64,000 nucleotides of DNA from Gloeomargarita lithophora Alchichica-D10 (lineage in GTDB: Bacteria > Cyanobacteriota > Cyanobacteriia > Gloeomargaritales > Gloeomargaritaceae), in contig NZ_CP017675.1 in the NCBI RefSeq assembly GCF_001870225.1, forward strand, positions 388,697 through 452,696, written 5' to 3'. The notes under the pieces were generated by a model. It had not been told where the DNA came from. It saw only the letters and a list, made by a program, of their open reading frames with translations, and searched no databases. The position numbers were made by a program, and so were the translations under genes. This document shows, one piece after another, positions 1-64,000 of this stretch (positions are counted from its first letter, which is position 1; the number at the start of each line of letters is the position of its first letter).

Positions 1-852
1 ATATTGATTAAAGAATCGGGGTTCTTTATCTCTGAAGCGGTGGATACCGTCCCACTCACATAGGCCGTCCCCGTCAACAGTTGCGGTATGTCATTGGGTA
101 AAACCGGACGCAAATTCTGCACAGCAATATCCTGATTCACCGCCACCGGCAAATCCAAACTTAAAATACTCCCCGATTGGGATACATTCACATATTTCCC
201 ATCGGCAGTAGCGGCAATGATTACCGTTCCATTCGGGCTTTGAATCGTGCCCGTATTGATGACTTGATTCCCGGCTAAAACAATCGTTTGCCCCGCATTC
301 ACACTTAAATTTCCCTGGTTGACAATCACCCCGGTTGGTGTGCCCGGATTTAGGTTTTGATTCAAGCTACTAAACGCATAGCCATTGGGTTCGGCGGTCA
401 ATACAGCCAGTTCCGCCGCTGTGGTATTCATCCCAAAATAACCGTCCCCAATTTTAATGGCGTTGGCAGTGGTGGCATGGAACGCCGCTGGGACATTCAA
501 CAACGCATTTGGCCCAAAAATAATCCCCGCCGGATTCATCAGGTACAAATTGCTATTACCACCCGTGACTTTGATTAAGCCATTATATCACCGACGCATC
601 GCCACCCGTCACCCGTGCCAGAATGTTGCGTACTGACGGATTAGACAAAAAATGAGCAATCTGCGCCTGACTCAACCCAAATTTGGCAAAACTGTGAAAG
701 AGATTCGCCCCCGCCCTCGTCCCACCCGTGATGTCAAACTGCTGACCATTCACCGTCACCTGCGTACCCAGACCGTTGGGTACAATTTGGGCGGTGGCGG
801 GCAAAGCAAAACCAAAAATAAATAGCCACAGAGAAGTGAACCAGTACCGCAT
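1..852 (-). pseudogene. Two-partner-secretion (FHA/TpsA-type) exoprotein, frameshifted, runs off the window
   Basis: The first 89 codons give a signal peptide (hydrophobic core WLFIFGFALPATAQ) and the start of a haemagglutination-activity domain (GLGTQVTV, GTRAGANLFHSF). That frame ends with a TAA at 583-585. In the next frame the same domain continues without a stop to the window edge, with NGLIKVTGGNSNLYLMNPAG and then IIFGPNALLNVPAAFHATTA. One extra base in the run GTGATATAATGG (about 582-590) explains the break. Proteins of this family are exported through Sec and then through an outer-membrane TpsB partner, and fold as a beta-helix. The partner gene is not in the window. The homology is clear. 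Whether the frameshift is a mutation or a sequencing error cannot be told from here. Confidence 0.82.
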
Positions 853-939
853 TGGCTTATATCGTTAAAGTTGATATTATTATAGACTTAATCTAGTTTT
901 AACCTTGCAGAAAACTTTTGGATTGGGTCAACAGCAATA

Positions 940-1049
940 GGACATCTCTAAAAATAGGTCGCCGGGGCACTGCCCCCGTTACTGGTTCTCGGTAATATCT
1001 GCACTCCACCCAGATAACTTTCTGCTGGTTCAAATAAATAGAGGTGTCC
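940..1049. repeat. Family A inverted-repeat element (MITE-like), copy 1
   Basis: A 110-bp element with ends GGACATCTCTA and TAGAGGTGTCC. It is flanked by the 4-bp direct repeat AATA (936-939 and 1050-1053), which looks like a target-site duplication. The interior has the motif shared by other copies: a GGTCGC-GGGGCA-TGCCCCC hairpin, GGTTCTCGGTAAT, and the end segment CTTTCTGCTGGTTCAAATAAAT. It has no coding capacity. Confidence 0.8.
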
Positions 1050-1060
1050 AATAGAAAAAT

Positions 1061-1738
1061 TTAATTGTTAGCGACCGGCAAAATCAACGCCACCATTTGC
1101 GGCACCAAAAAAGCCAGCCCAATCCCCACAATGACCCAACCCGGTGGATTTAACCGTGTCAACGGCCACCCCCATCGCCCCAGGAGGAGAAACCGGGTGA
1201 TCCCCCACACCCCTAGGGCAATCGCCAACTGGATCAGGGTAAATCCCAACAGATAGGCCATTAAAGGAGTCATTTCCGCCCCGATAATGGCTTCCCCGTA
1301 GGCATATCCATGCAATAAACCGACCAGCATTGCCCCCAGTGCCAACCGCCACCAAGGGAAACGTTCTTTTTGGACTAATAAAATCCCAGCCAGCACCAGG
1401 GAACCGGCAATCCCCAATTCCACCCCAGGCAAGTCCACACTCGCTAGATGTAACCCTGTCCCCGCCAACCCACCCAACACAAACCCTACTGGCAGCCCCA
1501 GCCCCTGGGTCACGCCCAACAACCCTGCCGCCACAATAAATGCCAAATGGTCAAACCCGATCACCGGATGCGCTAAGCCAGAAAGAAATCCCTGCGCCCA
1601 AGTGGTGGGCATTTCCCCATCCATAGGGTGGTGCGCCAGGGCGGGTAAGGGCATAACCACCGCTATCAAGGCCAAAAGCACAATCCACAATCTATCTAAG
1701 GACGTAGTCCGCCCCTGCCTTGACCGCAAAATCATCAT
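1061..1738 (-). CDS. hupE: HupE/UreJ-family cobalt (or nickel) permease
   Basis: This 225-residue membrane protein has an N-terminal signal/anchor (WIVLLALIAVVMPLPALAHH) and the HupE signature: HPMDGE near the start, then HPVIGFDHLAF. About six more hydrophobic helices follow, with LLHGYAYGEA in the middle. The start is one of two adjacent ATGs (1738 or 1735). The longer open frame upstream is riboswitch sequence, so I excluded it. Secondary transporters of this family move Ni2+ or Co2+. The cobalamin riboswitch directly upstream points to cobalt uptake for B12 synthesis, the assignment usually made for riboswitch-controlled cyanobacterial hupE. The cbiD and cobA genes further along the window fit with that use. 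Metal specificity is inferred from context. Confidence 0.85.
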   Translation of the reverse strand: MMILRSRQGRTTSLDRLWIVLLALIAVVMPLPALAHHPMDGEMPTTWAQGFLSGLAHPVIGFDHLAFIVAAGLLGVTQGLGLPVGFVLGGLAGTGLHLASVDLPGVELGIAGSLVLAGILLVQKERFPWWRLALGAMLVGLLHGYAYGEAIIGAEMTPLMAYLLGFTLIQLAIALGVWGITRFLLLGRWGWPLTRLNPPGWVIVGIGLAFLVPQMVALILPVANN

Positions 1739-1771
1739 CAATCCGTACCTCGCAGATTGTTTTAGCTTATT

Positions 1772-1900
1772 TACCGGCGGTGGGCATCCTGACTTAGAGG
1801 CACAAGACCTCATTACAGTTGCGGGACAGTGACGGATTTGCACCGTGCTTTCCCCTTTACATCCGTTGGCTGTTCCCCAACGAAACCGCATAGTTAGTTC
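1772..1900 (-). promoter_or_regulatory. Cobalamin (B12) riboswitch in the hupE leader
   Basis: Read on the minus strand, the leader has the conserved core in order: GGGGAAAGCACGGTGCAAATCC, CACTGTCCCGCAACTGTAA, then a variable arm, then AGTCAGGATGCCCACCG. The last two carry the B12-box and the GCCACTG-like junction of the class. The element ends about 35 nt before the hupE start, as expected for control of that gene by adenosylcobalamin. The exact 5' limit is approximate. Confidence 0.9.
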
Positions 1901-2257
1901 AAGATAACACCCCCTGGACAGAGGGACGTGTGAAGAATCGTTACTTTAGCCCGCCTATTGCTCCGTGGGTGAACTGGGGATGGCGTAGGGCTACACGGGT
2001 ATCCGCCCCGCTGTGACCGCCAAACCCATCGCCTGCGAAAAATCCCTTGACTACTGCCCGTTTTATCAAGTACAGCTTTTTTAACGCTGATGGGCTACGG
2101 GCAAGGGGCTTAAGTCCCTTGTTTTAGAGGTGTTTTAGCATTGAGTCGGTATGTCATCTACTAAAAAAACGCTGTATCTCGCTGGAATAATGGTATTACC
2201 GAGAACCAGTGGCGAGGGCAGTGCCCCTGCGACCTATTTTTTGAGGTGTCTTAAAAA
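1901..2257. repeat. Intergenic stretch with a degenerate family A element
   Basis: No intact gene is visible. About 2166-2251 carries family A sequence: ATCTCGCTGGAATAATGG, TATTACCGAGAACCAG, a GC hairpin, then GACCTATTTTTTGAGGTGTC. The segment TTTTAGCATTGAGTCGG (about 2133-2150) is repeated in reverse complement near 52128-52146. About 1955-2050, read on the minus strand, gives a short ThiG-like peptide broken by a stop (see findings). The kinase gene starts immediately after the element. Confidence 0.55.
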
Positions 2258-3223
2258 ATGAATCATCCCGCTGTCCTTTGTTTTGGCCTTGCCCTCTGGG
2301 ATGCCCTCGCCGACCAAATTGGGGTTGCCCGCACCCAAGTCCGTTCCTGGACACCCTATGCGGGGGGAGCGGGCTTGAATGTGGCCTGTGGGTTGGGGAG
2401 CTTGGGGGTTCCCGTCACATTGATCGCCGGGGTGGGGCAAGATGAACGGGGCACGCAATTGCTCCAAATTTTACAATCCCATCAAGTTTGTACGGATTAC
2501 ATACAAAAATTACCCTATCCCACCCGATTGGTCGAAGTCACCCGCAGTCTGGATGGGGAACGGGAATTTGCTGGGTTTTATCCCGCTGATTGTTTAGATT
2601 TTGCCGATGGTTATGTTGCTTTTTTAGAACCTAATTTTACTCCTAAATATGTGTATATTGAAGCCCTAATGTTAGCCTTTCCCCAGGCGAGAAAAACCTG
2701 CTGGCAATTGGTTGATTGGGCATTAGAACAGGGGTCAATAATTCTGGTAGATGTGAATTGGCGACCCGTATTTTGGTCAGATCAGGAATTAGCTAAAAGT
2801 TTAACATTAGAATTACTTAAACAAGTAACCGCGGTGAAATTAACCCAAGCGGAAGCCCAATGGTTGTTTGGTGATCACGGCTTGGATATTCTGCAAAAAA
2901 AATGCCCCAATTTAACCCATATTTTCCTGACCCGGGGTGCCCAGGGCTGTGATTATCAAATCGAAGCCCATCGGGGGCACTGTCCAGCGTTCATGGTTAA
3001 TTCTGTAGATACCACCGGGGCAGGAGATGCTTTTGTGGCGGGTTGGTTGCATCAATGGGTAACGCACGGAGAAACCTTAAATTGTAATGCTAAAATACTT
3101 TATCAAGCATTACGTTGGGCGAGTGCCGTTGCCGCTTTATCCACTACCGCTGTGGGAGCAATTACCCAAGCCCCAACGTTGAGCGCAGTCCAGGCATTTC
3201 TAGCCGCCCAGCCCCCTCGGTGA
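2258..3223 (+). CDS. PfkB-family carbohydrate kinase
   Basis: The 321-residue protein has the ribokinase/PfkB layout. The N-terminal sugar-binding motif is YAGGAGLNVACGLGSLGV (residues about 33-50). The C-terminal signature DTTGAGDAFVAGW (about residues 249-261) holds the catalytic Asp and the anion hole. Family members transfer phosphate from ATP to a sugar or nucleoside hydroxyl in the cytoplasm. The substrate (fructose, ribose, adenosine or another) cannot be fixed from these motifs. The gene stands alone, and its ATG lies 7 nt after a degenerate family A element, so part of its 5' untranslated region is probably element-derived. Family assignment is firm. Specificity is unknown. Confidence 0.88.
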   Translation: MNHPAVLCFGLALWDALADQIGVARTQVRSWTPYAGGAGLNVACGLGSLGVPVTLIAGVGQDERGTQLLQILQSHQVCTDYIQKLPYPTRLVEVTRSLDGEREFAGFYPADCLDFADGYVAFLEPNFTPKYVYIEALMLAFPQARKTCWQLVDWALEQGSIILVDVNWRPVFWSDQELAKSLTLELLKQVTAVKLTQAEAQWLFGDHGLDILQKKCPNLTHIFLTRGAQGCDYQIEAHRGHCPAFMVNSVDTTGAGDAFVAGWLHQWVTHGETLNCNAKILYQALRWASAVAALSTTAVGAITQAPTLSAVQAFLAAQPPR

Positions 3224-3279
3224 ACCCCTGCCAACCCGTCCCCGTCTAAAAGCATGAAACCATTTGGAGACTACATTCC

Positions 3280-3888
3280 ATGGGAGTCGTTCGTTTTCTG
3301 GTTCCAGCTTTGGCCGTTACCATGATGGTTGCGGGCAATGCTCAAGCGGGTGAAGTCACCCTCACTGGGGAAAATGGCCGCACCGGCACCATCAATAGCC
3401 AGCGCAACCGTATTAACAATAGCTGGACAGCAGACCGCCTGTACACCAACCCCCAAGGGCAAACCAAATCCGTGAGTAAAACCGTTACCCCCACGGGCGA
3501 TGGCACCACCACCACCACCCGCAGTACCCTCGGTCGCCAAGGGGGTACCACCTCCAGCACCGGCACCTGGACGACCGACGGCAATGGCAACTACACCGGC
3601 ACCGTCAACCGCACCAACCGCCAAGGGGAAACCAATCCATACCAGGTGAATGGCCAGCGGAGCCGCACGGAATCCGGGCGCACCAACAATGCCACCGTCA
3701 CCGGCCCCAACGGGAACACCCGCTCCTACAATCGGGTCGGAAGTTGTAACAGCGGTGTTTGCAACAGCACCACCACGTTTAACAACGGCAGTACCCGCAC
3801 CGGCACCTTTGACCGGAACAACAACACCTTCGCCGTTACCGGTCGGCAAGGCCGCACCCGCACCGGCACCTACCAACGCACACACTAA
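3280..3888 (+). CDS. Exported Thr/Asn/Gly-rich protein of unknown function
   Basis: The 202-residue product begins with a signal peptide (FLVPALAVTMMVAGNAQAG, cleavage likely after AQA). The mature part is low-complexity, dominated by Thr, Asn, Gly, Arg and Ser. Loose repeats such as NGRTGTI, GNYTGTVNRTNRQGE, NGSTRTGTFDRN and GRTRTGTY suggest a beta-rich repetitive fold. Two cysteines (GSCNSGVCNS) could form a disulfide. The function is not recognised. Twelve nucleotides separate it from the next gene, another small exported protein, so the two are probably co-transcribed and act in the periplasm or at the surface. Confidence 0.7.
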   Translation: MGVVRFLVPALAVTMMVAGNAQAGEVTLTGENGRTGTINSQRNRINNSWTADRLYTNPQGQTKSVSKTVTPTGDGTTTTTRSTLGRQGGTTSSTGTWTTDGNGNYTGTVNRTNRQGETNPYQVNGQRSRTESGRTNNATVTGPNGNTRSYNRVGSCNSGVCNSTTTFNNGSTRTGTFDRNNNTFAVTGRQGRTRTGTYQRTH

Positions 3889-3899
3889 GGAGAATCTGG

Positions 3900-4343
3900 A
3901 TGAATCCGATGTTATTACCTGCCCTGTTGGGCTTGATTTTAGCCGCCCCCGCCATTATTACCCAACCGGCGCAGGCGCAAGTCGAACTGGCGCAACAAAC
4001 CAATCGCAAAGGCCCCCTGGCGGATTTGAACCTCACTCCGGAGCAACAGCAACGGATGCAACAAATTCGCCAAAATGCCCGTACTCAGATGCAACAGGTT
4101 TTGACCCCCGAACAGCGGCAACAACTCAGCCAACTGCAAGGTCAAACCCCGGAGCAAAGGCGGACTTCGGTGAAAAATCTCAACCTCACGGATAGCCAAA
4201 AAGCACAAATGAAGCAAATCCGCACCAGTACCCGCCAGCAAATTGAGACGATTCTGACCCCGGAGCAACGGCAACAACTCGAAGCCCGACGGCAACAATC
4301 GCGACAACGGCGGGGTCAGCCTGGTAATCCCAATAACCTTTAA
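3900..4343 (+). CDS. Spy/CpxP-like periplasmic protein with LTPEQ repeats
   Basis: The 147-residue protein has a signal peptide (LLPALLGLILAAPAIITQPAQAQ). After it come repeated helical units carrying the LTxxQ-type motif of the Spy/CpxP family: NLTPEQQQRMQQIR, LTPEQRQQLSQLQ, NLTDSQKAQMKQIR and LTPEQRQQLEARR. The mature part is very rich in Gln and Arg and lacks Cys. A good Shine-Dalgarno (AAGGAGA, about 3888-3894) sets the ATG at 3900. Spy-like proteins are periplasmic chaperones or envelope-stress and metal sensors. That role is inferred here from the motif alone. It is probably in one transcript with the Thr/Asn-rich exported protein upstream. Confidence 0.75.
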   Translation: MNPMLLPALLGLILAAPAIITQPAQAQVELAQQTNRKGPLADLNLTPEQQQRMQQIRQNARTQMQQVLTPEQRQQLSQLQGQTPEQRRTSVKNLNLTDSQKAQMKQIRTSTRQQIETILTPEQRQQLEARRQQSRQRRGQPGNPNNL

Positions 4344-4383
4344 CCTGCATCAAAACAGCGATTAAAAACTAATTGCCAATCAG

Positions 4384-4424
4384 CAAAGGCTCCCTCGACT
4401 TGGGGGGCTTTTTTTCTTTTTTTT
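4384..4424 (+). terminator. Intrinsic terminator after the Spy-like gene
   Basis: A hairpin with arms GGCTCCC and GGGGGGC (one G-T wobble) and a short loop is followed by T7 and then a further T8 run. It lies about 45 nt after the stop codon and before the convergent hpnH gene. Confidence 0.7.
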
Positions 4425-4435
4425 CGTTAGGTCAC

Positions 4436-5458
4436 TTAACGCCCAATGCCCAACACCGTTGCCAAAGAACGGGCGGCATTCGCCGGTTCCATCGCATCCA
4501 TCGCCGCTGTGGGTTCATAACCACAATGCACCATACAGTCCCGACATTTGGGATTACCACTGGCGCGACCATAGTTTTCCCACTCGGTCGTTTCCAGCAA
4601 TTCTTGATAACTTTGACAATGCCCCTCGTTCAGCAAATAGCAGGGTTTTTGCCACCCCAATACGCTATAACTGGGCATCCCCCAAGGGGTACATTCGTAG
4701 TCTCTTTCTCCCACCAAAAAATCAATAAATAACGGGTTGTGGTTGAAATTCCATTTGCTCTTGCCCCGGCGATAGGGAGCCATAATTTCTCGGAACAACG
4801 CCCGGGTTTGCTCCTTCCGTAAAAAATGTTCCTGATCCGGTGCCCATTCATAGCTATAGCCTGGGGAAATCATCATCCCATCCACCCCCAATTCCGTCAG
4901 AAAATCAAATAACTCTTGTATATCTTCGGGCTTAGTGCCATCAAAAACCGTAGTATTGGTTGTGACCCGGAATCCCGCCTTTTTCGCCGCTTTAATTGCA
5001 TTGATGGCCGTGTCAAATACCCCCTTGCGATCCACACATTTATCATGCAAGTCCCGCATTCCATCCAAATGCACACTAAAAGAAAAATAGGGCGATGGGG
5101 TAAACTTGTGTAAGCTTTTGGCTAAGAGAATGCCATTGGTGCAAAGATAAACAAACTTGCGGCGTGCCACCAAACCAGCCACGATTTCATCAATTTGTGG
5201 GTGTAATAGGGGTTCCCCACCCGGAATCGCCACCACCGGCGCACCACAATCTTCGACCGCTTGGAAACATTCCTCTGGAGTAAGATTCCGCCTCAGTATA
5301 TCCACCGGATGTTGAATTTTGCCACAGCCAGAACAGGCCAAATTACAACGAAACAGCGGTTCCAACATCAATGTCAGGGCATACTGTTTGCGACCTAACA
5401 TCCGTTGCGTCACCAAATACTTGCCCACTTCCAGAGCTTGCAACCAATGAATTGACAT
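4436..5458 (-). CDS. hpnH: Hopanoid biosynthesis radical SAM protein HpnH (adenosylhopane synthase)
   Basis: The 340-residue protein carries the radical-SAM cysteine motif CNLACSGC (CxxxCxxC) near residue 38. GGEPLLHP follows, and the C-terminus has the HpnH-type cysteine cluster [12 protein letters not shown]. HpnH adds a 5'-deoxyadenosyl radical to diploptene, giving adenosylhopane, the first step to extended C35 hopanoids. The length matches the family. A GTG three codons upstream is possible, but the ATG at 5458 ([14 protein letters not shown]) fits family starts better. No other hopanoid gene is in the window, so the pathway must be dispersed. It faces the Spy-like gene tail-to-tail across a terminator. 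Confidence 0.92.
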
Positions 5459-5586
5459 CAGAACCACTCCTCAGAAAACCACTTAATTAAGCAATTGTAA
5501 CGCTTTCTCCCCTGACACTGTAAGGGATTTCCCCAGAACTGGCAAGCGAAACGCTAAAATCCAAGCATGGTCAGCCCAGGTGTGTC

Positions 5587-6183
5587 ATGCAAACGGCGAT
5601 GCCCATTCAAATTCCCCGTACATTACGTTGTACTGAAGAGCAATTCACTGAATTGGTAAAAGCCAATCCCGATTTACGCTGGGAATTAACCGCTCAGGGG
5701 GAAGTGATTGTCATGCCACCGACCGGGAGTGAAACGGGTAATTTTAATAGTGAATTAAGCGCAGATATTGGAATATGGAACCGCCAAAATAAACAAGGTA
5801 AAGGGTTTGATTCTTCGGCGGGGTTTCGGTTACCTAATGGGGCGATTCGTTCTCCCGATGTGGCCTGGATTTCTCAGGAGCGGTGGGAACAATTATCGCC
5901 AGAACAGCGGCGTAAATTTGCCCCAATCTGTCCTGATTTTGCCCTGGAATTGGTTTCTCCTTCGGATGATTTAGCTACGGTGCAAGCCAAGATGCAGGAG
6001 TATTTAGAAAATGGCTGTCGGTTGGGCTGGTTGGTGCATCCTGAAAATCGTACGGTGACCATTTATCGCCCGAATGTTGCGCCGGAAATTGTAACTTTTG
6101 ATGTGATCCTTTCCGGTGAAGATGTCCTGCGGGGATTTACACTGGATTTGCGGCAGATTTTTGGGTATGATTCCCCATCCTAA
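5587..6183 (+). CDS. Uma2-family (DUF820) putative restriction endonuclease-like protein
   Basis: The 198-residue protein matches the Uma2/DUF820 family, which is greatly expanded in cyanobacteria. Visible marks are an N-terminal RWELTAQGEVIVMPPTGSETG, the central RSPDVAWIS with the PD-(D/E)xK-type Asp, and FALELVSPSDDL, followed by YLENGCRLGWLVHPENRTVTIYRP. The fold is that of PD-(D/E)xK nucleases, but no cellular function is established for most members. The next gene, an aldo/keto reductase, starts 4 nt after its stop, so the two may be co-transcribed. Confidence 0.85.
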   Translation: MQTAMPIQIPRTLRCTEEQFTELVKANPDLRWELTAQGEVIVMPPTGSETGNFNSELSADIGIWNRQNKQGKGFDSSAGFRLPNGAIRSPDVAWISQERWEQLSPEQRRKFAPICPDFALELVSPSDDLATVQAKMQEYLENGCRLGWLVHPENRTVTIYRPNVAPEIVTFDVILSGEDVLRGFTLDLRQIFGYDSPS

Positions 6184-6187
6184 AGCG

Positions 6188-7363
6188 ATGCAGTACCGAC
6201 GTTTTGGCCGCACAGAATTACCGATGCCGGTGTTTTCTTGCGGGGGGATGCGCTATCAATATAAATGGCAGGATCAAGCTCCAGGGCAGATTCCGCCCGA
6301 TAGTCAGGCCAATTTACAAGCCACGATTCGGCGGGCGTGGGAGGTGGGAATCACCCATATCGAAACCGCACGGGGCTATGGCACTTCGGAGATGCAGTTG
6401 GGTTGGATGTTGGGGGAATTTCCCAGAGATCAATTGATCGTCCAAACGAAAATTTCCCCTGACCCTGACCCGCAGGTATTTGCAGAGAAATTTACTAAAT
6501 CTTTGTATTATTTACAACTGGATTATGTGGATTTGTTGGGGATTCATGGGATCAATTTACCGGAGCATTTGGACTGGACGGTGCGGGTGTGTTTACCCCT
6601 AGTACGGCAATGGCAAAAAGAGGGAAAAGTGCGCTTTGTGGGATTTTCTACCCACGGTCATGGGAGTTTGATTACCCAGGCGATTCAAACCGGGGAATTT
6701 GATTATGTCAATCTGCATTGGTACTATATTTTTCAAGAGAATTGGCCGGCGATTTTAGCGGCAGAGCAACAGGATATGGGGGTGTTTATTATCAGCCCCA
6801 GTGACAAGGGCGGACATTTATACGACCCGCCGGAAAAATTGGTTCAACTCTGTCACCCTTTGCATCCGATGGTGTTTAATGATTTGTTTTGCTTGAGCCA
6901 TCCCCAGGTGCATACCTTGAGTGTGGGGGCGGCCAAACCGACAGATTTTGATGAACACTTGAAAACCTTAGATTTTTTAACCGCATCTCAAGAGACATTA
7001 AAACCCATTTTAGAACGACTAGACCGGGCGGCCATTGAGGTTTTAGGCCAAGATTGGTTTGCACAATGGGCGGTGCATTTACCCCCCTGGTTTGCCACGC
7101 CGGGGCGGGTGAATATGCCCTTGATTTTGCGTTTGTTAAACCTGGCCGAAGCCTTTGATTTGTGGGACTACAGCCGTACCCGTTACAGTATGATTGGCAA
7201 CGCCGGGCATTGGGTGCCGGGGCGAAATGCCGCCCAACTCCCCCTGGCGGAACTTAGAACTTGCCTGGCGCACCACCCCCAGCCGGAGGTCGTGTTGCAA
7301 CGGTTGCACCGGGCGCATCAACTGTGGGGGGGAGATACCGGTCAACGGTTGTCCGGGGCTTGA
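6188..7363 (+). CDS. Aldo/keto reductase family oxidoreductase
   Basis: This 391-residue protein opens with MQYRRFGRTELPMPVFSCGGMR, typical of aldo/keto reductases. It has the family signatures HIETARGYGTSE (catalytic Asp region replaced by E/A-R-G-Y) and LDYVDLLGIHGIN. A C-terminal extension of about 100 residues beyond the barrel recalls cyanobacterial members with such tails. NADPH-dependent carbonyl reduction is the family reaction, and the substrate is unknown. The open frame extends upstream into the Uma2 gene, but the ATG at 6188 gives the conserved N-terminus. Its last 110 nt overlap the tail of the convergent GH57 gene. Confidence 0.82.
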   Translation: MQYRRFGRTELPMPVFSCGGMRYQYKWQDQAPGQIPPDSQANLQATIRRAWEVGITHIETARGYGTSEMQLGWMLGEFPRDQLIVQTKISPDPDPQVFAEKFTKSLYYLQLDYVDLLGIHGINLPEHLDWTVRVCLPLVRQWQKEGKVRFVGFSTHGHGSLITQAIQTGEFDYVNLHWYYIFQENWPAILAAEQQDMGVFIISPSDKGGHLYDPPEKLVQLCHPLHPMVFNDLFCLSHPQVHTLSVGAAKPTDFDEHLKTLDFLTASQETLKPILERLDRAAIEVLGQDWFAQWAVHLPPWFATPGRVNMPLILRLLNLAEAFDLWDYSRTRYSMIGNAGHWVPGRNAAQLPLAELRTCLAHHPQPEVVLQRLHRAHQLWGGDTGQRLSGA

Positions 7364-9839
7364 GCCAGGGTTCGGTGGAGCAACTGGGGGGAGCCACCCG
7401 CACTAGGGGAGCCAATGCCAGCAGTTCTGCCCCCAACTGGCCTTGACAGCAGGCGGTGAAATAGCGTTCCTGGATGCGTTCCATCTGGGGGGGCAGGGGG
7501 AGGTGTTCCGCCAGGGTAAATAATTTTTGCCACCTTTGGACCCCAATTCCCAACAGATGGGCGGGTAAGCGGGTGAGGAGTTCCTCTAGCCAGGTGAGCA
7601 ATAGCCGCTCGATGATTTGCCGCCCTTCTTGAATGTCCAAGCGTACCCCCACCTGTTGCACTTCCTGGGTGAGGCTGTGCAGTTCGTGGATATAGACCGT
7701 GCCGTTGGGGGGGCCGTCGTGGAGGGGGTTGCTGGTTTCCAGTTCCAGCCGCCGCAGGAGGGACATGACCCGCTGGCTGAGGGTAATGGCGGCGGCCACC
7801 TGCAATTCCTGCGGTACACATAAATGATCCCGGCGGAAGGCCATGATCACGCCGTAATTTTCCCGGTACACCTGGCTGTACAGTTGGTCGAGTTGGGTGA
7901 GGGTGTTTTGCGCCAGTAACCCGATAATGCGTTGCCGTTCCTGGCTGAAAATGTCCGGCAGGCCATAGCAGGTAGCGCTGTCAAATAACCGCCCCATCGC
8001 CAGAACGGTTTGCGCCCCACTCCCCTGGTGAAAGGTTTCCAGCAATTGTTGGCGCAGGTGTTGGTAGGTTTTGCGGTGGGTAAATTCCTGCAAACAACAG
8101 TGAAAATCCCAGCCGCCCAGGTGCAAAACCGCCATGACCAGGTGTTTTTCTTCCCAGTTGATTACCGAAGTGATGCTCAGTTCCCCCAACGCCAGGGTGA
8201 GCGTCCCCAACCGATGGATTTGGTAATCGTTTTGCTCGATGTTGTAGCAGTAAATCTGCTCCTGGCGGGGGTATTGGGTATAAAGGGAGCTAATGCCGTA
8301 GTGGGCGGCCACCTGGGTTACCGTCACCCGTGCCGTTTCCACCCGTTGTTGATAGACCATTTCCCCGTTCACATACTGGGGCAAATTGCTGGGGGCGAGG
8401 GCGAGGCGTTTACGAAATTCCGCTTCTAAATCCTGACCCGTCACCTCCCGCACCAATTCCATCGCCCGGGCAGCATAGCGGAGGATTTGCGTCCCCTCCG
8501 GGCGGGACAATTCATCAAAAAACCAACCGCAACTGGTGAACATAAACAGGCGATAGCGTTGCATTTCCAACAACCGCAGGACATCCACCTGCTCTTCCCC
8601 GGTGAGGGGGTAGCGTTGCTGGTGCGCCAAAAACCGCTGATTCCGTTCCTGGGTGCGCTCCCGAATCACCTCAATATAGGCATCCCTGGCTCCCCAGGGG
8701 TCAACCAACCATTCCCCCGCCCATTCCTCGTAAAGCGCATCCAACTGCTGAGCCAACCAATCCAAACTCTGCCGCAGGGGTGCCCGCCATTTCTGATGCC
8801 AACCGCCCCCGCCGCCACAACCGCAGTCCGACCGCCAGCGTTCAATGCCGTGGGCACAACTCCAGGCCGTGCGGGGTTTAATGATAATTTCCCAATCGGG
8901 CGGGTGCAGGCTGAGATAATGGGCAAAATTCGTCACCTGCCAGCCCCGCTGGGGAATATCCCGGGTCAGGGCGTAGGCAATGGTCTTTTCCGCCCCCTTT
9001 TTGTGGTGGCCAAAGGTTTCCCCGTCCGTAGCCACCGCAATCAACTGGGTGCGCCCCGGTTGCACCGCCATCCCCAACCGCCCCGTCAGATTGTGGCTAC
9101 TGTTTAAGGTTTCCCCAAAGCCCATATCCCCGGAAATCGGCCCGTCATAGACAAAAATGGCAATTTCCCGCTGGGTGCCCCACTCCGGCAGGATGTCATC
9201 GGGAATCCGGCACAGGTAGGGACGGGTGGGGTCAATCTGGCCGCCCCCCACTTCGTACCAATCCTGGGTGTCCAGAGGCCGACAGCGCTGGGCTTGGGAC
9301 GGGGCAATAATGGTGAACTTAAACCCCTCCGCCACCAACACCGCCAGGGTTTCGTAATCAATCGCCGTTTCCGCCAACCAAATCCCTTCGGGTGCCCGAC
9401 CAAACCGGGAAATAAAATCCTGCTTCGCCCACCGCACCTGGGTAAGTTTATCCTGGGTGGAAGCCAAGGGCATGATGATGTGGTTATAAACCTGGGCAAT
9501 GGCATTCCCATGCCCGTTCAAGCGTTGACAACTGCGCCGGTCGGCTTCAATGATCCGCTGGTAGGTTTCCAGGTCGTAGCGCTCCAACCAATTAAACAAC
9601 GTCGGGCCAATATTGAAACTCAGGTACTCAAAATTGTTGGCAATATCCAAAATCTCCCCGGATTCACCCAACACCCGGGCGAAGGCATTGGGACGGTAGC
9701 ATTCGTGGAAAATACGTTCATTCCAATCGTGGAAGGGACTGGCACCCTCCTGGCGCTCAATGGCCTCTAAATAAGGGTTCTCCCGGGGCGGCTGGTAAAA
9801 ATGCCCGTGAATGGTCACATAAACTTGGGTGGTTTCCAT
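7254..9839 (-). CDS. GH57-like / DUF3536 glycoside hydrolase family protein
   Basis: The 861-residue protein starts METTQVYVTIHGHFYQPPRENPYLEAIE, the usual GH57-plus-DUF3536 N-terminus. Other marks are FNIGPTLFNWLE, the catalytic-type region WLAETAIDYETL, and TDGETFGHHKKG near residue 300, which resembles the GH57 acid region. A Gly/Cys-rich CGCGGGGG stretch follows, and then the DUF3536 half. GH57 enzymes act on alpha-glucans by hydrolysis, transfer or branching. This subfamily is uncharacterised to my knowledge. The ATG at 9839 is preferred over one 60 nt upstream because conservation begins there. The 3' end is antisense to the aldo/keto reductase tail over 110 nt, and the last 20 codons are Pro/Gly/Ala-rich. 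Confidence 0.87.
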   Translation of the reverse strand: METTQVYVTIHGHFYQPPRENPYLEAIERQEGASPFHDWNERIFHECYRPNAFARVLGESGEILDIANNFEYLSFNIGPTLFNWLERYDLETYQRIIEADRRSCQRLNGHGNAIAQVYNHIIMPLASTQDKLTQVRWAKQDFISRFGRAPEGIWLAETAIDYETLAVLVAEGFKFTIIAPSQAQRCRPLDTQDWYEVGGGQIDPTRPYLCRIPDDILPEWGTQREIAIFVYDGPISGDMGFGETLNSSHNLTGRLGMAVQPGRTQLIAVATDGETFGHHKKGAEKTIAYALTRDIPQRGWQVTNFAHYLSLHPPDWEIIIKPRTAWSCAHGIERWRSDCGCGGGGGWHQKWRAPLRQSLDWLAQQLDALYEEWAGEWLVDPWGARDAYIEVIRERTQERNQRFLAHQQRYPLTGEEQVDVLRLLEMQRYRLFMFTSCGWFFDELSRPEGTQILRYAARAMELVREVTGQDLEAEFRKRLALAPSNLPQYVNGEMVYQQRVETARVTVTQVAAHYGISSLYTQYPRQEQIYCYNIEQNDYQIHRLGTLTLALGELSITSVINWEEKHLVMAVLHLGGWDFHCCLQEFTHRKTYQHLRQQLLETFHQGSGAQTVLAMGRLFDSATCYGLPDIFSQERQRIIGLLAQNTLTQLDQLYSQVYRENYGVIMAFRRDHLCVPQELQVAAAITLSQRVMSLLRRLELETSNPLHDGPPNGTVYIHELHSLTQEVQQVGVRLDIQEGRQIIERLLLTWLEELLTRLPAHLLGIGVQRWQKLFTLAEHLPLPPQMERIQERYFTACCQGQLGAELLALAPLVRVAPPSCSTEPWLKPRTTVDRYLPPTVDAPGATVATRPPAGGGAPGKF

Positions 9840-10158
9840 CGCTGTCCCCTCCGGCTCAGATTTCGTTACGTTTGCCCCAAACGACCCCAAATTTGGCAAT
9901 TGTGGGGACGAGATGCCCTAATTGCCTAGAGTAGTCCCTCTTTTTCCCCAGGCAAGGATTTCTCCCCATAATCTTCAGAATTGGCCGACCCCGGCGGATT
10001 TTATAGAAACGTTACAAGAATATTAAGGGAATAAACCCCGATTGGGACGATATTTGCCGGAATTTTGCTGGAATTTTGCCGAAAATTTCATTTTTATAAC
10101 TTGTAGTCCCTCCCTTCGGTGGAGTAGGCTAGGAGTACCTGGAGTAGTTGTAATTTAT
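9840..10158. other. Divergent intergenic region
   Basis: This gap separates the divergently transcribed GH57 gene and the CPP1-like gene. It is AT-richer than its surroundings and should hold both promoters. I found no repeat element, small gene or confident promoter hexamer pair in it. A frame open from 10042 joins the CPP1-like gene, but it lacks conserved residues before the ATG at 10159. Confidence 0.4.
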
Positions 10159-10764
10159 ATGAACGAAACCAATCCCTACGTGCAACTTGGGGTCAGCGAA
10201 GATGCCTCCTTTGAAGAAGTCCAGGCGGCGCGGGCGCAACTGCTGAGCCAATGCGAAGGGGATGAACGGCGGTCTCAGGGGGTAGAGATGGCCTACGATG
10301 CGATTTTGATGGATCGCCTGCGCCAAAGACAAGAGGGGCGGATCAAGGTGCCGGAGCGGATTCGCTACGCCGAGCGGAATGTGGTGGCAACGGCGGAAAA
10401 AAATGACACCCGCACGGTCACATTTCCAGCCTGGGCGGAAAATTTACGCTCGTTTGTGGATACTCCCAGTGCCCAGGATGTGGCCTTGCCCGCCCTGGTC
10501 TATGGGGGGTTGGGCTATTGGGCGTGGGCGGCCAGTGCCGGTGCCGCTTTGCCGGTGGCGTTGGGCATCGCCAGTGGTTTGTTTTTTATCAACCGCAAGG
10601 AAAACCGCTTTGGACGGGCACTCCTGCTGACGGTGCTGGGGTTGCTGGTGGGGGCGTTGGTGGGGAATGTGTTACTCAGCTTGAGTTTGGGGTTGAATCC
10701 CAATACGGCGATTAGCTGGGGAATTTTTGTGATCCTTTGGTTGGTGAGTAGTTTTTTGCGTTAG
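10159..10764 (+). CDS. CPP1-like (chaperone-like protein of POR1) membrane protein
   Basis: The 201-residue protein has an N-terminal J-like region without an HPD motif (NPYVQLGVSEDASFEEVQAARAQLL), then RLRQRQEGRIKVPERIRYAE. Three or four C-terminal hydrophobic segments follow (GGLGYWAWAASAGAALPVALG, LLLTVLGLLVGALVGNVLLSL, ISWGIFVILWLVSSFL). This is the layout of CPP1, which in plants stabilises protochlorophyllide oxidoreductase at the membrane. Cyanobacterial homologues are conserved but less studied. The start was chosen at MNETNPY because the upstream extension is not conserved-looking. The family is a confident match; a role in chlorophyll synthesis is inference. Confidence 0.85.
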   Translation: MNETNPYVQLGVSEDASFEEVQAARAQLLSQCEGDERRSQGVEMAYDAILMDRLRQRQEGRIKVPERIRYAERNVVATAEKNDTRTVTFPAWAENLRSFVDTPSAQDVALPALVYGGLGYWAWAASAGAALPVALGIASGLFFINRKENRFGRALLLTVLGLLVGALVGNVLLSLSLGLNPNTAISWGIFVILWLVSSFLR

Positions 10765-10830
10765 GTTCGCCGGGGATTTTGGGCTGGTGTGCCGTTTGAC
10801 GGTCATGGGTTAGGTACCTAAAATGCTAAA

Positions 10831-10936
10831 GGACACCTCTATTTATTTGAACTAATAGAAAAAACTATCGCTGGAATGTCCATATTATCGAGAGATACGG
10901 GGGGGTTGCCCCTGCGACCTATTTTTAGAGGTGTCC
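10831..10936. repeat. Family A inverted-repeat element, copy 2
   Basis: A 106-bp element with ends GGACACCTCTATTTATTTGAA and ATTTTTAGAGGTGTCC. It lacks an exact short target duplication. It sits between imperfect 16-nt direct repeats (GTACCTAAAATGCTAA near 10814 and GTACCCAAAATGCTAA near 10953). The region 10765-11010 is otherwise empty. Confidence 0.78.
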
Positions 10937-11010
10937 ATCTGTTTGCTCGTGTACCCAAAATGCTAACATTCTGCCGAAGAACTATTTAGGGTGATTGGCA
11001 CAGTATAACC

Positions 11011-12180
11011 TTACCCCTCGCCCCCGTACAATTTGCTGGGAATGCCTTGACAACCACCGGGGATGGTACTGCGGGTGCGGCTCCCCCCCCAGGCGCAGAG
11101 ATAGAGCCGTTGTTCTTCCGACAGGTTGAAAACGCCGGTAAAATCCGCCCCCTCGACAATGGCACCGCTAAACTCACCGGTTTGCATATTCGGTCGCTCC
11201 CCGGTGATCCAGGGCTGGTAGGGGCTGGCATAATCCAGCTTTTCCGGGGCACCGTAGCAAAAGACCGCCCCCTGTAGATTGGCACCGTTGAACTTGGCCC
11301 CCTGGAGGTTGCTCATGGCGAAGTTGGTGCGATTGAGATTGCAATTGCTAAAATTGGTGCCGTTCAAATCCGCCTTACTGAAGTCCACCCGGCGTAAATC
11401 CGTGCCGGTTAAATCCGTCCCGGCCAGCATATTTTCCAGGTCAATCACCCGCTCCCCATGCTCCCGGTCCTCCTGGTACAACCCGTAACCATCCAGAATC
11501 GGTCGCCCCAACCGTTGATCCCGTTTCAGGGGGGTGAGGAGTTTCGCCATAGACAAAAACCGCACCACCTTGGCCTTCCCTTCGGCATTGACACTGCTGA
11601 GCAAAGCCGCCGTCCGCCCCTCGGCAATCATCCGCTCCTGGGGCCAGTCTTCCAAAAAACCCTGTTCATCTAAGGCCAGCTCGGAAATGCCCTGAAAGTA
11701 AGAATCTATGGTTTGTTGCTGGGTAATCCGGTTTTGTTGCTCCGTGAGAACTTTAGAAATCACATACTGTTGCCAGGAAATCACCGCGGCAACTAAAGCC
11801 ACCATAATTTGCCCCACCGCCCCCAAACTATCCCCCAAAGCCGAGGCAATAGTCCAATTAATCTGTAAACCGCCCTGCCCCCAAAGCCAGACCAGGAACC
11901 CAATAAACCCGGTGATCAGGGTTACGCCCCCGAGAAAAAATGAAGATTCCTCTGGATTCACCACCAGGAAGATTTGCCGCAAAGAGTCCCAAAATAGCTC
12001 TATGGTCAATAGCACCGACAGCACCGTGACGAAACCCGCCAACCAATACCACCCCGCCAAAATCGCCACCATCAACAGCCCCACAATCACCAAAGTTAGG
12101 GGAACTTGGGCTTTTTTGAACCATTTACGAAACGGAAAGCGGGGCGGTTTGGCACTGGGGGAGTAGGTCATATCGGCCAT
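11011..12180 (-). CDS. Membrane-anchored pentapeptide-repeat protein
   Basis: The 389-residue protein has three or four hydrophobic helices in its first 150 residues (VPLTLVIVGLLMVAILAGWYWLAGFVTV, SSFFLGGVTLITGFIGFLVWLW, GAVGQIMVALVAAVISW). A soluble linker follows. From about residue 260 come A(D/N)LxG-type pentapeptide repeats (AGTDLTGTDLRRVDFSKADL, LQGAKFNGANLQGAVF). Pentapeptide repeats form a right-handed quadrilateral beta-helix. The family is abundant in cyanobacteria and mostly of unknown function. It lies 15 nt downstream of galE on the same strand and may share that transcript. Function is not assigned. Confidence 0.8.
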   Translation of the reverse strand: MADMTYSPSAKPPRFPFRKWFKKAQVPLTLVIVGLLMVAILAGWYWLAGFVTVLSVLLTIELFWDSLRQIFLVVNPEESSFFLGGVTLITGFIGFLVWLWGQGGLQINWTIASALGDSLGAVGQIMVALVAAVISWQQYVISKVLTEQQNRITQQQTIDSYFQGISELALDEQGFLEDWPQERMIAEGRTAALLSSVNAEGKAKVVRFLSMAKLLTPLKRDQRLGRPILDGYGLYQEDREHGERVIDLENMLAGTDLTGTDLRRVDFSKADLNGTNFSNCNLNRTNFAMSNLQGAKFNGANLQGAVFCYGAPEKLDYASPYQPWITGERPNMQTGEFSGAIVEGADFTGVFNLSEEQRLYLCAWGGSRTRSTIPGGCQGIPSKLYGGEG

Positions 12181-12195
12181 TATGATTGCGAGGTA

Positions 12196-13179
12196 CTAAT
12201 TCTGTACCTTAGCATAGGTGCCTTGATGCCATTTCCAGGCGGTTTGGACAATGGTGTGTAAATCAGAATGGTGACACCGCCAACCCAATTCCCGTTGCGC
12301 TAAGGTCACATCCGCCACCAACATGGGGGCATCCCCCAGCCGCCGTGCCGTTTCCCTGACCCGCACCCGTTGCCCGGTCACCTGCTCCACGGCGGCAATC
12401 ACCTCCCGCACCGAATAGCCCCGCCCCGTGCCCAGATTCACCGCCAGATTATCTTGATTTTTCTGCACATAATGCAACGCCTGGACATGGGCTTGCGCCA
12501 GGTCGGCCACATGGATAAAATCCCGCACCGCCGTGCCATCGGGGGTGTCATAGTCGGTGCCAAAAATTTGTATCTCCGTCCCCGCCAACAGAGCCAACAA
12601 AACCCGCGGGATCAGATGGGTTTCCGGGTCGTGGCATTCCCCCAATTCCCCGGCCAAATCTGCACCGGCGGCATTGAAATAACGTAGGGCGGCGTACTGC
12701 ATCCCGTAGGCTTGGCTGAACCAATGGAGTGCCTGTTCAATCGCCCGTTTCGATTCCCCGTAGGGATTGACCGGATTTTGCGGGTGGTTTTCCGTCAGGG
12801 GCAACCACTGGGGTTCCCCGTAAATGGCACAGGTGGAAGAAAAAATTAAGCGATTAACCCCAGTTTCTACCATCGCTTCGAGTAGATTTAATGTATTGAT
12901 AAAATTATTACGAAAATACTTATCTGGGCGACGCATGGATTCCCCAGCTTCGATGCTGGCGGCAAAATGTACTACCGCTTGAATGTCATACTTTTTTAGT
13001 ACATGAACCAATAATTCCCGGTCGGCCAAATCCCCCGTGATTACTTCTCCCCAGCGCACTGCCCAAAGATGCCCGGTGCTGAAATTATCCAGTACCACCG
13101 GCGTAAAACCCGCCTGCGCCAGGGCTTTGCAGGTGTGGCTACCGATATAACCCGCCCCACCGGTGACCAGGATCAACAT
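12196..13179 (-). CDS. galE: UDP-glucose 4-epimerase
   Basis: This 327-residue extended short-chain dehydrogenase starts [20 protein letters not shown] with the GxxGxxG NAD-binding motif. It carries the GalE hallmarks [22 protein letters not shown] (catalytic YxxxK-type) and [11 protein letters not shown], then [18 protein letters not shown]. It interconverts UDP-glucose and UDP-galactose in the cytoplasm. The start codon overlaps the end of the upstream decarboxylase gene by 7 nt, so the gene is translationally coupled to the UDP-sugar operon. An upstream extension of 21 codons is discarded because it precedes the Rossmann strand. Confidence 0.93.
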
Positions 13180-14108
13180 CGCTGGCGAATATCCGCAATC
13201 GTATGCCCCAACCCGGTACGCAAATCCACCTGGGGCGACCATTGGAGTTTAGTCTGCGCCAAGGTAATGTCCGGTCGCCGTTGTTGGGGGTCATCCTGGG
13301 GCAAGGGGTGAAATTTAATTACTGATTGGGTTCCCGTCAATTCTTGAATCACTTGCGCCAATTCTAATACGGTTAGCTCCTGGGGATTGCCCAAATTCAC
13401 CGGGTAGGGATAGTTGACCGCCATTAACCGCACGATGCCTTCAATCAAATCATCCACGTACTGAAAACTGCGGGTTTGATTGCCATTGCCATAGATGGTC
13501 AGGGGTTCGCCCCGCAATGCCTGATGGATAAAATTGGTCACCACCCGCCCATCAAGGATGTCCATCCGGGGGCCGTGGGTATTAAAAATGCGAATAATTC
13601 GTATAGATAAACCGTACTGCCGATGGAATGCTAAAGTCATCGCCTCTGCGTAACGTTTCGCCTCATCGTAAACACTGCGGGGGCCGGTGCAATTCACATG
13701 ACCCCAGTAGTCCTCCCGCTGGGGATGTTCCAACGGGTCGCCATAGACTTCGCTGGTGCTGGCGAGAAAAAACTGCGCCCCCCGCCGCCGGGCTAATTCC
13801 AACAAATGAAAAGTACCCTCACTATTCACCCGCAGGGTCGCCAGGGGTAAAGCTAAATACTTGGGTGGCGAAGCGGGGCTGGCAAAGTGCATTACCCAAT
13901 CCAAGGGTTCATCAATCGCCAGCGGGGTAATCACATCGTGCTGTATTTTTTGCACCTGGGGATGGTCGTGCCAATGCGCTAAATTCTCCCAGGAGCCTGT
14001 ACTGCAATTGTCCACGGCAATTACCCGCCAGTCGTCCCGCACCAACCGGTCGGTGAGATGACTGCCCACAAACCCCGCCGCCCCGGTGAGCAGAACCGTG
14101 CCCCCCAT
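13173..14108 (-). CDS. UDP-glucuronate decarboxylase (UDP-xylose synthase) type SDR
   Basis: This 311-residue extended SDR begins [22 protein letters not shown]. It has the UXS motifs [41 protein letters not shown] (catalytic Tyr and Lys) and [13 protein letters not shown] enzymes oxidise and decarboxylate UDP-glucuronate to UDP-xylose. The gene overlaps the preceding UDP-glucose dehydrogenase stop (TGATG). The product of one enzyme is therefore the substrate of the next, and both nucleotide sugars would feed surface polysaccharide or glycosylation. The function is well supported by motif and context. Confidence 0.9.
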
Positions 14109-15466
14109 CAGCGCCCCAGCCCCAGATAGGTAAACCCCGCCTGGCGCAACCGTTCCCGATCCAAAAAATTACGCCCATCCACCAGTAAGGCGTGACGCAT
14201 GAGCGGTGCCAACTCTTCCCAGGCGACATCCCGGTACTCCGGCCAGTCTGTCACCAGCACCAACCCGTCACAGTCCTGGGCTAATGTTTTTACATTGTCA
14301 TAATACTGTATTTCAAGTTTTTGCCATTCCCGTTGCGCCCTGGGTAAAGCCACCGGGTCATGCACCCGCACCCCCACCCCCCGTTCTACCAACTGCTGGG
14401 CAATTTCCAGGGCGGGCGCATCCCGCAGGTCGTCCGTGTGGGGCTTAAACGCCAGTCCCAACAACCCGATCCGCCGCCCTTTCAGGATTTTCAGGGTTTG
14501 CAGGAGTTTGTCCACCACCCATTGCCGTTGTTGGGCGTTCACCAGACGGCTGGCCTGGACAATCCCCATCCCCAAGCCATAATCCCGGGCGGTCGCAATC
14601 AAAGCCGCCGTATCTTTGCCAAAACAGGAACCGCCCCAGCCAATCCCCGCTTGCAAAAACTGACTGCCAATCCGTTGATCCAGGCCAATTCCGCGGGCGA
14701 TCTGGGTCACATCCGCCCCCACCCGTTCGGCGAGTTGTGCCATTTCGTTGATAAAACTGATTTTCAAAGCCAGAAACGCATTGGCCGCATATTTAATCAA
14801 TTCCGCTGAGGCCAAATCCGCCGTAATCAACGGCACCGCCACCAAACCCGCCGGACGGGGTAAAAAACTGGGGGGGGTGAAATTTTGCTCCAGGATGGGT
14901 TGGTACAATGTATGTAATAATTCTAGGGCTTGGGGTGCCTGGGTGCCCAACACCACCCGGTCGGGGTACAGGGTGTCGTGTAACGCCGAGCCTTCGCGCA
15001 AAAACTCAGGATTGGAGGCCACCGCAAAGGGAGGAGCGTTATGGGCACGGGTTTTCAGGGCTTCATCAATCAGGGTTTCCACCCAGTTACCACTGCCGAT
15101 GGGAACGGTGGATTTGTTCACAATCACGGTGAAATTTTGCCCCAAATGCCACCCCACCCCCTGGGCGGCCTGGCGCACGTAGGTCAAATCGGGATTGCCA
15201 TCGGGTAAAGCAGGCGTACCCACGGCGATAAATACTACCTGCGCCGGGGCAATGGCGGTGGCATAGTCGGTGGTAAAGGTCAGGTTTTTGCGCGCCAGTT
15301 GTAATAATTCCGCCAGATGGGGTTCATAGATGGGAATTTCCCCCCGTTGCAGGCGGTTTACCTTGGCGGCATCCACATCCAACCCGACCACCCGATGTCC
15401 CAGATAGGCGAGGGCGACCCCGGTGGTCAGACCCACATAACCCGTGCCGATAATGGCAACCTGCAC
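14108..15466 (-). CDS. ugd: UDP-glucose 6-dehydrogenase
   Basis: The 452-residue protein starts [24 protein letters not shown] (NAD-binding GxGxxG). It carries the catalytic-Cys segment [16 protein letters not shown], preceded by [20 protein letters not shown]. The C-terminal half has [20 protein letters not shown]. It oxidises UDP-glucose twice with NAD+ to UDP-glucuronate. It is the first gene of a leftward operon (UDP-glucose dehydrogenase, UDP-xylose synthase type, galE, and possibly the pentapeptide protein). The length is typical of the family. Confidence 0.94.
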
Positions 15467-15520
15467 CCCAAGCTCCTCGCAAATAATTTCTTTAGTGTAT
15501 GGGATTGGGGGTCGGAGCGG

Positions 15521-18500
15521 TTAGGGTTTACCCCAGGGCTGGGGTTGCTGGAGTAGGGCGGTGGCCGCCGCTGCCGATAGCGGTCGGGCAAACCAATAGC
15601 CCTGGCCGTAGATTTTGCTGAGCGGGGTCAAACTTTGCAGGAGTGCCAATTGCTGGGGGGTTTCAATGCCTTCCGCCACCACGTCCTTATTCAAAGTCAC
15701 CGCCAAGGCCACAATCGCCCGCACCAACTCCCCCCCCTGGGTCATTTGTTGGATAAACGAGCGGTCAATTTTCAGACAATCCACGGGTAAGCCCTGCAAT
15801 CGCCCCAGGGAGGAATAACCGGTGCCAAAATCATCAATACTCACCTGCACCCCCTGGTGACGGAGTTGGCTCAGGGCGTCACCTACGGTTTGGGGGTCGG
15901 CCATTAAGACCCCTTCGGTCACCTCCAGAACGAGCGCCTGGGGTGGTAATCCGCACCGGTGCAAGGTTTGGCTAATTTGGCTGACCAACTCATTAACCCG
16001 GCGGAACAACCGCCCGGACACATTCACCGCCAGGGTTAAATCCGGTCGCAGGGTACGCCATTGCGCCAACTGCTGGCAGGCCGTACCCAAAACCCATTGG
16101 CTCAGGGGATAAATCAACCCGGATTCCTCCGCCACCGGGATAAATACCCCCGGCGACACCAACCCCACCCCCGGTCTTTGCCAGCGCACCAGGGCCTCAA
16201 AACCGACAATTTGCCCCCGCTCTAACTGCACCACCGGCTGGTAATGGAGGACAAATTCCTGTTGGGAAAAACCCCGGCGCAGAGCCGTTTCCATCTCCAA
16301 CTGCCCCAGCACCCGGTCGTGCATCCCCGGTGCGAACACCTGCACCCCACAGCGACCCCCCAGTTTCACCTGGTACATGGCAATATCCGCATTGCGGAGA
16401 ATATCGGCGGGGCTATAATCCGGGTCGTCATTGAGGCACACCCCAATACTGCTCCCCAGCACCAATTCCTGCCCATCCACCCCAAAAGGTTGGAGCAATT
16501 CCTGCAACAGCCGCTCCGCCACCGCCTCCGCCTCCGTGACCCCGGCCACCGGCTCCAACAGCACCACAAACTCATCCCCCCCCAACCGGGCGAGGGTATC
16601 CCCTGGACGCACATGACGACGCAACCGGCGGGCAATCTCCTGCAACATTTGATCCCCCGCCGTATGCCCCAGACTGTCATTCACCAACTTGAACCGGTCT
16701 AAATCGGCAAACAGCACCGCATAGGCCGTTCCCCCCTGCTTGAGACTGCGCTGGTGGGCTTGGTGCAACTGATCCATGAGAAAATTGCGGTTGGGCAAAC
16801 CCGTCAAAGCATCGTGGAACGCATCGTAAAGCAACCGAGCTTCCATCTGTTTCCTGGAGGTAATGTCCCGATAGACCCACACCCACTCATCCCGCTCCGC
16901 CGCCGACCCGGACAAGGATAGAACCGTTAATTCGACCCACAAATCCTGATTATTTTTAGTATATTGCACCAATTCTGTGCGGATGGATGCGCCTTGTTTT
17001 TTGGACTTTTGGATATACTCCCACTGGGTTAAATCGGTTTTCTCGCCACACAATTCCCCCAGACCCAAGTTCTGAATTTCCGCCAAATCGTACCCGGTCA
17101 TCGCCAAAAACGTCGGATTGGCATAGATCACCCGCTGCCCCTGGGTAATGACAATGCCATCATTGGCACACACCACCACCGATTCCATCAACTGCAACCG
17201 CTCCTGCACCTGATGCGCCGTCGTCACATCCCGCCCCACCCACTGCACCTCCAGGATTTCCCCCCGGTCGTTGGTAATGGTTTTGGCCTGCCATTGTACC
17301 CAGCCGCAGATGCCATCCCCCCGGCCTAAGGGCTGTTCTCCCGCCGTCAACATCAATTCTTGGGGGGAGCATTGCAACACCCGCGCCGCCGGTTGCCCCA
17401 GATAGCGACACAGGGCAGGATTCACAAAGGTTAACCGGCCATTTTGGTCGTGGCGGCAAATCAGTTCACTCTGTTCTTCCACAATGTCCCGGTAGCGGGC
17501 TTCCTGATGGGCTAATTGCTCATACAATTCTCCCCGATGCAGTGCCAACCCCAGGCAGTTCGCCACCTGCTGGGCAAGTTGAATTTCCCCCTGGCTCCAA
17601 GGGCGGGGGCACTGGCAATGGTGCAGGATCAGCAAACCCCAGAGCCGTTCCCGATGGCGGATCGGCAGAACCAGGTTGGCCTGTACCCCAAATTGCGCCA
17701 AAAATTCCCGGTGGCAGGGTTGCAAATCGGCGGCACCTACATCCGCCATTACCTGCATCCGCCCCTGGCGATAGAGTTCTAAGTAATGTTCCCCAAAAGA
17801 ATGATCCTGAATTTGGGTATTCAGCAGGGTAAATTCCGGGTCACTCACCGCTTCAACCACAAACACCAGCGACCCATCCGGTTGTAGCGGGGCAATCGCC
17901 ACCCGATCCACCCCCAGGAGGGCTTGCAGTTGCTCCACCGCACACCCCATCACCGGCTCCATTTCTAAAGATGCCAGGATTTCGGTACTTAAATTTACCA
18001 AAAACCGGTTGTAATCGCCCTGCTGTTGGGTCAATTGTTCCGCCTGTTTGCGCGCCGTAATCTCCACACAGGCACCAATCAACCCCACCGGTTGCCCCTG
18101 GGAATTGCGGCGGGGGTGCCCCGTGCAGGCCAGCCAGAGGTCATTCCCATCGGCACAACGCACCCGAAAATCCGCCCGGTAGGGTATCCCCTCCCGCACC
18201 GCCTGCCCATAAACACCCTGGATAGCGGCTCGGTCTTCCGGGTGTACCAGGGCAAACCAACCCGCTCCCAATGCCATCTCCACCGGCCAACCCGTCAAGA
18301 CCGTCCATTGCCGGTTCACATAGGTAATTTGCCCCTGCCCATCCGCCAACCAAATCAACACCGGCGCATCATCGGTAACCTGACCCAACAGGCTTTCCTG
18401 CCCATTTTCCCCAAGGACAGGCATGACCAGCCCCACCGCCACCATCGCCGTCAGGGGGGTAAATTCCAGCGAGTAGCCCCCGTTCCCCCAGGTGAATTTT

Positions 18501-18697
18501 TGGGTCTGGGGCGTTTGGGACTCCAGACAAGTTACCGCCACCGCTTGTAAATGGGATAAATCCTGGCCTAACCCCTCTTCCCAGGCGGGATGCAAACCCT
18601 GGAAATGATATTGCCCCGTTGCCCGTTGCTCGACCCAGATGAGGGTATAGGGCAAAGTTGGTGATGCTGGTTGAAGTACATCTTTTGCCACATTCAT
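15521..18697 (-). CDS. PAS/GAF sensor diguanylate cyclase-phosphodiesterase (GGDEF-EAL)
   Basis: The 1058-residue protein has, in order: PAS (about 105-220), GAF (about 235-390), two more PAS modules (about 400-640), GGDEF (about 645-805) and EAL (about 820-1050). The cyclase site is intact (RLGGDEF), with an inhibitory I-site RPGD exactly five residues before GGDEF. The phosphodiesterase side also looks complete: FEALVRW, DDFGTGYSSLGRLQ, KIDRSFIQ and VAEGIETPQQ. Both activities towards cyclic di-GMP are therefore possible, and which dominates cannot be read from sequence. No transmembrane helix is present, so it is a cytoplasmic sensor. No cysteine of the phytochrome type is evident in the GAF domain. 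Confidence 0.92.
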   Translation of the reverse strand: MNVAKDVLQPASPTLPYTLIWVEQRATGQYHFQGLHPAWEEGLGQDLSHLQAVAVTCLESQTPQTQKFTWGNGGYSLEFTPLTAMVAVGLVMPVLGENGQESLLGQVTDDAPVLIWLADGQGQITYVNRQWTVLTGWPVEMALGAGWFALVHPEDRAAIQGVYGQAVREGIPYRADFRVRCADGNDLWLACTGHPRRNSQGQPVGLIGACVEITARKQAEQLTQQQGDYNRFLVNLSTEILASLEMEPVMGCAVEQLQALLGVDRVAIAPLQPDGSLVFVVEAVSDPEFTLLNTQIQDHSFGEHYLELYRQGRMQVMADVGAADLQPCHREFLAQFGVQANLVLPIRHRERLWGLLILHHCQCPRPWSQGEIQLAQQVANCLGLALHRGELYEQLAHQEARYRDIVEEQSELICRHDQNGRLTFVNPALCRYLGQPAARVLQCSPQELMLTAGEQPLGRGDGICGWVQWQAKTITNDRGEILEVQWVGRDVTTAHQVQERLQLMESVVVCANDGIVITQGQRVIYANPTFLAMTGYDLAEIQNLGLGELCGEKTDLTQWEYIQKSKKQGASIRTELVQYTKNNQDLWVELTVLSLSGSAAERDEWVWVYRDITSRKQMEARLLYDAFHDALTGLPNRNFLMDQLHQAHQRSLKQGGTAYAVLFADLDRFKLVNDSLGHTAGDQMLQEIARRLRRHVRPGDTLARLGGDEFVVLLEPVAGVTEAEAVAERLLQELLQPFGVDGQELVLGSSIGVCLNDDPDYSPADILRNADIAMYQVKLGGRCGVQVFAPGMHDRVLGQLEMETALRRGFSQQEFVLHYQPVVQLERGQIVGFEALVRWQRPGVGLVSPGVFIPVAEESGLIYPLSQWVLGTACQQLAQWRTLRPDLTLAVNVSGRLFRRVNELVSQISQTLHRCGLPPQALVLEVTEGVLMADPQTVGDALSQLRHQGVQVSIDDFGTGYSSLGRLQGLPVDCLKIDRSFIQQMTQGGELVRAIVALAVTLNKDVVAEGIETPQQLALLQSLTPLSKIYGQGYWFARPLSAAAATALLQQPQPWGKP

Positions 18698-18886
18698 GAT
18701 TCTTGCCCGTGATCGTGAGGTGAAACTGCGCCGTTTAGCATGGCAAAACTACTTCAAATTGGCGTGCAAACTTTAATGTCATCCTAACCTAAAAATTTTC
18801 CCGGTTTCTCTAGTGCCATGCGCCCGGAATGTCGGTTTTTGCTGTCATAATGGGTGGGAGTAACCAAGCCATGAGGGGCAGGGCAA
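18698..18886. other. Divergent promoter region between the GGDEF-EAL gene and ndhO
   Basis: This 189-nt non-coding gap separates the two divergent genes. No repeat is seen. GTCATAATGG near 18843 could serve as a -10 element for ndhO, but I see no convincing -35 partner. Confidence 0.3.
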
Positions 18887-19099
18887 ATGGCGATCAAAAA
18901 AGGTGGGTTGGTGCGAGTACAGCGAGAACGCCTGGAAAACAGCCTGGAAGCCCAGGCCAACGATACCCGCTGGTCGGCCTATATCTTTGAATCCCCGGCG
19001 GAGGTGCTGGACGTGCGGGGCGAGTATGTGCAGTTAAAATTTCGGGTATCCACGCCCCCCATTTGGCTTCGCACCGATCAGGTGGAGGAATGCGCCTAG
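18887..19099 (+). CDS. ndhO: NAD(P)H-quinone oxidoreductase subunit O
   Basis: The 70-residue product is a full-length Ndh[23 protein letters not shown], then [17 protein letters not shown] and a C-terminal [16 protein letters not shown]. NdhO is a small subunit of the photosynthetic NDH-1 complex, found only in cyanobacteria and chloroplasts. It sits on the cytoplasmic arm and has been linked to destabilising the complex and regulating cyclic electron flow. The downstream kinase-like gene starts inside it (ATG at 19090, 10-nt overlap), so the two are coupled. This gene is one of the strongest taxonomic markers in the window. Confidence 0.95.
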
Positions 19100-19746
19100 A
19101 CCCCCTCCTGGGCGCAGTCCTTGGGGTGACCCTATGGCTGGGTATGGTGTTAACGACTGCCCTGGTGGTGCAACGCACGACCACCGCCGATCCAGAAATC
19201 ATCCGCAAAATTGTTCACATGGGCACGGGGAATGTGATCCTGCTGGCCTGGTGGTGGCAAGTACCCACCTGGATGGGAGTAACGGCGGCGGTTTTGGCGG
19301 CTCTGGTCACCTTAATCTCCTACTGGGTGCCCCTGGTGCCAGGGATTGATAGCGTCCAACGCCGGAGCGGGGGCACGTTTTTTTATGCCGTCAGTATCGG
19401 GGTACTCATGGCCTGGTTTTGGCCGCAGGGCAATTATCAGTACACCGTACTAGGGATTTTGATCATGGTTTGGGGGGATGGCCTGGCCGCCGTGGTGGGA
19501 AAACGCTGGGGCAAGCACCCCTACGCCCTGCTGGGGATTCACAAAACCTGGGAAGGTTCCCTGACGATGGCGGGGGTATCGGGCTTGGTGGCGGTGGGGG
19601 TTTTGGGCTGGACACCCCTGGTGCTGGTGGTGGCGGTGGGGGCGGCGATTTTAGAAATTTTCTCCTACTATGGTCTGGACAATCTCACCGTGCCCCTGGG
19701 AACGGCGGGGCTGGCCTTTTGGTGGCAGAACCTATGGCTGGGGTAA
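19090..19746 (+). CDS. Phytol/polyprenol kinase-like membrane protein (VTE5 type)
   Basis: The 218-residue integral membrane protein has six or seven hydrophobic helices and the phytol-kinase/CDP-alcohol kinase signatures. These are [13 protein letters not shown] near the N-terminus, [36 protein letters not shown] in the middle, and [15 protein letters not shown] near the end. Relatives phosphorylate phytol released from chlorophyll, for tocopherol or chlorophyll recycling. Polyprenols or dolichol are other substrates in the family. It overlaps ndhO by 10 nt and the ABC ATPase gene by 13 nt. The identity of the alcohol is inferred. Confidence 0.85.
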
Positions 19747-20756
19747 TCCTCGAGCAGGTGACCCAACGGTTTGGCCGTCATTTGGCGGTGGCCGATGTGT
19801 CCTTGCGGATACCAAACGGGGAATTTTGGGTGCTGATGGGGCCTTCGGGCTGTGGCAAGTCCACCATTTTACGGACGGTGGCGGGGTTAATGCCGGTGCA
19901 ACAGGGGCGGGTTTTCTTGGGGGAACGCTGTGTGAATCAGGTGTCCGCCCGGGAGCGGGACGTGGCGATGGTGTTTCAGAACTACGCCCTCTATCCCCAC
20001 CTGAGCGTGGCGGAAAATTTGGCCTTTGGGCTGAAAATGCGGGGTGTGGGCAGTGCGGTGCGCCAGCAACGGGTGCAATGGGTGGCGGATTTGTTGGGAT
20101 TAACCGGTTTACTCACCCAAAAACCGGGGCAACTCTCCGGCGGCCAACAGCAACGGGTGGCTCTGGGTCGGGCGATGGTGCGCTCCCCCCAGGTGTTTCT
20201 CATGGATGAACCCTTATCCAACCTGGACAGCCGCCTGCGGGATCAGACCCGCACCGAACTCAAACGCCTGCATCAGCAATTAAAAATTACCACCCTCTAC
20301 GTCACCCACGACCAAACCGAGGCCATGACCCTGGCGGATCAGTTGGTGATCATGCACCAGGGGCGGGTACAACAGGCGGGCACCCCCCAGAATTTGTATC
20401 AACACCCTGACAATAAAACCGTGGCCTCATTTCTGGGCAATCCGCCCATGAATTTCCTGCCCCCCTGGCTCTTGCCCAATGCGCCGGGGGAGGTGACAGT
20501 GGGCATCCGCCCGGAGGCCATCGAGATCACGGCACCGGAAACAGGAATGCTCCGGGGGCGGGTGGCGGTGGTGGAACCGTTGGGGGATGTCACCCTCGTC
20601 CAGGTGCAAATCGAAGCTACGGAACTTTGGGTAAAAACCCAGTCGGTGCCAGTGCTGGGAGAATGGGTGGGCTTGATCATTCCCAGACAATTCTGTTACT
20701 ACTTTGATAGTGCCAATGGCATCCGTCTGACTACTAAATATAGCAATCCAATTTGA
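19734..20756 (+). CDS. ABC transporter ATP-binding protein, MalK/UgpC type
   Basis: This 340-residue ATPase has Walker A GPSGCGKST, Q-loop FQNYALYPHLSV, signature LSGGQQQRVALGRAM, Walker B VFLMDEPLSNLD and switch His in YVTHDQTEAM. A C-terminal MalK-like regulatory (TOBE) domain begins near residue 240. Such ATPases power sugar, glycerol-phosphate or glucosylglycerol importers of the CUT1 class. No permease or binding-protein gene is adjacent, so it may serve a remote transporter. The last codons and stop lie inside the family B element that begins at 20741, so the natural C-terminus (ending RLTTKYSNPI) has been replaced by element sequence. The start at MAGVILEQV overlaps the kinase gene. 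Confidence 0.88.
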   Translation: MAGVILEQVTQRFGRHLAVADVSLRIPNGEFWVLMGPSGCGKSTILRTVAGLMPVQQGRVFLGERCVNQVSARERDVAMVFQNYALYPHLSVAENLAFGLKMRGVGSAVRQQRVQWVADLLGLTGLLTQKPGQLSGGQQQRVALGRAMVRSPQVFLMDEPLSNLDSRLRDQTRTELKRLHQQLKITTLYVTHDQTEAMTLADQLVIMHQGRVQQAGTPQNLYQHPDNKTVASFLGNPPMNFLPPWLLPNAPGEVTVGIRPEAIEITAPETGMLRGRVAVVEPLGDVTLVQVQIEATELWVKTQSVPVLGEWVGLIIPRQFCYYFDSANGIRLTTKYSNPI

Positions 20757-20927
20757 ATTTTGCCTAGCGGTCGCACCCCAGAGTTTTTATCCGCCGCCCC
20801 CGGACTTGGTTCTCCCAAATATAGGTTTGTCAAATGGCTATGTCCTAATGGCTACGCCACGCAGGCTAATGGCTATCACCACGCAAGCTAATGGCTACGC
20901 CACGCAAGCTATCGGGTAGGATAGCTA
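20741..20927. repeat. Family B inverted-repeat element, copy 1 (187 bp, with internal tandem repeat)
   Basis: Ends are TAGCAATCC and GGATAGCTA, flanked by TA on both sides (20739-20740 and 20928-20929), as in Tc1/IS630-type insertions. The middle holds a CGGTCGCAC-CCGCCCCCGG block. Three imperfect tandem units of about 21 nt follow, based on TAATGGCTACGCCACGCAAGC (20840-20912). A scrap of a family A end (GAGGTGTCCTGA) follows it at 20929-20941. The left end supplies the stop codon of the ABC ATPase gene. Confidence 0.75.
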
Positions 20928-20959
20928 TAGAGGTGTCCTGAATCTGACAAAAATAGCTG

Positions 20960-21637
20960 ATGTATGTTCTCATCGCCGCCGCCGGTCAGGGCAAACGCAT
21001 GGGTCACGACCGGAATAAGCTCCTGCTGACCCTCCAGGGGCAACCAATTTTGGCTTGGACTTTGGCACGGGTACTGCACGCTCAGCCCAAGTGGGTGGGG
21101 GTGATGGCGCAACCAGCGGATTGGCCAGCGATCCAAACCATCCTTACCCATTTGGCTCCACCACTGCCGGTGGACATTATCCCAGGGGGGGACACTCGCC
21201 AAGCCTCGGTCTGGAATGGCCTGCAAGCCCTACCCCCTGCGGCAGACACGGTTTTGATCCACGATGGGGCACGTTGTCTCGCCAGCCCCGCACTATTTCA
21301 CCGGTGTCAGGCCGCCCTCAGCACGGCGATCGGCGTGATTGCCGCCATTCCCGTCAAGGATACGATCAAGGTCGTCCCCAACCCGCCCGTGATTGCCCAA
21401 ACCCCGGAGCGGGCGCATCTGTGGGCAGCCCAAACCCCCCAGGGCTTCCAGGTGACCATTCTCAAAGCCTGTCATGCCCAAGCCCTTGCCCAACAATGGC
21501 AGGTTACCGATGATGCGGCTTTGTTAGAACGATGTCAGTACCCTGTCCAGGTGGTCTTGGGGGAAGACACCAACCTAAAAATCACCACCCCCCCCGACCT
21601 GCTCATCGCCCAAGCCCTGTTGAATCATGGCCTCTAG
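20960..21637 (+). CDS. ispD: 2-C-methyl-D-erythritol 4-phosphate cytidylyltransferase
   Basis: The 225-residue protein has the nucleotide-binding start MYVLIAAAGQGKRMGHDRNKLLL (GxGxRM and catalytic Lys). It also shows VLIHDGARCLAS and AAQTPQGFQ near the substrate site and ends with DLLIAQALL. It couples CTP with methylerythritol phosphate in the non-mevalonate isoprenoid pathway, which supplies chlorophyll, carotenoid, quinone and hopanoid precursors. The length is normal. Its final 63 nt overlap the 3' end of the convergent kinase-like gene. Confidence 0.94.
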   Translation: MYVLIAAAGQGKRMGHDRNKLLLTLQGQPILAWTLARVLHAQPKWVGVMAQPADWPAIQTILTHLAPPLPVDIIPGGDTRQASVWNGLQALPPAADTVLIHDGARCLASPALFHRCQAALSTAIGVIAAIPVKDTIKVVPNPPVIAQTPERAHLWAAQTPQGFQVTILKACHAQALAQQWQVTDDAALLERCQYPVQVVLGEDTNLKITTPPDLLIAQALLNHGL

Positions 21638-22633
21638 GGGCAGGGTCAATTCCAGCCCCTGCGCCTGCCAGTGGAGTTCTCCCCCCAGGGCGGCCAACCG
21701 TTCCTGACAGCGAGCCAAACTGGGGTAGAGCCGCCCGGTTTGCGGACTCCATTCCCAATCGGAATCTAAAATTTTTCGGGCTTCTAAAGCAGTAAATTGT
21801 AAATATAAAATAATTACTTTTTGTCCGTGTTTTTGACTCTGTTTGACCGCCCCATGAATTTGGGCACCCGGGGGCAATTCCCCCAATAGCAGGGGCATCA
21901 CCTGCGCCAAGAGCTGCCGCAGCATCGGTGGGAGTCGCTCAGCCAGGTCAAAGTCCAGGACAATTCCCCTCACCTGAGCCTGTTCTCGCCAGTCCCCCAG
22001 ACCCGCCTGACACCCCTGGGGTTCAAACCAGGAGTGCCAAAGTTCCTGGCGCAGGCGCACCTCCTGGGCAATGGCTTGCAACCCTTGCACCACCCGCTGG
22101 GGCAATTCCTGATGGTATTTCAGCAGTACATCTGTCCAGACCCCAATCGTACTGAGCGGGGTATAGATTTCATGCAGTACAGAGCGTGCCCAGTCCTCCG
22201 GGGGCTGAGCGGTTTGGTACAGCCATTGCTGGTAAAATTGCTCAACGATGGCTGCGGGAGCCACCGGCCAGTGATCCGGGACGGCTTTGAGTTGACCCAG
22301 CACATCCCCATCCGTCACCTGGGCGAAAATCCCCTGCCACACCCGCTCTACCACCGGGGGGCTAAAACTATGGCCGATGACTCCTGCCGGGGTCGCCACC
22401 AGCGCAAAAACCCATTGGGAACCACGCATACACAACAAATGACCGCCTGAAACCAATTCCCGGCTATCCAGCCATAATTGGGTTGCCCCCATCACCGGCG
22501 GCGGCGACACCAGCACCCAGGCCGGAGATTGATCCAGCAATTGTACTGCCAAATCTGCCCCGGTTTGCCAGTGGGCGGAAACCATTGCCGGTGGCAGTTG
22601 CCCCACCCTGGGAAACGCATTGATCAAGGACAT
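21575..22633 (-). CDS. Histidine-kinase-like protein with a degenerate ATP-binding half
   Basis: The 352-residue soluble protein has a variable N-terminal half. Near residue 190 comes a dimerisation-helix-like segment (WARSVLHEIYTPLSTIGVWTDVLLKY) that resembles the HisKA H-box with His in LHEIYTPL. The C-terminal half should be the HATPase domain, but I cannot find N-box, DxGxG or G-box motifs. The order VMPLLLGELPPGAQIH, then LYLQFTALEA, then LERL-type helices only recalls the fold. It may be a pseudokinase or a non-phosphorylating scaffold. Its tail overlaps ispD by 63 nt. No response regulator is adjacent. Confidence 0.55.
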   Translation of the reverse strand: MSLINAFPRVGQLPPAMVSAHWQTGADLAVQLLDQSPAWVLVSPPPVMGATQLWLDSRELVSGGHLLCMRGSQWVFALVATPAGVIGHSFSPPVVERVWQGIFAQVTDGDVLGQLKAVPDHWPVAPAAIVEQFYQQWLYQTAQPPEDWARSVLHEIYTPLSTIGVWTDVLLKYHQELPQRVVQGLQAIAQEVRLRQELWHSWFEPQGCQAGLGDWREQAQVRGIVLDFDLAERLPPMLRQLLAQVMPLLLGELPPGAQIHGAVKQSQKHGQKVIILYLQFTALEARKILDSDWEWSPQTGRLYPSLARCQERLAALGGELHWQAQGLELTLPLEAMIQQGLGDEQVGGGGDF

Positions 22634-22710
22634 GGCACAAGCATCTCGACCCTGAGATCGAGCTTAGCAACGATGGCTGGGGCTGACTAGGGCAAAAAAC
22701 CGTCCGAGGA

Positions 22711-23022
22711 CTATTTGGCCGCCCCGACCCCCACCTGCTCGGCCAATTCTTGGGTGCGCAAACTGGGGAAGAGGAAGTGGTTTTCCTCAACGTATTGCGC
22801 CCCAAACAAACCTTTTTCAGCCCAGAAATACCGGTCAACCGTATGCTCATTACGCCGTACCAAAAGTAGTGCTGGTGGCGCAATCCCGTTGGCCTGAATA
22901 AAACGTCGCGCCGCCGTTACCGGCTTGTCCTCACCCGTTTCCAGGGTAAATTGGGGAACACATTCTAAAATTTTTCGACCTTCTAAGCGACGCCGACTCC
23001 TGCGCTTACGTCTTCTAGCCAA
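22711..23022 (-). CDS. DUF3155 family conserved cyanobacterial protein
   Basis: The 103-residue protein starts with a very basic stretch (MARRRKRRSRRRLEGRKILE). VTAARRFIQANGIAPPALLLVRR follows, then NEHTVDRYFWAEKGLFGAQYVEENHFLFPSLR. This is the complete DUF3155 pattern, found throughout cyanobacteria with no established function. The basic N-terminus suggests binding to nucleic acid or the ribosome, which is inference only. It is transcribed leftward, away from a family A element. Confidence 0.88.
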   Translation of the reverse strand: MARRRKRRSRRRLEGRKILECVPQFTLETGEDKPVTAARRFIQANGIAPPALLLVRRNEHTVDRYFWAEKGLFGAQYVEENHFLFPSLRTQELAEQVGVGAAK

Positions 23023-23145
23023 AGCACTCTCCTCCTAAAACGTGTGAGAGTTTGGTTTTTTTGTAGTTAGGGTTACATAACCCTAGTGCAGTATAGGGGT
23101 TCAGAGCTAAGTTTTCAAGGGTTCGTTAATCAGTTGCAACAATTA

Positions 23146-23255
23146 GGACACCTCTAAAAATAGGTCGCAGGGGCACCGCCCCCGTCATTGGTTCTCAGTA
23201 ATACCGGCATTCTAGCGAGATAACTTTCTGCTGGTTCAAATAAATAGAGGTGTCC
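23146..23255. repeat. Family A inverted-repeat element, copy 3
   Basis: A 110-bp element in the same orientation as copy 1 and close to it in sequence. Ends are GGACACCTCTAAAAATAGG and TTCAAATAAATAGAGGTGTCC. It is flanked by AATTA on both sides (23141-23145 and 23256-23260). It occupies most of the gap between DUF3155 and the next rightward gene. Confidence 0.82.
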
Positions 23256-23318
23256 AATTAGTTCGGCGGGGGTTGCCTATAATAAAGAGATTGATTTCAT
23301 CCTACTTTCCCTGCGACT

Positions 23319-23762
23319 ATGGTTTATCGCAGTTGGTTCTTTCTTTGGTTATTGCGGGTGCGTCACCGGGTCGGACAGGGGTGGTATCAGTTGGGGCAGT
23401 GGTTACAGTTGGTCTGGTTGCGTCCGGCACCGCCCCCAGCTTTGGCACCCGCCACCCCGCCCGCTCTGCCCCGGTGGCAACGCTGGCTGAAACAATTACT
23501 GCAACAACTGAGCCGGTTTCCCCTTTTGAGAGCCGCTCCCCCGGTCGAGCAACTGTCCGGTGCGCCGACCATGACCGCCTTACCAGTGGTGTTGCCCGCC
23601 CCGGTTTTGCCGGAACCGACTTTGGAGGTGGCATCGGTGGTCGCGGGGTATGAACCCCATTGGCTGGAGTTGTTCCTGCAATGGCTGGATCGCACTTTTT
23701 ATTTGTGGGAGCAAAAAATTCGGGAGTTTTGGCATTGGTTGCGGGGCTTTTGGACGGGTTAG
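23319..23762 (+). CDS. Hypothetical Trp/Leu/Pro-rich protein
   Basis: The 147-residue frame starts with a hydrophobic, tryptophan-rich N-terminus (MVYRSWFFLWLLRVRHRVGQGWYQLGQWLQLVWLR). It continues through a Pro/Ala-rich linker and ends with an amphipathic Trp-rich helix (WLELFLQWLDRTFYLWEQKIREFWHWLRGFW). I do not recognise the family. The periodic aromatic pattern and the regular start after an intergenic gap suggest a genuine small membrane-associated protein. The reverse-strand frames over the same region are shadows. Confidence 0.5.
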   Translation: MVYRSWFFLWLLRVRHRVGQGWYQLGQWLQLVWLRPAPPPALAPATPPALPRWQRWLKQLLQQLSRFPLLRAAPPVEQLSGAPTMTALPVVLPAPVLPEPTLEVASVVAGYEPHWLELFLQWLDRTFYLWEQKIREFWHWLRGFWTG

Positions 23763-23897
23763 GCGTGGCCCATCCCCCGGCTCAAACCACGGGCAACCCT
23801 CTGGGTTGGGGATGTACGTTTTCCCTGCCGGTTCCCAGTCTGAGCAATGGTGGGCGCAACTTTGTCGTGAATGCTGTGCCCTGCGACCCCAATTACA

Positions 23898-24905
23898 TCA
23901 ATCATGGCTTGATTGGCTATGCCCCTGGTTGAAACCGGAATTGGAAGTCGTTGGGGAAATCCCCAAAACCGGCAGCAATTCCCCCAGGGTTTGACAGCGG
24001 GGCGTTAATCCCAAGCGGGCGGGGTGCAGCACCGGGTCATAACGAAAGTAGCGATATTCCGCACAAAAATCATCCCAGGGAATCAACTGTGCCCCCAACC
24101 ACCGGGCAATCTGCATCAACAAAGCCACCCGCCGGGGGGTTAGATTGAACTGCCAGCGGGGTAAATTCATGCCAAAATAAGCACACAATTCCTGCACGGC
24201 TTGATTGAGCCAAATCACCTCATTTCCCAGGACAAATTGGCGAAATTCCCCAGCCGGATGCGCTAAATAATACATCAAAATCTGGGCAATATCCTGGGCA
24301 TGAATAAAATGGAAACAACCATCCGCCCGCACCCACCGTGCCCATTGCAGGTAACGGGGCAATTGGTCTAAACCGGTGGAGATATGGGTGGGCGGTTTGT
24401 CTTTTTCTCCTCCAAAAATCAAGGTGGGAAACATCACCGTTAGACGGTCATATATGGGGAGTTGAGCAAGTTCTTCGTAGCAGATAAACTTAGAGCGAAT
24501 ATACTCGGTGCCTAAGTCTTTCGCCGGGGGGAGTAATTGGAGATTTTGGTCTAAAATGCTGGCGGTAGAAAAATAAATCACCTGTTCACAAATTTCTGGG
24601 TTTAGAGCTTGCATGATGCCCGTATTTCCCGTCACATTGACAGCAAAAGTGCCTGCTCCGCCCCATTGAGTTGCCAATAAAACCACACAATTCATGGTAG
24701 ATAAAAGCTCAATATAGGGACTGATATTCTGCAAATCTCCCGTGACTAAATGTACCCCTGGTCGGCTTTGAAAATTAAATTTTAACTTATCGGGATGCCG
24801 GACTAAAAAAAACAATTCATGCTCTGTTTGATTGATTAGCATATCCGCCAGGTAATGACCGACACAGCCACTACCCCCGGTGATGAAGATGCGTTTTTTG
24901 GTCAT
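23898..24905 (-). CDS. NAD(P)-dependent epimerase/dehydratase-like SDR protein
   Basis: The 335-residue protein opens MTKKRIFITGGSGCVGHYLADMLI, a clear GxxGxxG Rossmann start. It carries YFSTASILD and then YIRSKFICYEEL, giving a YxxxK-like pair (Y-I-R-S-K). HFIHAQDIAQILMYYL follows, then a C-terminal domain. It is an extended SDR whose substrate is not evident. It begins 13 nt after the hemE stop on the same strand, so the two are probably co-transcribed. That adjacency could indicate pigment or lipid metabolism, but it proves nothing. Confidence 0.8.
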   Translation of the reverse strand: MTKKRIFITGGSGCVGHYLADMLINQTEHELFFLVRHPDKLKFNFQSRPGVHLVTGDLQNISPYIELLSTMNCVVLLATQWGGAGTFAVNVTGNTGIMQALNPEICEQVIYFSTASILDQNLQLLPPAKDLGTEYIRSKFICYEELAQLPIYDRLTVMFPTLIFGGEKDKPPTHISTGLDQLPRYLQWARWVRADGCFHFIHAQDIAQILMYYLAHPAGEFRQFVLGNEVIWLNQAVQELCAYFGMNLPRWQFNLTPRRVALLMQIARWLGAQLIPWDDFCAEYRYFRYDPVLHPARLGLTPRCQTLGELLPVLGISPTTSNSGFNQGHSQSSHD

Positions 24906-24918
24906 GCTCAGTATCCAA

Positions 24919-25971
24919 TCACGCCTGTTGAATATCCCACTGTTGCACGGTTTCAAAAAAGACCCGCACATGGTCTTCTGGGGTGGTCGCCAACACCCCA
25001 TGCCCCAGGTTCATAATATGCCCAACGGCGCCCGCCTGTTGAATAATTTCCCCAATCCGTTGGCGGATCAATGCCGGTGGGCCAAACAGTACGCCTGGGT
25101 CTAAATTGCCCTGCACACACAAATTCCCAAGTCTTTGCCGGGCTACTGCCATTTCCACCGTCCAATCCACGCTGACCACATCCACGCCGGTCTGCGCCAT
25201 CAATTCTAAAATGGCACCACTCCCGTAAATGTATAAAATTAACGGTGTATCGGGGTAGGTGGCTTTCACCTTTTGCACCAGTTTTTGTTGATAGGGTAAA
25301 ACAAAGGTACGGTAGTCTGCTGGTGAGAGTTGCCCAGCCCAGGAATCAAAAATTTGTACCACCTCGGCTCCCTGCTCAATTTGATAGATGACATAGGTGG
25401 CAATTTGTGCTGTAAAAAATTCCAGCAATTGATGCAAAACCTGGGGTTCTTGATAGGCCAAGGATTTGATTACGGTATAGTCTTTTGAACTTTTCCCTTC
25501 CACCACATAGGCGGCCAAAGTCCACGGCGCTCCCACAAACCCCAACAGGGTTGCCCGCTCTCCGATTTCTGTGCGGAGGGTGCGTAAAATCTGCCCGATA
25601 AATGGCAATGATTGCGCCGGTTCCAAGGGGGTCAACCGCTGAATTTGCGCCAGGGTGCGGAGGGGCGGGTCAATCAATGGCCCCCGACTTTCGATAATGT
25701 CAAAATTGATGCCCATGCCCGGCAGTGGGGTAAGAATGTCGGAGAATAAAATCACCCCATCCGGGGCAAAAGCCCGCCAGGGTTGCAGGGAAATTTCCAC
25801 CGCCAAATCAGGATTTTCCGACCGTTCCCGGAAATTGGGATAACGCTCCCGCAACTCCCGATAGACTTGCATGTACCGCCCCGCTTGCCGCATCATCCAC
25901 ACCGGTGGCCGGGGCAAAGGAACTTTTTGGGTACTTTTGAGGAGATAGGTATTGCGGGAACTTGGGGTCAT
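24919..25971 (-). CDS. hemE: Uroporphyrinogen decarboxylase
   Basis: The 350-residue enzyme carries [20 protein letters not shown] near the N-terminus, [35 protein letters not shown] and the C-terminal [15 protein letters not shown]. These are the standard active-site segments. It removes four carboxyl groups from uroporphyrinogen III to give coproporphyrinogen III, the branch towards haem, chlorophyll and bilins. The start [13 protein letters not shown] was chosen because the 38 codons upstream lack conservation. YGSG replaces the more usual NGSG in one loop. Confidence 0.95.
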
Positions 25972-26153
25972 TTTTGCCAAAATAGAACGACTTTTTTGAC
26001 TATACCATTGGCACTCCCCCGGACTAAAAGTTTTCCGACCCGTGCCACCAGGGAAAAAATTTCCTGTTTCTAGTGCCTTGGGCAATTGAGTCTTACGGCG
26101 AGAGTGGCTATAATAACTGCACCGGAAAACCCCCTGTCATCAGGCTTTTTTTG

Positions 26154-26182
26154 TTGTACCTAAAATCTGCGGCTGGTATAGT
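26154..26182 (+). promoter_or_regulatory. Sigma-70-type promoter
   Basis: TTGTAC (26154-26159) and TATAGT (26177-26182) are separated by exactly 17 nt, a near-consensus spacing. Transcription would begin near 26189, directly before the structured region listed next, and no open frame follows. Confidence 0.55.
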
Positions 26183-26188
26183 CTGTAT

Positions 26189-26320
26189 TACCGGGCTGGC
26201 CTTTGGGCGGTCTGTGCCATAAAGTTCAGGTCGAGGGCACCAGGTTCCCCAGGACAACCACGGTGCCAGTGGTCAGGACAATAAGTAGTCGCCATGCGTA
26301 CTACGGGGTTACAGCGTTTT
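26189..26320 (+). ncRNA. Candidate structured non-coding RNA (6S-like rod possible)
   Basis: A good promoter precedes this coding-free stretch of about 130 nt. The distal part folds as GGCACC-A-GGTT / AACC-AC-GGTGCC, a stable hairpin. Outer segments can pair as GCTG..CC with GG..CAGC and GGCG with CGCC, giving a long interrupted rod. The 3' limit is a T5 run after TTACAGCG (26317-26321). A rod with bulges and a GGGTTACAGC-like 3' arm recalls 6S RNA. I cannot confirm the family by eye, and an SRP RNA tetraloop motif is absent. Treat the identity as open. Confidence 0.38.
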
Positions 26321-26359
26321 TGAGTGGACAACTTTATTGTTTGCTTACAAAAAAATCAG

Positions 26360-26479
26360 GGCGCCTCTATAAATTGAAAATTAGCGGTCGCAGAGGGGCA
26401 CCCCCCGTTCTTGGTTCTCGGTAATATCTGCATTCCAGCCAGATAACTTTCTGCTAGTTGAAATAATATAGAGATGTCC
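26360..26479. repeat. Family A inverted-repeat element, copy 4
   Basis: An element of about 120 bp with diverged ends GGGCGCCTCTATAAATTGAAAA and AATATAGAGATGTCC. It has the usual interior (GCGGTCGCAGAGGGGCA, TTCTCGGTAATATCTGCATTCCAG, AACTTTCTGCTAG). It ends 12 nt before the glmS stop, so it may form part of the glmS 3' untranslated region. Confidence 0.75.
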
Positions 26480-26491
26480 ATAATTTCTAAA

Positions 26492-28321
26492 TTATTCCAC
26501 GGTCACTGATTTGGCGAGATTTCGGGGTTGATCCACATCCAAACCCCGGTGGGCGGCAATGTAGTAAGCAAGCAATTGCAAGGGAATTACGGTGACTAGG
26601 GGAGAGAGTAATTCAGGGACTTCGGGTACGGTTAAATTCACATGAAATAAGTCGGGAATTTCACTATTGGCCGCTGAACCCACCCCGATCAAATGGGCTT
26701 CCCTAGCCCTGGCTTCCTGGACATTACTCAAGACTTTATCGTACACTGTCCCCGGCGTGGCTATGGCAATCACTGGCACCCCTTTATCCAATAGGGCAAT
26801 CGGCCCATGTTTCATTTCCCCGGCGGGATAACCCTCGGCGTGAATGTAGCTAATTTCTTTGAGTTTTAAGGCTCCCTCCAGGGCGATGGGAAAATTAATT
26901 CCCCGCCCTAAATAAATCACGTGTTGCACTTCTTGAAACTGATAAGCGAGTTGTTCAATGGCTGGAGTTTGGGTTTCTAAAATCCACTCCAATTGATTGG
27001 GAATTTTTTGTAAATTAGCAAGGTACAATTCTAGTTTTTCTTGGGTAATTATTTGCCGTTGGTAGGCCAGGTCAAAGGCTAATAGATAAAAGGCTGTCAC
27101 CTGAGCAATAAAGGTTTTCGTGGCCGCCACCCCAATTTCAATCCCGGCGCGGGTGTCAATCACATAGGGCACCAGGCGACCCAAACTGCTCTCCGGGCGG
27201 TTGGTAATGCCCAATAACCAGGGCGTACCGGTCAGTTGACGGCTGGCTTCCAAGCTCAAAGCGGCCAAGGTATCGGCGGTTTCCCCGGATTGGGTGACCC
27301 CGATGGTGAGGGTGTGGGGACGGTAGGGGGGCGGGGCATAACGAAATTCGGACGCATAATGCACCGTGGTGGGCACCTGCGCCACCTGCTGTAAAATGTA
27401 TTGACCGACTAAACTGGCGTGCCAACTGGTGCCACAGGCGACAATCTGCATCTGCTCCACCTGGGGATACAATTCCTGCACCGGCCCCAGGGCAATTTGG
27501 GCATTGAGCAAATGGGACTCCAACCCCTGGCGCAAGACCCCCGGCTGGTCGTGGATTTCCTTGAGCATATAGTGCTTGAACCCGCCTTTTTCCACCAGGA
27601 CGGGACTCCAGGTGAGCCGTTCGGGAAAGCGCCGCACCCGTTCCCCGGCAAAGCTGTACAATTCCATCCCCAGGGGCGTGAGCCGGGCGAGTTCCCCGTT
27701 TTCCAAACTCAAAAACGCCTGGGTATGGTTAATCAACGCCGTCGTATCCGAGGCGCAGAACAATTCCCCCTGCCCCAACCCCACCACCAAAGGAGCCTGC
27801 TGACGGGCAATCACAATCTCATCCGGGGCGGCGGTGGCAATGGCGGCAATGGCAAAGGCTCCCTCAAGGCGCACCACAGTCAAGCGCATGGCCTCCAGGA
27901 GGGCGTAATTATTTTGTAAATACTGACTCAACAGATGGGGAATCACTTCCGTATCCGTATCCGATCTGAAAACACAGCCCTGGGCGATGAGTTCTTCCCG
28001 CAGGGGGCGATAGTTTTCGATAATGCCGTTTTGCACCACGGCGACCTGGTGCTGGTTATCACAATGGGGATGGGCGTTGCGCTCTTCCGGTTTACCGTGG
28101 GTCGCCCAGCGGGTATGGCCGATGCCCAGGTGGCTGACCGTGTTGGGCAAACGGGCTTGGAGATTGTGTAATTTTCCCGGTGCCCGCAGGAGGTGAATTT
28201 CTCCGTCGCTTTGCCAAGCAATTCCGGCGGAGTCATAACCCCGGTATTCCAGACGACGCAAGCCTTCCATCAAAATCGGGTTGGCCGATTGTAACCCCAC
28301 ATAACCCACGATGCCGCACAT
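26492..28321 (-). CDS. glmS: Glutamine-fructose-6-phosphate aminotransferase (isomerising)
   Basis: The 609-residue enzyme begins MCGIVGYVGLQSANPILMEGL, with the N-terminal nucleophile Cys2 of class-II glutamine amidotransferases. HTRWATHGKPEERNAHPH follows. The C-terminal half has two SIS isomerase domains (SQSGETADTLAAL, GRGINFPIALEGALKLKEISYIHAEG) and ends with the conserved NLAKSVTVE. It makes glucosamine-6-phosphate for peptidoglycan and lipopolysaccharide. The length is standard. No glmS ribozyme is expected or seen in its 85-nt leader. Confidence 0.96.
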   Translation of the reverse strand: MCGIVGYVGLQSANPILMEGLRRLEYRGYDSAGIAWQSDGEIHLLRAPGKLHNLQARLPNTVSHLGIGHTRWATHGKPEERNAHPHCDNQHQVAVVQNGIIENYRPLREELIAQGCVFRSDTDTEVIPHLLSQYLQNNYALLEAMRLTVVRLEGAFAIAAIATAAPDEIVIARQQAPLVVGLGQGELFCASDTTALINHTQAFLSLENGELARLTPLGMELYSFAGERVRRFPERLTWSPVLVEKGGFKHYMLKEIHDQPGVLRQGLESHLLNAQIALGPVQELYPQVEQMQIVACGTSWHASLVGQYILQQVAQVPTTVHYASEFRYAPPPYRPHTLTIGVTQSGETADTLAALSLEASRQLTGTPWLLGITNRPESSLGRLVPYVIDTRAGIEIGVAATKTFIAQVTAFYLLAFDLAYQRQIITQEKLELYLANLQKIPNQLEWILETQTPAIEQLAYQFQEVQHVIYLGRGINFPIALEGALKLKEISYIHAEGYPAGEMKHGPIALLDKGVPVIAIATPGTVYDKVLSNVQEARAREAHLIGVGSAANSEIPDLFHVNLTVPEVPELLSPLVTVIPLQLLAYYIAAHRGLDVDQPRNLAKSVTVE

Positions 28322-28407
28322 ATAGTTCCCCGCAATGGGTGAAAATGAACCCTAAATCAACCCCAATAAGTTGGGTTAATCGTAATGGATAAGGCTGGTT
28401 TTTGTCA

Positions 28408-28878
28408 TCACTCTGTGGGGGTTGCCAGGGCAATACTGCGGACAATATCCCCGCGGGTGAGAATGCCCACCACCCGATTTTCGGAATTGACCACCGGTAG
28501 GCGGCGAATCCGATGCAGGTGCATTTTGTGGGCGGCCACGGTCACCGGTTCCTCCGGGCGAATGCTAATCGGTTCCGGGGTCATCACATCCCCCACGGTA
28601 GCCCCCAAAACCTTGTGCAGTTCTTGCCGGTAATGGTGGGGATTTTCCAGCCAAATCACCGCATCCATAAACCAAAAAAACACCGGCGGGCGCACCCCCT
28701 CCTGGCGTGCCAAAATATCTTGGTTGGATAGCACCCCCACCAACTGATGCCGCTCGTTCACCACCGGCAGGCCACTGAATTTGCGTTCCCCCAGGAGGTG
28801 AATCGCCTCCTCAATCGGGGTCTGGGGGTAGGTCACCACCGGGTCAGCGGTCATCACCTCGGCGACGGTTTTGGTCAT
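28408..28878 (-). CDS. Tandem CBS-domain protein
   Basis: The 156-residue protein is a CBS pair. CBS1 is TVAEVMTADPVVTYPQTPIEEA, then FSGLPVVNERHQLVGVLSNQDIL. CBS2 is TVGDVMTPEPISIRPEEP, then RIRRLPVVNSENRVVGILTRGDIVRS. An inserted loop (GVRPPVFFWFMDAVIWLENPHHYRQE) is typical of stand-alone cyanobacterial and plant CBSX-like proteins. CBS modules bind adenine nucleotides and regulate partners; none is evident here. The stop of the preceding cbiD gene lies 32 nt upstream, so it may be the last gene of the bioF-cbiD transcript. Confidence 0.87.
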   Translation of the reverse strand: MTKTVAEVMTADPVVTYPQTPIEEAIHLLGERKFSGLPVVNERHQLVGVLSNQDILARQEGVRPPVFFWFMDAVIWLENPHHYRQELHKVLGATVGDVMTPEPISIRPEEPVTVAAHKMHLHRIRRLPVVNSENRVVGILTRGDIVRSIALATPTE

Positions 28879-28910
28879 GGAACGCCCTCGCATTTGGAAT
28901 ACTGTGGATT

Positions 28911-30014
28911 TTAGCGCAGAGCGTCGCCCCGCCATTGGGTTAGGTGCGCCTTCACCCCAGGGGTTTGGGCCACCACCTGCCGCTGGCGATTAAATAAAAT
29001 CACCTCTACAGTTAGCAAACTGCCCCCGTGGGCATGGAGGTACTGCTGGGTACGCCGTTGAATTTGGGTTAAAATTACTTCATACAATGTTCGCACTTTC
29101 AATGGTTGCACCTGTTGTAGATAGCTCATGGCCGCATCCACCGTGGGTTGGGTCAAAAGTTTTTGTAAAATCGGCAGGGACAGGCCGGAGCGCAGGCCAC
29201 AGGCGGTGAGAATTTCCAAGCGGGCATCGGCGAGATGGTGATGGGTGTGGAAAATACCCCCCGCCAGTTTGAGTAACTTGCCGTGGTAGCCCAGCAGGAT
29301 AATAGTTTGAATTTGTAATAACGATGCTTCTAGGAGCAAAGGCCCCAACCAATTCCCGGTTTTGACGAGATAATCCTCAGAAATACCCCAACTGCGGGCT
29401 AAATCCAGGCCATTTTCACCAATACAAAAGACCAATTCTCCCTGGTCTGCCTTCCGGCGCAATTCTTCACGAAAAGATTCCAACTGCTCCGGGGCACTCA
29501 AGGGATGGGCGATGCCACTGGTGCCCAATAGAGCCAAACCCTCCACCACCCCAAAGGCCGCATTGGACGTGCGTTCGGCCAATTTCCGTCCCTGGGGCAG
29601 GATCATTTCCACCCGCAGGGGGCGTGCCGGTTGCAGATGGTGGTGCAACAGCCGTTGGGCGTACTGGTAAATCGCCGCTTGCCCCGTTTCTTGGTGCCAG
29701 CCCACCCCTTCCCCGGCGGTAATAGTCAGTAATTCATTAGTATTATGTTTGTCATCTGCCCAAGCCACCACCGCCCACACCGGCGTATCCCGGGTCAAAT
29801 CCAGATTGTCCCCCGGTGCCGAGCGGGTAATTGCCAACACGCCCCCCCCCGGCAAGGGTGCCACCTGCTCGATGGGAATGGCCGCCTGAGTTGGAGGTTC
29901 CAACAGATCAAGGGTGACGGTTTCTAAAACTGCTCCCGTTTGTAAGTAATGAAAGGCCGCCATCGCACTGGCGCAGGCAAAAACGGGCAGGGTATAGCCG
30001 GATTCTGCGGTCAT
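28911..30014 (-). CDS. cbiD: Cobalt-precorrin-5B C1-methyltransferase
   Basis: The 367-residue protein begins MTAESGYTLPVFACASAMAAFHYLQTG, in place of the common YTTGACAAAA start. It continues with PGDNLDLTRDTPVWA and AGEGVGWHQETGQAAI, then RKLAERTSNAAFGVVEGLALLGTSGIAHPLS, the most conserved CbiD block. CbiD methylates C1 in the anaerobic cobalamin pathway. The ATG overlaps the bioF stop (ATGA), giving tight coupling. A 92-codon upstream open extension runs inside bioF and is not part of the protein. It shares the B12 theme with hupE and cobA in this window. Confidence 0.9.
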   Translation of the reverse strand: MTAESGYTLPVFACASAMAAFHYLQTGAVLETVTLDLLEPPTQAAIPIEQVAPLPGGGVLAITRSAPGDNLDLTRDTPVWAVVAWADDKHNTNELLTITAGEGVGWHQETGQAAIYQYAQRLLHHHLQPARPLRVEMILPQGRKLAERTSNAAFGVVEGLALLGTSGIAHPLSAPEQLESFREELRRKADQGELVFCIGENGLDLARSWGISEDYLVKTGNWLGPLLLEASLLQIQTIILLGYHGKLLKLAGGIFHTHHHLADARLEILTACGLRSGLSLPILQKLLTQPTVDAAMSYLQQVQPLKVRTLYEVILTQIQRRTQQYLHAHGGSLLTVEVILFNRQRQVVAQTPGVKAHLTQWRGDALR

Positions 30015-31189
30015 GCCAAACCATCCCGAAAGTCGCTGAGAATCGCCACCAATTCCCCCAGATGGTCGGGTGTGTGGGTACTCATCACCGACAGGCGCAG
30101 GCGACTGGTGGGCACAGTGGGGGGACGCACCACGGCGGCAAACACCCCCGCTTGCAATAACGCCGGTTCCAACTCCTGGGCGGTGGCCGCATCCCGCACG
30201 GGCAGGCAGATAATCGGAGAAGCAACGGAAGAAAGTAGGGGTAATTCCGCCTGGTTGAGCCGCTCCCGCAGGTCGTGAACATTGCGCCACAACTGCGCTT
30301 GCCGTTGAGGTTCCCCCTGGACAATCGCCACCGCCATCGCCGCCGCCGCCGTATCGGGGATGGACAACCCGGTGCTGTACATCCAGGTGGGTGCCCGATG
30401 GCGCAGATATTCGATTAAAACACTGCTACCGGCCACGTACCCCCCCATGCTCCCCAGGGCTTTGCTGAGATTGCCCGCCTGGATCAAAGGCCGTCCCTGG
30501 CAGTCCGTCGCCTGCACCCAGCCCGCCCCATTCTGGCCAAATACCCCGTTGGCGTGGGCTTCATCCACCAAGACCATGCTATTGTACTGCTGAGCTAGGT
30601 CTAAAACCTCTGGCAAGGGGCAACAATCTCCGTCCATGCTAAATAAAGTTTCTGTGGCAATTAAACAGCGGCGGTGCTGGGAACGGTGTTGTTGTAACAA
30701 TTCTTGTAAATGCTGTATATTATTATGCTTATAGCTGTACAATTTGGCTTGACTTAGTTTGGCTCCCTGTTGCAGACAACTGTGGTTGTACTGGTCTTGG
30801 AAAATCACATCCCGGTCACCCACCAGAGCCACCACCGTGCCCAGGCACGCCCCATAGCCACTGCTAAACACCAGGGCTTCCTCCGTGCGTTTCCAGCGGG
30901 CGAGGCCAATTTCCAATTTGCGGTGCAACGCCCGATGGCCGCTCAATAACCGGGAACCGGTCGCCCCCACCCCGTAGTCCTGCATGGCACGGGTGGCCGC
31001 CTGTACCAACCGGTCATCACTGGCCAGACCCAGGTAGTCATTGCTGGCGAAATTAAGGACATTTTGCGCCCCAATTTCCACCACCGCCCCGGAGCGGCTG
31101 GTAACCTGCTTCATCCCCCGCTTCCAATGGGCACGCTCGATGGTATCCAGGGCTTCCGTCAGCCAGTGGTATGCGTCCAACCCACCCAC
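30011..31189 (-). CDS. bioF: 8-amino-7-oxononanoate synthase (BioF-type)
   Basis: The 392-residue PLP enzyme carries the alpha-oxoamine synthase landmarks: FASNDYLGLASD, GVGATGSRLLSGHRALH, ATETLFSMDGDCCPL, LVDEAHANGVFG and the PLP lysine in GNLSKALGSMGGY. It condenses pimeloyl-ACP (or CoA) with alanine in biotin synthesis. Related 5-aminolevulinate or 2-amino-3-ketobutyrate enzymes are close in sequence. BioF is the most likely member because cyanobacteria use the C5 path to aminolevulinate. The gene overlaps cbiD by 4 nt. Confidence 0.87.
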   Translation of the reverse strand: MGGLDAYHWLTEALDTIERAHWKRGMKQVTSRSGAVVEIGAQNVLNFASNDYLGLASDDRLVQAATRAMQDYGVGATGSRLLSGHRALHRKLEIGLARWKRTEEALVFSSGYGACLGTVVALVGDRDVIFQDQYNHSCLQQGAKLSQAKLYSYKHNNIQHLQELLQQHRSQHRRCLIATETLFSMDGDCCPLPEVLDLAQQYNSMVLVDEAHANGVFGQNGAGWVQATDCQGRPLIQAGNLSKALGSMGGYVAGSSVLIEYLRHRAPTWMYSTGLSIPDTAAAAMAVAIVQGEPQRQAQLWRNVHDLRERLNQAELPLLSSVASPIICLPVRDAATAQELEPALLQAGVFAAVVRPPTVPTSRLRLSVMSTHTPDHLGELVAILSDFRDGLA

Positions 31190-31227
31190 CTAAATCCGTA
31201 CAATTCTCGCCCCAAAGTATAGCAGGG

Positions 31228-32454
31228 TCAGTTGTTCCCAGGGGCTGGGGGTTTTTGGGGCAACAGTTGCTTCAGGTCAATCCCCGTCGCCGCCCGGACT
31301 TGCTCCAAAAAAGTCACCGTTCCCAGCACCGGGGAAGCATTGTCCAAAACCGTCACCTGTTGCACCTTCACCAGCGGCACGGTCGCCACCAACGCTTGCA
31401 AAAGGGGTTCTAGTTTTTGTAGCAAAAAAATCTGGCGGGCATCGGGGCCAGCCTGTTGCCAGGAGGCCGCCAACTGGTGCATCCCCTCTACCAGGGCACT
31501 GCCGTCTTCAATAATTTGCGCAGCGGCGGCTTTTGCTTCTTCAGTTGCTTCGGCGCATTGGGCTTCCGCCGGAGCGACCACATCCGCTTGGAGTTGTTGG
31601 CGCACCTGGAGAATCCGCTCCCGCTGCACGCCTAAATCCGCCCGGGTGCGGACGAGTTTTGACCCCACATCCGCCTGGGTTTCCGCAATCAGAGCCTCCC
31701 GCCGGGTGACCGCATCCCGAATCCGCCGTTGCGCCTCCGCCTGGATAATCTGCATCTCGGAATCAATCTGGGCAAACACCGTTAACCGAGCATTTTCAGC
31801 GGCTTGAATCGCCGATTGGGACTGGGCTGAGGCTTCGGCAATCCGGGCATCCCGCAATAAATCCGCCCGTTGTTTGCGCCCCAGGGAGTCCAAATAAGCC
31901 ACATCATCGGAGATATTTTGGACTTGTAACGTATCCAAAACCAACCCCAATTTACCCAGGTCTTCTTCCGCTTCATCCTGCAAACTGCGGACAAAAGCCA
32001 ATTTGTCCTCATTCACCTGTTGGGGGGTGAGACTGGCCAAAACCCCTCGTAAATTGCCCTCAAGGGTTTCTTTAGCCATGCGTTTGATCTCTTCGCGATT
32101 TTTGCCCAACAACCGCTCAATGGCATTATGAATCACCGGCTCTTCCCCGGCGATTTTGATATTGGCGACCCCTTCGACCTTGAGGGGAATCCCGCCTTTA
32201 GAATAGGCTCCTGAAACCTTAAGTTCGATAATCAAATTGGTTAAATCCAAGCGCAGAACCCGCTCAAACAGGGGCACTCGCAAACTACTTCCCCCCTTGA
32301 CCAAGCGATAACCTACCCGCCGTTGCAAGGATTGCACCCAACGGGTACTACCCGCAAAAATCAAGACCTCATTGGGTTGACAAATGTAATATAAATTGCG
32401 AATAGCACTGGTAATTACAATTACCGCAATCACCGCAATCACCACAAATTCCAT
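31228..32454 (-). CDS. SPFH/flotillin-like membrane protein
   Basis: The 408-residue protein has an N-terminal transmembrane helix (MEFVVIAVIAVIVITSAIRN) and then an SPFH domain (about 25-190, with QPNEVLIFAGS, VPLFERVLRLDLTNLIIELK, GVANIKIAGEEPVI). A long Ala/Glu/Gln-rich coiled coil (about 190-320, AEAQRRIRDAVTRREALIAE) comes next, then a hydrophobic tail region. Flotillin-type proteins oligomerise in membrane microdomains. A second possible ATG lies five codons upstream. It is followed by bioF after a 38-nt gap. No NfeD-type protease is nearby. Confidence 0.87.
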   Translation of the reverse strand: MEFVVIAVIAVIVITSAIRNLYYICQPNEVLIFAGSTRWVQSLQRRVGYRLVKGGSSLRVPLFERVLRLDLTNLIIELKVSGAYSKGGIPLKVEGVANIKIAGEEPVIHNAIERLLGKNREEIKRMAKETLEGNLRGVLASLTPQQVNEDKLAFVRSLQDEAEEDLGKLGLVLDTLQVQNISDDVAYLDSLGRKQRADLLRDARIAEASAQSQSAIQAAENARLTVFAQIDSEMQIIQAEAQRRIRDAVTRREALIAETQADVGSKLVRTRADLGVQRERILQVRQQLQADVVAPAEAQCAEATEEAKAAAAQIIEDGSALVEGMHQLAASWQQAGPDARQIFLLQKLEPLLQALVATVPLVKVQQVTVLDNASPVLGTVTFLEQVRAATGIDLKQLLPQKPPAPGNN

Positions 32455-32487
32455 CTTTGCCACCCCCAAGTGACCCGATGGCTTCTA

Positions 32488-33204
32488 TCATAGCCGCTGG
32501 AGGCGCACCACTTCACCCACCACCACCATCGCCGGAGCCGTAAACCCCGCCTGGGTGACCAAATCATGGATGGTTGCCAAAGTGCCAAATAAACGCCGTT
32601 CCTGGGGCCAAGTCCCCCACTGCACCACACATACCGGGGTTTCCCCAGCCCGCCCCCCCCGCATCAAAGCCGCTGTAATTTGGGCTAAACGGTGCATCCC
32701 CATGTAAATCACCAGGGTATCAGCCCCCTGCGCCAGGGCTGCCCAATTCACGGATGCTTCGGATTTTTCCACCGCCTCATGCCCCGTGACCAACACCACG
32801 CTGGAACTCACCTGCCTGTGGGTGAGGGGAAACCCCACCGCCAAGCCCGCACTGATCCCCGGCACCACCTGAACGGCAATCCCCGCCTCCTGCAAACCCG
32901 CCTCCTCTTCGCCGCCCCGCCCAAAGATAAAGGGGTCACCCGCTTTTAGGCGCACAACGGTTTGATATTCCCTCGCTTTAGTAACCAGTAATTCCGTAAT
33001 CTGCGCCTGGGGCAGACTGTGCCAGCCCCGATATTTGCCCACAAAGACCCGTTCCGCCTGGGGATTAATCATGGCGAGAATGGGCGGACTGACGAGGGCA
33101 TCGTAGATCACCACCTCCGCCAATTCCAAGAGCATTTTGCCCTTAAGGGTCAACAAACCTGGGTCGCCAGGTCCCGCCCCTACGAGATAAACCGTTCCCG
33201 TCAT
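32488..33204 (-). CDS. cobA: Uroporphyrinogen-III C-methyltransferase
   Basis: The 238-residue SAM-dependent methyltransferase begins MTGTVYLVGAGPGDPGLLTLKG. It carries YDALVSPPILAMI, RLKAGDPFIFGRGGEE, VPGISAGLAVGFPLTHR and TLVIYMGMHRL, the complete SUMT pattern. It makes precorrin-2 from uroporphyrinogen III, the shared precursor of sirohaem and cobalamin. It is the single-domain form without CysG dehydrogenase/ferrochelatase parts. It is transcribed leftward, with the SPFH gene 33 nt downstream. Confidence 0.93.
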   Translation of the reverse strand: MTGTVYLVGAGPGDPGLLTLKGKMLLELAEVVIYDALVSPPILAMINPQAERVFVGKYRGWHSLPQAQITELLVTKAREYQTVVRLKAGDPFIFGRGGEEEAGLQEAGIAVQVVPGISAGLAVGFPLTHRQVSSSVVLVTGHEAVEKSEASVNWAALAQGADTLVIYMGMHRLAQITAALMRGGRAGETPVCVVQWGTWPQERRLFGTLATIHDLVTQAGFTAPAMVVVGEVVRLQRL

Positions 33205-33294
33205 CGCTAGGAATGCCGCTAATTTTGATACACAGGGATAATTAAGGGTACAATACCAAAATTGATTTGACCACCTGGATTGCCCCGTCCCCCG

Positions 33295-34161
33295 ATGGAA
33301 CCTGTCATCCTAGCGGAAGTTGAATTTTGGCGGAGCATCCAACGCACCCCGGCGGCCAGTCAAGTGGGTGGGGTGATGTTGCAGGAGCAGGTGCTGGTCA
33401 AAGGGCCGTTGATTCCCCTCGGTGAGAATTATAAAGCGGTGGTCGCCAGCTACCTAGCCACCGGTCTGTACTGCATTTTGGTGGATACACCCGCCGGTTA
33501 CGTCCTCTGGCATCAACCGGGCACCCCCAAGGTGATGGCTCCCCCGCCGCCTTCCCCACCTCCTAGGGCAGAGTCACCGATTTCAGCCGCCCCCCCGGCA
33601 CTTTTAGCATTGACACAGGCGCTCCAGGCCGGGATAGAAGCCAAAGACCGGCGTTATCAATTTCAAACCTACCCCCAGGCGTTTGTTGGCAGTGAAGCCC
33701 TGGAATGGCTGATGCGTACCCAAGGACTCAACCGCAAACAAGCCCTTGCCTTGGGACAGGATTTATTGAAAGCGGGGCATATTCAACGGCTGGATGCCCC
33801 CGGCGGCGATTTCCAAGAAGGCAATACCTTTTACCGCTTTGCGACCCCGGCGACCCCCGCAGCCATACCCGTTTCCCCCCCGGATTCCCTGGGCAATACC
33901 CCCCTGGATTTAGAAGTAATTTTTCAAGCAATGGTCGCCCAACTGCCTCTGCAAGACCGCTGGTATCAATTTCGCCGCTATCCCCAATGTTTCACGGGAG
34001 CCGAGGCGGTGGAATGGCTGATGCGTACCCAAGGACTCAGCCGCAAACAGGCGACCCAGGTGGGGGAAGAACTGTGCAAATTGGGTTTAATTCGCCACAG
34101 CACCGGCGAACATCCGTTCCGGGATGGGAATTATTTTTACGGTTTTGGTGACCAGACTTAA
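33295..34161 (+). CDS. Protein with two DEP domains
   Basis: The 288-residue protein has an N-terminal beta-rich region of about 75 residues and a Pro-rich linker (MAPPPPSPPPRAES). Two DEP-type winged-helix domains follow. DEP1 (about 105-195) contains YQFQTYPQAFVGSEALEWLM and DEP2 (about 215-285) contains YQFRRYPQCFTGAEAVEWLM. Each ends with a G(N/D)xF/YFYxF strand. DEP domains in signalling proteins contact membranes or partners. The cyanobacterial role is unknown. The ATG at 33295 is preferred over a TTG at 33280. A 38-bp block encoding EWLMRTQGL is nearly identical in both domains. The 3' end overlaps ruvA by 4 nt. Confidence 0.83.
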   Translation: MEPVILAEVEFWRSIQRTPAASQVGGVMLQEQVLVKGPLIPLGENYKAVVASYLATGLYCILVDTPAGYVLWHQPGTPKVMAPPPPSPPPRAESPISAAPPALLALTQALQAGIEAKDRRYQFQTYPQAFVGSEALEWLMRTQGLNRKQALALGQDLLKAGHIQRLDAPGGDFQEGNTFYRFATPATPAAIPVSPPDSLGNTPLDLEVIFQAMVAQLPLQDRWYQFRRYPQCFTGAEAVEWLMRTQGLSRKQATQVGEELCKLGLIRHSTGEHPFRDGNYFYGFGDQT

Positions 34162-34760
34162 CTCAACACCCGAATTGCCCGGCGAATCCACACTTCCGCA
34201 TCGGTGGTCTGCTGGCATTGCTGATCCTGTGCCAGTTGGCCGAGGGCGTGGCTAATTTCCGTGCTGGTGTAGCCCAAAGCCCCCAAAGTGAGCGTAACCT
34301 CCTCCTGCATGGATGACGGTAGGGTTTCTGCCGGGATCACCCCCTGCCATTGTTGGAGCGGCTGGCGCAGTTCCAAACTCAGCCGTTGGGCGGTTTTTTG
34401 CCCCACCCCCGGCGTTTGGCTCAACAAGGCCGTATTCCCCGTGACAATCGCCTGCACCAAATCCAAGGGAGCCAGGGTGTCCAACAAAGCCAAAGCCAAC
34501 TGCGGCCCGACCCCATTCACCCGGATCAACTGGCGAAATAAATCCCGCTCTTGAGCAGTACCAAAACCATACAAAACCGGCTGTTCCTCCCGGATTTGTA
34601 AATGGCTAAACAGTTGGGCTGTATCGCCTGAAGTTAAACCCTGGCGACATCTTTGCCCCACCTGGAGTTCCCAACCCACCCCCTGCACCACCAGGGTGAC
34701 CACCCATTTCCCCTGAACCGGGTTCAGCCCGGCCACCTGCCCGGTCAGCGAGCCAATCAT
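34158..34760 (-). CDS. ruvA: Holliday junction branch-migration subunit RuvA
   Basis: The 200-residue protein has the RuvA OB-fold start MIGSLTGQVAGLNP. Two helix-hairpin-helix motifs follow (VNGVGPQLALALLDTL and TPGVGQKTAQRLSLELR). The C-terminal third domain (EVTLTLGALGYTSTEISHAL) contacts the RuvB motor. RuvA tetramers bind four-way junctions and load RuvB for branch migration. The ATG overlaps the cpcT-type stop (ATGA), coupling a recombination protein to a phycobilin lyase. Four nucleotides overlap the convergent DEP gene. Confidence 0.94.
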   Translation of the reverse strand: MIGSLTGQVAGLNPVQGKWVVTLVVQGVGWELQVGQRCRQGLTSGDTAQLFSHLQIREEQPVLYGFGTAQERDLFRQLIRVNGVGPQLALALLDTLAPLDLVQAIVTGNTALLSQTPGVGQKTAQRLSLELRQPLQQWQGVIPAETLPSSMQEEVTLTLGALGYTSTEISHALGQLAQDQQCQQTTDAEVWIRRAIRVLS

Positions 34761-35314
34761 GCCCGTTTTTGAAAAACATAAGGCCCCATGAGGGCACCCC
34801 ACAGGGCTTGGCCGGTGGTGGGGTCAATCCCCCGGTCATAGCTGGTGAAACTCTGGGCGTTGGCCCGCCAGCCCAATTCCACCCGGCGAGTCTGGCCGTT
34901 GGACTCAAATTCACAGGTATAACCGGGACATAGACTGGCTTGAAATGCGCCGTTTTCGTACTGCACATCCAATCCACAACCAGGCAGTAGGGTTAAATCC
35001 CCTTCCGTGAGGGTTGCCAAGCGTTCAGGTTCGGCACCACCGCCCCGCCATTGTTGGGGTTCCCGGCAAGCATAGTACTGCACCTGGTCGGGAAATAAAA
35101 CCATCACCCGCTGGCGGTAGGGTTGCGCCGGGGTGAGGGCACTGGCCTGCTCGATAAATAGTGCCGGTTGCCCCTGGATGCCGCCGGGAATCCCCCGCTG
35201 CCAGCGCCACAAATGCACATACCAGGCGGGTTCGGCCAGGGATTGGGTGCGGTTGTCATACCAACCGGGCAACCAGTCCCACAAAAGGGTCATTTCCTCG
35301 GTAGAAATACTCAT
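34757..35314 (-). CDS. cpcT: Phycobiliprotein chromophore lyase, CpcT/CpeT family
   Basis: The 185-residue protein has the CpcT/CpeT pattern: WYDNRTQSLAEPAWYVHLWRW, YRQRVMVLF, then REPQQW with AEPERLATLTEGDLTLLPGCGL and a C-terminal SYDRGIDPTTGQALWGALMGPYVFQK. These beta-barrel lyases attach phycocyanobilin to Cys155-type sites of beta subunits (CpcB and relatives). Whether it acts on phycocyanin or phycoerythrocyanin cannot be told. The gene marks a phycobilisome-containing organism. It is divergent from the DICT kinase gene and coupled to ruvA. Confidence 0.88.
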   Translation of the reverse strand: MSISTEEMTLLWDWLPGWYDNRTQSLAEPAWYVHLWRWQRGIPGGIQGQPALFIEQASALTPAQPYRQRVMVLFPDQVQYYACREPQQWRGGGAEPERLATLTEGDLTLLPGCGLDVQYENGAFQASLCPGYTCEFESNGQTRRVELGWRANAQSFTSYDRGIDPTTGQALWGALMGPYVFQKRA

Positions 35315-35390
35315 TTTTTTGCCAATTTGGGGAGAGTGGGGTCAAAAATCTTCTATTGTTAAAAATACAACTGTCAACCGTCAGTTGGGC

Positions 35391-37331
35391 ATGGTGATTT
35401 TCCCTTCCCTGTTAGATGATTTGTTGCAGACGCATCCCCATCTGCGACCCCAGATTTATTTCAAAGCCTCCCTGACGGCTCTTTCCCACGCCATGGAAGA
35501 CCAGGTGCTGGGCAGTGGGGATGAGTCTTTGGTGATTGCCAATTTTCAGAAGGAACGGTACTACCGCCAGGAAACCCGCCGTTATCGCCAGTTGGCGCAA
35601 TACACGTCCCAGATTTATGTTCTGGCCGCCCCGGAGACGGATTTTGCCCAGGTGAGCGAACCCTACGAGACGGTTCCCTTTGACCCCAGTGACCCCTTAG
35701 CGCAGGAATGGCATCTGGTAGTGCTGGGGAGCCATTACGCCGCCTGTTTGGTGTGCCGGGAACGCCCCAGCGATCCGCCTTTGATGGATCAGGCGCGCCG
35801 GTTTGAGGGGATTTGGACGTTTGACCGGGCGACCAGCCAGACCGTGGCTCGCCTGCTGTTGGAGCGGATCGCCAGTTATCAGCCCCAGCTACGGGAAAAA
35901 ATCCACCAGGTGGTGGCACGGTACGAATTGACGGCGGCGCAAAACGGCATTGCGACCGGGCTACACCCTGGCCCGTTTGTGGAACGCCTGGTCACCTATC
36001 TCCAGTCTAGTCAGTATAAAATACTAAAAGCCTACCGCGCCTTGAGCGACCAGGAACGGCAACAACGGTTGGTAAATGTCATCACCGGGGCGATTCGCAG
36101 TACCTTGAACCCGGAGCAAATTTTCCCGATTGCCGTGCAGGAGTTGGGGCAAAATTTTGCGGAATGTCGCTGTATTTTGTACCGTTGTCGTTCTCACCAT
36201 CAGGCCGCCCATATTGAGTACGAATATACGGCGGCGGGGGTGCCTGCGTTGAAGGGAATAGACTGGCCTTTGGGGGAAAATCCCCTGTTTGGGTTAGCCC
36301 TGGGGCGGGATCGGGCGATTGGGCTGAACGATGTGACCACCGCCCCGGAGTTGCGTGGGTATGATGAACTATTGATGTTATTACAAACCTATCGGGTGCG
36401 TTCCTGGTTGATGGCGCCGATCATTCACCAGGGGATGTTGTTGGGGATGTTGGAACTGCACCACTGCGGGTCAGCCCCCTACCCCTGGCGGGAGGTGGAT
36501 TTGGCGTTGGTGACGGCGATTGCCAACCAGGTGGGTTTGGGGTTGGTGCAGGCGCAGGCGTACAAAAGTTTGGCGGAATTGAACCAGCAGTTGGCCGCCC
36601 TGGATCGCACCCGCACCAATCTCATCGCCATCATCGGCCACGAACTGCGTACCCCTTTATCCACGATCCAGGTGTGTTTGGAAAGTTTGGCCACGGAGCC
36701 GGAAATGCCCGCCCCGGTGCGCCAGGAGATGTTGGGGACAGCGATGGGCGATGCGGAACGGCTGCATAAATTGATTCAGGATTTTCTTACCCTGTCCCGT
36801 TTGGAAAGTGGCCGGGTGCAGTGGCAAACCGAGGCGATCACGCTTTCGGAATGTGTGGAATTGGCCTTGGCGCACCTGCGTTCCCGGGCGGATCGTCTGC
36901 CCCAGATTCAGGTGGATTTACCGGCGGATTTGCCGCTCTTGCGTACCGATGGGGAGGGGATGGTAGAAGTGTTGGTCAAATTGCTGGACAATGCCTGTAA
37001 ATTTACCAGCCCGGAAGGCCGGGTCACGGTGCGGGCGCAGGTGCAGGCGGGGCAGATGCTGGAGGTCGTGGTGGCGGATACGGGGCGGGGGATTGAACCC
37101 AGTCAACTCCAGGTGGTGTTTGACCGGTTTTACCAGGAGGAGGGGGCGTTGCGCCGCACCGTGGGGGGGACGGGGTTGGGGTTGGCGATTTGTCGGCAGA
37201 TTGTGGCGGGGTTGGGGGGGCAAATCTGGGCGGAATCAGCGGGCAGAGGGCAGGGGAGCAAGTTTCACTTTACGATTCCCTTGGGGTCGCGCCCGGATTG
37301 GGGGGATATGTCCCGTCCGGTTGAAACTTAA
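35391..37331 (+). CDS. DICT/GAF sensor histidine kinase
   Basis: The 646-residue protein starts MVIFPSLLDDLLQTHPHLRPQIYFKASLTALSHAMED, the DICT sensory domain found mainly in cyanobacterial kinases and diguanylate cyclases. After it come a helical linker, a GAF domain (about 220-385), HisKA with IGHELRTPLSTIQ (His in the H-box) and HATPase with LLDNACKFTSPEG (N-box), VVADTGRGIEP and GGTGLGLAICRQIV. All catalytic boxes are intact, so autophosphorylation is expected. No transmembrane helix is present. The open frame reaches upstream to 35133 but lies antisense to cpcT. The response regulator is not adjacent. The final 62 nt overlap the SpoIIE-type gene. Confidence 0.9.
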   Translation: MVIFPSLLDDLLQTHPHLRPQIYFKASLTALSHAMEDQVLGSGDESLVIANFQKERYYRQETRRYRQLAQYTSQIYVLAAPETDFAQVSEPYETVPFDPSDPLAQEWHLVVLGSHYAACLVCRERPSDPPLMDQARRFEGIWTFDRATSQTVARLLLERIASYQPQLREKIHQVVARYELTAAQNGIATGLHPGPFVERLVTYLQSSQYKILKAYRALSDQERQQRLVNVITGAIRSTLNPEQIFPIAVQELGQNFAECRCILYRCRSHHQAAHIEYEYTAAGVPALKGIDWPLGENPLFGLALGRDRAIGLNDVTTAPELRGYDELLMLLQTYRVRSWLMAPIIHQGMLLGMLELHHCGSAPYPWREVDLALVTAIANQVGLGLVQAQAYKSLAELNQQLAALDRTRTNLIAIIGHELRTPLSTIQVCLESLATEPEMPAPVRQEMLGTAMGDAERLHKLIQDFLTLSRLESGRVQWQTEAITLSECVELALAHLRSRADRLPQIQVDLPADLPLLRTDGEGMVEVLVKLLDNACKFTSPEGRVTVRAQVQAGQMLEVVVADTGRGIEPSQLQVVFDRFYQEEGALRRTVGGTGLGLAICRQIVAGLGGQIWAESAGRGQGSKFHFTIPLGSRPDWGDMSRPVET

Positions 37332-38814
37332 AGACCACCAAGGCCATATCATCCAGGATTTCCGCCGTGCCAATATAGGTGGTGACATCGGCTAAAATCG
37401 CCTGCTGGATGGCTTCTACCGGCTGATGCCAGTGTTTTTGGGCCACCTGGCACAGGCGTTCGATGCCGTAGAGTTCCCCCTGGGGGTTTTCCGCTTCGGT
37501 GATGCCATCGGTGAATAGAATACCGCCATCCCCCGGTTCTAACTGCACCAGGCGTTTCTGGACGTAGGGTTGAATGTCCCGTTCCAACGCCAGGGGAAAC
37601 CCCAAATCCAGGGTGTCAATCCGTTCCCAGTCGCCGCTGGTACGCAGAATAATCACTTCCTCGTGTTGGCCGGTGATACACAACTGCCCTTGGTCGTGGT
37701 AAATCAGCGTCAGGGTGAGGGTGCGGCCATAGCCCATGCGCGCCACGCTGTCATAGATCACCTGGTTGAGGATATTCAGCAGGTGGGCACCGCAGGGTTC
37801 ACCGTAGGTGAGCAGGGTACGCACCGCCACCTGGGTCATCAGCATCAGTACGCCACTTTCTAGGCCATGCCCGGTAATATCTCCAATACTCAGCCAGGTT
37901 TGTTGCCCCTGGGGATAGACATCGTAGTAATCCCCCCCCACCTCGTTGGCCGGGTGCATCACGCCACTAATTGCCAAGTGCGGGGTATGCGCCAATTCCT
38001 CTGGCCGGGGCAAAGACAGGGCTTGCAGGCGGCGGGCGACATCCAATTCCGCACTCAGGCGCAGATTATCCGAATGCAGTTGGGTGTTAAGTTGTTGAAT
38101 CCGGGCGTTGGCTGCGGCCAATTCGGCTGTCCGTTGTTGCACCCGCTCTTCTAGCTCTTCATTCAGGCGTTCCAACCGTTGCACGATCGGGTTACTCACC
38201 TGTAGGAATAAAAACGCCCCCAAAATATTCACCACAATCGCCACCCCCAGGGCGTACAAACTGGCGTGGAGAAACGGTTCGCGCACTTCGCTCAGGTGAA
38301 TCTGGTTGGAGATGACCCAATTCAAACCCTGTACCGGTTCAATGGCGGCCAGCACCTCTTTCCCGGTCTGCAACCGCACGATCCCCAAACGGCTGGTCGG
38401 TCGGGGGTCTGCCATAGCGGCCAACAGCCCCCCATCTTTTAACAGAGTATTGCGGGATTTGACCTGCACCTCCAGTTCCATTTCCGAGTCATCCCAACGG
38501 CTGACGAAAACCTGAAAATTCTCGCTTTTGGGCACCGGAATCAACACCACATATTCCCCGGTGCGGGCGGAACCGGTAAAGCGCCGGGCGGCCTCCCGCA
38601 TGATATTGGCGGTAATATGGGAGTCTTTAGTCTGCCAAAAAATCTCTTCTAATAAGCGGGCTTGACTATTGTTGGTTTCCCGGAGCCGTTCCAAATTTTC
38701 CCGCACCGTAGCCCGAAACAGAATCAAGACCACCACCGCCGCCACCACCAGGGCGACCCCATTCATAATCAGGATCAGCAACCCAAATCGTCGCCGGTAG
38801 CTGAGCACCTGCAT
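37270..38814 (-). CDS. Membrane PP2C phosphatase of RsbU/SpoIIE type with extracytoplasmic sensor
   Basis: The 514-residue protein has a transmembrane helix (LLILIMNGVALVVAAVVVLILF), an extracytoplasmic Cache-like sensor of about 150 residues and a second helix (ASLYALGVAIVVNILGAFLFL). A coiled coil (about 210-265) leads to a SpoIIE phosphatase with ANEVGGDYYDVY, SIGDITGHGLESGVLMLM, GGILFTDGITEAENP and LDDMALVVFKF. The metal-binding aspartates (GGDYYD, GDxTGHG, DG, DD) are present. Relatives dephosphorylate anti-anti-sigma proteins. IcfG-type cyanobacterial examples link to carbon status. No partner is adjacent. It converges with the DICT kinase and overlaps it by 62 nt. Confidence 0.9.
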   Translation of the reverse strand: MQVLSYRRRFGLLILIMNGVALVVAAVVVLILFRATVRENLERLRETNNSQARLLEEIFWQTKDSHITANIMREAARRFTGSARTGEYVVLIPVPKSENFQVFVSRWDDSEMELEVQVKSRNTLLKDGGLLAAMADPRPTSRLGIVRLQTGKEVLAAIEPVQGLNWVISNQIHLSEVREPFLHASLYALGVAIVVNILGAFLFLQVSNPIVQRLERLNEELEERVQQRTAELAAANARIQQLNTQLHSDNLRLSAELDVARRLQALSLPRPEELAHTPHLAISGVMHPANEVGGDYYDVYPQGQQTWLSIGDITGHGLESGVLMLMTQVAVRTLLTYGEPCGAHLLNILNQVIYDSVARMGYGRTLTLTLIYHDQGQLCITGQHEEVIILRTSGDWERIDTLDLGFPLALERDIQPYVQKRLVQLEPGDGGILFTDGITEAENPQGELYGIERLCQVAQKHWHQPVEAIQQAILADVTTYIGTAEILDDMALVVFKFQPDGTYPPNPGATPRES

Positions 38815-38820
38815 CGGGAG

Positions 38821-39987
38821 TCATCCACCCATCGCCAGGGACGAAACCAGACCAGTGCCATCCACCCAGACCAACCCCTGTTGGGGCGGTTCCGGCGGCG
38901 GCTCCAGGGCCAATTCCACCCGCTGGTGGGGGTATTGTTGCCGCAGGTGCTGGGCGTGATCCAGGGCGGCTCGGTAAGCATTCTCCCCCTGGGGAATCAC
39001 CACCCAGTCGGCGGAGGCAGGATACTGGGGCAAAATTCCCAGGGGTAATAACTGCTGATGCAGGGTTTCCAAATTCAGGGAAAAGCCAATCCCCGGCACG
39101 GTTTTGCCCTGGGGATGATAGGTGCCAATCAGGTCATCATAACGCCCCCCCTGCCCCACCAACTGCACCGTTTGCCCCTGGGTTACCGCTACTTGCAGGA
39201 CAATGCCGGTGTAATAATCCCAAGGCTGGAGCAAACTCAAATCCAACACCAAGGGAAAACCCGCCGGTAATAGCTCCACCAAAGACTTGAGATGATGCAC
39301 CCGCTGCCGTTGCGCCGGGGTGAGTTCCCAATTTGCCAACCGTTGCAAGACGCTCGGCGGTGCCCCCCGTAAATCCAGCCAAGCGAGGGCAGATTCTCGC
39401 CAGGGGGAGGGCAATTGCCCCAGAGCCACCCGGTCTAAATGGATTAATCCCTGGGTTACCGGGGTCTGCCATGCCGGGGGCAAGCCCTGAATCCAGGAGC
39501 GGGTCAACCCGGCTTCCCCCAAAATCACCCGCCACGGGGGTAAGTGCATGGCGGTTAATCCATCCTGTAAAAGCCGCAACATTTCCCCGTCGGCCAGCAA
39601 TCCCCCGGCTCCCAGGAGTTCAACGCCCACCTGATAGGACTCTTGACAATGCCCCCGCTGGGGATGGGGACGAAACACATTCGCCACATAATACAGCCGC
39701 TGGGGCTGATGCACCTGCCCCCAACGACTGGCCGCCACCCGCGCAATCGAAGCGGTGACATCCGGGCGCAGGCCATAAATCCCATCCCGGTCTTGAATTT
39801 GTACCACCCGTTCCGGGCGCACCCGTCCCCCCGCCACCAGGGTATCCAAGCGCTCCAGGGTGGGGGTGACCACCCGTTGATAGCCCCAGCGGTGAAACGC
39901 CCCCTGCAACCGCTCCCGAATCCAGGTTTTCTGGATCACCTCCAGGGGCAATAAATCCCGGCTCCCCGTGGGCGGCTGGAAGGTCAT
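38821..39987 (-). CDS. hisZ: ATP phosphoribosyltransferase regulatory subunit
   Basis: The 388-residue protein is a class-II aaRS paralogue: MTFQPPTGSRDLLPLEVIQKTWI start, then YQRVVTPTLERLDTL, GLRPDVTASIARVAASRW, and YYTGIVLQVAV with GGRYDDLIGTYHPQGKTVPGIGFSLNLETL. It lacks the histidyl-tRNA synthetase C-terminal anticodon domain. HisZ binds the short-form HisG and confers histidine feedback. hisG is not in the window. It overlaps the DnaJ-like gene by 4 nt (ATGA) and is followed by the SpoIIE-type gene after 6 nt, so the three are one leftward transcription unit. Confidence 0.9.
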   Translation of the reverse strand: MTFQPPTGSRDLLPLEVIQKTWIRERLQGAFHRWGYQRVVTPTLERLDTLVAGGRVRPERVVQIQDRDGIYGLRPDVTASIARVAASRWGQVHQPQRLYYVANVFRPHPQRGHCQESYQVGVELLGAGGLLADGEMLRLLQDGLTAMHLPPWRVILGEAGLTRSWIQGLPPAWQTPVTQGLIHLDRVALGQLPSPWRESALAWLDLRGAPPSVLQRLANWELTPAQRQRVHHLKSLVELLPAGFPLVLDLSLLQPWDYYTGIVLQVAVTQGQTVQLVGQGGRYDDLIGTYHPQGKTVPGIGFSLNLETLHQQLLPLGILPQYPASADWVVIPQGENAYRAALDHAQHLRQQYPHQRVELALEPPPEPPQQGLVWVDGTGLVSSLAMGG

Positions 39988-40907
39988 TTGCCAAAGAAAC
40001 CAAACAGACCTTTACCTTTTTTCTTCTCCGGGCTGGCCTTGGCTTCATTTTCTTTAGTTTGCTTGGCCAGCATTTTCTCTACCACTTCTAACCCTTGACC
40101 GGCGCGGGCGTTGTTTTTATCCCGTTTCAATGCCCGTTCAAAATGGATTTTCGCCATTTTTAGTTGGTTGGTCTGGAGATAAACATACCCTTTCAGGCTC
40201 AAACAACGGGCATCGCCGCTGTCCAGTTTCAACGCATCGTCCAATTCCCGCAGGGCACCGGGGTAGTCCTTCATGCGTACCAGTTCTTCCGCCCGATTGT
40301 AAAACTGGTCTAAAAATGAAGGCTTGGCGGGTTCCGGGGTGGTCGTTTGGGGGGCGGGTGCCGGGGTGTGGGCGGCGGGGGGTGTGGAAGGAGCCGGTGC
40401 CGGAGCGGGACGATTGACAAAGGCCACCGTATTGCCAGCGTACTGCCAGCGCAACATGGCAAGGTTCAGTTCGCTGATTTCGTTGATCACCTGCATCGTC
40501 TGACGGGGTACCGCAAATTGCCGCTGGTGCAGTTGCTCCAGGGTTTCCCGGTAGTAGGTTTCCGCATCGGCTTGGCGCAGGAGGAGGTTGGCGGCTTCGG
40601 TTTCAAAGGGGAGGGTGTCCTGGGCGACCCGTTGGCCGATCATTTTCAAAATCAGGTTATGCTCCGCCCGTACTTTGTCGTTAAACAATTTTTCGTAGGC
40701 TGGATTCACCAGACGGGAGAGAATTTGGGCGGCAATCTGCCGGTCGGCTTCACTCAGATGGCCGGTGGTGTCCGGGTGCAGGGTACGGGCAACCCGCATA
40801 TACCGGCGACGAATATCCTGGGGACCCGCATCCAAAGGCACCCCCAAAATGGCATGGTAATCCACTTGCTGATAGCGTCCCAGTCCTTGTTGAATGCTGA
40901 AATCCAT
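39984..40907 (-). CDS. DnaJ-domain protein with C-terminal TPR
   Basis: The 307-residue protein has a J domain at residues about 16-85 (YHAILGVPLDAGPQDIRRRYMRVARTLHPDTTG) with the HPD triad intact. A helical middle and a Pro/Ala-rich linker follow, then two or three tetratricopeptide units (YNRAEELVRMKDYPGALRELDDALKLD, SLKGYVYLQTNQLKMAKIHFERALKRD). The tail is a basic Lys/Glu segment ending KGLFGFFGK. It should stimulate a DnaK partner and recruit clients through the TPR. Its use is unknown. It is the first gene of the unit with hisZ. Confidence 0.88.
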   Translation of the reverse strand: MDFSIQQGLGRYQQVDYHAILGVPLDAGPQDIRRRYMRVARTLHPDTTGHLSEADRQIAAQILSRLVNPAYEKLFNDKVRAEHNLILKMIGQRVAQDTLPFETEAANLLLRQADAETYYRETLEQLHQRQFAVPRQTMQVINEISELNLAMLRWQYAGNTVAFVNRPAPAPAPSTPPAAHTPAPAPQTTTPEPAKPSFLDQFYNRAEELVRMKDYPGALRELDDALKLDSGDARCLSLKGYVYLQTNQLKMAKIHFERALKRDKNNARAGQGLEVVEKMLAKQTKENEAKASPEKKKGKGLFGFFGK

Positions 40908-40992
40908 AGGGTTTTGCCGGTGAAGCAGGTGTAGTCTAATTAGTATAACTTGGAGCTTTTCATCTTTCGGTCACCCATTTAACCCTTGAGCA

Positions 40993-41829
40993 ATGATTTC
41001 GCCTACGCCCCAACGCTCATCCATATTACTGTACCAGGTGGATGCCTTTACCCAAAAACTATTTGGGGGCAATCCCGCCGCCGTGTGTCCCCTGGCGGAA
41101 CCCCTCGCCCCGGCATTGTGTCAGGCCATTGCCCTGGAAAATCAACTCTCGGAGACGGCGTTTCTCTGGCCGGATGGGACGGGGGGCTATCATATTCGCT
41201 GGTTTACGCCCACCCGTGAAGTGGATTTGTGCGGTCATGCTACCCTGGCGGCGGCCTATGTGGTGGGGGAATTTATCGAACCGGGTTGTGCCCAGGTGCG
41301 GTTCCAGAGTCGCCAAGAAACCCTAACCGTTCGTAAACAAGGGGATTTATGGGAATTGGATTTTCCCCGCTGGCCGTTGACCCCCGCTGAACCAACGGCG
41401 GATTTAATTGCTGGGTTGGGACTCACTCCCCAGGAGGTCTGGCGCAGCCCCAGGGATATTTTGGCGGTGGTCGCTGACCCGGCCTTGGTGCAAACCCTGC
41501 AACCGGATGTCCCACAACTGGCGCAACTGGACTGTTTGGGGGTGATCGTCACCGCTCCGGGTCAGGGAGTGGATTTTGTTTCTCGGTTTTTTGCCCCCCA
41601 AGCGGGTATCCCGGAAGACCCGGTGACGGGTTCGGCCCATTGTGCCCTGGTGCCCTACTGGGGAGAACGCTTGGGCAAAACCGAAGTCCACGCCCGCCAA
41701 CTCTCCCCCCGGGGCGGCGAATTGTGGTGTACCTTAACGCCGGAACGGGTGCTGATCCGGGGCGGGGCGGTTTGTTACCTCACGGGGCAGATTCACTTGG
41801 GAGCAAACATTGCCCAAATCCCTAAATAA
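40993..41829 (+). CDS. PhzF-family isomerase-like protein
   Basis: The 278-residue protein follows the PhzF pattern: YQVDAFTQKLFGGNPAAVCPLAEPL, ALENQLSETAFLWP with the catalytic Glu region, RWFTPTREVDLCGHATLAAAYVV, and a C-terminal FFAPQAGIPEDPVTGSAHCALVPYW. PhzF-type proteins act as isomerases or hydrolases on small acids. Most cyanobacterial members are uncharacterised, and phenazine synthesis is not implied. The last 80 nt and the following spacer were duplicated downstream (near 42345-42480). Confidence 0.9.
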   Translation: MISPTPQRSSILLYQVDAFTQKLFGGNPAAVCPLAEPLAPALCQAIALENQLSETAFLWPDGTGGYHIRWFTPTREVDLCGHATLAAAYVVGEFIEPGCAQVRFQSRQETLTVRKQGDLWELDFPRWPLTPAEPTADLIAGLGLTPQEVWRSPRDILAVVADPALVQTLQPDVPQLAQLDCLGVIVTAPGQGVDFVSRFFAPQAGIPEDPVTGSAHCALVPYWGERLGKTEVHARQLSPRGGELWCTLTPERVLIRGGAVCYLTGQIHLGANIAQIPK

Positions 41830-41901
41830 ATGTTAAAGAATCCGGTTAATTTCCGACCCAGGATCGGATAATTTAGACTATCAATTATTCCCAAATCAAT
41901 C

Positions 41902-42306
41902 ATGGCTAATTCCTGGGGGGCATCGGTGCGGTGGTTGGGGGTAGGGGTGGTGATGGCGGTGGCACTGGTGACCGTACCGGCGCCCGCTGGGAAAACCCAA
42001 CCGGATACCTTTGGAGCGATCAGTTGGTCAAAACGGACGGGCGCCCGGGGTTATGGTTGGGGTTACAACAACCGGGGGGCAGCGGAAAATCGGGCCCAAC
42101 GGGAATGTGAAGCCACTGCCGGGACGGGGGACTGTCGGGTATTGTTGTGGTTTCGCAACGCCTGCGGTTCCATTGCCCAAACCAGCGGTGGGGCGGTGGG
42201 CACGGGCTGGGGGAGCAATCCCGGTCTGGCCGAAAAGTATGCCCTGCAATCCTGTAGCCAGTACGGTTCCTGCCGGGTCTCCCGCACGTTTTGTTCTAAT
42301 CAGTAG
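41902..42306 (+). CDS. DUF4189 exported protein
   Basis: The 134-residue protein has a signal peptide (WLGVGVVMAVALVTVPAPAGKTQ) and a DUF4189 domain: FGAISWSKRTGARGYGWGYNNRGAAENRAQRECE, then CRVLLWFRNACGSIA and GLAEKYALQSCSQYGSCRVSRTFCSN. Six cysteines suggest disulfides in the periplasm. The family is widespread, with no firm role. A decayed duplicate of its C-terminal half lies 170 bp downstream. Confidence 0.85.
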   Translation: MANSWGASVRWLGVGVVMAVALVTVPAPAGKTQPDTFGAISWSKRTGARGYGWGYNNRGAAENRAQRECEATAGTGDCRVLLWFRNACGSIAQTSGGAVGTGWGSNPGLAEKYALQSCSQYGSCRVSRTFCSNQ

Positions 42307-42344
42307 GCTCTTAAAAAGGGCGTTGGCTAAATTCCACCCAGCTT

Positions 42345-42640
42345 AAATGCTGATCTGGGGCGGGGCGGTTTGTTACCTCACGGGGCAGATTCATCTGGGG
42401 GAACATACTGCCCCAATCCCTAAATAAAAATAAATGTTAAAAAGTTGGATTCATTTCTGGGTCAGGATCAGATAAATTGCCGGGTACTCCTGTGGTTTCC
42501 AATGCCTGTGGTTCGAGTGCTGAAACCCGGGATGAGGCGGTGGGTACGGGCTGGGGGAGCAGTCCTGGTCTCGCCGAAAAGTATGCCCTACAATCCTGTA
42601 GCCAGTACGAGTCGTGCCGGGTCTCCCACATATTTTGTTA
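42345..42640 (+). pseudogene. Decayed tandem duplicate: phzF tail plus DUF4189 C-terminal fragment
   Basis: From 42345 the sequence repeats the phzF 3' end from about 41748 (TGCTGATCTGGGGCGGGGCGG, TTACCTCACGGGGCAGATTCA) and then the phzF-DUF4189 spacer. It jumps at about 42478 into the DUF4189 segment that begins CGGGTACTCCTGTGGTTTC (parent near 42137). The DUF4189 5' half is missing, frameshifts are present and no start codon is usable. It is a partial tandem duplication with an internal deletion of about 250 bp. Confidence 0.8.
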
Positions 42641-42772
42641 TGCTTGAGAAAAATCAACATTCTATGGTCTTAAAGTACAGTGATAAGAGTTTATATAGAC
42701 ACATCAGTATTTGGCGGAGTCTTTGACAAAGAATTCAAAAATGCAAGTTTATCTTTTTTTGATTTGAGTGAA

Positions 42773-42892
42773 GGACACCTCTATTTATTTGCACCAACAG
42801 AAAATCATCTCGCTGGAATGCCATTATTACCGAGAACCAAGTACGGGGGCTGCGCCCCTGCGACCGCTAATTTTCAATTTATAGAGGTGTCC
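42773..42892. repeat. Family A inverted-repeat element, copy 5, inside the PIN toxin gene
   Basis: A 120-bp element with perfect ends GGACACCTCTAT and ATAGAGGTGTCC. It is flanked by TGAA on both sides (42769-42772 and 42893-42896). The interior has the shared ATCTCGCTGGAATGCC, ATTACCGAGAACCAAG and hairpin segments. Excision with one TGAA restores codons for D-L-S-E-A-G. Confidence 0.9.
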
Positions 42893-43062
42893 TGAAGCTG
42901 GTGTATTTCAAATAGTGACCTCTGCAGTAGTTGCAAAAGAAATTGAGACCGCACCTGACGAAGTAAAGTATTTTTTTCAAGAACAATTACTGTCAGCAGA
43001 AATAGCCAAAATCACACAAGAATCTCTTAGTTTAAGACAAGCATATTTAGATGCTATAGCTA

Positions 43063-43152
43063 AGTAGAGTAAGGTTGTCGTCTCAAGATTTCGGAAAACC
43101 AATGCGGGGCGGTGCCCTGCGACCCATGTTATTATGTCAACCTTTACGTGTT
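43063..43152. repeat. Third small element (90 bp) inside the PIN toxin gene
   Basis: The element is bounded by TAGCTA repeats (43057-43062 and 43153-43158). Near its ends are GTAAGGTTG and CAACCTTTAC, an imperfect inverted repeat. The core GCGGGGCGGTGCCCTGCGACCC resembles the hairpin of family A, but the ends differ, so I treat it as a separate type. Excision with one TAGCTA restores the frame. Confidence 0.65.
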
Positions 43153-43352
43153 TAGCTATAAAATACTTACAGGTAAGTCAATCTCAGATGCTCTTCATGT
43201 CGCATTAGCTAGTGTGTGTAGATGTTCAATGATTATTAGTTGGAATTTCAAACATATAGTGAATTTCCAAAAAATCCCACTTTACCAAGCTGTCAATGCG
43301 GTAAGAGGCTATCCCAAGATAGAGATTTATTCACCCCTAGAGGTCATTAACT

Positions 43353-43508
43353 ATGAAACCTGAGAAATTCTTTGATTGTGTTGAGGTTAAACACAGAGGA
43401 GGTCAACTAATTTACGAGCAACTCAAAATTATGACTAACCAAGAAGAATTAGAGTTTTGGGATCAGGCAACCCGAGAGCTTGAAGTTGCTAAGCAAAAGA
43501 AGCATAAC
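43353..43508 (+). CDS. Small putative antitoxin partner of the PIN gene
   Basis: The 51-residue frame (MKPEKFFDCVEVKHRGGQLIYEQLKI, then EELEFWDQATRELEVAKQKKA) starts inside the last codons of the PIN gene, an 11-nt overlap. Small downstream partners of this PIN subfamily have this form: a DCVEMK-like start, and a W-containing helix near the C-terminus. It is intact, so the antitoxin has outlived its toxin. The stop lies at the start of a 32-bp sequence (43500-43531) repeated after the other toxin locus near 63831. Confidence 0.6.
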
Positions 43509-43604
43509 CAATCACTGCACCCGACCGTATGATAGGTTACAAGCATCAGACAAGTTTAGTAACGGCGGGTGAGTTCAACCGTTCTAATCAATATCAATAG
43601 GCTG

Positions 43605-43901
43605 TCAAAACCCCGCTTGTTCTAGGCGCTGGCTAAACTCTACCCAACTCAGATGTTGTTCTAAATACTGAATACTCTGCGGCTGGTAAGGAGCTTGGAT
43701 GCGATCCACCCAAAGAATTTCCGTGTCCGGTTCTAAAACTGGTACATCCGGGTCAAAGGCGGTGGCACGGCTGAGGGAACTGGTAAAACCTTTGTACACC
43801 AAAATTTCCCCCTCACCTTCACTATCCCGCACGGTTAAGCGCAACACTTCCCGGGGGCGGGAGCGGCTATAGTTTTCCAATCGCTCCTGGGGAGTGGTCA
43901 T
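43605..43901 (-). CDS. Conserved small cyanobacterial protein of unknown function
   Basis: The 98-residue protein (MTTPQERLENYSRSRPREVLRLTV, then GEILVYKGFTSSLSRATAFDPDVPVLEP and IQYLEQHLSWVEFSQRLEQAGF) resembles a family seen in cyanobacteria and plastids, but I cannot attach a function. It has no membrane helix. It follows the DUF3177 gene on the same strand after 3 nt, so the two are co-transcribed. Confidence 0.75.
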   Translation of the reverse strand: MTTPQERLENYSRSRPREVLRLTVRDSEGEGEILVYKGFTSSLSRATAFDPDVPVLEPDTEILWVDRIQAPYQPQSIQYLEQHLSWVEFSQRLEQAGF

Positions 43902-43904
43902 GGT

Positions 43905-44498
43905 TTAGGACAAAGCCGTGCGACCTTGTTTGGCTAAGCGCACCAGCAAAAAATAAGCCAGACAAAAACTATACACAATCAAGCCCACAATCCCCCAAAA
44001 ACCCAAATCCGCCGGGGACGTGCCCCGATGAAACCATTCCCGGTAGCCCCAGGGAGCCGCCAGCCACACCCGGCATTGAGCGTCCGCCAGCAGGGCAGGC
44101 ATATTCTTCAGGCCACAGCCCAAAAAAGGCACCATTGCCACCGCCCCCAACCCCGCCGCCCAGGTGACAATCCACCGCCAGATATTCGTTACCCGTGCCA
44201 GCAGACCCGGACGCTCGACAATTTCCTCATTCAAATCCAGCCAAAACCACAGGGAAACGGGCATCAGCACCTGCGCCAAAAAAGAAACCCAAAAACTCAC
44301 CGGCAAAGCGGCAATCATCAAATACACATTGATCATCAGCAAACTCGCCACCTGCCAATAAATTCGCAACAGGGTGACCACCGCCCGCGCCCGCTGACTC
44401 CACGCCCACACCAACAAACCCAAGGGCACCAGCACATAAAATAGCACTGCCACACGGTAATACATCCAAACCAAAGTACTTAACCAGGCTTCTGGCAT
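43905..44498 (-). CDS. DUF3177 integral membrane protein
   Basis: The 197-residue protein has five or six hydrophobic helices (VAVLFYVLVPLGLLVWAW, VASLLMINVYLMIAALPVSFW, VSFLAQVLMPVSLWFWLDL, WIVTWAAGLGAVAMVPFLGC, GFWGIVGLIVYSFCLAYFLLV) and a conserved-looking loop AAPWGYREWFHRGTSPADL. DUF3177 is almost restricted to cyanobacteria, with no known role. It is co-transcribed with the small protein downstream. Confidence 0.83.
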   Translation of the reverse strand: MPEAWLSTLVWMYYRVAVLFYVLVPLGLLVWAWSQRARAVVTLLRIYWQVASLLMINVYLMIAALPVSFWVSFLAQVLMPVSLWFWLDLNEEIVERPGLLARVTNIWRWIVTWAAGLGAVAMVPFLGCGLKNMPALLADAQCRVWLAAPWGYREWFHRGTSPADLGFWGIVGLIVYSFCLAYFLLVRLAKQGRTALS

Positions 44499-44601
44499 GG
44501 GTGGGGGGTGAAATCACAGCAAATCCAGTCTAAACCAATTCCGCTTGCCCCCCGGTCACGATAGTATTAAGGAGTGTAAACATTAAAAAAATCTAAACAT
44601 C

Positions 44602-45822
44602 TTGGCGCAAACCAGTGGCTATAGCCTGCGGTGGCTCAAAGGGGTGGGGGAGGTGGCCGCCGCCGAGTGGAATGCCCTGGCATTGCCCTTGGAAACGCCG
44701 TTTTTGGAGTGGGAATGGCTCAACCATTTGGAAACCTCCGGCAGTGCGATGGTGCGTACGGGTTGGTTGCCCCGGCATTTGACCCTCTGGCGGGGGGATC
44801 ATCTGGTGGCGGCGGCGCCCCTGTACCTGAAGGGGCACAGTTACGGGGAATTTGTCTTTGACCACCAGTGGGCGGAGTTGGCCTACCGGGTCGGGGAACC
44901 CTACTATCCCAAGCTGGTGGGGATGACTCCTTTTACCCCGGCGGTGGGCTATCGGTTTTTGCAGGCGGACGGGGAAACCGGGGTGAATGAGTTATTTTTA
45001 GAAGCCATTGACCAGTTTTGCCAGCAGGAGGGGATTTCCAGTTGTCATTTTTTGTTTGCTGACCCCCAATGGAGCGAGGCGATCCAGCCCCTGGGATGCC
45101 ATCGTTGGTTGCACCACCATTATCTTTGGCAAAACCACCACTACCAATCTTTTGCAGATTATCTCGCCCATTTCAATGCCAACCAACGGCGCAATATCAA
45201 GCGAGAACGGCAGGCGGTACAAAATGCGGGTTTGCAGATGCACACCTTTCACGGGGCGGACATTCCCGAACATTTTTTGAGTTTAATGTATGACTTGTAT
45301 AGCAATACCTGTGACCGGTTTTTGTGGGGCAGTAAGTATCTAACTCGGCAATTTTTTCAAAATTTACACCGGGATTATCGGCATCGCTTGTTATTCAGCG
45401 TGGCCTGCACAGAACAGGGAGCCAGTGAACCGGTGGGGATGGCCTTTTGTATTATCAAAAACCAGCAATTGTATGGCCGGTACTGGGGGACTTGGCAGGA
45501 GGTGGATTCCCTTCATTTTGAAACCTGTTATTACACGCCGATTGCCTGGGCGATTGGGCGGGGGGTGCAGACCTTTGATCCAGGGGCGGGGGGGCGGCAC
45601 AAGAAACGGCGAGGTTTTTGGGCAACGCCAAACTTTAGTTTGCATCGGTTTTACACCCACCGGTTGGGGGCGATTTTGCCCGAATATATCCATCAGACCA
45701 ATGAATATACGGTGCAGGAAGTGCAGGCGATCAACGAAAATATCCCCCTCAAGGCCACGCCGCCGGTGACCGAGGTGGCGGGAATGTCCCTATCCTTGGC
45801 GGAGGAGTCGGAGGCGGAGTAA
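44602..45822 (+). CDS. FemAB/GNAT-like peptidogalycan biosynthesis protein (DUF482 type)
   Basis: The 406-residue protein begins with a TTG codon (LRWLKGVGEVAAAEWNALALPLETPFLEWEWL). It has RHLTLWRGDHLVAAAPLYLKGHSYGEFVFDHQWAELA, AHFNANQRRNIKRERQAV and a C-terminal FETCYYTPIAWAIGRGVQTFDPGAGGRHKKRRGFWA. This matches the COG3146/DUF482 group. It uses a double GNAT fold like FemAB, but its substrate is not defined. No ATG gives the same N-terminus. Confidence 0.83.
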   Translation: MAQTSGYSLRWLKGVGEVAAAEWNALALPLETPFLEWEWLNHLETSGSAMVRTGWLPRHLTLWRGDHLVAAAPLYLKGHSYGEFVFDHQWAELAYRVGEPYYPKLVGMTPFTPAVGYRFLQADGETGVNELFLEAIDQFCQQEGISSCHFLFADPQWSEAIQPLGCHRWLHHHYLWQNHHYQSFADYLAHFNANQRRNIKRERQAVQNAGLQMHTFHGADIPEHFLSLMYDLYSNTCDRFLWGSKYLTRQFFQNLHRDYRHRLLFSVACTEQGASEPVGMAFCIIKNQQLYGRYWGTWQEVDSLHFETCYYTPIAWAIGRGVQTFDPGAGGRHKKRRGFWATPNFSLHRFYTHRLGAILPEYIHQTNEYTVQEVQAINENIPLKATPPVTEVAGMSLSLAEESEAE

Positions 45823-45849
45823 GAAGCCAGGCCGTATCTCCCGATTAAA

Positions 45850-45925
45850 GAACACCTCTATAATTCTTTGCATTACCAGAGAATTATCTCGCTGGAATAA
45901 TGGTCAAAATTCAATTGGGATTGCT
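45850..45925. repeat. Chimeric element: family A left end joined to family B right end
   Basis: The left part (GAACACCTCTATAATTCTTTGC, then AGAGAATTATCTCGCTGGAATAATGG) is family A. The right part (TCAAAATTCAATTGGGATTGCTATA) is a family B end. It lies in the gap between the FemAB-like gene and the DUF29 cluster. Confidence 0.6.
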
Positions 45926-45959
45926 ATAGGGTGGCAATGGGAGTATTCGTCATCGGAAA

Positions 45960-46406
45960 TTACTCAGGCAAAAAATCCTCATCCAAAACCTGCTCCGCCG
46001 TGAATGGACATTCTAAGGAAAAGGTGGCAATCGTAATCTCAGTTTCCACACTAGCCATTTTTCTGGCTCCTTGATAACAGTGGGCAAATGTTTCTAAAAA
46101 ATGTCGCTTCAAGCTAGGACTGTTTCTAAAGTCTCTGCTCAATCTTTGGCGATGTTCCAATAGGGTTACCCGCCAACTATTAGAACGCTTATTTGGTTGA
46201 TATTTATATTTTAATAGATGTACTAAAATCATTTCTAAATTACTTTCAATACTCTTTTTTTCACTCCTGCCCATAGTTTCGATCTCTTCAATTAGATTTG
46301 CTACATCCAGCTTCTCGAATTTTCCGGTTTTCAACAATTCCGCAGTCTGCTCTAACCACAGATAGAAATCCTGTTCGTATAGGGTGGTGACGGGAGTATT
46401 TGTCAT
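45960..46406 (-). CDS. DUF29 family protein, tandem copy 3
   Basis: The 148-residue protein shows the DUF29 pattern: YEQDFYLWLEQTAELLKTG, KLDVANLIEEIETMGRSEKKSIESNLE, LVHLLKYKYQPNKRSNSWRVTLLEHRQRL. DUF29 is an expanded cyanobacterial family of unknown function. It is the last of three adjacent leftward copies whose N-termini (MTNTP, then TTLYEQDF) and C-termini (CPFTAEQVLDEDFLPE) are identical, while the middle differs. Confidence 0.87.
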   Translation of the reverse strand: MTNTPVTTLYEQDFYLWLEQTAELLKTGKFEKLDVANLIEEIETMGRSEKKSIESNLEMILVHLLKYKYQPNKRSNSWRVTLLEHRQRLSRDFRNSPSLKRHFLETFAHCYQGARKMASVETEITIATFSLECPFTAEQVLDEDFLPE

Positions 46407-46412
46407 GGGAAG

Positions 46413-46859
46413 TTACTCAGGCAAAAAATCCTCATCCAAAACCTGCTCCGCCGTGAACGGACATTCTAAGGGAAAGGTAGCCATGGACATTCCTGTTTCT
46501 TGGACAGCTTTTTTTCGGGCTTTGGTGTAGCATTTGTCCATCACATCTAGTAAGTATGTTCCCAAGCTAGGACTATCCTCTAAAATGTCTTCTAATCGAA
46601 AACGATGTTCTAAAATGCTGAAACGCCAACTATTAGAACGTTTTTCTGACTGATATTTATATTTTAATAAGTGCATCAAAATTACTTCTAAATTGCTTCG
46701 TAAGGCTTGTCTCTGGCTACTACTCATACCTTTTATCTCTTCAAGCAAGTGCCGTACATCCAGCTTCTCGAATTTTCCAGTTTTCAATAATTCTGCAGTC
46801 TGTTCTAACCACAGATAAAAATCCTGCTCGTATAGGGTGGTGACGGGAGTATTTGTCAT
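46413..46859 (-). CDS. DUF29 family protein, tandem copy 2
   Basis: This copy is 148 residues and starts 6 nt after the copy-1 stop. The first 35 residues match copy 3, and residues about 50-78 (SSQRQALRSNLEVILMHLLKYKYQSEKR) match copy 1. The two halves therefore resemble different sisters, as expected after recombination or gene conversion. The segment RHLLEEIKGMSSSQ replaces NLIEEIETMGRSE of copy 3. Function is unknown. Confidence 0.87.
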   Translation of the reverse strand: MTNTPVTTLYEQDFYLWLEQTAELLKTGKFEKLDVRHLLEEIKGMSSSQRQALRSNLEVILMHLLKYKYQSEKRSNSWRFSILEHRFRLEDILEDSPSLGTYLLDVMDKCYTKARKKAVQETGMSMATFPLECPFTAEQVLDEDFLPE

Positions 46860-46865
46860 GGGAAA

Positions 46866-47312
46866 TTACTCTGGCAAAAAATCTTCATCCAAAACCTGCT
46901 CCGCCGTAAATGGACATTCTAAGGGAAAGAGAGTAATTGACATTCCTGTTTCGACACTCGCTAGTTTCCTTGCCCCTTGATAGCAGTAGGCAAATGTTTC
47001 TAAAAAATATCGTCTGAGGCTTGGGCTAAATTGAAATGAATCTTCCAATCTACGCCGATGTTCCAACAAAGTATAACGCCAACTATTAGAACGTTTTTCT
47101 GACTGATACTTATATTTTAATAAGTGCATCAAAATTACTTCTAAATTGCTTCGTAAAGCCTGCTTTTCACTCCTGCCTATAGTTTCGATTTCTTCAATTA
47201 GATTTTCTACATCCAGTTTTTCTAAATGCCCGGATTTTAAGGATGCCACAGTTTCTTCTAACCATAGACAAAAATCCTGCTCATAGAGGGTAGTGATGGG
47301 CGTGTTGGTCAT
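46866..47312 (-). CDS. DUF29 family protein, tandem copy 1
   Basis: This is the promoter-proximal 148-residue copy. Its N-terminus is the most divergent (ITTLYEQDFCLWLEETVASLKSGHLEKLDVENLIEEIETIG), while its centre matches copy 2 and its C-terminus matches both sisters. Starts of the three genes are exactly 453 bp apart, the hallmark of an unequal-crossover triplication. Transcription is leftward as one unit. Confidence 0.87.
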   Translation of the reverse strand: MTNTPITTLYEQDFCLWLEETVASLKSGHLEKLDVENLIEEIETIGRSEKQALRSNLEVILMHLLKYKYQSEKRSNSWRYTLLEHRRRLEDSFQFSPSLRRYFLETFAYCYQGARKLASVETGMSITLFPLECPFTAEQVLDEDFLPE

Positions 47313-47390
47313 TGGGATTAAATATAAATCAATTGTAAGCGATTATATTCTATCCAGGGGCATGGTTGGAGGGCAACTACCGCCCAACTC

Positions 47391-48464
47391 TTAGGCGGGA
47401 TGATAGTAAAACGCTGAGGCAATCACCACATAACTAGCTAAAAGCAAACTACCCTCTAACCAATTAGAACGTCCGTCCAAGCTGATGATATTGGCCACCG
47501 TCACCGCCACTGCCACGGCAACCACCTCAAATAAATTGAAATTTAAGTCCATCGGTTGCCCCAAAAATTCCCCGGCAATCACCAACACCGGAGCCACCAA
47601 TAAAGCCACCAACGAACTAGAACCCATCGCCACCGATACGGATAAATCCATATTATTTTTCAAGGCCACATTCACCGCCGTCACATACTCCGCCGCTCCC
47701 CCCAACAAGGGCAGCACAATTACCCCGGTAAATAGGGGTGTCAGACCAATTTTGCTGGTGGCGGATTCGATCACACCGACAAAAATTTCCGACTCTACTG
47801 CCACGCCTACGGTCACCACCGCTAAAACCCCTAACCAAAACCAAAGATTCGGTTTTTCGTGTTCTGCACCCAATTCCACTACCCCCACATCGTAGAGATA
47901 ACTATGGGTTTTCAAAGAAAAAACCAGGGTCAAACCATAAACAATAATCAATACTAAAGCCACGATTTCCGATAGGTCTTGAATGGCGCGGGGAGCCATG
48001 CCCGATCCTTCGGTGGTACTGGCTAACAAGGTGGGTAAAAAAATAGCAATCACCGCTAAAGTCATGGCGGGGGCATTCACCTGGGGGACAATGGCTTGGA
48101 AATTTTGTTCCTTATGCTTAATACCGCCCAAAAACATCGCCAGCCCCAACACTAACAGTAAATTGGCTACCACCGTTCCCGTAATGCTGGCTTTGACCAC
48201 CTCTATCAATCCCGCCCGCAGAGCCACAATGGCAATAATCAATTCCGTGGCATTGCCAAAGACGGCGTTTAACAACCCCCCCACCCCCGGCCCCGTAACC
48301 AAGGCGATTTCTTCGGTGGCGGTACTCAGCCAAATCGCCAAGGGTACAATCGCCAACCCCGCCGTGACGCAAATGACCAATTCATCCCAGTGGAGCCATT
48401 CCGCCGCCCAGGAAATGGGCAGAAAAACCAGTAAACCAAAGGCAATAATTTGCTTGAGCGGCAT
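47391..48464 (-). CDS. cax: Ca2+/H+ antiporter (CAX family)
   Basis: The 357-residue membrane protein has about eleven hydrophobic helices and the two CAX repeats with their acidic cores: GLLNAVFGNATELIIAIVALRAGL (about 62-85) and GGAAEYVTAVNVALKNNMDLSVSVAMGSS (about 254-282). These transporters export Ca2+ from the cytoplasm in exchange for protons. Length and topology are normal. No calcium-binding or biomineralisation gene is adjacent. It shares strand with the DUF29 genes, with a 78-nt gap. Confidence 0.92.
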   Translation of the reverse strand: MPLKQIIAFGLLVFLPISWAAEWLHWDELVICVTAGLAIVPLAIWLSTATEEIALVTGPGVGGLLNAVFGNATELIIAIVALRAGLIEVVKASITGTVVANLLLVLGLAMFLGGIKHKEQNFQAIVPQVNAPAMTLAVIAIFLPTLLASTTEGSGMAPRAIQDLSEIVALVLIIVYGLTLVFSLKTHSYLYDVGVVELGAEHEKPNLWFWLGVLAVVTVGVAVESEIFVGVIESATSKIGLTPLFTGVIVLPLLGGAAEYVTAVNVALKNNMDLSVSVAMGSSSLVALLVAPVLVIAGEFLGQPMDLNFNLFEVVAVAVAVTVANIISLDGRSNWLEGSLLLASYVVIASAFYYHPA

Positions 48465-48568
48465 GGGGCAGGGGATTTATCCAAAAGGGCTTAGTTATCA
48501 TAGCAGGTTGTGATACGAGCTTTGGCCGCAGGGAGGCTACACTAGGGACAACCCCATCCCCAGTGGTT

Positions 48569-50218
48569 ATGGCACCTGCGGAGCATCCCATCACAGGGCA
48601 TACCCTCGTCTGGCAACAACTCAAAAGCGGTCACCTCACCCCCATCGCCGCCCTCGCTTTGCTGGTAGAACCGGATGGAACGGTGAATTTACCCCTGCTC
48701 AACCCGGATGTCAGCCGCCGGTTTTTTCAAAAAGTTATCCCCAACCCCAGTCTGCCAACGGTATTGCCCCTATTGCTCTGGCGCAATTGTTATTACCTGG
48801 GCATTTGTGACCCCCTCACCCCGGAACAGGTTGCTTTTATCAGCAATCGCACCCGCACGGGGATTGAAACCGTAGCCATTCGCCCGGAAAGTTACCGCCA
48901 ATGGTACCGGCAACGCAGCGCCACCACCCCGAATCAAATCACCATTACAGCGATGGTCAACCCCCTCACCGGGGAACTGGATCGGGCGGATGCGGCGGAA
49001 GATGCGGAACTGTACCTGGGTAAGGCGGACAATTCCATCCATCGCATCAACGCCATGCTGGGGGTTGCCCTCAAACACCGCGCCAGCGATATTCACCTGG
49101 AACCGGGCGGGGATGGCCTGCGGGTGCGGTTTCGGATTGATGGGATCATGCGCCCGATTACCACCCTGCCCCCCGCCCTCAGCCGTCCCACGGTAGTCGC
49201 CACCAAAGTCATGGCCGAGATGGATATTGCCGACAGTCGCCGTCCCCACGATGGCCGGATTGGCAAAAAATACCTCAACGATGTGGGCGGGGCGAAAAAT
49301 CTGGATTTGCGGGTGAGTACCCTGCCCTGTGTCGGCGGCGAAAAGGTGGTCATTCGTCTCCTGCCCCAGGAAAATCCCTTTACCAACTTGGAGGATTTGG
49401 GCTTGCATGGCTCGACCCTGGCGACCTACACCCATTGGCTCCACCAACCCCAAGGTCTGGTGATTCTGACCGGGCCGACGGGTTCGGGTAAAACCAGTAC
49501 TTTGTACACCAGTTTGCAACTCATTGCCACGCCGGAAGTGAATGTGACCACGGTGGAAGACCCGGTGGAGTACGTTTTGCCTTACATTACCCAGACCCAG
49601 GTGCATGTGCGGGCGGGGATGACCTTTGCCGCTGGCCTGCGCTCGATTTTACGCCAAGACCCGGACATCATCATGGTGGGGGAAATCCGGGATGGGGAAA
49701 CCGCTGAAACCGTGGTACGGGCGGCCTTAACCGGACATTTGGTGCTGACTACCATGCACACCATTGATGCGGCCACCGCCATTCCTCGCCTGCGGGATTT
49801 GGGACCTGATCCGGGGTTAATCAGCGATGCGTTGTTGGGGGTGGTAGGCCAGCGGTTGGTACGCAAAATTTGCCCCCACTGCACGGCGCCCTACACGCCT
49901 ACGCCGCAGGAGTTGGCCTGGTTGGGACTCACCCCGGAGCATCCCTTAGCGCACCACTGGCAGCGGGGCAAAGGTTGTGACCAGTGTTTGGGAACCGGGT
50001 ATTTGGGGCGGTTGGCGGTGCTGGAGGTGTTGAATGCGGATGACCGGATTCGCCAGTTGGTCTATGGGGGTACGATTGGGGAATTGCGGCGATATTTAGC
50101 GGACATTGATTTTGATTCCTTCCGCAAGGATGGCATCCGCAAAATTAGCCAAGGCTTAACGACGTTGAGTGAAATTCGCCGGGTACTGCCCTACAGCATT
50201 CACCAGTGCGGCGGGTAG
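48569..50218 (+). CDS. PilB/GspE-type secretion or pilus assembly ATPase
   Basis: The 549-residue protein has a short N-terminal domain and the type II/IV assembly ATPase core. Walker A is GPTGSGKTSTLYTSL, the Asp box TTVEDPVEYVLP, Walker B ILRQDPDIIMVGEIRDGETAE and the His box LTGHLVLTTMHTIDA. A CPHC/CDQC zinc site closes it. It is about 100 residues shorter than the usual cyanobacterial PilB because the N-terminus is reduced, so it may be a second, PilB2-like motor. A GTG two codons upstream is possible. No pilC or pilT is adjacent. Confidence 0.88.
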   Translation: MAPAEHPITGHTLVWQQLKSGHLTPIAALALLVEPDGTVNLPLLNPDVSRRFFQKVIPNPSLPTVLPLLLWRNCYYLGICDPLTPEQVAFISNRTRTGIETVAIRPESYRQWYRQRSATTPNQITITAMVNPLTGELDRADAAEDAELYLGKADNSIHRINAMLGVALKHRASDIHLEPGGDGLRVRFRIDGIMRPITTLPPALSRPTVVATKVMAEMDIADSRRPHDGRIGKKYLNDVGGAKNLDLRVSTLPCVGGEKVVIRLLPQENPFTNLEDLGLHGSTLATYTHWLHQPQGLVILTGPTGSGKTSTLYTSLQLIATPEVNVTTVEDPVEYVLPYITQTQVHVRAGMTFAAGLRSILRQDPDIIMVGEIRDGETAETVVRAALTGHLVLTTMHTIDAATAIPRLRDLGPDPGLISDALLGVVGQRLVRKICPHCTAPYTPTPQELAWLGLTPEHPLAHHWQRGKGCDQCLGTGYLGRLAVLEVLNADDRIRQLVYGGTIGELRRYLADIDFDSFRKDGIRKISQGLTTLSEIRRVLPYSIHQCGG

Positions 50219-50270
50219 GATGGCGATGCAGAGATATAGTAATCCGACGTTGCTGAATCTGGGTATGATA

Positions 50271-51203
50271 CTAGAAAAACAGCATAGGGAAAGCATACCA
50301 TCCGGCCAAAATCACAAAGAAAATAGAGAACACATCCAGAACAGTGAGAATAAGAACGCGCTGGATGTCAATCAACGCCCTTTGGTGCAATGTCCAGACG
50401 ACAAATCCAAAGATACAATTCGTGAGCAATGCAGTTCCGAAGAATGGAAGCCATCTTTGCGAAACAGCCAGAAATAGCCACACGGCGGCGAGAATGTGGA
50501 GATATTTCATGGCGCGAATAGTTAATTCACTCCCAAATACCGTTGGGAATGTGCGTCGTCCGGCAAGACTATCGGAGTGAATGTCCCTAATGTCGCCAGC
50601 ATTACAGGCGGGAATCATCCTGAGAAATACGAAGAACGCAAACGCCGCCCCAGCAGTGAGATTAAATTCTGCGGTGAGCACGGCAGGGAAAAGCATTGTT
50701 GCTCCCCATACGGCGGAAACATAGAGCGACTTCACATAGGGAATGTCTTTAGCGCGAAATTGGATGCGGGCAGGAACTCCCGGCAATCGGTTCAGCAGTG
50801 AAAAACTGTAAAAGACTCCAAGCAAAGAAAGAAACGCAAATAGACCCAGAGAATAGATGCGAGTGGGTGGACTCGATGCCAAAGTGATAACTCCAGCCGA
50901 AACAGCAAAGGGAAACCCCGTCAGGAGAAACACGGTAGCACTATTCAAATCCCAAGCTGCAACTCGTTCAGGGGTGTCAAAGTCACTGGCGTTATCTTTC
51001 CATCGGTCAACATTGTAGATGCCCATCATCAAACCGAATGAGAGCAGGAAAATAAGTGATGCCCAGCTCAACGGCACGTCCCGAACAAACGCCGATCCCT
51101 TGGCGAGAACCACGCCCGCCATACCGAGTCCACCGGCGCTAAGACCCGCAACAACACCATACGGCTCCAAATACACCAAACCTCTAAAAATCCATTTCAG
51201 CAT
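50271..51203 (-). CDS. UbiA-like prenyltransferase
   Basis: The 310-residue membrane protein has about eight hydrophobic helices and two Asp-rich motifs in UbiA position: GIYNVDRWKDNASDFD near residue 62 (in place of NDxxDxxxD) and ACNAGDIRDIHSDSLAGRRTFPTVFG near residue 205. UbiA enzymes join a prenyl diphosphate to an aromatic or lipid acceptor in the membrane. It matches none of the standard ones closely by eye (chlG, ubiA, menA, hemO-type). It starts 2 nt after the synthase-like gene stop, so the two form one operon, and base and codon use look different from the neighbours. Confidence 0.7.
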   Translation of the reverse strand: MLKWIFRGLVYLEPYGVVAGLSAGGLGMAGVVLAKGSAFVRDVPLSWASLIFLLSFGLMMGIYNVDRWKDNASDFDTPERVAAWDLNSATVFLLTGFPFAVSAGVITLASSPPTRIYSLGLFAFLSLLGVFYSFSLLNRLPGVPARIQFRAKDIPYVKSLYVSAVWGATMLFPAVLTAEFNLTAGAAFAFFVFLRMIPACNAGDIRDIHSDSLAGRRTFPTVFGSELTIRAMKYLHILAAVWLFLAVSQRWLPFFGTALLTNCIFGFVVWTLHQRALIDIQRVLILTVLDVFSIFFVILAGWYAFPMLFF

Positions 51204-51205
51204 GG

Positions 51206-51796
51206 CTATCGCTTAAGCTCGGTGGTTCGATTTCGGAGCCAGCGATCAGGCAACTCAGCAATCTCCACTCGCATCAAAACCACAGGCGTGTTGGTCAACG
51301 TATAGGCATCCCGGCGGGCAACAGTCCGCATACCAAGGAGTTTCTGGTAAACACGTTCATGGCTGGGATCAAAGATAAACACTGAAGTATCAATGCCATA
51401 GTCCAAATAGTCGTCCACAACGCCTTGAATGAGGGAGAGGACAAGAGGGCGTTGATTTTGGTAACGTTTTTGAGTCGCAATTCGCCATGAGCCTGCAAGA
51501 CGCTTGCCTTCAAGACGAATCAAATCACACTCAGCCTGGAAATCATCGTCCACATGAAGCCCGTGGGGGCTGTCCAATGTCCAACTGATCGTGCCAATGA
51601 TTTCTTCTTCGTACACAGCCACAAGAACGGTCGTCTCCGGGATGGCATCCAAGTGAGCGTTGTAAATCAGAAGACCGTTGGGTTGAGGATCGCAGTACCC
51701 CCCCGCAACAAAGGCATCATGGGTGATTCGATAAACGGCCTCCATCTCACTTTCGTCTTTGACCGGGCGGACAATTGGGTGGATTAGAGGTTCCAT
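51206..51796 (-). CDS. N-acyl amino acid synthase-like protein (FeeM/autoinducer-synthase GNAT fold)
   Basis: The 196-residue protein has the pattern of FeeM-type long-chain N-acyl amino acid synthases. It begins VYRITHDAFVAGGYCDPQPNGLLIYN. ETTVLVAVYEEEIIGTISWTLDSPHGLHVDDDF follows, with SWRIATQKRYQNQRPLV and a conserved-type MRTVARRDAYTL near the end. Such GNAT-fold enzymes transfer fatty acyl groups from acyl-ACP to an amino acid or amine. The substrate is unknown. It is paired with a UbiA-like membrane enzyme 2 nt downstream. It lies on the boundary of an intergenic stretch full of repeats. Confidence 0.68.
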   Translation of the reverse strand: MEPLIHPIVRPVKDESEMEAVYRITHDAFVAGGYCDPQPNGLLIYNAHLDAIPETTVLVAVYEEEIIGTISWTLDSPHGLHVDDDFQAECDLIRLEGKRLAGSWRIATQKRYQNQRPLVLSLIQGVVDDYLDYGIDTSVFIFDPSHERVYQKLLGMRTVARRDAYTLTNTPVVLMRVEIAELPDRWLRNRTTELKR

Positions 51797-52283
51797 GTTG
51801 CTGGCGTATTACTGGCTTGGCTGGTTGGAAGAGAGAAATTCAGAAAACACATAACCATCAAACTCGCTTGCCGTTATTAACTTTGAACGATTTGTATATC
51901 TTAACATAGGGTCAGGTGCAATGATTTGTTATTTTTTCCACTTTACAATTTATTCACCAGTTTGTCATATTATTCAGTGAGAGCCTATTCAAAATCAAAC
52001 GATAGCAATCCGATTTGAATTTTGAAAAACAGGTGCAGGAGCAATGCCCCCGGACTTGTATTTTGCAGAATTTTTGTTTATAAATCCGGTGCGATTGGTA
52101 TATGGCGAGATAATTTTCTATATTACCGACTCAATGCTAAAACATCCGTGAAATAAGAGGACATCTCTATTTAGGACACCTCTATTTATTGGCACCCGCA
52201 GAAAGTCATCTCGCTGGAATGCCGGTATTACTGAGAACCGCTGTAATTGGAAAGCCTGGGTTTTTCAGGAATTTTCTCAACCT
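51797..52283. repeat. Repeat-rich intergenic stretch (family A and B fragments)
   Basis: A family B copy spans about 52003-52100 (TAGCAATCCGATTTGAATTTTG to GCGATTGGTA). About 52128-52146 (ACCGACTCAATGCTAAAAC) is a reverse-complement match to sequence near 2134. Two family A left ends in tandem follow: GGACATCTCTATTTA at 52159 and GGACACCTCTATTTATTGG at 52174. The second runs to about 52240. No gene is visible. The nesting shows repeated insertion at one site. Confidence 0.7.
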
Positions 52284-52994
52284 TCAGCAGTCCGGTGGAG
52301 TTGCTATTTCTGCACCCAAATCCAGTCCACCCTCCTCCCGTTGATACATCGGAATAATATATTGATTGCCAAAGACAAACCGATGGTACAAACCCAACTG
52401 TTCATACACCGCCAGGGGAACCCCCACATCCGCTAGATAAAGTTGGCCGCCGTAGGGCGTTTCCGTCACCGGCAGACCCAACACTAAAGTAGCCGCCGCC
52501 GTGCCATCCAGCATTGCCCCCACCCGCAGGACTTCCGCCCCCGACTCGGCCACCCAGCACCAGATTTCGGGGGGAAGGGGGGTATCACTGCCCACCACAA
52601 CTACCGCCGCTGTTTCCCCGGTTAATTCAGCTAAGTCAACCCTTTGGGCACCGGTTTTTTGATACAAATTGTATTGATTTTGTAAAAACTGGTTATCAAG
52701 AATTTCCGGGTTCAGCCAGACCCGCACGTTCAGACAACGGTTGGCCAAATGCCGGGCGGCACTCAGCACCACCGACCCGGTGACCCCGTTGCCCACCAGC
52801 ACCACCACCCGCCCCACCTGCCAGTCCTCCCCCAACCAGCCCAGGGTGAGCATGGCACCACTACGGCCTGCGGTTTCCACCCACACCGCCTGGGACAAAC
52901 CGGCGTGAGCTACGGATGCCCACCAGCGGGTGACCTGAGCCGGGGTCAAAGTGGGAATGGGCAACCCCGTACTGGTGCAAAATGGCTCGTTCAT
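52284..52994 (-). CDS. YjeF N-terminal (NAD(P)HX epimerase-like) protein, active-site motif altered
   Basis: The 236-residue protein has the Rossmann-like fold of the YjeF N-domain: VVVLVGNGVTGSVVLSAARHLANRCLNVRVWLNPE, where epimerases carry GNNGGDG in the phosphate-binding loop. VVVVGSDTPLPPEIWCWV and LVLGLPVTETPYGG follow. NAD(P)HX epimerases repair hydrated nicotinamide nucleotides. The loop change makes normal epimerase activity doubtful. No C-terminal dehydratase domain is fused. It is divergent from the injection-system cluster. Confidence 0.65.
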   Translation of the reverse strand: MNEPFCTSTGLPIPTLTPAQVTRWWASVAHAGLSQAVWVETAGRSGAMLTLGWLGEDWQVGRVVVLVGNGVTGSVVLSAARHLANRCLNVRVWLNPEILDNQFLQNQYNLYQKTGAQRVDLAELTGETAAVVVVGSDTPLPPEIWCWVAESGAEVLRVGAMLDGTAAATLVLGLPVTETPYGGQLYLADVGVPLAVYEQLGLYHRFVFGNQYIIPMYQREEGGLDLGAEIATPPDC

Positions 52995-53281
52995 TAACCT
53001 ATGCTGACCTATAAATAATCAACCCATAAGTTAGCCTACCGATATTCGGGGAGCCAACCGGGCACTAAATTCTGGCATTAATTCAATCCCTGAACCCCCC
53101 GAATCCCTGGATGACATTAATTAAGATTTATAAACAATTTTTACCAATCAAAAACAATAGCAAACTTCGACCAAAGTCTAATGGTTCTCTAGGGAAGCCC
53201 GGTCTAATCTGGAAGGTAAGTTCTGGGATGCTCAACCTAGATGACGTTCCTGGCCATCATTTGCGGAAGGATGTGTGATTT
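52995..53281. promoter_or_regulatory. Leader region of the contractile injection cluster
   Basis: A 287-nt AT-rich gap lies between the divergent YjeF-N-like gene and the sheath gene. GCGGAAGGATG just before the sheath ATG (Shine-Dalgarno-like GGAAGG, about 53266-53271) sets that start. No repeat element is seen. Promoter hexamers could not be picked with confidence. Confidence 0.4.
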
Positions 53282-54988
53282 ATGGCAAGACTAGACTACT
53301 TTGCCCCAGGCGTTTATATCGAGGAAGTCAACCGGGGGAGCCGTCCGATTGAGGGGGTACCGACGGCGGTGGCTGGGTTTGTCGGCTTTACCGAGGATAT
53401 TCGGGGGGGAGCGGAGTATTTGAAACCCACCTTGGTTACCTCTTGGGAGCAGTACACCCAGTATTTTGGGGCACCGGGTTCGGATGGGTTTACGGATTTT
53501 AATGCCTACTTGCCTTTTGCGGTCTATGGCTGGTTTTTGAATGGGGGGGGACGCTGTTGGGTGGCGAGTATTGGTACGCAATTGCCGGGTCAGACGGCCA
53601 GCCCCCGTTTGGAAGCGGGTACGCCCATTTACAATCGGGCGAAACGTCCCACCCTGCGCTTGGTTTTGCGGAGTAATGCCGCCACTGCTCCGGTGCCCAG
53701 CAATTTGAATGGCTTGGCGACCCTGAATGACCGGGGGGTGCGGGTGCGGGTGATGGATAGTCAGCCCAAACCCTTGCCCAGTGGGGAGGGAACCACGATG
53801 GTTTTGACGGCCAATACGGGCGAGTATTTCTCGGTGATGGTCACCCAATCGGGGGAGGTGCTGGAACGGTATGACCACCTGACCATGAATCCCGAAACCG
53901 ACCCCCAGGTGGCGGATTATGTGGTGAATGCCTTGCAGGATTCCCAACTGGTGAGCGTCACGGTGGTTGCCCAGGTGGGGAGTTTCCTGGCGCGCCGTCC
54001 GACCAACGGGGTCTATGAGATTAGCCCGCCGCCTTTGGTGCCCCAGTTGGATACGTTTGCTTGGCAAATGCAGGGCGACCGGGATGACCGCACCGGGGTA
54101 CGGGGTTTACTAGAAATTGACGAAGTGACGATCATGGCCTGCCCGGATTTGATGCGGGCGTACCAGGAAAATTTACTGAATATTGACCAGGTGCATGCGG
54201 TGATGGATTTGATGGTGAGTACCTGTGAGGGTGCCGCCGCCGGGGATTTGCCCAACCCGCCCAATCGGATGGTGGTGCTTGACCCGCCCCCGGATCGCTA
54301 CAAACCCCAGGATATTAGCCAGTGGTTGGGGGAAGAATTTAACCGCCGGTCGGCCTTTGCTGCCCTGTACTACCCCTGGATTTTGGTGCCCAATCCCCGC
54401 AATGCCGGTCGCCCGATTGCGGTGCCCCCCTGCGGTCATGTGATGGGGGTGTGGGCGCGCACGGATGAAACCCGCGGTGTTTATAAAGCCCCGGCCAACG
54501 AAACCCCCAGGGGCGTGCTGGGTCTGGCCTACGATTGCAACTTCCGGGAGCAGGAATTGCTCAACCCCCAGGGGATCAACTGCATTCGCACCTTTCCCAA
54601 CCGGGGGATTCGCATCTGGGGTGCCCGGACGTTGGTGGAGCCGGATATTACGGAATGGCGGTATATCAGCGTGCGGCGGTTGATCAGCTACATCGAAAAA
54701 TCCATCGAGCAGGGCACCCAATGGGTGGTGTTTGAACCCAACGATGAGGATTTGTGGGCGAGGGTCACCCGCACGATTAGCAATTTTTTAACCGGGTTGT
54801 GGCGGCAGGGAGCCTTGATGGGGGAAACTCCGGGGCAGGCTTTTTACGTCAAGTGTGACGGGGATTTGAACACCCCGGAAACCATGATTTTGGGGCGGTT
54901 GTATGTGGAAGTGGGGGTCTGTCCGGTGCGTCCGGCGGAGTTTGTCATCTTCCGCATCAGCCAGTGGACCGGCCAGGATGAAGGGTAA
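53282..54988 (+). CDS. Contractile tail sheath protein
   Basis: The 568-residue protein begins MARLDYFAPGVYIEEVNRGSRPIEGVPTAVAGFVGFTEDI, the standard phage-tail-sheath/eCIS N-terminus (APGVYxEE). Its C-terminal third has the conserved assembly core: RGIRIWGARTLVEPDITEWRYISVRRLISYIEKSIEQGTQWVVFEPND, with GDLNTPETMILGRLYVEVGVCPVRPAEFVIFRI at the end. These strands form the mesh of neighbouring subunits. It is the first gene of the cluster. Cyanobacterial systems of this type include thylakoid-anchored ones, which is family knowledge, not evidence here. Confidence 0.95.
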   Translation: MARLDYFAPGVYIEEVNRGSRPIEGVPTAVAGFVGFTEDIRGGAEYLKPTLVTSWEQYTQYFGAPGSDGFTDFNAYLPFAVYGWFLNGGGRCWVASIGTQLPGQTASPRLEAGTPIYNRAKRPTLRLVLRSNAATAPVPSNLNGLATLNDRGVRVRVMDSQPKPLPSGEGTTMVLTANTGEYFSVMVTQSGEVLERYDHLTMNPETDPQVADYVVNALQDSQLVSVTVVAQVGSFLARRPTNGVYEISPPPLVPQLDTFAWQMQGDRDDRTGVRGLLEIDEVTIMACPDLMRAYQENLLNIDQVHAVMDLMVSTCEGAAAGDLPNPPNRMVVLDPPPDRYKPQDISQWLGEEFNRRSAFAALYYPWILVPNPRNAGRPIAVPPCGHVMGVWARTDETRGVYKAPANETPRGVLGLAYDCNFREQELLNPQGINCIRTFPNRGIRIWGARTLVEPDITEWRYISVRRLISYIEKSIEQGTQWVVFEPNDEDLWARVTRTISNFLTGLWRQGALMGETPGQAFYVKCDGDLNTPETMILGRLYVEVGVCPVRPAEFVIFRISQWTGQDEG

Positions 54989-55001
54989 GGGAGATTAAAT
55001 C

Positions 55002-55511
55002 ATGGTACTCGCCACCACATCCGCCAGTAAGTATTACATCGAGTTTGACGGCCTGACCGAAATGCCCATCAAAAGTGTGGCCGAGGTCAGCTACGACTCG
55101 AAAACCACCGGGTTTGAAAACCCCATCGAATCCACCAAGCAGGGGAAAACCAACCGGCAGACCACCCCCGGCGGGTTTGCCTCCAACCCCTCGATCAAAA
55201 TCGAAGCCTACCTGTGCGGTGACCCCAGTAGCGCCAGCAAAAAGCTCAACCAATGGTTCCAGTCCTGTGTCCCCGCCTCCGACGGGGGGGGAGCCAGTTG
55301 GCGCAACAGCCGCAAAAACGCCTCCATCGTCATCTACGCCCCGGACGGGGACAAGGAAGCGGTGCGCTACAACATTTATGGGGCGTGGATCAAAAGCTAC
55401 GGCATGGCGGATACGGATGCCACCGGGGGCGACCTGGCGGTGGAAACCTACGATTTCGTCTGCGAGCGCATCGAACGGGTGACCAGTAACGCCGGTGCCA
55501 CCGGGACTTAA
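55002..55511 (+). CDS. Inner tube protein 1 (gp19-like tail tube fold)
   Basis: The 169-residue protein (MVLATTSASKYYIEFDGLTEMPIKSVAEVSYDSKTTGFENP, then KIEAYLCGDPSSASKKLNQWFQSC and ASIVIYAPDGDKEAVRYNIYGAWIKSYG) has the T4 gp19/Hcp-like tube pattern. It forms the rigid inner tube inside the sheath. A Shine-Dalgarno AAGGGAG precedes it. It differs from the next two tube genes in having the Gly-rich GGDLAVETYDFVCERIERV end. Confidence 0.88.
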   Translation: MVLATTSASKYYIEFDGLTEMPIKSVAEVSYDSKTTGFENPIESTKQGKTNRQTTPGGFASNPSIKIEAYLCGDPSSASKKLNQWFQSCVPASDGGGASWRNSRKNASIVIYAPDGDKEAVRYNIYGAWIKSYGMADTDATGGDLAVETYDFVCERIERVTSNAGATGT

Positions 55512-55530
55512 CACAGGAGGTTCAGCGATC

Positions 55531-56019
55531 ATGGCGGATACACCGGAATACTTGACCACATCCCGCTACTACTTTGAAATTTCTGGAGGCAGTACCGGCA
55601 GTCAGTCCCTCCTGATTTCCAAATGTAGCGGCGTGAAAATTGACCTGAACGTGGTGGGGGAAGGGATGTCCCTGGGGGTGACCAAGGGGGCGCGTTCCAT
55701 CGTGCAGATCACCCCTGGCTCCACCAAATTCAGCAACGTCACCCTGGAATTTATCATTTCCCAGGAAAACAATGTTCTGCAACAGTGGTTTTGGGCCTGC
55801 CAATCCCACAGCTACGAGGGGGGCGGCACCCAATGGAGCAACAACCGCAACGAATGTTCCCTGGTGTTTTACAAGCAGGACGGGAGCGAAGGGGCGCGGT
55901 TCAACTTCCGGGATGCGATCTGTGCTAAATATAAATCCACGGCCTTAAAACCGGATAGCACGGATTTCTTCAAAGAAACCATCGAAATTGCCCATGCTGG
56001 ACTGGTGCGCGTGACCTAG
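55531..56019 (+). CDS. Inner tube protein 2 (gp19-like)
   Basis: The 162-residue protein (MADTPEYLTTSRYYFEISGGSTGSQSLLISKCSGVKIDLNVV, then STKFSNVTLEFIISQENNVLQQWFWACQSH and DAICAKYKSTALKPDSTDFFKETIEIAHAGLVRV) is a second tube-type protein. The Shine-Dalgarno ACAGGAGG at 55512-55519 fixes the ATG at 55531, and the longer open frame is rejected. Its closer match in the window is tube protein 3, suggesting tandem duplication. Its stop (TAG) is followed directly by the next ATG. Confidence 0.88.
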   Translation: MADTPEYLTTSRYYFEISGGSTGSQSLLISKCSGVKIDLNVVGEGMSLGVTKGARSIVQITPGSTKFSNVTLEFIISQENNVLQQWFWACQSHSYEGGGTQWSNNRNECSLVFYKQDGSEGARFNFRDAICAKYKSTALKPDSTDFFKETIEIAHAGLVRVT

Positions 56020-56511
56020 ATGGCTGGATTTCCCGAAATTCTCACTACTTCGCGCTTTTACGTTGGGTTGTTTCTCAACGGGAGCCAGGAGCCGGTGGAT
56101 GCGTTTTTCCAAGAATGCAAGGGGTTCAAATATACCCAGGAAGTGATTGATGTGTATGAGGTTTCCCCCCAACCCTGGCGCAAGGCGCAGATGGGGCGGA
56201 TTCTCAATACCAAGGTGCCGGGGAATGTCAAACTCAGCAATCTGACCCTAGTCCGCAGTTTGACCACCTCCCAGACCCTTTGGCGGTGGGTGAGTGCGCT
56301 GCAGGAGGGGGAATGGGCGAAACAGCGGCGCAACGGTGCCCTGGTGATTTATACCCAGGAGGCGCGGGAGGGTGCCCGGTTTGTGTTTGAGGGGGCGTGG
56401 CCGACGGGCTACCGGATTTCTGATGTCAAGGCGGCGGGTAAGGATATTGCCATTGAGGAATTGCAGTTGGTGTGCGAGGTGTTTGAGCGGGTGGCACCGG
56501 GGGGTTCGTAA
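56020..56511 (+). CDS. Inner tube or tube-initiator protein 3 (gp19-like)
   Basis: The 163-residue protein (MAGFPEILTTSRFYVGLFLNGSQEPVDAFFQECKGFKYTQEVIDVYEV, then LSNLTLVRSLTTSQTLWRWVSALQEGEW and EELQLVCEVFERV) has the same fold as tubes 1 and 2. In eCIS loci one tube-fold copy forms the shaft, and others form tube-initiator layers at the baseplate. Which role each copy plays here cannot be decided by eye. There is no gap from the preceding gene. Confidence 0.86.
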   Translation: MAGFPEILTTSRFYVGLFLNGSQEPVDAFFQECKGFKYTQEVIDVYEVSPQPWRKAQMGRILNTKVPGNVKLSNLTLVRSLTTSQTLWRWVSALQEGEWAKQRRNGALVIYTQEAREGARFVFEGAWPTGYRISDVKAAGKDIAIEELQLVCEVFERVAPGGS

Positions 56512-56517
56512 ACGCCC

Positions 56518-56832
56518 ATGTTTCCCACCGAGTTTGCATTTCATTTGCCCAAGGGCTATCTGGATGGGGAAGGCCGCCTGCACCAGGACGGGGTGATGCG
56601 GTTGGCGCGGGCGTTGGATGAGATTGTGCCCCTGCGGGACCCCAGGGTGAAGGCCAATCCGGCCTATGCGACGGTGATTATCCTCTCGCGGGTGATTGTG
56701 CACCTGGGGGAACTGCCGGAGATTAACCCGGCGGTGATTGAGGGTTTATTTGCCGCCGATTTGGATTATTTGCAAAAGTTCTACCGGCAAATCAATGGGT
56801 TAACGCCCCTGGAGGTGGATGGTGGCAGGTGA
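56518..56832 (+). CDS. Small eCIS-associated protein (tail assembly protein-like), copy 1
   Basis: The 104-residue protein (MFPTEFAFHLPKGYLDGEGRLHQDGVMRLARALDEIVPL, then VIILSRVIVHLGELPEINPAVIEGLFAADLDYLQKFYRQIN) resembles tail assembly chaperone-like proteins that occupy this position in injection-system and phage loci. The next gene is a paralogue: both share an F-LP-GY start, an H-Q-G-MR step, an R-ILSRVI/ARLARGLV helix and the closing DxxYLQxFYxxIN. Overlap with it is 14 nt. Function is inferred from position. Confidence 0.72.
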   Translation: MFPTEFAFHLPKGYLDGEGRLHQDGVMRLARALDEIVPLRDPRVKANPAYATVIILSRVIVHLGELPEINPAVIEGLFAADLDYLQKFYRQINGLTPLEVDGGR

Positions 56833-57172
56833 TACCGGGGTTTATATCTATGAATTTACCCTGCCCCTGGGCTATGGGGATGACCGGGGGCAACGGCACC
56901 AAATCGGGGGGATGCGGCCTTTGACCGGGGGGGATGAGTACTGGTTGGACACCCAACGGGAATGGGGGCAAGGGGGGGGCATGGTGGCGCGCCTGGCGCG
57001 GGGGCTGGTGCGGTTGGGGACGTTGGCGGCGATTAGCCCAGTGCATCTGGAACAGTTTTGGCTGGTGGATTTTGTTTACATTCAGCATATTTACCAAAAA
57101 ATCAACCCGCCGGAGGTACATTTTCTGGGGGAGTGGCGGGCTACCCCCTGGCGCAGTTGCACCGGGAGGTAG
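56819..57172 (+). CDS. Small eCIS-associated protein (tail assembly protein-like), copy 2
   Basis: The 117-residue protein (YEFTLPLGYGDDRGQRHQIGGMRPLTGGDEYWLDTQREW, then ARGLVRLGTLAAISPVHLEQFWLVDFVYIQHIYQKINPPEV) is a divergent paralogue of the gene just upstream. ATG 56819 has a strong Shine-Dalgarno (GGAGG, 56811). Its C-terminus overlaps the next small gene by 40 nt. Such two-copy small proteins may be chaperones for the sheath/tube or baseplate. Confidence 0.7.
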   Translation: MVAGDTGVYIYEFTLPLGYGDDRGQRHQIGGMRPLTGGDEYWLDTQREWGQGGGMVARLARGLVRLGTLAAISPVHLEQFWLVDFVYIQHIYQKINPPEVHFLGEWRATPWRSCTGR

Positions 57173-57288
57173 CGGTGCTGGGCTATCACTTCCACTGGCC
57201 TTTGGGGGAAATTCTGGCCTTACCCCACCGGGAACGCCAACGCTGGGTGCGGGAATTGGCGCAACTGCGGGGGGAAGTTAGCCCATGA
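57133..57288 (+). CDS. 51-residue eCIS-associated protein
   Basis: A GTG at 57133 preceded by GGGGGAG gives MAGYPLAQLHREVAVLGYHFHWPLGEILALPHRERQRWVRELAQL. This matches short proteins of about 50 residues seen in eCIS loci, with the W-P-LGEILALPHRERxRWV helix. The start is inside the preceding gene (40-nt overlap), and the stop overlaps the next ATG (ATGA). The alternative ATG at 57058 would add a non-conserved extension. The product resembles a DUF6760-type family, but I hold that name loosely. Confidence 0.68.
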   Translation: MAGYPLAQLHREVAVLGYHFHWPLGEILALPHRERQRWVRELAQLRGEVSP

Positions 57289-58595
57289 GCAATTACCTGG
57301 GGATTGCCACGGTGACGGCGACTCTGCAACGCTTGCTGCAAGGGTCGGTGCAGTTGGATGTGGCGGGGGCTAGGGTCACCACCGTCCGCCCGGAAACCCT
57401 GGGGCAGGGGGGCACCCCGGAGGCGGGGGTGAATTTATTTTTGTACCAAATTTCCCCCAACCCGGCCTGGGCGAACAACAATATCCCGCCCCGCCAGCGC
57501 AAGGGGGAGGTGACCAAGCGGGGACAGGCGCCCCTGGATTTGCATTACCTGCTGAGTTTCTACGGCAATGAGGTGGAACTGGAACCCCAACGCCTGCTGG
57601 GGAGCGTGGTGCGGACGTTGGAGGACTTTGCCATCCTCACCCCCCAGATGCTCGCCCAGACCATCCAAGACCCGGGGTTTCCCTACCTGGAGGGGGCGGA
57701 TTTGGCGGACCAAAACGAGTTGGTGAAAGCCGAACCCCTGAATTTGGAATTGAACGACTTGGCGAACCTCTGGAGTACGTTTTTCCAGGCACCCTATATT
57801 TTGTCAATGGCCTACAAGGTTTCCGTGGTCTTGATCGAAGGGGAAGAACCGGGGCGCAGGGCGTTGCCGGTGCGTTCCCAACGCTCTGTTACCCAGGCGT
57901 TTAATCAACAGCCGGTGATTGTGCAGGTGCGCCATCGGTTGGGAGCACGGGAACCAGTCACTCGCAGTAGTCCTTTGCTGATCCTGGGGCGCAATCTCCA
58001 GGGGGGGAGTCGGGTGCAGGTGCGCCTGGGGGAAATTCTCGTGACCCCGCAGGAACTGAGTTCTACCCAAATTGCTTTGGATTTGAGCCAGATTGAAAAT
58101 CTCCCCGCCGGGATGTTGGGGGTACAGGTGGTGCATATTCCCGCCCCCCAGCAGGAACGGGGGGAATTGGGGGTGGGGGAAAATTTGCAAACCGTGCCCC
58201 GCCCGCCCCGGGTGCCCTGGGTGGAATCGAACGTGGAAGCCCTGATCCTGCGTCCCACGGTGGTTGACCTGGAAACCGCCCCCCTGCCCCCGGCGGTCAA
58301 CGGTGCCAGCCGTTACCGTATTGCAATAACCACGGATGTGCCCATCCAGCCCACGCAAAAAGTGGTACTAGTACTGAACCAACGGGCGGTGAGCGCACCG
58401 GCACTGTACCTATTTGATAGCGAACCCCACGCTACGGTCAGCACCACCATTGAAGTCATTGGGCAAGGGCTACAATCGGGGCATTACCTGGCGCGGCTAA
58501 TGGTGGCGGGGGCGGAAAGTTTACTCACCGTGGATACCGACCCGGATAGCCCCACCTTTGAGCAGTACATTGCCCCCTTGGTGGTGATTCCCTAA
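57285..58595 (+). CDS. DUF4255-domain protein (Pvc16/Afp16-like tube terminator)
   Basis: The 436-residue protein starts MSNYLGIATVTATLQRLLQ, and a DUF4255 domain covers about residues 5-195: VDVAGARVTTVRPE-type segment, FLYQISPNPAWANNNIPPRQRKG, then PLDLHYLLSFYGNEVELEPQRLLGS. The C-terminal part has IPT/TIG-like Ig strands (RSSPLLILGRNLQGGSRVQVRLG) and a beta tail. In R-type and antifeeding systems this family caps the distal tube and stops sheath growth. It overlaps the preceding gene by 4 nt. Confidence 0.88.
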   Translation: MSNYLGIATVTATLQRLLQGSVQLDVAGARVTTVRPETLGQGGTPEAGVNLFLYQISPNPAWANNNIPPRQRKGEVTKRGQAPLDLHYLLSFYGNEVELEPQRLLGSVVRTLEDFAILTPQMLAQTIQDPGFPYLEGADLADQNELVKAEPLNLELNDLANLWSTFFQAPYILSMAYKVSVVLIEGEEPGRRALPVRSQRSVTQAFNQQPVIVQVRHRLGAREPVTRSSPLLILGRNLQGGSRVQVRLGEILVTPQELSSTQIALDLSQIENLPAGMLGVQVVHIPAPQQERGELGVGENLQTVPRPPRVPWVESNVEALILRPTVVDLETAPLPPAVNGASRYRIAITTDVPIQPTQKVVLVLNQRAVSAPALYLFDSEPHATVSTTIEVIGQGLQSGHYLARLMVAGAESLLTVDTDPDSPTFEQYIAPLVVIP

Positions 58596-58610
58596 TCCCC
58601 AGATGGCTGA

Positions 58611-60578
58611 GTGATAGATTGGGCAACTATGGATGGGGCAACTATGGATTGGGCAACCTGGAACCGGCAATTTCTGGAATCGCATTTGCGCCAGGTTCGG
58701 CAATGCCTAGAACGGGCGGAACCCTCTCCGCCATCCCCCCTGGCGCATTTACACCTGCACCTGACCACCGCCCAATATGTACTGCAAACCGCCCTACACG
58801 GTGCCCCCGCCCTGGAGCGGCTAGGGTTAATTTTTGGCCTCACCCCCTTTGAAGTCGCCGTGCTGGTGCTGGGTGCGGGGATGGAATTGGAAGCCACCTG
58901 GTCTCCCCTGTGCGCCCAAGCCCAGGGCGACCCCCAGCGCAACTATCCCACCCCCGCCCTCGCTTTGAAATGCTTGCCCCAGCCCCACTGGAGTGCCTTT
59001 ACGCCCGCCGCCCCCCTGCGCTATTGGCAGTTGATCCATCTGGGTAATGGAAGTACGTTGTCCACCAGTTCCTTACGCCTGGACGAACAAATTTTGCATT
59101 ACCTGCTGGGGTTAAATTACTTGGATACCCCCTTGATGCACCTGGTACAACCCGTTGCCACCGCCCATCCCCTTGCCCCGTCCCACCAGGATTTAGCCCA
59201 GCACCTGCAAAAACTCTGGCAAACCAACCCCCGGCAAAGCCTGATTATCTGTGGTGCCGACCGAGCCACCCGGCGGGATTTGGTGCATCAGGCCTGTCAC
59301 CCCCAGGGCTATGAATTGTGGCAGGCACCCGCGGCTGTATTTGCCGCCCCCCCCAAGGAAATGGCACCCCTGCTCCATCGCTGGCAGCGGCAGGCGCAAC
59401 TCACCCCGGCGGTTTTGCTCATCGAAGGCGATGCCCTAGGTGAAAAAGAGCAAATGTTAGGACAATATGTGCAAAACAACCCGACACCAATCATTCTCAG
59501 TACCCCCGATCGTCCCGCCTGGCCGGGCAATACCCTGCTGATTTTAGAAGCCCAGGCTCTAACCTTGGCGGAACAACGGCAACTCTGGCAGGAACTCTGG
59601 GGACAAAAATTGCCGCCCCGCACAATTGACAGCTTGGTGTGGCAATTTCAACTCAACCGCAGTCAAATTACCCACATTAGCCAGACAGTTATGGGGGATC
59701 AAACCATTACCCCAGAGGCACTGCCGCCAAAACTCTGGTCCGCCTGTCGCCGTCAATCCCGCACGACCCTGAGTGATTTGGCGCAACGATTAAACACGCA
59801 AGCGAGCTGGGATGACCTGGTGTTACCAGCGGCACAATTGCATATTCTCAAAGAACTCATGGCGCAGGTACGCCAACGGGCGACGGTCTATGAAACCTGG
59901 GGCATGGGGGGTAAAACCGGGCGGGGACTGGGGCTAAGCGTGTTATTTGCCGGGCCGAGTGGTACGGGGAAAACCCTGGCCGCCGATGTGTTGGCGCACG
60001 AATTGGGGTTGGATTTGTACCGGATTGATTTAAGCGCCGTAGTTAGTAAGTACATTGGCGAGACAGAAAAAAATCTGCGCCGGGTCTTCGATGCCGCCGA
60101 AATGAGTGGGGCGGTGTTGCTCTTTGACGAGGCCGATGCCCTATTTGGCAAACGCAGTGAGGTGAAAGACTCCCACGACCGCTACGCCAATATCGAGGTG
60201 GGTTATCTGCTCCAGCGCATGGAAGCCTACCGGGGCTTGGCGATTCTCACCACCAATTTGAAAGATGCCCTGGATGCGGCTTTTTTGCGGCGGATTCGCT
60301 ACATTGTCCGGTTTCCCTTTCCCGATGCCAGCCAACGGGCGGAGATTTGGCGGCGTTCGTTTCCCGCCCAGACCCCCACCCAGGGGCTGGATTATCTCAA
60401 ACTGGCGCAGTTGGGAGTCGCCGGGGGCAATATCCGCAATATCGCCCTAAATGCCGCTTTTTTGGCCGCCGATCACGGGGAACCCCTGCAAATGCGCCAT
60501 CTTTTGCTGGCCGCCCGCAGTGAGTATATTAAATTAGAAAAACCCCTCACCGATGCGGAAGTCCGGGGCTGGGTGTGA
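58611..60578 (+). CDS. AAA+ ATPase of the contractile injection system (Afp15/Pvc15-like)
   Basis: The 655-residue protein has an N-terminal helical half and a C-terminal AAA+ domain (about 415-650). Walker A is LFAGPSGTGKTLAADVLAHELG, Walker B VLLFDEADALFGKRSEV, sensor 1 LAILTTNLKDALDAAFLRR with arginine finger candidates. CIS loci carry one such ATPase, proposed to help assembly or release. The GTG at 58611 or ATGs within the first twelve codons could start it. The first 15 codons are three in-frame 15-nt repeats coding D-(W/G)-A-T-(M/W). It is the last recognisable gene of the cluster. Confidence 0.9.
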   Translation: MIDWATMDGATMDWATWNRQFLESHLRQVRQCLERAEPSPPSPLAHLHLHLTTAQYVLQTALHGAPALERLGLIFGLTPFEVAVLVLGAGMELEATWSPLCAQAQGDPQRNYPTPALALKCLPQPHWSAFTPAAPLRYWQLIHLGNGSTLSTSSLRLDEQILHYLLGLNYLDTPLMHLVQPVATAHPLAPSHQDLAQHLQKLWQTNPRQSLIICGADRATRRDLVHQACHPQGYELWQAPAAVFAAPPKEMAPLLHRWQRQAQLTPAVLLIEGDALGEKEQMLGQYVQNNPTPIILSTPDRPAWPGNTLLILEAQALTLAEQRQLWQELWGQKLPPRTIDSLVWQFQLNRSQITHISQTVMGDQTITPEALPPKLWSACRRQSRTTLSDLAQRLNTQASWDDLVLPAAQLHILKELMAQVRQRATVYETWGMGGKTGRGLGLSVLFAGPSGTGKTLAADVLAHELGLDLYRIDLSAVVSKYIGETEKNLRRVFDAAEMSGAVLLFDEADALFGKRSEVKDSHDRYANIEVGYLLQRMEAYRGLAILTTNLKDALDAAFLRRIRYIVRFPFPDASQRAEIWRRSFPAQTPTQGLDYLKLAQLGVAGGNIRNIALNAAFLAADHGEPLQMRHLLLAARSEYIKLEKPLTDAEVRGWV

Positions 60579-60604
60579 AGGGTTAATTTAAGGCGAATCT
60601 CGGG

Positions 60605-61495
60605 CTAATCTAATTGATGGCCGGTCAATTCCACAAACACATCCTCCAGATTGGAGTGGCGCACCAGCAGGCCGGTTTTGTCCTCAAAATTGGTGAGGTA
60701 GGCGTTGGCCGCGGCCAAATCAGGGAAAAACTGATGTTCCCACCGGTCGCCCAGTTGTTTCACCACCAACCCTTCCCCCAACTGGTGCCGCAATTCGGCC
60801 ACCGTTCCCTGGACAATTAACTTCCCCCCGTCAATAATCCCCACCCGCTGACACAGGTATTCCACCTCTTCCATATAATGACTGGTCAGCACAATGGTCA
60901 TACCCTCCTGGTTAAGCTGGCGAATGATTGCCCACAACCGGCGGCGGGTCTGGGGGTCTAACCCCACCGTGGGTTCATCCAAAAATAAAATTTCCGGTTG
61001 ATGCAGCAGGGCACGGGCAATTTGCAAGCGCCGCTTCATGCCACCGGAGAGGATTTTCGCTAAATCATCCCGCCGTTCCGCCAGTTCCACGTAGTCCAAC
61101 CAATAATCAATCCGCCGCCGCCGTTCCCCCACCGGAATATGGTGCAAACGGCCATGAAATTCCATATTTTCCCAGACCGTCAAATCCCCGTCCACACTCA
61201 CCTGTTGCAGAACCACCCCAATCCGCCTGCGTACCTCCAGGGGTTGTTTGACCACATGACACCCCGCCACCCAAACCTCCCCCTCACTCGGACGGGTCAA
61301 GGTGGTCAGCATCCGAATGGTGGTGGATTTGCCCGCCCCATTTGGCCCCAACAAGCCAAATACCTCCCCCCGCCCAATCGCCAGAGTTAAATCCTGCACC
61401 GCCGGTTTGCGATTATAGACTTTGTAAACACTTTGTAAACAGACTGCCGTGGCACAGGCCGCTGTTTGACAATCCACAGGAGCCGTTGCCTTCAC
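60605..61495 (-). CDS. ABC transporter ATP-binding protein, DrrA/multidrug-lipid type
   Basis: The 296-residue ATPase has Walker [17 protein letters not shown], signature [17 protein letters not shown], Walker [21 protein letters not shown] and [13 protein letters not shown]. The DrrA-like C-terminal domain ends [12 protein letters not shown]. Such ATPases pair with an ABC-2 permease for drug or lipid export. The permease gene is not adjacent downstream, where the CIS ATPase converges 26 nt away. The start overlaps the yidD stop by 4 nt. Confidence 0.88.
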
Positions 61496-61731
61496 GCCTG
61501 CCCCCTCGGTTGCCCGATGCGTTCCGGTACCGGGTCGTGGCCGCCAGGGCTAAAGGGATGGCATCGCCCCAATCGCCCCAGAGCCAGTTGTCCCCCGGTC
61601 ACCAGGCCAAACCGTTCGATGGCCGTGTAGGCATAGCAGGAGCAGGTGGGATAAAAACGGCAGGCCGGGGGTTTCAGGGGAGAAATCCACCGTTGGTAAC
61701 CCCGAATTGCCCCCAAACACAGGGATTTCAT
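61492..61731 (-). CDS. yidD: Membrane protein insertion efficiency factor YidD
   Basis: The 79-residue protein has the YidD hallmark [25 protein letters not shown] and an amphipathic start [20 protein letters not shown]. YidD assists YidC-mediated membrane insertion at the inner side of the membrane. It overlaps the ABC ATPase by 4 nt and the preceding gene by 4 nt. Confidence 0.92.
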
Positions 61732-62018
61732 GGCGTTGGCCGTTGCGGTTTTTTCACCGGAGCCACGGGGCGGGGACGGGGGGCTTCGGTCGGCCAGGGT
61801 TGCGCCGACAGCAGTTCCCGCCGTAACCAGACAGAGCGGTACAGGTCGCGGGGATAGAATTTCTGCCGCAGACAGAGAACCATGTGCCGGGAAGTTTCCT
61901 CCGTGTCCAGGATCACCCAGGCGCCTTCCTCCGACCAGCGGTCATCCTTGAGATAGACCGTACTCCCCTGGGCAAGTTCCGGCGGAGCGGGGGGAGCGGA
62001 CGGGGTAGAAAAGGTCAT
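61728..62018 (-). CDS. Small protein of unknown function between ilvC and yidD
   Basis: The 96-residue protein ([69 protein letters not shown], with a Pro/Arg-rich tail) is not recognised. The frame is open further up to 62102 inside ilvC, but conservation looks likely only from the ATG at 62018, which lies 28 nt after the ilvC stop. It is transcribed with yidD. Confidence 0.6.
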
Positions 62019-62046
62019 GGGCGGTTCCCCAGATGCTAACAATAGG

Positions 62047-63042
62047 TTACTCCGATTTGAGCCAACTGAACATCGCCCGCAAATCCCGCCCCACTTCTTC
62101 AATGGAGTGGGCTGCTTCCCGCCGCCGCATGGCCGTAAATCCCGGTTTCCCCGCTTGGTTTTCTAAAACAAACTCCCGGGCAAACTGACCGGTTTGGATT
62201 TCCGTGAGAATTTTACCCATTTCCGCACGCACCTGCTCATCAATTATCCGTGGCCCGCGAGTATAATCCCCGTACTCCGCCGTGTTGGAGATGCTATCGC
62301 GCATCCGGGACAACCCCCCTTCCACGATCAAATCCACGATCAATTTCACCTCGTGGAGGCATTCAAAATAGGCCAACTCCGGTTGATAGCCCGCCTGCAC
62401 CAGGGTTTCAAACCCCGCCTTGATCAAAGCCGTCAACCCGCCGCACAGCACCGCCTGTTCCCCGAACAAATCCGTCTCGGTTTCTTCCCGGAAACTGGTT
62501 TCCAAAATCCCCGCCCGGGTGCCACCAATCCCCTTGGCATAGCTCATGGCTCGTTCCCTGGCCTGCCCGGAAGCATTTTGATATACCGCAAACAAACAGG
62601 GAACCCCCTGGCCTTGCACGTAGGTACGCCGCACCAGATGCCCCGGTCCCTTGGGTGCCACCATCACCACATCCACCTCCGGGGGCGGCACCACCTGGGC
62701 AAAGTGAATGTTAAACCCGTGGGCAAAGGCCAGAATTTTACCGGGATGCAGATGGGGTTGAATTTCCTGGAGATAAACGGCTTTTTGCACCTCATCCGGC
62801 AACAAAACCATGATCAGTTCCGCCTGCGCCGCCGCTTCCGCCACCGGTAACACCCGCAACCCTGCCGCCTCCGCCTTGGCCACCGATTTACTGCCGGGGT
62901 ACAGACCCACCGTGACCGGCAAACCACTGTCCCGCAGATTCAAGGCATGGGCGTGCCCCTGGGAGCCATAGCCAATAATCGTGATCGGCTTGGATTGTAA
63001 AAGGCTTAAATCCGCATCCGTGTCATAGTACATCCGAGCCAT
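62047..63042 (-). CDS. ilvC: Ketol-acid reductoisomerase
   Basis: This 331-residue class I enzyme has the NADPH site [19 protein letters not shown] with the GxGxxGxxxA motif. It continues with [36 protein letters not shown] (metal-binding Asp and Glu) and [20 protein letters not shown], then [12 protein letters not shown]. It converts acetohydroxy acids to dihydroxy acids in valine, leucine and isoleucine synthesis. The ATG at 63042 ([15 protein letters not shown]) matches class I starts. The length is standard. Confidence 0.96.
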
Positions 63043-63109
63043 GCGCCACCTCTGGAGCAAAAATATCTTTGGATTTCATATCATACCAAAATCCGGCTCC
63101 TGGGAATCG

Positions 63110-63182
63110 GTTACTCCCATGCCAGTATTACCGACAACCAGGGACGGGGGCGGTGACCCGGCGACCTGTTTTTAGAGATGTT
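63110..63182. repeat. Family A element fragment
   Basis: The 3' half of a family A element: TCCCATGCCAGTATTACCGACAACCAGG, a GGGGGCGGTGACCCGGCGACC hairpin, then TTTTTAGAGATGT. The left end is missing. It lies in the gap before the antitoxin gene. Confidence 0.65.
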
Positions 63183-63226
63183 TATATGCTAAATTAATTT
63201 TTAAGCAGTTTAGAAGAGCTAATTCA

Positions 63227-63433
63227 ATGCTATTTAATGATGTAATTGAGTCAGTTAAAAGCCTTTCTCTTGAAGAAAAACGAGAAATTCAATTACTGTT
63301 GAGTCAGTATATCCGTGAGGATAATCGAGAAGAAATACTGAAAAACTTCCAGTCAGCCAAGGTCGAGCAGGAACGAGGGGAACTTTTCTTCTCCGCTGAC
63401 GTTGGTGAACTAAGAAATCTGATTGAGAAATAA
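63227..63433 (+). CDS. Putative antitoxin of a RelE-type locus
   Basis: The 68-residue protein (MLFNDVIESVKSLSLEEKREIQLLLSQYIREDNREEI, then EELF-type helix and ADVGELRNLIEK end) resembles small antitoxins encoded upstream of RelE/ParE family toxins. The helical N-terminus with SLEEKREIQLLL is typical of the cyanobacterial group. The toxin ATG starts 2 nt after its stop (63433 to 63436). It is intact. Confidence 0.7.
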   Translation: MLFNDVIESVKSLSLEEKREIQLLLSQYIREDNREEILKNFQSAKVEQERGELFFSADVGELRNLIEK

Positions 63434-63435
63434 AA

Positions 63436-63822
63436 ATGGAAGTTAGTTTTAGTTCTTCATTTAAGAGTTCTTTTAAGAAACGAATTAAAATATAGCAATC
63501 CCACCCGATAGCCTGCGTGGCGTAGCCATTTGGCGAACAAATATTCAGAAGAACCAAGTACGGGGGCGGCGCCCCTGCGACCGCTGTTCAAAATTGAATT
63601 AGGATTGCTATAGATGGTGATGTAGAGGCAAAATTTTGGAAGAAGTTAGAGCAATTTATACAAAACCCGTTTGAACCAAGTCTTAAAACTCATAAACTGT
63701 CTGGAAAACTCAAAGGTTTATGGAGTTTCAGTGTTGATTACAGTATAAGAATTATATTTTATTTCACAGAGGATGAAAAAGCCATATTCGTGGATATTGG
63801 TAACCATAATGAAGTTTACTAA
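63436..63822 (+). pseudogene. RelE/ParE-type toxin gene split by a family B element
   Basis: The frame starts MEVSFSSSFKSSFKKRIK and is interrupted at 63493 by a 118-bp element. It resumes in frame at 63613 with DGDVEAKFWKKLEQFIQNPFEPSLKTHKLSGKLKGLWSFSVDYSIRIIFYF to ending NHNEVY. Removing the element and one TA rebuilds one 88-residue frame across the codon ATA. RelE-like strands and the HKL-L-G-W-S-V-YS-RI-F pattern are typical of RelE/ParE-family mRNA interferases. Confidence 0.87.
63493..63610. repeat. Family B inverted-repeat element, copy 3, inside the RelE-type gene
   Basis: A 118-bp element with ends TAGCAATCC and GGATTGCTA, flanked by TA (63491-63492 and 63611-63612). Inside are a CGATAGCCTGCGTGGCGTAGCC block (reverse complement of the tandem unit in copy 1), AGAACCAAGTACGGGGGCGG and a GC hairpin. 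Confidence 0.88.
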
Positions 63823-63830
63823 AATCAAGA

Positions 63831-63862
63831 AGCATAGTAAATTATTGCACCCGACCGTATGC
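63831..63862. repeat. 3' sequence shared with the PIN locus
   Basis: AAGCATAGTAAATTATTGCA followed by CCCGACCGTATG matches 43500-43531 (AAGCATAACCAATCACTGCA then CCCGACCGTATG). The last 15 nt, GCACCCGACCGTATG, are identical. Both copies sit just after a toxin-antitoxin locus. Confidence 0.7.
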
Positions 63863-63866
63863 TGAA

Positions 63867-63973
63867 GAACACCCTCTATTTATATCAGCAGAAAGTTATC
63901 TCGCCGGAATCCCGGTGTTACTGAGAACCAAGTTCGGGGGCGGTGACCCGGCGACCTATTTTTAGAGCTGTCC
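63867..63973. repeat. Family A inverted-repeat element, copy near the right window edge
   Basis: An element of about 107 bp with worn ends GAACACCCTCTATTTAT and TTTTTAGAGCTGTCC and the usual interior (ATCTCGCCGGAATCCC, TACTGAGAACCAAG, GGGGGCGGTGACCCGGCGACC). No clear flanking duplication is visible. Confidence 0.7.
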
Positions 63974-64000
63974 TGTGATCTTATGTTTCTTCAGAAGAAC

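What the first reader, a model, noticed from the sequence alone, without database searches (positions are those of the whole stretch)
50271..51796. Two-gene cassette: N-acyl amino acid synthase-like plus UbiA-like enzyme
The genes are 2 nt apart and probably one transcript. The first has a FeeM-type pattern (RITHDAFVAGGY) and the second has UbiA-type Asp motifs. Together they could make a prenylated or acylated lipid signal. Their base and codon use differs by eye from neighbours, and element fragments lie on the upstream side, with a family B-like TATAGTAATCCGA near 50237 on the other.
Basis: inference. Interest (0 to 1): 0.66.

Follow-up and report, generated by a model that had tools for sequence, protein, structure and literature searches.

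The report
Foreign acyltransferase–prenyltransferase gene pair
A cyanobacterium carries a horizontally acquired two-gene operon made of a UbiA-type membrane prenyltransferase and a FeeM-like acyltransferase whose nearest known relatives are carried by bacterial viruses and which, like them, lacks the glutamate that known enzymes of this family need, so it probably does different chemistry from the named family.

Summary
Two genes, 2 nt apart on the minus strand, match Pfam FeeM (3.4e-30) and UbiA (4.2e-12). Both are absent from six same-genus genomes, their codon use is atypical, and dispersed repeats flank them. The UbiA 3' end runs into half of a 106-bp MITE-like repeat, and left-flank synteny with two same-genus genomes breaks just after the neighbouring gene.

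The predicted fold is FeeM's (Z 22.2 to 2g0b). But the catalytic glutamate (FeeM Glu95), present in 8 of 8 homologues I treated as canonical, is Gly here. Eight viral contigs in IMG/VR carry relatives (28-48% identity) with Ser/Ala there. All nine share a signature: His81 and Trp-Arg-Ile at 104-106. No relative turned up in two narrow scans of 84,980 cellular species, in 386 sampled cyanobacteria, or in 50,697 phage records, and PHROGs has no model for the two members tested.

So this is a divergent, mostly virus-borne subfamily of the FeeM fold, here coupled to a YNxDR-type UbiA enzyme. A joint acylated and prenylated product is possible but not shown; none of the six viral contigs checked carries UbiA. 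Best verdict: a laterally acquired lipid-modifying operon, a new variant of a known kind.

The parts
51206..51796 (-). FeeM-like GNAT-fold acyltransferase of a virus-associated subfamily; first gene of the operon; Gly102 in place of the catalytic Glu; signature His81, Ser103-Trp104-Arg105-Ile106
   Evidence: Pfam PF21926 3.4e-30; AF2 model pLDDT 88.9 matching 2g0b FeeM at Z 22.2, 2.6 A over 175 residues; residue columns
50271..51203 (-). UbiA-family membrane prenyltransferase, YNxDRxxD type, both Asp motifs intact (YNVDRWKD; DIRDIHSDSLAGRRTFP); last codons FPMLFF* derive from a repeat element
   Evidence: Pfam PF01040 4.2e-12; alignment with cyanobacterial YNxDR homologues; element boundary
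50246..50292 (+). First half of a ~106-bp MITE-like repeat (GACGTTGCTGAATCTGGG...TCAGCAACGCC); the foreign DNA is joined into its interior
   Evidence: About 10 genomic copies aligned
50235..50247 (+). TATAGTAATCCGA repeat-like motif between the T2SSE gene and the MITE end
   Evidence: Exact match; 7 matches with up to 2 mismatches in the window against 0.55 expected
51797..52001 (-). AT-rich upstream region of the operon; presumed promoter region and right border of the foreign segment
   Evidence: Sequence; repeats resume at 52002; inference
52168..52239 (+). Copy of a ~70-bp dispersed repeat with about 40 genomic copies
48563..50218 (+). Left flank: T2SSE/PilB-like ATPase, syntenic with two same-genus genomes up to 50213, where synteny breaks
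   Evidence: Pfam PF00437 5e-114
52284..52994 (-). Right flank: YjeF_N-domain protein found in all 7 genomes of the genus, but next to different genes in the five whose surroundings were fetched

Best explanation
A laterally acquired two-gene operon joined by non-homologous recombination into a repeat-rich junction. Gene 1 is a soluble GNAT-fold acyltransferase with FeeM architecture, from a divergent subfamily otherwise seen only in virus contigs. Gene 2 is an integral-membrane UbiA-family prenyltransferase. Most likely mechanism (inferred): gene 1 transfers an acyl group from an acyl carrier to a small amine or other nucleophile without the usual general-base glutamate, perhaps using the subfamily-invariant His81 or substrate-assisted catalysis. 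Gene 2 transfers an isoprenyl chain, through its two Asp motifs with Mg2+, to an acceptor in the membrane. Being co-transcribed, the two probably act in one small lipid-modification or lipid-signal pathway. Shown: sequences, operon layout, fold, loss of the Glu, species-restricted presence, repeat junction. Inferred: co-transcription, chemistry, shared pathway, viral source.
For: Families. Confident FeeM fold, next-best AHL synthases such as LasI; the subfamily profile hits only FeeM in PDB, 4.5e-10. Absent from congeners. Codon bias. Repeat junction and synteny break. Eight viral contigs with the same signature; phage context: portal (L087), portal and terminase (L092), endolysin and terminase (L094), ThyX and sigma factor (L095), integrase and primase (L106). 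In the tree the window protein pairs with phage L086 (84/84) inside the virus clade (93/97). E103A in Nas354 abolishes activity and matches FeeM Glu95 (PMC4897644), a position that is G/S/A in all nine members.
Against: No substrate or product evidence. None of the six viral contigs searched carries UbiA, so the pairing is known only here. The UbiA model was poor (pLDDT 48.8) and its closest relatives found are only 26-34% identical. Cellular-genome scans used narrow peptide patterns, so cellular relatives may exist unseen. The UbiA C-terminus was altered by the junction, so decay cannot be excluded.
Confidence: 0.5

Rival explanations
1. [quoted passage not shown]
For: Pfam FeeM hit and FeeM fold; FeeM-like Thr69, Asp75, Leu80, Arg94, Pro144, Tyr150 largely conserved.
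Against: The catalytic Glu, in 8 of 8 canonical homologues, is Gly here and Ser/Ala in all relatives; Glu-to-Ala in Nas354 abolished its hemolytic and surface-active phenotypes (PMC4897644). No paper in the library links NAS with UbiA.
Confidence: 0.2
2. A stray viral (moron-type) gene that landed beside an unrelated UbiA gene. Gene 1 has a virus-specific role, such as acylating a host molecule or virion component, and no biochemical link with gene 2.
For: All 8 relatives found are in viral contigs, several beside tail, lysis or terminase genes, with no UbiA in the six contigs searched.
Against: The 2-nt spacing and similar codon bias of both genes suggest they arrived or evolved together.
Confidence: 0.2
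3. A decaying horizontally acquired fragment with no present function.
For: UbiA 3' end fused to a MITE; surrounded by repeats; catalytic Glu absent.
Against: Both frames fully open; both UbiA Asp motifs intact, with the protein reaching slightly past its homologues' C-termini; the Gly position matches a subfamily-wide pattern rather than a private mutation.
Confidence: 0.1

Closest known systems
[quoted passage not shown] FeeM 2g0b, Nas343/Nas354)
   Same: Same GNAT-derived fold over the whole chain (Z 22.2, 24% identity), Pfam match, conserved Thr69, Asp75, Leu80 and Arg94, Pro144, Tyr150
   Different: Catalytic Glu replaced by Gly/Ser/Ala; own signature His81 and (S/A)WRI; scores 82-105 bits against 102-155 for canonical plasmid-borne members
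Acyl-homoserine lactone synthases (LasI, TofI, RpaI, BjaI)
   Same: Second-best structural matches (Z about 16-17)
   Different: 12-16% identity. The Glu that AHL synthases carry at this strand position (my knowledge, not aligned here) is missing
Phage-encoded AHL-synthase-like genes (roseophage R26L gp44, PMC11981692; RDJL Phi 2)
   Same: Phage-borne GNAT-fold autoinducer-synthase-like proteins
   Different: RDJL Phi 2 protein 12% identical by structure; no sequence match in INPHARED phages (one search gave only a weak tailspike hit)
YNxDR-type UbiA-like proteins of other cyanobacteria (L098-L102)
   Same: YNxDRxxD and RDxxxDxxxG motifs
   Different: 26-34% identity; no FeeM-like gene seen among the ORFs within about 1.5 kb
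Stieleriacine (N-acyl tyrosine) clusters of Planctomycetes (PMC7293339)
   Same: Clustered NAS genes for acylated amino acid signals
   Different: Linked to PEP-CTERM/exopolysaccharide genes; UbiA is not mentioned in the paper

Membership tests
[quoted passage not shown]
   PF21926 105.4 bits, cut-off 27
[quoted passage not shown]
   AF2 pLDDT 88.9; Z 22.2, rmsd 2.6 A, 175 residues
[quoted passage not shown]
   Gly102 here; G/S/A in 9 of 9 subfamily members, E in 8 of 8 canonical homologues; role from PMC4897644
[quoted passage not shown]
   Needs expression and metabolite analysis
UbiA prenyltransferase superfamily | Match to the curated family profile | tested here: met
   PF01040 46.3 bits, cut-off 34.2, profile 8-236 of 250
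UbiA prenyltransferase superfamily | Two Asp-rich prenyl-diphosphate/Mg motifs | tested here: met
   DRWKDNASD and DIRDIHSD aligned with homologues
UbiA prenyltransferase superfamily | Helical transmembrane bundle fold | tested here: inconclusive
   All-helical single-sequence model of low confidence, pLDDT 48.8
AHL synthase | Closest structure or profile is a LuxI-type enzyme | tested here: not met
   FeeM is clearly closer (Z 22.2 vs 17.3; profile hits only FeeM)

The most novel reading that the evidence does not exclude
The nine proteins form an undescribed, mainly virus-borne acyltransferase family that has kept the FeeM/autoinducer-synthase fold but rebuilt the catalytic site (Glu lost, His81 and Trp-Arg-Ile fixed). 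Diverse tailed phages use it to acylate a host metabolite or signal. A cyanobacterium has domesticated one copy and wired it to a prenyltransferase to make a new doubly lipidated metabolite.
Probability: 0.2. Interest if true: 0.78.

Novelty: new variant of a known kind. Interest (0 to 1): 0.52.

Why it matters
It turns a single odd gene pair into a family. Phages of widely differing base composition (33-63% GC) carry a FeeM-fold enzyme without the glutamate thought essential, which makes the question 'what do these folds do without that residue' directly testable. If active, it extends the small set of phage genes that may tamper with acyl-lipid signalling and offers a new candidate pathway in a species of this cyanobacterial genus.

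Tried and rejected
Single-protein scans of genome contigs and viral contigs for the FeeM-like protein found nothing, nor did a viral scan for UbiA. A four-sequence NAS alignment was too diverse to scan. Plasmid searches gave only remote NAS homologues and none for UbiA. PHROGs had no real match for the window proteins or L086. An Acinetobacter phage tailspike hit (E 0.006) was rejected: Pfam saw no FeeM domain in it. No right-hand half of the MITE was found on the FeeM-like side, so I found no sign of a passenger carried between two element ends. Rfam gave only a sub-threshold hit, Lambda_thermo E 0.18, taken as chance.

Full report
Observation. Two ORFs lie on the minus strand at the stated coordinates. 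The upstream one in transcription order (51206-51796, 196 aa) matches Pfam FeeM PF21926 at 3.4e-30; the downstream one (50271-51203, 310 aa) matches UbiA PF01040 at 4.2e-12. The junction reads TAG-CC-ATG, so the gap is 2 nt and coupled expression is likely (inference). Pfam and alignment results are far beyond chance.

Genome and species-level context. The window lies in a 3.05-Mb single-contig cyanobacterial genome. The genome size and content suggest Gloeomargarita; that name, and the phylum, are my inference and were not tested. Neither protein has a relative in the six other genomes of the genus, and in 39 relatives only one weak UbiA match appears. Among 386 genomes of the phylum the subfamily profile finds nothing beyond this genome, apart from a marginal hit at E 0.0095, and UbiA finds only remote matches. 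GC (49-51%) and codon use are atypical against most neighbours. The left flank (T2SSE/PilB-like gene) is syntenic with two congeners up to position 50213 and then stops. The right flank (YjeF_N) exists in all congeners but next to other genes where I could look. The pair is therefore not core genome.

Junction. The sequence 50246-50292 is the first half of a roughly 106-bp MITE-like repeat with complementary ends (GACGTTGCTGA...TCAGCAACGCC) present in about ten copies. In this copy the second half is missing and UbiA coding sequence begins inside it, so the last UbiA codons (FPMLFF, stop) are repeat-derived. UbiA is nevertheless full length by comparison with homologues. On the other side, repeat fragments start at 52002, and a roughly 70-bp repeat with about 40 genomic copies covers 52168-52239. 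The missing half of the MITE is not on that side, so I read this as non-homologous joining in a repeat-rich junction rather than a passenger between two element ends.

The FeeM-like protein. An AlphaFold2 model (pLDDT 88.9) matches the FeeM crystal structure best by a wide margin (Foldseek 1.4e-15; Z 22.2 over 175 residues), followed by AHL synthases. FeeM is also the only PDB sequence hit, for the single protein (1.8e-4) and for the nine-member profile (4.5e-10). The active-site glutamate of type I NAS enzymes, FeeM Glu95, whose counterpart Glu103 in Nas354 was shown by mutation to be needed (PMC4897644), falls on Gly102 in an ungapped, well-flanked stretch (LAGSWRIA against LAEVVQFA). I identified Glu95 with the Glu at index 96 of the PDB chain sequence, assuming a one-residue offset; it is the Glu present in all eight homologues I treated as canonical.

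Relatives. A degenerate scan of IMG/VR found L086 at 49% identity, and successive alignments found seven more contigs (L087, L092, L093, L094, L095, L105, L106). Some loci (L091, L096, L097, L104, L107-L109) are further views of the same contigs. Phage hallmarks lie in five of these contigs: portal (L087), portal and terminase (L092), endolysin and terminase (L094), ThyX and sigma factor (L095), integrase, ParB and primase (L106). L086, L093 and L105 rest more on the IMG/VR classification. GC runs from 33% to 63%. All eight match PF21926. In all nine proteins the Glu position is Gly, Ser or Ala; residue 81 is His (Pro/Val/Ala in canonical enzymes); residues 104-106 are Trp-Arg-Ile. In a tree the window protein pairs with L086 inside the virus clade (supports 84/84 and 93/97, moderate). 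A closely similar two-pattern query found no relatives in genome contigs; those patterns are narrow, so 'virus-only' is provisional.

The UbiA protein. It carries YNVDRWKD and GDIRDIHSDSLAGRRTFP, matching the two Asp motifs of a YNxDR-type UbiA group in other cyanobacteria (26-34% identity). Its single-sequence model is unusable. None of the six viral contigs searched contains UbiA, while all 14 control genomes do.

Function. Shown: operon layout, families, fold, altered active site, species-restricted presence with a foreign signature. Inferred: the first enzyme transfers an acyl group by a mechanism not using Glu95, with His81 as a candidate replacement; the second prenylates an acceptor; and both serve one lipid-modifying path. 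The rivals (ordinary NAS, unrelated neighbours, decay) are listed with their tests. No paper found in the library links FeeM-type enzymes to UbiA or describes them in phages. AHL-synthase-like phage genes are known (PMC11981692; RDJL Phi 2 model) but appear to be different proteins.

Noticed in passing
window 52168-52239; also 984-1055, 23190-23261, 26413-26483, 42772-42838, 63888-63929: A ~70-bp dispersed repeat with about 40 genomic copies at around 90% identity; no Rfam match in the 52168-52239 copy.
   Followed up: partly
window 45960-47312: Three tandem DUF29 genes of low GC (39%); two tandem copies at the syntenic place in two same-genus genomes.
   Followed up: no
window 53282-60578: Contractile injection or tail-like module (sheath, tube proteins) starting 1.5 kb from the pair; no substantial DNA-level match in the six same-genus genomes, so possibly another species-specific block.
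   Followed up: no
L070 2917-5841 (Nitratidesulfovibrio vulgaris plasmid): A fusion of a canonical FeeM domain with ThiF and nitroreductase domains in one 974-aa protein.
   Followed up: no
L052 7095-8225, L053 1922-3076: FeeM-profile proteins with long C-terminal extensions, in a genome of another class of the same phylum; the catalytic Glu position is Val or Phe, another Glu-less group.
   Followed up: no
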